Shown here: positions 1 through 21,694 of the stretch, one piece after another
Layout of the letters: every line of letters begins with the position of its first letter
How positions within the stretch are numbered: the stretch's first letter is position 1
IMG/VR virus record: IMGVR_UViG_3300020215_000148
Coordinates: 1-21,694 of that record
From: a virus
Direction: 5' to 3' (one strand)
Length of the DNA stretch: 21,694 nucleotides
The notes under the pieces: model-generated
What the model was told of the DNA's origin: nothing
The model's database searches: none
Seen by the model: the letters and a program-made list of their open reading frames with translations, nothing else
Program-made: the position numbers and the translations under genes

Positions 1-91
1 AAAAATCAAGTCCACCTATCTGGATAAGATAGATGGACTTGTGTCCACTAGCCTTTAGCTCGACAATCTTATCGAGAGTTAGTGATTCCAT
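1..91 (-). CDS. Partial tail-assembly-chaperone-like protein (3' end outside the window)
   Basis: An open frame starts at ATG 91-89 and runs 30 codons off the left edge. It begins MESLTLDKIVELK and continues through GHKSIYLIQIGGLDF. The last part resembles residues of the 118-residue chaperone candidate at 334-690 (GYEPLYTKIAGKEF, followed there by VYRALER): both have G, aromatic or His, I/L-Y, I, G and acidic-F in register, with one gap. The ATG lies four bases past the start of the stop codon of the 79-residue gene, so translation is probably coupled. No Shine-Dalgarno site is visible. A competing ATG at 95-93, in the TAATG overlap, gives only eight residues. I infer a second chaperone-family gene, but only the N-terminus can be seen. 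An inverted repeat at 8-40 lies inside this frame. Confidence 0.6.
   Translation of the reverse strand, partial: MESLTLDKIVELKASGHKSIYLIQIGGLDF
8..40 (-). repeat. 14-bp inverted repeat, terminator-like, inside a coding frame
   Basis: The arms 8-21 and 27-40 pair over 14 positions, with one G-U pair in the minus-strand RNA and a 5-base loop. On the minus strand the hairpin is followed by GATTTTT, which runs into the window edge. By shape this is an intrinsic terminator. However, the partial reading frame at 1-91 passes straight through it and the T run encodes Phe. It may be a true terminator with a fortuitous reading frame, a regulatory RNA structure inside a gene, or chance. Confidence 0.55.
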
Positions 92-94
92 CCA

Positions 95-334
95 TTAGAT
101 CATGTGAAGTTTCACATCCCACGTTAAGTCCTCAACACCACCAGAGATTTCAATCTTCTGCACACAGCCTATCTTAGTAAGATTACCATTACTATCTTTA
201 GTATAAACAGTGCTCTCTAATGGGGTATCTCCCTTGATCACTAGACACATACTTTCGAAGTCAATCCTTTGAGGACTAAACTTCAAAACAATGGGATCAT
301 TACTGCCCATTTCATAAACAGGTGGAGTCTTCAT
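95..334 (-). CDS. Small hypothetical tail-region protein (79 aa)
   Basis: The family is not recognised. The product is 79 residues, beta-rich in appearance, with one cysteine. Its start overlaps the stop of the upstream chaperone candidate by one base (TAATG), so it is probably translated by reinitiation. Residues 4-13 (TPPVYEMGSNDP, approximately) resemble the APVYTMGSADP segment of the tail tube at 2285-2962: P, V, Y, M, G, S, D and P are identical without gaps. After that the match fades. This may be a fragment of a tube-like fold or chance. The position between two chaperone-like genes suggests a role in tail assembly. I checked for a -1 frameshift joining it to the preceding gene and found no convincing slippery heptamer. 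Confidence 0.75.
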   Translation of the reverse strand: MKTPPVYEMGSNDPIVLKFSPQRIDFESMCLVIKGDTPLESTVYTKDSNGNLTKIGCVQKIEISGGVEDLTWDVKLHMI

Positions 335-690
335 TATAGTTTGATCGTTTGAATCTCGGGTCCTGCAAATCCAGAATCAGCCATAATCATTTCACATACC
401 GCTTGAATAGAGCCTGCAGGCAGCTTTTCAATCGGCTGACTAGAATAGACTAGGCAGACTTTAAGAATCTCTTCGAGTTCTTGTTCTGCTACTTCTGCCT
501 TCTCAAGGTCTGTCTTAGCAGCTTCCATCGATTGGTTGCGAGCTTTGACAAGAGCTCTCCACTCCGCTCTTTCAAGCGCACGGTATACGAATTCTTTACC
601 CGCGATCTTCGTGTATAGCGGTTCATAGCCTTCTGCCTTTGCATTTTCGGCAGCTGCCTTAGCAGCATCACTTACAGTTACCTCAGTCAT
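334..690 (-). CDS. Putative tail assembly chaperone
   Basis: The 118-residue protein has a helical, charged N-terminus. The segment KEFVYRALERAEWRAL follows at about residues 32-47, and the C-terminus carries LPAGSIQAVCEMIMADSGF at about 90-108. The pairing of an aromatic-Y-R-x-L-x-R-x-E-W segment with a downstream LPAG ... I ... SGF block is typical of the chaperones encoded between tail tube and tape measure in contractile-tailed phages. These bind the tape measure protein before tube polymerisation. The ATG is preceded at a short distance by AGGAG, and the stop codon TAG of the upstream gene is part of that site. The assignment rests on position and motif recognition. The tape measure gene is not in the window and would be expected further left. 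Confidence 0.65.
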   Translation of the reverse strand: MTEVTVSDAAKAAAENAKAEGYEPLYTKIAGKEFVYRALERAEWRALVKARNQSMEAAKTDLEKAEVAEQELEEILKVCLVYSSQPIEKLPAGSIQAVCEMIMADSGFAGPEIQTIKL

Positions 691-697
691 AGTTCTC

Positions 698-1456
698 CTA
701 ATACTTGTTTATGATTATCTGTCTAGCTATAAAAGGATAGACTTCCAATATGGGTTGTGCGCTAGATGACATATCGCCACCAACACCGGCAGCAGCATTT
801 ACTGTTTCACTCTCTCCAACTATAAGCACATCTTTGAATACTCGGATATAGCCACCAGATACATTCTGGAATCCATATCTAGCTTTCAGGTCAAAGAAGT
901 GAAGTTCCTTTTCATCTAGGATACTTTTGAAGAAGTCATTAGCATCACCAGTAGACAGTGTGTTCTCTTCGTCATTACGGTGTGTACTATAGATTTTCCG
1001 CATGTTAGACTTAAGTCTGTCAATTAGAACATTAGTCTTTCCAACAGAATGCTGAGTATTATTCTTTTGGTTAAGTCTCATGACCTCACCACCCAGAATC
1101 TTTAATCGATCCTCTACTTCTAGAGAGTCAACATTCTGATAGAAACGAGTAGTCTCATGCTGATTAGCCTCAGCTTTTAGTTTAGCCTCAACCAATTGGA
1201 TGTTATCAAAGTTATTATACGATTGATTTAAAATAGCATTACGCAAATAGCCTGGATAACGGTAGTTAAGTATTATATTGCCAACAATGATTTGTTTGCC
1301 TTTAGCAACAAAATCAAAGTATTCACTATCGTAGCCCCATATAGGCTGATCACTTCGACGTCTTTGGAAATCAACTCTATACATATCATCGATATGCATA
1401 TCTCTAATATACCAGTTTACTGTCGAAGGTGTAGGATAGAATCTCTTACCATTCAT
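698..1456 (-). CDS. Virion structural protein, third tube-fold-like member
   Basis: The protein has 252 residues. Residues 33-75 align without gaps to residues 43-85 of the tail tube protein (2285-2962). By hand, 10 of 43 positions are identical, including R, P, S, G-K, I, G, I-I and A, and most others are conservative. The shared core reads P-[IV]-[WY] ... [RK]-G-K-x-x-I-x-G-x-I-I. A charged, helical middle (about 85-180) and a distinct C-terminus set it apart from the tube. Its start overlaps the previous stop by one base (TAATG). I infer a tube-derived protein such as a tube initiator or baseplate adaptor, or a tail terminator. The exact role cannot be read from the sequence. Confidence 0.75.
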   Translation of the reverse strand: MNGKRFYPTPSTVNWYIRDMHIDDMYRVDFQRRRSDQPIWGYDSEYFDFVAKGKQIIVGNIILNYRYPGYLRNAILNQSYNNFDNIQLVEAKLKAEANQHETTRFYQNVDSLEVEDRLKILGGEVMRLNQKNNTQHSVGKTNVLIDRLKSNMRKIYSTHRNDEENTLSTGDANDFFKSILDEKELHFFDLKARYGFQNVSGGYIRVFKDVLIVGESETVNAAAGVGGDMSSSAQPILEVYPFIARQIIINKY

Positions 1457-2223
1457 TAGATAAGCCGATCAAGTTCGTTACGCCAGTTGATACCACTCTT
1501 ATTAAATTTCTCAATCTCACCATGAAGCTGAGGCGGGATAGCCGGGTCATCCCATAGCTCATCATCTTTAAAGTGAACCCAGCCGGTTCCCTTTTGGAAG
1601 TTAGGAAGACTAGCTACTACCTTCTTGGGATTAAAGGCAGACGATTTAGTAGAGCGGGCTACATCGTCAGGAGTCTTGTGCCTCTCTATTCGCAAACTAC
1701 CAATATCAATACCTACGTTAGAAGATAGGAATGGAGTCACATTCTCTGCTAGGTAAGTATACGTATACTCCAAGAACATATCATCAACAGAATGGGTGAC
1801 ACCCCAGTGTGTGATATATACGCCTTCTATAATCTGTGCTGCATATCCACCAGTCTCATTCTGAGCATTCAGAATAATATCAAACGGTGGCATCTGATCT
1901 ATATGCCAGGCATTATCATTGAACACCGAGCTATTAAATCCGTCTATACAGAATATCTCAGAGAACGGGTCCCCATTCAAAACAGTGAATACCATACTAC
2001 CTGCAAAGGTACGGGCTCCCTTTGTATAGGCTTTAGGTTTAGCACGACCTAGACATCTAACTGGAAGCACCGACATTGTAGATGTAATAGTAATAGTCTG
2101 AAGCTCATTGCTTATCTTGTGAGGAGCTTTCAAAAGATAAGCAGGCTCAGTAATAGGCACACTGAATATCGCCATGATATCCGTGCCATTAAATACTTGC
2201 TGAGGTGGTCGTTCTAGTTGCAT
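1456..2223 (-). CDS. Tail tube paralogue / tube-like virion protein
   Basis: The protein has 255 residues and is clearly related to the tail tube at 2285-2962. Residues 53-91 match tube residues 47-85 without gaps, with 13 of 39 identical by hand (P, V, G, A, P, G, R, A-G-S, F, V, F). A second block near residues 120-165 matches as well: hydrophobic F-D-I-x-L, G-V, a Gly, S-[VI]-D-D and V/I-T-P. The C-terminal 70 residues have no counterpart in the tube. The ATG directly follows a strong hairpin (2233-2263), with no Shine-Dalgarno site in the intervening TTTATTATT. The next in-frame ATG (Met17) has none either, and an in-frame TAG lies just upstream. A minor tube or tube-cap protein is plausible. 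Confidence 0.8.
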   Translation of the reverse strand: MQLERPPQQVFNGTDIMAIFSVPITEPAYLLKAPHKISNELQTITITSTMSVLPVRCLGRAKPKAYTKGARTFAGSMVFTVLNGDPFSEIFCIDGFNSSVFNDNAWHIDQMPPFDIILNAQNETGGYAAQIIEGVYITHWGVTHSVDDMFLEYTYTYLAENVTPFLSSNVGIDIGSLRIERHKTPDDVARSTKSSAFNPKKVVASLPNFQKGTGWVHFKDDELWDDPAIPPQLHGEIEKFNKSGINWRNELDRLI

Positions 2224-2263
2224 AATAATAAAGGGCTAGGATAGTTTATTTCTACCCTAGCCC
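2224..2263 (-). terminator. Intrinsic-terminator-like hairpin after the tail tube gene
   Basis: Arms 2252-2263 and 2233-2244 form a 12-bp stem (one G-U pair in minus-strand RNA) around a 7-base loop. A T-rich run, TTTATTATT, ends exactly at the ATG of the next gene. The T run is broken by A, so partial termination or 3'-end stabilisation of the abundant tube message is more likely than full termination. Confidence 0.65.
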
Positions 2264-2284
2264 AGTTACCAAATCGAAGGCTTA

Positions 2285-2962
2285 TTACGGCTTGTCAATC
2301 TGGCCTACGGTGAAGCCAGGAATTTCGACAGGCGGATATGCTTGCCATGGGGTAATTGCCCGAGCGATGAAGGTACAGGCTTCATCGGTCGTAATGTCAT
2401 CGATACTCATACCAGAACCGCAGTTCATGATTTCAACGCCGTGGATCTTCATCGACGCGTTGTTGCCATACTCGCTAGCAGCAGTAATGACAATCTCGAA
2501 CGGTAGAATCTGGTCATGATAGATAGGTCTAGCAAGAACCTTGTCCAGGGTAATCTGGTTCAGACCATTGTTACCAATGACAGAACCGAAAGTACCACCG
2601 GCCTTAGTCAGACCATTTAGCGTGATTGCTGGAACAGTCGCCTGTAGACCAATCACATTACTCTGACCAGCAGGTTCGTTCACCCATGCAAGGAATGCGG
2701 TATCGCCGAATGCATCAAGCATTGCTGAGCGATCGAACACCATAAAGATGATCGACCCAGCGATACCTCTTTTGCCACGTGAGAATGAACGTGGGTCAGC
2801 ACTACCCATCGTATATACAGGTGCCTTCTCTCTCTGGACAGTATAGCTGATACCCTGGATCTCACCGATTAGGTGACCTCCAAGAGTTACCATCATATCA
2901 GTACCCGAGAACGAGTTATACGTTCTTGAGTAGCTAGATAGCGTGTTTACGGGAGTTGCCAT
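2285..2962 (-). CDS. Tail tube protein
   Basis: The protein has 225 residues and is encoded directly after the tail sheath, the usual place for the tube of contractile-tailed phages. It polymerises into the inner tube through which DNA passes. Features seen: SGTDMMVTLGG at 19-29, the block REKAPVYTMGSADPRSFSRG at 44-63, and a late FEIVITA ... SIDD ... ITPW block. I recognise the middle block from major tail proteins of other contractile-tailed phages, from memory rather than a search. An excellent AGGAGG ribosome site lies just upstream of the ATG, matching a gene needed in many copies. Twelve bases separate it from the sheath gene, and a hairpin follows it. It is the best tube candidate of three related proteins in the window. 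Confidence 0.82.
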   Translation of the reverse strand: MATPVNTLSSYSRTYNSFSGTDMMVTLGGHLIGEIQGISYTVQREKAPVYTMGSADPRSFSRGKRGIAGSIIFMVFDRSAMLDAFGDTAFLAWVNEPAGQSNVIGLQATVPAITLNGLTKAGGTFGSVIGNNGLNQITLDKVLARPIYHDQILPFEIVITAASEYGNNASMKIHGVEIMNCGSGMSIDDITTDEACTFIARAITPWQAYPPVEIPGFTVGQIDKP

Positions 2963-2974
2963 TCAACCCTCCTA

Positions 2975-4522
2975 TTAGGCTTCCTTAGCCAGTGAGATGT
3001 TGACCGAAATATTAGTTAGCTCGAATGCCGGAACCAGAGTCATGTCAATCTGAGCTTCACCTAGGACTTGTTGATCCGGGCTAGCTGATATAATAAATCT
3101 GTAGGCAACTAGAGCACGTGCCAGCTTTAGCTGACGCAGTGACTTATCAATTTCCGCTTGCATAGCATTACGTGCCGGGGCAGTATTAGGCTCACCGATA
3201 AATCGGTCTCCTACGCTACGAACGATCTCGATAACAGCGTCAACAATTCTGACAGTCGACAGACGCACATAGTCAGAACGGATGTACCGGCTGACGTTAT
3301 GTGCACCCGTGATAGCATTTGATACAACAAATCCAGTAGCTCTGGTCTGGAACGTAGTGATACGTCTACCAGCCAGTCTATTGCATTGTGTAGCAGACAG
3401 GTCAACTTGAGCACTCAGATTAGGAATGTTCTTGTTGGTCGGAGCTGAGTGGGGCTGTAGGCTAGTTAAGAAGCCACCATAAGCTGCTGCACCATTTGTG
3501 GTGTGTACAGTTGAGCTTGGGGAAGCACCGACTGCTAGAGCCAGCTTCGGGGTTACGATAGAGGCAGTACGGAGAGGAGCACCTACTACGGCGATTCTTG
3601 CACCTGCATCTATCCTATTGCCACGCTGGTCTACTACTACAGCTTCATTTAGATCTTTAGCTTGGAAGTATGTCCAGTAGTCAGCGTTCACAGCTGTAGA
3701 TGAGTTCTTCGGGTCATACCAGTTTGCGTATAGACGAGAAGTATTCTCAGAGCCAGCGAGGTAACCAGACCATGCAGGAGCAGTATTTTGAAGCGCATAG
3801 GTAGTGATACCTGTACGAGACGCGTACTTCTCCCATTCAGCTACTAGAGAAGTCGACGGCACACCGAAGAAGAGATCACCCGCATTCGGGTTAATGCTTG
3901 ATACTTCGGCAGCAATCGCACTACCGCTGAAACCACCAAACGCACCAGCACCCGTTAGGGTATGCTTATATGCGAGTGCCCAGTGTACAACTGGCATCAT
4001 ACCAATTACACCAATGCAAGGGTTGTCAACGTCGGCAGTAGCTCTATAGCAGAACTGTGATAGTTGGTTTGTAAATTTACCAGAAACACCTGTGGCATCA
4101 GCCCAGGCACCTACTGGTACGACCACATCCAGTGGTCTGTCAATAATGATTTCATAAGCAGCGGCGAGGTCGTTATATCTTTGCACAGCTCCGGTTCCAG
4201 TTGGCATCACATATGTGCCAGTTAGGAATTCTCCTGAGTAGTGTCCAATAACTACAACTTCGACGGTGCCTGCACCAGCTCCATATGCTTCTTCAACAGC
4301 AAGTGCCAGCTCGCCAGGAAACTTATCCCCAGACGATCCACTAAAGTACAATGCAGCTGCTGCTGCTCCCGCGTTCGTTACTATCTGAGGCTCTCGTACA
4401 GTTATACCTGTATTTGAGGTAACCCCTAAAAGGGTAACTTTGGGACCAGCCGGAGGCGGTGCAATCTGTAAACCCAGGTCGTTCAGTACTACTGATACGC
4501 CCGGAATATTCGGATAAGCCAT
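2975..4522 (-). CDS. Tail sheath protein
   Basis: The 515-residue protein forms the contractile outer tail layer. The N-terminus MAYPNIPGVSVVLND has the P-G-V-x-[VY] start typical of sheath proteins. The middle has many Ala/Gly/Ser-rich strands, and the C-terminal third (from about residue 375) carries the more conserved sheath domain: R-R-I-x-T, helix with RSVGDRFIGE, and the last strand NISVNISLAKEA, which in this family donates a strand to the neighbouring subunit. Length is within the usual range. AGGAG lies upstream at good spacing, with the upstream stop codon TAG inside the site. The tube gene follows directly, as in most myovirus-type tail operons. Confidence 0.9.
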   Translation of the reverse strand: MAYPNIPGVSVVLNDLGLQIAPPPAGPKVTLLGVTSNTGITVREPQIVTNAGAAAAALYFSGSSGDKFPGELALAVEEAYGAGAGTVEVVVIGHYSGEFLTGTYVMPTGTGAVQRYNDLAAAYEIIIDRPLDVVVPVGAWADATGVSGKFTNQLSQFCYRATADVDNPCIGVIGMMPVVHWALAYKHTLTGAGAFGGFSGSAIAAEVSSINPNAGDLFFGVPSTSLVAEWEKYASRTGITTYALQNTAPAWSGYLAGSENTSRLYANWYDPKNSSTAVNADYWTYFQAKDLNEAVVVDQRGNRIDAGARIAVVGAPLRTASIVTPKLALAVGASPSSTVHTTNGAAAYGGFLTSLQPHSAPTNKNIPNLSAQVDLSATQCNRLAGRRITTFQTRATGFVVSNAITGAHNVSRYIRSDYVRLSTVRIVDAVIEIVRSVGDRFIGEPNTAPARNAMQAEIDKSLRQLKLARALVAYRFIISASPDQQVLGEAQIDMTLVPAFELTNISVNISLAKEA

Positions 4523-4532
4523 GTCTTATCTC

Positions 4533-5615
4533 CTAAGTAAGATTGCCATCGTTTATGTCTATCGTTCCAAAAAGGTACGTTCCATTAGAGTCCCGGAACA
4601 GACTGCGATATTGATCCTCAGAGACCAGGCCAGTGACCTTCTGATCAGCAATATAACGTTCTGTCGTATCCAAAATATCCTCAGCTAAATCTATAGCGTA
4701 GTTTATATTAGTTAGGTCTCTTCTTATGACTGCCTCTACGTCTTCGGTTCTGAAGTAGTATTGTACTGTTCTTACTACGAGGTCTTGCCTCCACTTCGGC
4801 ACAGCTGCATCAGATTTGCGTTGCCAGTAGAGTATCTGCTGGACGCCATTCTTCTTCAGAACCCATTCATAAAGATTCATAAACTTCTCAAACCAATTGA
4901 CCAGTCGACTGGCTGAGACGTTATCTGTCGTGCAGCAGTCAAACTGCACTAAGTTATCAAAAGCTTGACCACGAACTTCAATGGTATGCCCTGGGATGGC
5001 ATTATCTTTGACATGTTCGCGGACTCGTCTTCGATAGTCTTTTGCAGGACCAAAGGGTTGTTTCCCAATGCTCCCTGGTTCTTTCCGTATTAGCGAATAC
5101 ACCACCGTCGGCGGCATAGGGCCTTTATCTATTATAATACCACTAGAGGTTTGATCCTCATTTCCTATCATCTGAGGGCCATCTTCAATAAACCTAACCA
5201 CATTAAGAGGGTCAATAAATTGAAGACGCTCTGCCTTTTTGGCATTAGGAGCAGTATTACAGTTAAGTCTAATTAAGCCTTCCCAGGCTTTTGTATACGG
5301 GTTTACTATAGTTTCTTTTACAGTATAGATTTCACCTGTAGTAATGTTCTTAATCTTATCCCCGTCTCTGGGCTGGCGAGGCAGATAGGGCATCAGTATT
5401 AAGCTGGTATCTACACTATGGCTTCTATAGGTAGCCTGGAATCTAGGGATGAGCCTTCCGATCATCAGCATGGCGTCCTCATAGGACGCGCCCCGGTTAG
5501 CCCTCATCTTACGGAGAGGCCACAGGATCTGAGAGTCTACTCTATACGGAGCATACCCAAGATCTGCCGGGTCTTCTAGCTCAGGCTGGTTGAACTTATC
5601 ATTAAGGAAGGACAT
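4533..5615 (-). CDS. Neck or tail-completion protein upstream of the sheath (360 aa)
   Basis: No enzymatic motif is seen. The N-terminus (residues 1-60) is an extended region with LGYAPYRVDSQILWPLRKM. The middle (about 75-150) is beta-rich. The C-terminal half has VNWFEKFMNLYEWVLKKNGV, then KWRQDLVVRTVQYYFRTED. Proteins with this type of helix-rich ending are encoded just before the sheath in several contractile-tailed phages and are generally treated as tail terminator or head-tail joining components. The function here is inferred from position. The start overlaps the upstream stop by one base (TAATG). Confidence 0.7.
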   Translation of the reverse strand: MSFLNDKFNQPELEDPADLGYAPYRVDSQILWPLRKMRANRGASYEDAMLMIGRLIPRFQATYRSHSVDTSLILMPYLPRQPRDGDKIKNITTGEIYTVKETIVNPYTKAWEGLIRLNCNTAPNAKKAERLQFIDPLNVVRFIEDGPQMIGNEDQTSSGIIIDKGPMPPTVVYSLIRKEPGSIGKQPFGPAKDYRRRVREHVKDNAIPGHTIEVRGQAFDNLVQFDCCTTDNVSASRLVNWFEKFMNLYEWVLKKNGVQQILYWQRKSDAAVPKWRQDLVVRTVQYYFRTEDVEAVIRRDLTNINYAIDLAEDILDTTERYIADQKVTGLVSEDQYRSLFRDSNGTYLFGTIDINDGNLT

Positions 5616-6118
5616 TAGAAGGTCGCTTTACCATCATCCAGGTTTCGCTCTTCTGCAATGCAATGCCAGTATTCAATACGCCCGTCATCATCGCCACGCA
5701 TTGGCATGGCGTCTTGTATCTTAAAACGGCTTGTTACTCTAAAAGGCTGTACTGGCTGATTGTCAGAATTGAGTTCTAGTTCTAGTATCCAGTCAACTTG
5801 CTTTGGCTGTTGACCATGTTCGAGTATATAAACGCGTGTTTGTGTATTGATAACACCAACCATTGTTTTGGTATCAACACCATATAGTGGCCTATATCTA
5901 TAGGCCTTAACTAACTTATCGACGAAAGAGTATCCTATACCCAGACAGCTAGTGCAGGACCTTGGGGGCTGCTCATGATGAACGTCTATAACTTTAGAAC
6001 ACTCTGTACATGGCGTACCAAGATCAACACAACGCAGGGCCACCCACATATGGTGAAGCCCCGCGTTTCTCAATAGCTCTAATTCCTTACGGAAGTCGAT
6101 GAAGTTAAGTTTGGTCAT
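5615..6118 (-). CDS. Zinc-ribbon-containing neck-region protein (167 aa)
   Basis: The protein has 167 residues. C37-x2-C40 and C55-x2-C58, separated by 14 residues that include two adjacent His (47-48), form a probable zinc ribbon; the second pair is followed by LGIGY. The N-terminus has a short helix (FRKELELLRNAG). The rest is beta-rich, with YRPLYGVDTKT and a pattern suggesting a small barrel. The role is not established; the place between capsid and sheath genes suggests head completion or head-tail joining. It overlaps the upstream gene through TAATG and the downstream gene likewise. Confidence 0.7.
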   Translation of the reverse strand: MTKLNFIDFRKELELLRNAGLHHMWVALRCVDLGTPCTECSKVIDVHHEQPPRSCTSCLGIGYSFVDKLVKAYRYRPLYGVDTKTMVGVINTQTRVYILEHGQQPKQVDWILELELNSDNQPVQPFRVTSRFKIQDAMPMRGDDDGRIEYWHCIAEERNLDDGKATF

Positions 6119-6318
6119 TACTTAGGCTGTGACATACTGCCCAGCTTAGCTATCTCTTCTGGAGTTAGCTGAAGAGGCACAGGATTATATTCAGGTGACT
6201 TAGGTAGCTTAGTGATATTAGGAACACCCTGTTGACCAGGTGCCCGGTTATGCATCATCTCTTCCATCGCTTGCTTAGCTATATTAAGATGAGCAGGATC
6301 ATTTCTTTTGTTTGCCAT
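6118..6318 (-). CDS. Small hypothetical protein (66 aa)
   Basis: The protein has 66 residues, with a helical N-terminal half and a proline-rich C-terminal half (PKSPEYNPVPLQLTPEEIAKL). There is no recognised family. It starts two bases after the stop of the Ig-domain gene and ends in a TAATG overlap with the zinc-ribbon gene. The tight coupling on both sides is the main argument that it is real. It may be a linker or assembly factor in the neck region. Confidence 0.65.
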   Translation of the reverse strand: MANKRNDPAHLNIAKQAMEEMMHNRAPGQQGVPNITKLPKSPEYNPVPLQLTPEEIAKLGSMSQPK

Positions 6319-6320
6319 AA

Positions 6321-7679
6321 TTAGAATGGATAGTTTTGGGTTTTAGCGTGTCTATTATAAGATTGATTAGATGCAGGAATATCTTCCTGATACGTCTTGA
6401 AACGTAAGTCAATTATTCTATTGCTCACACCATGCCATAATCTATCAGGCTGGTAGTTGAGAGCAATAGCTGTGTCTATACGAGCACCGAGCTTCTTGAT
6501 AGGGTCTATACCATCTAGAGCATCGTCTGCTTCCTTAAGAGCTCGTGCGTGCTTGAGTGCTAGCTGACCGACCTTGTAATCAATAGAGACATCGAAGTCT
6601 CCTAGTCTGCGTCTTGTGCCAGCAACCAGCGCCTTCTCAAGTTCTTTATCATCTAGGATATCTACTATAGTCCTATTGATTATATACTTGTATGCAATAT
6701 ATTGAGGAACAGTTTGATTGAAGCTAGGCCAGCGCTGTATTATTCGAACAGTATTCTTAAGCAGTATAGAAGCAATATATTCATTGTTAAGCACATCAGC
6801 CGTAGCTGCTAACTCAGTCTTGATTATATTGACACCACCTACTTTAGGGAATCTATCTGTGGTGAAGCTCAGCATATACTGATTAGGGCCTAACTCAGTT
6901 CCATCAGTAGCGACTATATCCTCTGATAGAGTCATCTGAACCGCAGCATTCTTCGGTAGCTCTGCTGAGAACCCTGCCCAGAGATAAGCTCCCGAAGCCC
7001 AGATGCCGGTCATTATAGGCATCGTACCAGTACCAAAGGTAGTACCAGAAGCTAGATAGACATTCATGTCCATCATCGGGAAGGCATTTATTGTAGCCCA
7101 ATCTTGGGTTAGCACTGTGCCTGATAGTGCCTTGTTGAACTTCACATAGAATCTATTAGAACCATCCAGCTGACCCGATACATCAGCCGTATGGTTCTTA
7201 GGATATGTAGTCTCAACTGCTAGGTCACCCAGCGCTTTGACATTGACAGGCAGCCTGAGATCACCTTCTAGTGAAAGGTCCGAGGCATTCTTGTCAACAA
7301 CCGTGTCATTAATATAAGTACGAGTACCAGTAGTAAACTGGATATCTATAGTCGTGATAAGAGCAGTCCCACTGCCTGATTCCTTAATGACATAGCTAGC
7401 ACCAAGAGCTATGTCAGTACCTGGGAACCTAATAGAATAGACCGACGATTCGGCGAGCACGCTCAGCGGCGTAATCGTGACTACTCTAGTTGATGAATCG
7501 TAGCTAAGCGTTACAGGTACAACCGACTGTGTAGCTACATTGTACAGCATCACGCTATTCTGCGTGACGCTAGAAGAAAGAAGTCCCGGTGATGCAAACG
7601 TAACGTATAGCGGAACGTTTGTAAAAACGTCCACAGCGCTTGACGCAGGGTTTGAACTAGATACTACCGGGACAGGCAT
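6321..7679 (-). CDS. Ig-like (Big_5/SbsA-type) domain structural protein
   Basis: The protein has 452 residues. Residues about 3-120 look like a bacterial Ig-like domain of the Big_5/SbsA type: PVVSSSNPASSAVDVFTNVP at the start, a VTITP strand, SSVYSIRFPG and the closing IQFTTGTRTY. A second, more divergent copy spans about 150-280 (TTYPKNHTADV near the start, LSFTTDRFP at the end). Residues 290-452 are mainly helical and end in a basic, polar tail. Such Ig domains decorate capsids, necks and tails and may bind host-surface carbohydrate. The location between capsid and sheath genes suggests a neck or connector component carrying surface domains. AAGGAG precedes the start, overlapping the previous stop codon. 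Confidence 0.75.
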   Translation of the reverse strand: MPVPVVSSSNPASSAVDVFTNVPLYVTFASPGLLSSSVTQNSVMLYNVATQSVVPVTLSYDSSTRVVTITPLSVLAESSVYSIRFPGTDIALGASYVIKESGSGTALITTIDIQFTTGTRTYINDTVVDKNASDLSLEGDLRLPVNVKALGDLAVETTYPKNHTADVSGQLDGSNRFYVKFNKALSGTVLTQDWATINAFPMMDMNVYLASGTTFGTGTMPIMTGIWASGAYLWAGFSAELPKNAAVQMTLSEDIVATDGTELGPNQYMLSFTTDRFPKVGGVNIIKTELAATADVLNNEYIASILLKNTVRIIQRWPSFNQTVPQYIAYKYIINRTIVDILDDKELEKALVAGTRRRLGDFDVSIDYKVGQLALKHARALKEADDALDGIDPIKKLGARIDTAIALNYQPDRLWHGVSNRIIDLRFKTYQEDIPASNQSYNRHAKTQNYPF

Positions 7680-7689
7680 TCAAATCTCC

Positions 7690-8358
7690 TTAGATGCTAT
7701 CGCCTAGATAGTTATCTAGTGCTTTAGCTCGCTCTTCTTGGGTAGCCTGATTAGTTTCAACCACCACCACTTTTTTGCCTTTGGGCTTACGTGCTTCTAC
7801 TGGTCTACTATCAGCAACTATCTGATTAGTTTCCGTGTTGATTACTACCTGATAGGCCTCAGGGTCATCATGGTAATCTTCAACTATAAGCTCAGGGCCA
7901 GTGCAAGCTTTTAATCCATCACCCAAGAATCTCAGCCAGTCAGCCCGGCGTCTGAGCTTCTCTTCTTCCTGGATACAGGCTACGATTATTTCCTTAGCAC
8001 TGTAGTTACCCTCTTGCTTTTTACGCACCAGTTCCTGGAATGGCTTCTTAGCGACAGGCATCAGAGGCTGGCGAATAGTATCAAGATACTTTTTAATGGT
8101 AGCCGGGTCCTTTACCTTAGCAGGTAGATAATGCCGGCCTGTCACGAGAACACCCTCAGATATACATTTCTGGATCTGCTGAGCTTCTTCATAAGTCAGG
8201 CCTGTAGGAACCTGCTTACACCAGCCTTTAACATTCCAGACAACTTTATGTTGACGGGTCTCTTCATTCATACCTATACCAAGGTATGGAGCTTTCTTTT
8301 GGTTCAGGGAAAGCACTTCACCTGCAAAATTGTTAATGATTCCTAGTTTGTCAGTCAT
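7690..8358 (-). CDS. Hypothetical head-region protein (222 aa)
   Basis: I do not recognise the family. The product has 222 residues. The N-terminal 100 are mixed, the middle (about 105-150) is helical and charged (EEEKLRRRADWLRFLGDG), and a basic stretch (ARKPKGKKVVVVE) lies near 186-198. No catalytic motif or membrane segment is seen. It follows the major capsid gene after an 80-base spacer holding a hairpin, and has its own AAGGA site nine bases before the ATG. Position suggests a head-completion or connector role. Confidence 0.7.
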   Translation of the reverse strand: MTDKLGIINNFAGEVLSLNQKKAPYLGIGMNEETRQHKVVWNVKGWCKQVPTGLTYEEAQQIQKCISEGVLVTGRHYLPAKVKDPATIKKYLDTIRQPLMPVAKKPFQELVRKKQEGNYSAKEIIVACIQEEEKLRRRADWLRFLGDGLKACTGPELIVEDYHDDPEAYQVVINTETNQIVADSRPVEARKPKGKKVVVVETNQATQEERAKALDNYLGDSI

Positions 8359-8379
8359 AATTCAGTCCTTCGAAGGAGA

Positions 8380-8415
8380 AATAGCCCCTGAGGCTTGGTG
8401 TCCTCAGAGGCTATT
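8380..8415 (-). terminator. Stem-loop after the major capsid gene (possible partial terminator)
   Basis: Arms 8402-8415 and 8380-8393 pair over 14 positions, one of them G-U in the minus-strand RNA, around an 8-base loop. Only a short ATTTCT run follows, so termination would be inefficient. It probably reduces expression downstream of the capsid gene or protects the 3' end of the capsid message. The downstream gene has its own ribosome site. Confidence 0.6.
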
Positions 8416-8437
8416 ATGTTTCAGTCTACCTCAACTA

Positions 8438-9829
8438 TTAGCTATAGTTGTTATTGAAGAACGCTGACGTCACGCTGTCGTCACCCGTTAGTCCAGGTAC
8501 GAAATCACCAGTCGTGTAGCTAACCTGTAGGTTATGAGTAAAGTCAACCGTCTTACCGAGGAACACGCCCTTGATTAGTCCAGTGCCTTGACCATTGTTA
8601 ACCGTACCAAGACCATAACGCTCGCGCAGCTTAGTCTTTAGGATGTCTCTTGCGGGATCATCCCAGGTCTCAGTCATTACTTCTTCTTCTACAACCAGCA
8701 CACCCAGCTCGTTTGTGTTGCACAGAACCATGTCAGTGACGTTTTGTACCGCGTCATATGGCATGTAAGGTGTAACTACGATTCTGAATGCGTATGGGAA
8801 GATCGTCGGCATGTTAGTCATCGTCGTCGCAAGGTTCTGCGGGGACGTTACAGTGCTGTTCTGTAGCAGACCTTGCATGCCTGAGTTCTTCCACTGAGAA
8901 GCATTACCAGGCGAACCTTGGTGCATGTTCCACATTGCTGAACCATTCCAGAAGCCGAAGATCCGCTGTAGACCTTCGTCAGCGAACATCTGCCAAGCAA
9001 ATGGGTTCATGAGTAGAGTATCGGGCATGAACCCGCGCTCAATCATCTCCGCATATGCCTTGAAGAAGTCGTTCATGGTGATACCACCGTTGTACGTGCC
9101 ACCATAGCCCCGGCCACTTGTGCTTGGGTATGATGCTGACGTGTTATCGAACAGAGTGTTGGTGCCACCAGCATTCGTTAGAATCATGCTGGCGACCTTC
9201 TGCTCCTTCCAACGGATTAGAGCGCGGCCTGCCGCACGTAGGGTCATCGACATCACATCGTACAGAGAGTGCTTGATCGTCTCTTCTGAGAACTTGACCG
9301 CCACACCGCTCTTACCGATCTGTGCCACGACCTGACCTGCGAAGTCTAGGCTGCGTTCCGGGTATTCACCACCCTCTGGGATGTCAGCCGCTGTGATAGC
9401 ACCGACTGCCGGGAAGGTTAGTTGGGTACCGTGCTGATACGCAATGCGTTGAAGCAGCGGTGTCAGAACGATATTAGGTTCTAGTGCTTCCTTAACGACT
9501 TCACTTACAACCCGTGGGATCAGAAGTGGGTGGTCATTCGAGAAAGAGTCACGCATCACTTTCGTGTGCTTCGCGTCGATTTCACATAGGTCCTTGTAGG
9601 TTACGCGACCACGCTTTAGACCTGGGATTCTACCATCGTTCTTCCAGAGGTCGTAGGTCTTCTTGAGAACCTTACGGTCCTTTATAATAACCTCACGAAC
9701 ATTCTCGTCAACGTCAGACAGATCCGGGCCGTCTTCTTTGTCTTTCAGAGCCTTGATATCATCGCGCAGAGCTACGATATAGCTTGCTTGATCGGCATCA
9801 AATGCTTCTGATATTTGCTTTTGTGTCAT
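8438..9829 (-). CDS. Major capsid protein (HK97 fold)
   Basis: The protein has 463 residues. It forms the icosahedral shell. After a helical, charged N-terminal arm (residues 1 to about 100) comes a typical HK97-fold body: NIVLTPLLQRIAYQHGTQLTFP at about 119-140, GGEYPERSLDF with the following strand at about 153-180 (E-loop region), the long spine helix near 183-215, and a C-terminal A/P-domain pattern with VVTPYMPYDA and VVEEEVMTETWDDPARD. AAGGAG lies 10-12 bases before the ATG. Upstream are the protease-scaffold and a putative decoration protein, the usual head-gene order. Confidence 0.88.
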   Translation of the reverse strand: MTQKQISEAFDADQASYIVALRDDIKALKDKEDGPDLSDVDENVREVIIKDRKVLKKTYDLWKNDGRIPGLKRGRVTYKDLCEIDAKHTKVMRDSFSNDHPLLIPRVVSEVVKEALEPNIVLTPLLQRIAYQHGTQLTFPAVGAITAADIPEGGEYPERSLDFAGQVVAQIGKSGVAVKFSEETIKHSLYDVMSMTLRAAGRALIRWKEQKVASMILTNAGGTNTLFDNTSASYPSTSGRGYGGTYNGGITMNDFFKAYAEMIERGFMPDTLLMNPFAWQMFADEGLQRIFGFWNGSAMWNMHQGSPGNASQWKNSGMQGLLQNSTVTSPQNLATTMTNMPTIFPYAFRIVVTPYMPYDAVQNVTDMVLCNTNELGVLVVEEEVMTETWDDPARDILKTKLRERYGLGTVNNGQGTGLIKGVFLGKTVDFTHNLQVSYTTGDFVPGLTGDDSVTSAFFNNNYS

Positions 9830-9850
9830 TGTAGTATATGCTCCTTAAGA

Positions 9851-10717
9851 TTACAGGCGGACCAGGATCGTAAGGGCGTGGTAGCCACCAGACGAATCCG
9901 GTGCAGCATCCAGTAGCCAAGTAGGTACACCCTTCGTACCAGTGCCAGAAACACCTAGACCAGGAACAGTGTTAACTCTTTCCAGGCCTTTGAACTCTGC
10001 CTTACCAGCAGTAGTTAGGGTATATGTGGTGTCATCTTTTAGTTTGCCTGTAGTTACTGTACCGTCAGCAAACGTAATATTTGAGTAGCAACGACCTACG
10101 ACGAACCGAAGTCCTTCAGTCGTACCATCCCATGCTTGCAGTCTACCCATAAGAGTATCAACTGATGTAATCGTGCTAGTACGGCCCCACTTGTTGGCTG
10201 TCTTGCAGATTTGAACCAGCTGACCGGGCTGGATAGTTTGCTCTGCAGAAGTGATCGCAGGAATCTGGATCAGATAGTCGGTTAGAATACCGACGTTCTC
10301 ATTACGCTTATAATTAACAAACGTATTCTGCAGCATGAAAGAATAAATTCTATTGTAAACAACACCCAGCGGTGGAACAGGACCGTTTGTAATCGCTGTA
10401 GCTGTACCGCTATAGGTAACTACCGGGAAGCCCCAAGTGCTGTCATCTGATCCATAGCACATGTGGATACCGAGGTTACCGGTGTTAGTGTGAGCAGGGA
10501 AGATCTTACCTGATGCAAGACCACCAGAAGCGATACCAACAAAGGTACCTGGCATGATTACTATCGGGTCGTGGTGATTTTCATCTACCACAACCGGCGC
10601 TAGCCCAGTCCATGCTTCCATAGGAACGGCCGATGCTTGAGGTCTGACCCCCTCCATTAGTTCGCGGTATTGTACGGTGTCAACACCATAACCGCGCGGA
10701 GTACGAAAAGTTGCCAT
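9851..10717 (-). CDS. Putative capsid decoration or head structural protein
   Basis: The protein has 288 residues, is almost entirely beta-rich and low in charge, with many Gly/Thr/Val. It starts MATFRTPRGYGVDTVQYREL. A motif PIVIMPGTFVGIASGG at about 51-66 and later IPAITSAEQTIQPGQLVQI resemble small-barrel decoration modules that cap the capsid surface. It lies between the protease-scaffold and the major capsid gene, where decoration proteins are commonly encoded. TAGGAG upstream at good spacing indicates strong translation. No enzyme motif is seen. The function is inferred from context and composition. Confidence 0.65.
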   Translation of the reverse strand: MATFRTPRGYGVDTVQYRELMEGVRPQASAVPMEAWTGLAPVVVDENHHDPIVIMPGTFVGIASGGLASGKIFPAHTNTGNLGIHMCYGSDDSTWGFPVVTYSGTATAITNGPVPPLGVVYNRIYSFMLQNTFVNYKRNENVGILTDYLIQIPAITSAEQTIQPGQLVQICKTANKWGRTSTITSVDTLMGRLQAWDGTTEGLRFVVGRCYSNITFADGTVTTGKLKDDTTYTLTTAGKAEFKGLERVNTVPGLGVSGTGTKGVPTWLLDAAPDSSGGYHALTILVRL

Positions 10718-10753
10718 TGTATATTATCTCCTACGAGAAAGACAATTTAGGGG

Positions 10754-11431
10754 TTAAGAACCAAAATACGCGTTGATTGCTTTTTCATCAGAATCAACAA
10801 TACCAGGCTCTGGCTTGTCAGCTAGTGGGGTATTAGATACCAAAGGTGCCGGCTTCTTGTCCGCGACAACAGTCGCAACAGGCTTAATACCCAAGCTGGC
10901 ACGATATGACACTAGCTCTGGAGCCAGGTCTGACATTGAATCCTTCAGAGAGTCAATCGATCGACTTGCATACTCAGTTACCTTCGCGTTGAAGGTTTCC
11001 ATATCCACTATACCAGCCACGGATGGCTTGCGAAGGACAATGCTGTTACTAACTAGACTAAAAGCTTGAGCCGTCTTTAGATCAGCCAGTAGGGCTGTCT
11101 CACTTAGGCGTAGCTTGTCTAGTTGTTCATCACGTTCCTTAATAGTGGCTTTGAGTCGATCAGTTTCAGCCTTGAGCGAGTCGCTCAAAGCTTTTGCTTC
11201 TGCTAGAGACTTGGTTAGTGCTTCTATTGAAGCAACTAGAGCCGCATCACTAACAACTGCTTTACCCGCACCGTGGGTCTTCGCCGGGTCAGCATCCGGG
11301 GCTACGACGCCTTCCTTTTGCTTCTTCTCAGCATCAGCCTGGTCAGGCTTGCTACTACCATCGCTGGCCACGTCAGTAGTAGTGGTCTTCTTTTCTGCCG
11401 CTAGTTCAGCGTCAGTTTTTGTTTGTGTCAT
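10754..11431 (-). CDS. Nested scaffold protein from an internal start (predicted)
   Basis: Met294 of the protease-scaffold is encoded at 11431-11429, in frame, with GAGG at 11443-11440 eight bases upstream. Translation from here would give 225 residues: exactly the linker, coiled coil and C-terminus without the protease. Lambda C/Nu3 is the established precedent for an in-frame internal start producing free scaffold. The site sits precisely at the boundary between protease and linker, which supports it. Expression of the short form is an inference. Confidence 0.5.
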   Translation of the reverse strand: MTQTKTDAELAAEKKTTTTDVASDGSSKPDQADAEKKQKEGVVAPDADPAKTHGAGKAVVSDAALVASIEALTKSLAEAKALSDSLKAETDRLKATIKERDEQLDKLRLSETALLADLKTAQAFSLVSNSIVLRKPSVAGIVDMETFNAKVTEYASRSIDSLKDSMSDLAPELVSYRASLGIKPVATVVADKKPAPLVSNTPLADKPEPGIVDSDEKAINAYFGS

Positions 11432-12310
11432 GCTATCATCCTCATTAGCTAATGATTGTAATTTTGAAGGGTTGAATACTGGGCTGACTGCTACAATTGT
11501 CTTACCGGTAAGTTTCTTTCGATCTTTCGCAGTCACCTTATTCTTGATAGCATTGGCCATCAAGTGTACTTCATTTTCACCATCAGACAACACCATGTTT
11601 TCTACATTAGCTCCAGATGTATCCATACAGGACATCTTATAGCTATCTTCGTTGTCTAGAGTGACCTCTTTTATTTCTGCCTCTATGTCACCTGGGATAT
11701 TAACTACAGAGCATTCCTTATAGGAAAGCTTACCGGTGATACCATAGCACTTATAAAGGCTATCACTTCCTTCAATCTTATATTCTTTACCGGGCGTGTG
11801 TTCGCACTCAGAATCCCAGTCGCCCATGTTGTCGCCACAGATGCTGCAGAGCATGACATCACAGTGTTGGCGGGTTGAGACGTTCTTATATCTACCATCA
11901 AGGAACTTATCGATAGAATCGGCGTCCATTATATTGACACCAAGACGAATAAATCCTGAGCCTTGGCCATCGCCAGGATTCAGGAAGTCATTCTCAAAAT
12001 CGTATCCTTGTTTGATTTGGATATAGTCTGCTGAGGCTACCCGACCAATCGGATCCTGTTCATCATTATGAAACTTTAGGATTGGCTTAGGACTCGGCTT
12101 CATGAAGGTATCGGTTCCAGCCTTCATATACTTGCCCGGATAGACCCTCATATTGGTCAGCCTACCAGAGTGCGTGGCATCAATAGTGGCACGCAGTAAA
12201 GGCTTCTTATTGGAAGCTTTCATATCTCCAATAAGACTTTGGGCATCAGCCATAATAGGCTTGAACCGAAGGTCAAGATAATCCGTTATCTCGATTATTC
12301 TTTTGCCCAT
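10754..12310 (-). CDS. Capsid maturation protease fused to scaffold
   Basis: The protein has 518 residues. The N-terminal part (about 35-215) is a herpesvirus/HK97-type prohead protease: KPILKFHNDEQDPIGRV with the likely catalytic His81, and YKNVSTRQH with the likely nucleophile Ser145, followed by KECSVVNIPGD (a conserved [EC]-S-x-V-x-x-P pattern). A zinc-knuckle-like insert C155-x2-C158-x10-C169-x-H171 sits after the serine. Residues about 295-350 are a low-complexity linker. About 355-415 is a strong coiled coil (ALTKSLAEAKALSDSLKAE and on), as expected of a scaffold. The protease would cut scaffold and capsid arms after prohead assembly. AAGGA lies 11 bases before the ATG. The start overlaps the upstream 57-residue gene by 38 bases. 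Confidence 0.85.
   Translation of the reverse strand: MGKRIIEITDYLDLRFKPIMADAQSLIGDMKASNKKPLLRATIDATHSGRLTNMRVYPGKYMKAGTDTFMKPSPKPILKFHNDEQDPIGRVASADYIQIKQGYDFENDFLNPGDGQGSGFIRLGVNIMDADSIDKFLDGRYKNVSTRQHCDVMLCSICGDNMGDWDSECEHTPGKEYKIEGSDSLYKCYGITGKLSYKECSVVNIPGDIEAEIKEVTLDNEDSYKMSCMDTSGANVENMVLSDGENEVHLMANAIKNKVTAKDRKKLTGKTIVAVSPVFNPSKLQSLANEDDSMTQTKTDAELAAEKKTTTTDVASDGSSKPDQADAEKKQKEGVVAPDADPAKTHGAGKAVVSDAALVASIEALTKSLAEAKALSDSLKAETDRLKATIKERDEQLDKLRLSETALLADLKTAQAFSLVSNSIVLRKPSVAGIVDMETFNAKVTEYASRSIDSLKDSMSDLAPELVSYRASLGIKPVATVVADKKPAPLVSNTPLADKPEPGIVDSDEKAINAYFGS
11440..11443 (-). promoter_or_regulatory. Internal ribosome binding site for the nested scaffold
   Basis: GAGG on the minus strand (GAGGATGATAGC before the ATG) lies eight bases from the internal ATG at 11431. 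It is weaker than AGGAGG but properly spaced. Confidence 0.5.
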
Positions 12311-12446
12311 TCTTCTTTTCCTTGGATTTCTCTTTTTTGGCCCGCTTGAGATTCTGCCGAACTCGCTTCTCTTTTTTATATTCTTTTTCTAAATCTTCGG
12401 CTGTCTCGTCGTCCCAATCTTCTTTAGTCTCAGGTCTTTCCGTCAT
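12273..12446 (-). CDS. Small highly charged protein (57 aa)
   Basis: The start is placed at ATG 12446, four bases after the portal stop codon. A longer frame to 12530 would lie inside the portal gene. The 57-residue product begins MTERPETKEDWDDETAEDLEKE and turns strongly lysine/arginine-rich (KKEKRVRQNLKRAKKEK and on), so it is acidic then basic, probably helical. It overlaps the protease start by 38 bases and has no clear ribosome site, suggesting coupling to the portal. Charge-dipole composition resembles small assembly or nucleic-acid-binding factors. No family is recognised, and its existence is only moderately certain. Confidence 0.5.
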   Translation of the reverse strand: MTERPETKEDWDDETAEDLEKEYKKEKRVRQNLKRAKKEKSKEKKNGQKNNRDNGLS

Positions 12447-12450
12447 ATTG

Positions 12451-14682
12451 TTATTTTTCGCCAAGCCGGATCCCGAACTCACATGTACCATGAGTAGACA
12501 GGATACTTCTGTAGGCGCCATTCTTATCAATCAGGGATACCTCTATATCCCCAGTTTCTTGACAGTCATCGCAGTGCCAGCCATCTGGACTCATAATAAC
12601 TGTTGTATATCCATGGGCTCTAGCAGTCTTGGCATAGCCAAATCTATATGCTAGATCTATTTGTTTAAATGACAAGCTCTTAAGCTCGCCTTGGAGTTGA
12701 TCTATAATACTGCTGGCGACAGTAGAGAGTGGAGTGTCACTGGTTAAACCTGATAGGGCGTCATTACTATTTGTCAGTCCGATAGCTGCATCAGCCAATA
12801 CTTTGAAACTCTTCTCAATAGAGTTCTTATAGAACCGGTCCTCTGCCTTCTTAGTAATAGAAGGCATACCACTGACACTCATGTCAGTAAGGCAGTCCTT
12901 AGCTCCAATATCTATAATAGGAGCTAGCGTAACCCGCGCGTGCTCGGTAGCCGCAGTAACCCAGTTGTTGAAAATTAGAGTAAGCTCGTCAGCCTTGGTA
13001 GTAGCATCCATAGGGTCGTCGTCTTCACAGACCACACCACCCTGATGTTTTTCTACCCAGTCTAAGAATATATCCCGGGTCTCATACATGCAAGACTCTT
13101 GGATTACGGAATAGCCATCTTTGGCTAAGTCCATTGAATTCTTAGTTACCTTAGTTTTAGCAGCTTTACGTCCATGCTGATTACGAGGCCGATTCTTATT
13201 GGCAGTCTTGTTCTTAGCTGACTGAGATTTGGTTACCTTGGCTTTCTGAATAGCCTGCTCTCCAGTCATCTTGGTCAACTCTTTCTGACGCTCATGCTCT
13301 TTCTCTTGATAGAGATCGCACTTCTCGTCTTCACTGCACTCGTTCTTGCCTAGGTATTCCTTACGGAGTTCAGCATGGGTAATCGCGCCATTCATATATA
13401 GGTCGCTACCATGTGATTGCTTAGCTCTCTCTTCTTCACGATCAATCATCGTGAAGTCAAGAGTAACCATATTCTCTGTAGGCTTAACATCAAACCCGCC
13501 TTCTAGACATAGAGGCAAGAAGAGATAGTTATTAAACACGTCCGCAATTACAGCCTGGAAGTCCCGGGCTGAGTCCTGTAGCCCTTGGGATACAGTAACA
13601 GCACTAGCTTTGCTAGCTGTCTCACCACGGCCCAGGTCCACTTCTGATAGTCGTAGACCACCAAGCACACGCTTCTCAAAATATTGAAGGTATGGTTCAA
13701 TATCTAGAGTCTGCTTATCTCCACCTAGGAGAACCCCCTCAACTCTATTAGAAGTAACCAGTCCGCCCTGAGAAGACATATTGTCAACCAAGCTCTTAAC
13801 TAGATCTACTTCACTAGTGCCATCATCGAATACCTGAGGACCAATCTCATCCAATCCTACTTTAAAATGGAGTAATGGGAATGCGTGTCTTTGTCCTATG
13901 ACTTCAGCTATCTCCTCCAGACGTCGTAAAGAGCGCACATCATCAAGAGTAGGAAGTATATAGGGAGTACCAAACACAAATCCAGGCTTTTTATCAATCG
14001 TCGCCACAATGACATCATCAGCATCAAAAGTAATCTCCGTTTGATTACCTACGGCATTTGGTACACGCTGCTTCCATCTGACTGGGTGACCATAATCATT
14101 AAGGGCTACCGAAACAGAAGTAGGGTCCAGCGGGTAAAGCGCAGCGATAGGCTCTCTATCTTTACCATGCATTCTAATAGTACGACCACTAGACCGTTCT
14201 GCATCTCGTCTAACTACTAAGAAGGCAGTCCCATAAGCTACAAGGTTAGTGGTAAATTCCCTAACCATTTGTTGAGTGGTGATACCGGATATCAGAGAGA
14301 TTTCGAACAGACGGTTGTTGCAATAGTCAACCATCTCGGGATCTTCACCCTTAAGTCTAAAACCCTCTTTAAGGATTTGCTCTCTGTGTTTACGTACTGA
14401 TTGATTGATATAGGGCTCTATATCAATCGCACGACCGATCTCAGCTAAGTCGTACCCAGGGCCATAGTACGTATACCCGGTATCTTTACGATGGTCTGAG
14501 CCTACAGCAGGAGTACGATACTGTAACGGGCGGTTTAGAGTCCGTCTCCGTTCTTTTATAGCTTCCTGTATTTGGCTACTCTGTTGACGCTGTGACTCAA
14601 CAACGAGCTTGAGATCATTTAGCTGCTGCTTAAGCGCATTGACGTCATCATGTCTGAATAGCTTATATCCAAATAGACCCAT
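12451..14682 (-). CDS. Portal protein with MuF-like C-terminal domain
   Basis: The protein has 743 residues and forms the dodecameric DNA entry ring. Residues 13-45 are a coiled coil. About 80-420 is the portal body: AIDIEPYINQSVRKHREQIL, the strand GTAFLVVRRD, PLDPTSVSV, FGTPYILPTLDDVR, and SEVDLGRGETASKASA near 346-361. A lysine-rich linker (about 476-515) leads to a helical domain and then C704-x2-C707 ... H731-x2-C734. This is similar to the Cys/His ending of Mu gpF/SPP1 gp7-type head morphogenesis proteins, which are sometimes fused to portals. Its start overlaps the upstream stop (TAATG). The portal call is firm; the MuF-like call rests on the Cys/His pattern and position. Confidence 0.85.
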   Translation of the reverse strand: MGLFGYKLFRHDDVNALKQQLNDLKLVVESQRQQSSQIQEAIKERRRTLNRPLQYRTPAVGSDHRKDTGYTYYGPGYDLAEIGRAIDIEPYINQSVRKHREQILKEGFRLKGEDPEMVDYCNNRLFEISLISGITTQQMVREFTTNLVAYGTAFLVVRRDAERSSGRTIRMHGKDREPIAALYPLDPTSVSVALNDYGHPVRWKQRVPNAVGNQTEITFDADDVIVATIDKKPGFVFGTPYILPTLDDVRSLRRLEEIAEVIGQRHAFPLLHFKVGLDEIGPQVFDDGTSEVDLVKSLVDNMSSQGGLVTSNRVEGVLLGGDKQTLDIEPYLQYFEKRVLGGLRLSEVDLGRGETASKASAVTVSQGLQDSARDFQAVIADVFNNYLFLPLCLEGGFDVKPTENMVTLDFTMIDREEERAKQSHGSDLYMNGAITHAELRKEYLGKNECSEDEKCDLYQEKEHERQKELTKMTGEQAIQKAKVTKSQSAKNKTANKNRPRNQHGRKAAKTKVTKNSMDLAKDGYSVIQESCMYETRDIFLDWVEKHQGGVVCEDDDPMDATTKADELTLIFNNWVTAATEHARVTLAPIIDIGAKDCLTDMSVSGMPSITKKAEDRFYKNSIEKSFKVLADAAIGLTNSNDALSGLTSDTPLSTVASSIIDQLQGELKSLSFKQIDLAYRFGYAKTARAHGYTTVIMSPDGWHCDDCQETGDIEVSLIDKNGAYRSILSTHGTCEFGIRLGEK

Positions 14683-16427
14683 TATATTGTACCTTTAAGT
14701 TTATCTGCGAGACGCTGGCCTAGAGTCACACCTTTAACTGCTGCCGACTCTGAGCCACACTCAGCAGGCTTCTTGATAAAGACATCCGGCTGTCCATTCT
14801 CGTCTGTCCCTGGAATTTCAAATCCAAGTCTAGAAAGAGTAACGGGCTTAATCTCACTGAAGTGTTTCCTCCTATCAGATTCTGGCATATCTAGAACTGG
14901 ATAGAGGTTAGGAAGATTGATAGCCACAAAGTCTAAAGTTCTATCTGTGATATCCTGATTAGCAAACTGATTTGTATTATCCTTATTATCAACTGGGCAG
15001 ATATGTTGTATAGCGTCTGCCTGGGCTATAACTGCTTCTATCAATTTAATGATAGAGTACATTCCACGACGCTCTACAATAAGATTCGCCGTTGTCTTGC
15101 TCTTGTTGACCAGCTTATTGAGCAAAGCTCTAAGCTGATCAAATAGATCCTCTAGGAATCTGAGAACTGAGTTAAGAGCGTAGGCTATCCCATTGAGAAC
15201 TATCTCAAACCCAAGACAAATCTTAAGCGCATCTAGTATATCATTATCTGTTAAGGCGAAGATCTTTTCGTACAAGGCATGTAGTAGTCTATCTAAGATA
15301 ACACTCAGATAGTAAGACATCATAGATAAGAGTATCGTAGATGTAGACTCTGCCAAGTATGAAAAGAAATCGCCGAACTCTCCATTGATCTGAAGAGTAG
15401 ATAGTCTCAGCACTTGAGAGATCTTCTTAAGCGTGTCCAGGCTCATAGGCCCGAGGAACCACACGAGACAGCATATCAGGTGCGGATCTACTCGATAGCT
15501 TAGAGCCTGGTATATACCATCATAAGACCCACTGATATTTAGATTCAGTGAGCTTAGATAGCCTGCTAGCGCGTTGTTAAGAGTAACAGCCAGCGGTCCG
15601 TTTATTGTACTATTAGATTCAAAGATTTGAGTCTCAGTAGTTACTTCATTGTTACCAAGACCGTAGTACTGTCTCCATTTACCAGAGAAGGTTGGAGCCA
15701 TAGCCGCAGCACTACGCACCAGAATCTGAGAATCCACAACGTGCGAGTATGAGATCCAGTGGTCATAGTTTAGTTGGTCCGAGTGTATAGAGATGTATCG
15801 TAGAGCGTATTCTTTAATAGCTCTGTGATCGTTAAACTTCTGGTTAGCTCTCAAGGCAGAGTAGTCATAACCAGCTTCTGTTAAGATCTTTTCTCGTTTA
15901 GCAGGATCATTAGAAAGCTCATCAAAGTGTTGATCTATATGTGTAGGTGTATTCTTGCCGTATAGCTTCTTGTATTCAATTACGCTAAGTCCTAGCTCTA
16001 TAAGCAAGGCTATAGCAATAGGCGCAGCTATTAGTCCCTGGCTTCTAGACTCACCAAAAGCGCCGTTGCTGTCAACTCCTTCTTCAGGAGCAAACGACGA
16101 GTATAACTGCATCATTTTGCCAGCTATAATAAGTCCAGCAAAAGGAGATAGCGCCTCTAGAAATGAGCTAATCCAATCATTGCCATCATCACTTACAGAC
16201 TTATGAGTCTTCGTGATTGTAGTATGTTCTAGCTTAGGATCTATTACATCAAGCTTAAGAATAAAGTCTTCGTCAAAAGCTTGAGAGCGGTCAGCTAGGA
16301 ATTCACAGGCCTTCTGGAACTGTCCAAACGTAATCAAATAATAAGAGTCTGCACCAGGGTATAGTCTCTGTATAGAGGCTACAACTGAAGCTTGATCTTC
16401 TACTGGGATAAACCCAGCAGAATCCAT
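14682..16427 (-). CDS. Large hydrophobic structural protein between terminase and portal
   Basis: From the first ATG this is 581 residues. The frame stays open 63 codons further upstream (see 16428-16616), so the real protein is probably 644 residues. Hydrophobic segments, numbered from the ATG, lie at about 86-112 and 130-151 (GLIAAPIAIALLIELGLSVI), 316-330, 352-380 and 400-422; an amphipathic helix pair follows at 423-445. The rest is polar. No enzyme motif or signal peptide is seen. The ATG at 16427 has no ribosome site, which argues against it as the true start. It ends in a TAATG overlap with the portal. The function is unknown; candidates are an internal head or membrane-interacting ejection protein. 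Confidence 0.8.
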   Translation of the reverse strand: MDSAGFIPVEDQASVVASIQRLYPGADSYYLITFGQFQKACEFLADRSQAFDEDFILKLDVIDPKLEHTTITKTHKSVSDDGNDWISSFLEALSPFAGLIIAGKMMQLYSSFAPEEGVDSNGAFGESRSQGLIAAPIAIALLIELGLSVIEYKKLYGKNTPTHIDQHFDELSNDPAKREKILTEAGYDYSALRANQKFNDHRAIKEYALRYISIHSDQLNYDHWISYSHVVDSQILVRSAAAMAPTFSGKWRQYYGLGNNEVTTETQIFESNSTINGPLAVTLNNALAGYLSSLNLNISGSYDGIYQALSYRVDPHLICCLVWFLGPMSLDTLKKISQVLRLSTLQINGEFGDFFSYLAESTSTILLSMMSYYLSVILDRLLHALYEKIFALTDNDILDALKICLGFEIVLNGIAYALNSVLRFLEDLFDQLRALLNKLVNKSKTTANLIVERRGMYSIIKLIEAVIAQADAIQHICPVDNKDNTNQFANQDITDRTLDFVAINLPNLYPVLDMPESDRRKHFSEIKPVTLSRLGFEIPGTDENGQPDVFIKKPAECGSESAAVKGVTLGQRLADKLKGTI

Positions 16428-16616
16428 TTTAGTTATAGCGTTACGTAATACCTCACCCTTGATATATAGACGGGTAACATCATCAAATAGGATATCTTCC
16501 GCGGGCTGTACAGCAGGCGCCGTCTTGATAAACTCATTAAGTGAGTTAGGATCAAGAGAACGAAGCTGTAGCTCACGGTCTCTATTAAATGCTGGTATAC
16601 CTTTATACTCTAAAAT
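16428..16616 (-). other. In-frame N-terminal extension beginning at an ATT codon
   Basis: Upstream of ATG 16427 the same frame continues without a stop to ATT at 16616-16614. It encodes plausible protein, for example FNRDRELQLRSLDPNSL and AEDILFDDVTRLYIKGEVL. No ATG, GTG or TTG occurs in the extension, and the next stop upstream is TGA inside the terminase end. The extension fills what would otherwise be an unexplained 180-base gap in a tightly packed operon, overlapping the terminase stop by seven bases. I infer translation from AUU; a sequencing difference (ATG read as ATT) or a -1 frameshift from terminase are alternatives. Confidence 0.6.
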
Positions 16617-19600
16617 GAGCCACGGCCTCCTCTGCCTAGATCAGTTTTGCGGTTGATATTATGTTTACCGAAGTGTCGCTGTATCGCAGCACGTTCGCCA
16701 CGGGTAATAGCTCCGCGTACATTCTCTTGAGCTTGTCTAGCTTTAAAGATACTGCCTAAGTCATTATGTCCTTTACGGAGCTTGAATCCAGTATCTAGCT
16801 GGCGAGTGATAGCTGCGAGCTTCGCAGTTCCTGTATTCTCAGGACTCTTCTCCTGTACTAATGGAGAATTAAGAGCCCGCATGGCATGAGAGACATTTAC
16901 TTTAGCCATGTCAGAGAATTGCATGATAAAGCCTATAATAGAAAGCATAAAGGCAGTAAGCGTATGGTCTTCACCTTGACTATAAGTAGGCAGACCTAGA
17001 ACCGAGATACGTTCCACTGTATAGTTACGCATCTGCTGTACAAGGCCCTGAGATTTACCTTGCGCCTCACCTTCTTTAGAGGCAACCAAAATCTGAGTAT
17101 CTTCAGATACAGGTAGCTGCAGTCTACCCTCTTCTAACTGTAGTGCAGTTAGGTTAACCATGAATGGCTTAGGTGGTTTCTTAATAATCGAGCCAGTTAC
17201 AGGATCACGCATCTCAATTTGCTTATTCATAGAATAAGCAACGACCTTTTTATGAAGACCAGTAGCAGGCTGCTGCATACCAATCTTATGCATGATCTCT
17301 ACTTGGACTCGGCCGTAGCCTTCATCCACATAGACAAAGTCTAGATCATACTTATGGTTAAGCTCTAAAATACGATCAATAGCAGCATGCTGAGTAAACT
17401 GCGCGTCTTTGACTATCTCCTTTGCCAAAACTCTATATTTGCCATTCCAGAATTCTGTAACAATAATATGAACACCGTTCTTCTCACCGTTCCAGTCTAC
17501 TCCAGCAACAATTCTAGAGTGAGGACTAGATCTAGGTTGAGGCAGGCTATATTCAGCAAGCGCCTTATCAATAAGGTCGTTTCTAAATACACCGCCCTCC
17601 TGTATACCGAACTCAGCCCAGAACTCGTGCTCGAATGCTACAGAGCCCCAGTTAGTTAAGAAGAACTCCTCAGTATCCTCAGTCCACGATGGAGACTCAG
17701 CAGATATATAATGGAACTCTTTAAAGGCTAGGTTCTTGTCACAAGCCCACTGATAGAACTTATTATGAGCACCCTTTGGAGTAGATGAAGCCCATAAGCC
17801 ACAGTTAGGGTGAGAAGCAAGGATAGCCAGAATAGCTTCTAGGTCAGCGTCATCTAGATAGTCAGCTTCGTCAAGAACGATATAGTGAGCATCCTGACCT
17901 CTAATCTTGTCAGACTTAGAAGCAGACTTGCTACCAGATGAGAAACCCAGGACCTTAGATCCGTTGTTTAATTCAATGCGCTGTGGGTTCTTGGTCTTTC
18001 TTCTGATAGCAGAAGACAAGTCTGGGTTGGTTGCAATAAGACGTTCCATCTCATCAAAGATCTTAGTAACCTGAGCTTGATAAGGAGCGATAACGAGAAC
18101 CGTGTAATCAATATGAGTGAAGATAGCCCACAGGGTAAGGATGCATATAGCGGACGTCTTGCCCGTGCGCCGCCCGGCGCGTACTAACTTCTTTTGTGCT
18201 GTGCAATTATGTACTACTGCGCCATTAGCAAAAAAGTTATGCCTATCTTCTACTGTTATATCATAAACCTCTTCATCTCCAATATAATCAATAGATACGA
18301 TCTTCTGTCTGGATGAGGTCCCAAATCTACGTCGTGTACGTCTGACTCGATTATTAGCTTCGTTGATTGCAGATAATGATTCTATTTCTTTGCCATAAAT
18401 CTGACCTACTTCATCAAAGAAGTTAAGAATATCATCTACTGTCTTTATGGTAAGCTTGACAGCATTAGAGTCAGATTTTTCATAAACCTTGGAATTTATG
18501 ATCCCAAGCTTGCGAAGTAAAAGCCTATACTTCTCTAGATAGGCTTTATTGCCAGAATGCAAGGATAGCTCAGTAACACCATTATTATGAGTATATACAC
18601 AGCCATCTCCTGACCAGCAACGATTTACAAAGACGCGGAGAGCTTCTTCAGAAAACTTAAAGGCATAGTCTAGGATAGCAGCTTCTCTATCTCTCACAGC
18701 TCCAATAGCTCTTAACAATGCAGCAAATTCACCATCAGAAACTTCGACCGTCCAAGAGGTCTGTTTTTGCATTCCATTATATTCATGAGCCGGACGCTCT
18801 CTAATAATATAATGATCCTTTGGGAATCTCTTCTTAAGGCAGGCCTCAAATTCGTCTATATAGGCACGCCGTATATTACAGAAAGATGAGCCTCCGTTAT
18901 ATCTAACATAGCCATCAGTTCCAATATAGCCTAGTAGCTTAGCAAGCTCTATGTCATCAACATCTCCATATCGACTAAATCTATTCAGGACAAAAACTCG
19001 ATCACCAACAGTTAGGCCATCATCTAAAGAACGATACGAATTCTTATAAGATGGGCAGTTGTGCAGTTTATTAAGTTCACCACACTTTGACCATGAATAA
19101 ATTGGGTGGTCAGAAGTACATTCAAGTTTATCGCCATTCTCAAGTGTTATGCGATATACTTTTCGAACACCATTATTAATCCAATGGGTTACTTTTTTGG
19201 GGAAAGTTCTCCTGCCTGTTTCGTCATATGTAAGTACAGAGTCACCGACTTTAATATCTTGAATTTGACACAAACTACCATCAGATAAAAAGACATGAGT
19301 GCTACCGGACCAGCAGCTCATCATCTCTTCTTGATACCAGCGAGCCTCCCAGGCGAAGTTCTTAACGGCCCAAGCTACTGGGTCTGCATTGATCATTAGT
19401 TCTTCATACTCTTCAGGGCTAGCGAAGTCCTCAGCCTTGAGAGTCTTGAACTCATCTAGTACGTGTTTATTACATACAGGCATAAAGGGCTTCTTCGTAA
19501 GTCCCTTAGCATGTATCAATTGGTAGTATACTTCACAATGACCACATAGATCATCAAAGCCTTTACCAAATGGCTTATAGCCGGTCGACCTATAGTCACG

Positions 19601-19666
19601 TTCGGGGATGTAACGCTTGTAAAGCTTACCATCCCCAATATGTTCTGTTATCTCTATCGATGACAT
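16610..19666 (-). CDS. terL: Terminase large subunit, interrupted by an intein
   Basis: The precursor is 1018 residues; removal of the intein (118-487) leaves 648. The enzyme is the ATP-driven packaging motor and headful/cos nuclease. ATPase motifs: Walker A RAGRRTGKT (496-504), Walker B IVLDEAD (596-602), coupling motif SSTPKG (627-632). The RNase-H-like nuclease has Asp724 (AGVDW), Asp781 (VYVDEG) and Asp900 (GEDHTLTA). The N-terminus carries C41-x2-C44 ... C65-x2-H68, a probable zinc site that is not universal in this family. It starts in a TAATG overlap with the phosphoesterase gene. No small-subunit gene is recognisable in the window. Confidence 0.96.
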   Translation of the reverse strand: MSSIEITEHIGDGKLYKRYIPERDYRSTGYKPFGKGFDDLCGHCEVYYQLIHAKGLTKKPFMPVCNKHVLDEFKTLKAEDFASPEEYEELMINADPVAWAVKNFAWEARWYQEEMMSCWSGSTHVFLSDGSLCQIQDIKVGDSVLTYDETGRRTFPKKVTHWINNGVRKVYRITLENGDKLECTSDHPIYSWSKCGELNKLHNCPSYKNSYRSLDDGLTVGDRVFVLNRFSRYGDVDDIELAKLLGYIGTDGYVRYNGGSSFCNIRRAYIDEFEACLKKRFPKDHYIIRERPAHEYNGMQKQTSWTVEVSDGEFAALLRAIGAVRDREAAILDYAFKFSEEALRVFVNRCWSGDGCVYTHNNGVTELSLHSGNKAYLEKYRLLLRKLGIINSKVYEKSDSNAVKLTIKTVDDILNFFDEVGQIYGKEIESLSAINEANNRVRRTRRRFGTSSRQKIVSIDYIGDEEVYDITVEDRHNFFANGAVVHNCTAQKKLVRAGRRTGKTSAICILTLWAIFTHIDYTVLVIAPYQAQVTKIFDEMERLIATNPDLSSAIRRKTKNPQRIELNNGSKVLGFSSGSKSASKSDKIRGQDAHYIVLDEADYLDDADLEAILAILASHPNCGLWASSTPKGAHNKFYQWACDKNLAFKEFHYISAESPSWTEDTEEFFLTNWGSVAFEHEFWAEFGIQEGGVFRNDLIDKALAEYSLPQPRSSPHSRIVAGVDWNGEKNGVHIIVTEFWNGKYRVLAKEIVKDAQFTQHAAIDRILELNHKYDLDFVYVDEGYGRVQVEIMHKIGMQQPATGLHKKVVAYSMNKQIEMRDPVTGSIIKKPPKPFMVNLTALQLEEGRLQLPVSEDTQILVASKEGEAQGKSQGLVQQMRNYTVERISVLGLPTYSQGEDHTLTAFMLSIIGFIMQFSDMAKVNVSHAMRALNSPLVQEKSPENTGTAKLAAITRQLDTGFKLRKGHNDLGSIFKARQAQENVRGAITRGERAAIQRHFGKHNINRKTDLGRGGRGSF
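16626..16631 (-). promoter_or_regulatory. AGGAGG ribosome binding site before the ATT start
   Basis: AGGAGG (GAGGAGG with 16632) lies nine bases before ATT 16616. It sits within terminase codons for a Gly/Arg-rich tail (GRGGRGSF), so it could arise by coincidence. Its spacing is nonetheless right for initiation. Confidence 0.55.
18206..19315 (-). mobile_element. Intein with LAGLIDADG homing endonuclease in terL
   Basis: This 370-residue protein element self-splices from the terminase. It starts with Cys1 (C118 of the precursor; block A is CWSGSTHVFLSDG ... IKVGD). Block B is TSDH (184-187), block F VYDITVEDRHNFFANG, and the end is VVHN followed by Cys488 as the +1 residue. These are the residues of a standard class 1 intein. 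LAGLIDADG motifs lie at 241-254 (LAKLLGYIGTDGYV, Asp251) and about 343-357 (with WSGDG, Asp354), so the endonuclease looks intact. The insertion is eight residues before Walker A. Sampled by hand, bases 18241-18300 have 19 G/C of 60, against 26 of 60 in flanking bases 17881-17940, consistent with separate origin. Confidence 0.95.
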
Positions 19667-20676
19667 TAGCTCACATATACTCTGCCATCAGCTATCAATT
19701 TATGGTTTATGATGGCATGCTGGGTAACAGAGAAATCGTCTCCATCGTATTGGAGACATGTAAATCCCTGTTGCCAATCTGGGAACTGTGCATACTCGAC
19801 ATCGAAGTCACATAGAGTGCCATTCTCGACTAGGGTATGAGTTCCGAACTTGTTTCTCTTATAGGTCACAGCTAGTCTATGGGTATGCCCCATTAGAAGG
19901 CTGCATCCGTATTGTTCATAGTGTCCACGAGATGAATTACCACCGTGCCGCCTTACCTGACTGCCATGGATAAACATCATGTTACCAATATGTAGATCCT
20001 GGTGATCAGGGATATACTTAACCCCTATCGAGTCAAAGTCTATATTCTGCTCGATAGCTGTACTACGAAGAGCCTCCAAAGCCGGGGCGTTCTTCATGAT
20101 CATTCTGTTTAGACGAGTCTCGTGATTACCACGTCTAAAATAATGCTGTGTCTCTCCAAGCTCTTTGACCCACATGGACATACGTGAATGGCCATAGTCA
20201 ATCTCTTCCTGGATATTCATCTTTTTCTTGATGCTCTTCTCATAATTGCTAACAGCATAGAAGTCAAAGATATCGCCGTTCCATACCAGAATATCAGGCT
20301 TCCAATCTTTTATATAAGAGAGAGCGATCTCTTCTGCTACGATATCTTGGTAAGGATAATGAATATCGCTAACGCAAGCAACACGAAGGGAAATTGGACG
20401 TACTCTAACAGATCCTGGAGTTTCATCTATCTGTGCGTTCGAGACTAACTCAATTCTAGTTGTACTATTTGATGGCTTTGATTTGATTATCTTTGATTCA
20501 TCTAATTTGATTGCTGTCTTTTTTGCTTTTACCTCTATCTGCTTGGGAGGTATAAAGTCTTGCATTAGCTGCCGAGCTTTATGAGGCGTGACACCTAGCT
20601 CTTTAGCTAGACGTCTTCTGCCATAGCCCTTAGCAATACAGTCTTGTAAACGTGTTAGAGTATCTTGACTAGTCAT
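19666..20676 (-). CDS. HTH plus calcineurin-like metallophosphoesterase fusion
   Basis: The protein has 336 residues. Residues about 4-42 form a helix-turn-helix (YGRRRLAKELGVTPHKARQL). A polar linker follows, and from about 92 there is a calcineurin-like phosphoesterase with all metal-site motifs: SDIHYP (Asp104, His106), NGDIFD (Asp135, Asp138), RGNHE (Asn184, His185, Glu186), FIHGS (His237) and GHTHR (His264, His266). It should be an active two-metal phosphodiesterase or phosphatase; the substrate is unknown and could be DNA or RNA ends, or a nucleotide. It is coupled by TAATG to terL, so a link to packaging or to small-terminase-like DNA recognition is possible but inferred. No good ribosome site is seen. 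Confidence 0.9.
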   Translation of the reverse strand: MTSQDTLTRLQDCIAKGYGRRRLAKELGVTPHKARQLMQDFIPPKQIEVKAKKTAIKLDESKIIKSKPSNSTTRIELVSNAQIDETPGSVRVRPISLRVACVSDIHYPYQDIVAEEIALSYIKDWKPDILVWNGDIFDFYAVSNYEKSIKKKMNIQEEIDYGHSRMSMWVKELGETQHYFRRGNHETRLNRMIMKNAPALEALRSTAIEQNIDFDSIGVKYIPDHQDLHIGNMMFIHGSQVRRHGGNSSRGHYEQYGCSLLMGHTHRLAVTYKRNKFGTHTLVENGTLCDFDVEYAQFPDWQQGFTCLQYDGDDFSVTQHAIINHKLIADGRVYVS

Positions 20677-20693
20677 TTAATTTAGACTTCAAT

Positions 20694-21278
20694 TTAGTTA
20701 TGAAGAAATTGAGACTCCTGACCCATAGCTGCTCTCATAGAAAGCTGCGAGTTATGTATAGTTTGTATAGCTCGCTGTCTTTGAGTAAAAGCTGCCCTAG
20801 AGTCGAAGTATGAATCGTCGCCCTGATATATAGGACGTCTCATTGCCAATTCTGCATCGCGACGCGATTCTGTGAACGCATTGCGTAATCCTAATGATCT
20901 AGAAAGATCATAAGCTAGGATAGCAGCACCAGCTAAGGTGAAGAACTTATTAGCTCTTCCTAGGTTATTAGCAAACTTAGTAAGCGATTTCTTATTAGCT
21001 GCCAAGGAGCCAGCCTCGGCAGCTGCTGATCGCATTTTACTAACACCAGCATATGTATCAAGGCCCGTTGGCTTTTGGGCAAAGATGGACCGCTTGCCAG
21101 TATTCATCATGCTGTACTTAGACAGCGGTCCGCGGGGATCAATCTTATTGGCTTCTCGCCTAGACCACCAGGCAACGCCAGTCATCAAGCCCCAGTCAAG
21201 GGCTAACTGCGGGATGCCACTACGAAAGTAGTTATCATCTCGCGGGTCATATGCCTGAAGGTAGTCGAGGCCTGGCAT
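20694..21278 (-). CDS. Hypothetical small protein with a hydrophobic segment (194 aa)
   Basis: I do not recognise the family with certainty. The protein has 194 residues, is rich in Ala, Arg and Ser, and has one hydrophobic, Ala-rich stretch (FFTLAGAAILAYDL, about 112-125) that may contact a membrane. A Gln/Arg-rich C-terminus (FTQRQRAIQTIHNSQLSMRA and on) ends in FLHN. It lies between another Gly/Ala-rich small protein and the phosphoesterase gene, one base after the upstream stop. Candidates are an internal virion or ejection protein. This is an inference from composition and position only. Confidence 0.65.
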   Translation of the reverse strand: MPGLDYLQAYDPRDDNYFRSGIPQLALDWGLMTGVAWWSRREANKIDPRGPLSKYSMMNTGKRSIFAQKPTGLDTYAGVSKMRSAAAEAGSLAANKKSLTKFANNLGRANKFFTLAGAAILAYDLSRSLGLRNAFTESRRDAELAMRRPIYQGDDSYFDSRAAFTQRQRAIQTIHNSQLSMRAAMGQESQFLHN

Positions 21279-21279
21279 T

Positions 21280-21690
21280 TTATTGATACCTTGATCTCAT
21301 CGACTTATTGTTGCGGTGTAGGTTAAATACTAATCCCTCAGTTGATCTTTGTAGATCCTGGGATATACCTCCACCTTGAGACGAGTTGATAGCCACTATT
21401 GTTCCTTCCCGTCCTGAGCCAAAGGGCTCATTTCGATTATAGGCAGAAGCTCCAATACCAGCAGCAGCCCCTACAGCAATACCACTTCTAAATGGCTTGC
21501 GAAGCCAGTACCTGTCATCTGACATAGGATGTCTAACAGCATCAACCGCACCACGTGCTACGTTGCCAACAGATTGAAAGGAGCCACCATATTGACCAGG
21601 CCTATAATTAACAGCCATGTTATATGGCTCAGTGGCTGCAACTTGTAATCCTCGGCCTAGGTTCTGTAGTCCAGTCTTAGCTTTGTCCAT
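21280..21690 (-). CDS. Hypothetical small glycine-rich protein (136 aa)
   Basis: The protein has 136 residues. It contains a glycine/alanine hydrophobic stretch (SGIAVGAAAGIGASAY, about 69-84) compatible with one membrane span or a pore-like helix hairpin. The C-terminus has STEGLVFNLHRNNKSMRSRYQ with a basic tail. The family is unknown. Only four bases upstream of the ATG are in the window, so its ribosome site and neighbours cannot be judged. Similar composition to the next gene suggests the two act together. Confidence 0.6.
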   Translation of the reverse strand: MDKAKTGLQNLGRGLQVAATEPYNMAVNYRPGQYGGSFQSVGNVARGAVDAVRHPMSDDRYWLRKPFRSGIAVGAAAGIGASAYNRNEPFGSGREGTIVAINSSQGGGISQDLQRSTEGLVFNLHRNNKSMRSRYQ

Positions 21691-21694
21691 GTAG

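Follow-up and report, generated by a model that had tools for sequence, protein, structure and literature searches.

Terminators inside coding regions and attenuators controlled by ribosomes are both known kinds of element. RNA 3′ ends internal to ORFs have reportedly been mapped in Escherichia coli at intrinsic (Rho-independent) terminators lying within reading frames. The element described here is like these in that a stem-loop followed by a U tract lies within coding sequence; unlike them, it concerns one gene, in which it is kept across divergent phages by synonymous and compensatory change, and its termination is inferred. In the pil1 leader, according to the accessible part of the report, a translating ribosome destabilises a premature terminator (PMC3894217). 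Compared with what that part describes, our stem is likewise reachable by a ribosome on the same transcript, but there is no short leader peptide, the stem lies inside the regulated structural gene and the ribosome effect is inferred.

For phage tails, the available portion of the source states that assembly of long tails requires a fixed excess of the G over the GT chaperone, and that lambda G/GT uses a programmed −1 frameshift, with an excess of G over GT of about 30:1 being needed (PMC5009743). Judged against that portion, the element studied here sits at the corresponding point of the tail operon and would meet the same need for more G than GT, but lambda relies on translational recoding of one gene pair, whereas here there are separate genes and a putative transcription signal. 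A two-gene tail chaperonin is described for Bacillus phage 0305phi8-36 (Hardies et al. 2007, PMC2147016). As far as the part of that paper at hand allows comparison, our phages resemble it in having adjacent paralogous chaperone genes past the tail-tube genes and before the tape measure, without frameshift, and a second chaperone gene with weak ribosome binding; they differ in that one gene lies between the pair and the tape measure there and none here. No terminator in the chaperone pair is mentioned in that part of the paper (PMC2147016), and none in a tail-chaperone gene was described in the open-licence literature searched.

The stretch of DNA analysed (the window) is an entire viral contig and record of 21,694 bases, with every head and tail gene on the minus strand; no record overlapping the window end was found when viral contigs were scanned for exact matches. 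Chap2, the second (GT-like) tail-assembly-chaperone gene, is represented by its incomplete 5′ end (1–91, minus strand), recognised by homology to L002/L034 and L003/L036. Translation of these 91 bases up to the contig end gives MESLTLDKIVELKASGHKSIYLIQIGGLDF, which aligns with the N terminus of a 201-aa protein in L002 (63% of 30 residues) and with that of a protein of ∼208 aa in L003 (47%). Chap1, the first (G-like) chaperone gene (334–690, minus strand, 118 aa), is homologous to L002 7286–7648, and three successive tail-tube-like genes lie at 698–1456, 1456–2223 and 2285–2962 (minus strand, 698–2962 overall); these paralogues in series number two or three by profile matches in other loci. 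After the first tube gene an intergenic terminator-like hairpin (2233–2263, minus strand) was found, as in L002, and a scored terminator is present there in 28 of 69 loci; we regard it as context for stepwise termination. Between the two chaperone genes the window has a small ORF of 79 aa (95–334, minus strand), for which no family was found; a small ORF is also present in L036 (99 aa, 9598–9894) and not in the other six near relatives. Elsewhere in the window, a strong hairpin followed by TTTCTCC lies directly past the major capsid gene (8423–8379, minus strand), and the large terminase gene (16610–19666, minus strand) contains an intein with a LAGLIDADG endonuclease (Pfam matches Intein_splicing 127–487, LAGLIDADG_3 344–421 and Terminase_6N 497–645).

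In the nearest relatives, the gene order is sheath, three tail-tube paralogues, chap1 (∼120 aa), chap2 (∼200 aa) and a long gene, which is presumed to be the tape measure from its position and length only. Pfam and PHROGs searches gave no named family for chap1 or chap2; their assignment as chaperones is based on position, paralogy and fold. Aligned with hhalign, the chap1 family corresponds to the N-terminal half of chap2 (96.2%, E 2e-9), and the pair is present in most of 81 loci. A structure model of the L034 chap2 protein (mean pLDDT 72, pTM 0.47) matched 3fgx, an uncharacterised protein (Z 10.7, 90 aligned, rmsd 2.9). It also matched 2ob9, a tail assembly chaperone from HK97 (Z 5.3, 80 aligned, rmsd 4.0). 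Annotated relatives are Acinetobacter phage ME3, Bacillus phage KLEB27-3 and Moorella phage MTATph1, and the annotation of the ME3 chap1 counterpart states similarity to the tail chaperonin of phage 0305phi8-36. The G/GT arrangement of forms is present, with a short and a long form sharing a common domain, the long form being extended C-terminally, immediately upstream of the presumed tape measure; the frameshifted long form of the lambda type was not met, as there are two separate genes with the shared domain in each.

A DNA-level search for relatives among annotated phages gave none, nor did single-protein scans with the 118-aa and 252-aa proteins. Relatives were gathered via the tail-tube protein and its alignment, giving 31 loci first, and a second collection comprised the best 80 of 491 matching viral loci plus 14 genome loci. 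The 115-locus set spans 1.39 Mb and was scanned on both strands; it counts one contig twice (L008 and L078) and contains some near-identical phages obtained from different samples. Counts over 77 genes omit loci without exactly two chaperone matches, and also exact duplicates of the gene's first 198 bases (for the terminator score) or 150 bases (for the strong-hairpin count). KLEB27-3, MTATph1 and ME3 are excluded from the 81-locus position count, the isolate phages being examined apart. The terminator score combines stem and U tract with a threshold of 0.

On the minus strand of the window, bases 41..27 pair with 21..7 in a 15-pair stem with one G–U pair, closed by a 5-base loop (26..22). The initial annotation had reported a hairpin at 8–40 with a 14-bp stem, a 5-base loop and a T run, which is correct within one pair. 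The hairpin occupies codons 17–30 of chap2, in frame; its 5′ arm (27–41, minus strand) carries the codons for KSIYL and part of H, and the codons aligned with its 3′ arm (7–21, minus strand) form, in relatives, the 5′ arm of a conserved downstream hairpin. Both arms encode residues conserved in homologues; the frame is therefore real and the hairpin lies within a genuine gene, so that the option of a fortuitous frame, which the same annotation had left standing, fails. In a 60-nt fold the hairpin reached −24.4 kcal/mol (z = −4.9), and none of 200 dinucleotide shuffles was equally stable. When HKSIYLIQIGGLDF was recoded synonymously with the protein fixed, 1 of 5,000 recodings folded as well. 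Among 45-nt hairpins on the gene strand of the window it ranks fourth, three others being slightly more stable, hence the fold alone is no proof of function. An Rfam search of the window found no family. The stable stem with G+C pairs and the short loop expected of an intrinsic terminator are present in the window and in relatives. The sequence after the stem, ATTTTT (1–6, minus strand), is the start of a U tract truncated by the contig end: five T are seen before the contig stops, thus the U tract of an intrinsic terminator is seen incompletely.

Each of the seven nearest relatives examined, L034 to L040, has a strong hairpin, always at the same codons (about 26–36), in a segment encoding xG(L/R)(D/E)xxx(R/K)PLT. 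This is ∼10 codons downstream of the window's hairpin, a position that coincides with the end of the window's contig or lies beyond it; the window's 3′ arm shares codons with the relatives' 5′ arm, and the partner half of that fold lies beyond the contig end. For each relative, between 0 and 8 of 5,000 synonymous recodings with the protein fixed folded as well. Two-sided changes occur in 5 of 8 outer pairs, the outer pairs are formed in 98.2% of cells versus 83.2% after shuffling, and none of 500 shuffles reached the covariation score. In the alignment, for example, a Leu codon in the first arm is partnered by AGG or AAG in the second, and an Arg codon at that place by CGC or CGG. In these seven phages the hairpin is favoured by synonymous codon choice and kept by compensatory change, as the initial annotation had proposed to check. 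Their U tracts are modest, and only L036 among them passes the terminator score.

The chap2 site also stands out along the operon. When 1,138 aligned codon columns from six tail genes were scanned, for which at least six of the seven loci had to be present, it was the top site by a wide margin, with a mean z of −4.33 versus −2.48 for the next best. Our first synonymous-shuffle pass, with 40 shuffles per window of sequence, was noisy and gave isolated low z values elsewhere, mostly in tube genes; single-window z below −4 is also found at other sites, above all in tube genes, and only averages over the seven loci separate the chap2 site from these. For the first tail-tube gene the mean synonymous-shuffle z in seven related loci was −0.67, below the other tail genes, with single windows below −5, which may reflect either codon bias or further RNA structure.

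When 68 homologous frames were scanned, the strong hairpins near the gene start fell into roughly three registers, counted in codons from the RPL-type motif: about −22 (L004, L041, L045, L049 and L114, among others), about −13 (the window, L005, L023 and L112) and about −5 (the seven nearest relatives, L042, L007, L081 and L086). Many of these frames have no strong early hairpin, or have their best hairpin elsewhere. By a single rule, a strong hairpin within about the first 50 codons was found in 23 of 77 chap2 genes, leaving 54 without one; the figure was 3 of 77 for chap1 and 5 of 68 for the next gene. For the upstream register six loci were compared: all 30 cells of the five outer pairs are paired, and two of the five pairs have changed on both sides. 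The window's hairpin is either the −13 register element or a further or substitute fold, in which the 3′ arm shares sequence with the usual 5′ arm; relatives show no upstream fold comparable to it that might act as a mutually exclusive antiterminator. For the window's own hairpin, a function like that of its relatives' hairpins is an inference.

Terminator calls in the 115 loci numbered 106 on the gene strand and 30 on the other. Twenty-five of the 106 fall inside an ORF, and 9 of these 25 in early chap2; several of the 16 other intragenic calls directly follow the end of a tube or capsid gene, and here an overcalled start may make an intergenic site look intragenic. The early chap2 score exceeded 0 in 9 of 77 genes versus 0.12 expected after synonymous shuffling, and chap1 scored as a terminator in 0 of 77 versus 0.03 expected; 68 of the 77 chap2 genes do not reach the terminator score. 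The nine cases represent fewer independent lineages, since L045, L046 and L049 are related, as are L041 and L044. In each of the nine loci, stem and tract jointly were matched by 0–15 of 5,000 synonymous recodings. A textbook stem plus seven T is present in L041, L044, L045 and L114, with 14 pairs in L041 and 13 pairs in L114. When hairpins were selected on the stem only, the following U tract averaged 2.21 in early chap2 (n = 26), versus 0.68 later in chap2 (n = 7) and 0.64 across the other tail genes (n = 22; early chap2 enrichment, p 7e-7). Among the 81 chaperone loci, terminator calls numbered none in chap1, nine early in chap2 and eight at or just past the chap2 end. In the latter eight (L016, L064, L069, L071, L072, L075, L096 and L115) the terminator lies before the next gene, with none inside the start of chap2. 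In the cultured phage KLEB27-3 a terminator (score 22.4) occupies the space separating chap1 from chap2; the ME3 hairpin (z −5.9) lacks a U tract, and no such element was seen on examination of MTATph1.

With respect to translation, the nine scored stems lie 26–79 nt past the first possible chap2 start codon, and the chap2 start is usually within about 20 nt of the chap1 stop. One hallmark of an attenuator is present in the nine loci, the stem overlapping translated sequence within reach of a translating ribosome. Shine–Dalgarno pairing, as the median over seven loci, was weak for chap2 at −0.6 kcal/mol; chap1 had −3.5, the next gene −3.9 and the first tube gene −10.8.

Complementary codons, such as those for Gly and Pro, may follow from the protein sequence by chance, and the window hairpin would then be one of several functionless stems. 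The window itself offers some ground for this, as three of its other 45-nt stems are more stable and its nearest relatives use another exact register. The case against chance is also weaker when only the stem in the window is considered (1 of 5,000 recodings). However, recodings that preserve the protein almost never fold as well, and compensatory changes, the column scan and the 9 observed terminators against 0.12 expected would remain unaccounted for; chance is strongly disfavoured for the family, and we consider it quite improbable overall. A conserved hairpin with another RNA role, such as an RNase processing site, a protector of the 3′ end of the upstream transcript or an early ribosome brake, is harder to set aside, with the U tract being incidental Leu–Phe coding. 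Strong stems with a poor tract in L035, L038, L042, L007, L086 and L088, and the ME3 stem without a tract, would suit such a role. It remains unlikely in our judgement, given that U tracts are enriched after stems selected on stability alone, that four loci combine a textbook stem with seven T, and that other members have terminators just after chap2 or between chap1 and chap2.

Tail chaperones are, in the part of the source at hand, the classical phage frameshifting site (PMC5009743), and some tracts hold seven T, so that, by analogy with classical tail-chaperone genes, the hairpin might stimulate either ribosomal frameshifting or transcriptional slippage at the T run. Both other frames close 0–17 codons past the tract in the nine scored loci, however, and a shift would thus yield no longer product; moreover, the seven nearest relatives lack a long T run and the common domain is already in both genes. 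This role was rejected on the alternative-frame stops after the tract, and we hold it very unlikely. The inverted repeat adjoins the contig end, as might be expected of an assembly fold-back artefact, and it could also be a palindrome bound by protein at the DNA level; little credence, the least we give to any reading, can be attached to either. A fold-back is disfavoured by the conserved residues encoded by both arms, which are imperfect copies of each other. A DNA palindrome is disfavoured by the G–U pairs, of which there is at least one in 16 of 18 stems examined, and by the folding energies, the sense strand folding better than the antisense in 16 of 18. In this comparison the slice taken for L005 missed the stem, and the corrected slice gave −19.9 for sense and −11.0 for antisense.

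The in-frame structure, the compensatory changes, the U tract in the family and the position are shown by the comparisons above, and they are probably explained by a conserved intrinsic terminator within the first ∼40 codons of chap2, leaky and perhaps sensitive to translation, which would lower transcription of the tail genes that follow. The initial suggestion of a terminator or attenuator inside a gene, placed between the tail-tube genes and the tape measure region, hence gains support from the comparative data, with the caveat that the register in the window (codons 17–30) is not that of the seven nearest relatives (about codons 26–36). No transcript data exist, and actual termination, leakiness, gating by translation and an effect on protein ratio are all inferred. 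In the simplest model, RNA polymerase, having transcribed the sheath, tube and chap1 genes, would meet the element and some fraction would stop, so that the GT-like chaperone, the tape measure and later tail genes would be transcribed less than the preceding genes; the terminator would be leaky and would keep chap2, the tape measure and what follows below the level of the chap1 and tube genes. A ribosome that had already started on chap2 would be expected to unfold the stem and polymerase would then pass, which would make the element a translation-sensitive attenuator; in a stronger model, reinitiation on chap2 may gate the terminator. More tentatively, and with rather more doubt than belief, we propose that in large myophages with a two-gene chaperone an in-frame intrinsic terminator early in the GT-like gene replaces the lambda frameshift and sets the ratio of G to GT to tape measure through transcription, being gated by whether ribosomes that complete chap1 reinitiate on chap2.

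In phages with a two-gene chaperone and no frameshift, the means of setting the ratio has been left open, and a conserved terminator in the second gene would offer an answer. If true, this would show with unusual clarity how synonymous and compensatory change can keep a terminator inside a structural gene, and the chap2 element gives a precise site for RNA 3′-end mapping and reporter tests. That the hairpin is re-made with different letters in related phages suggests that it serves the metering of downstream tail genes.
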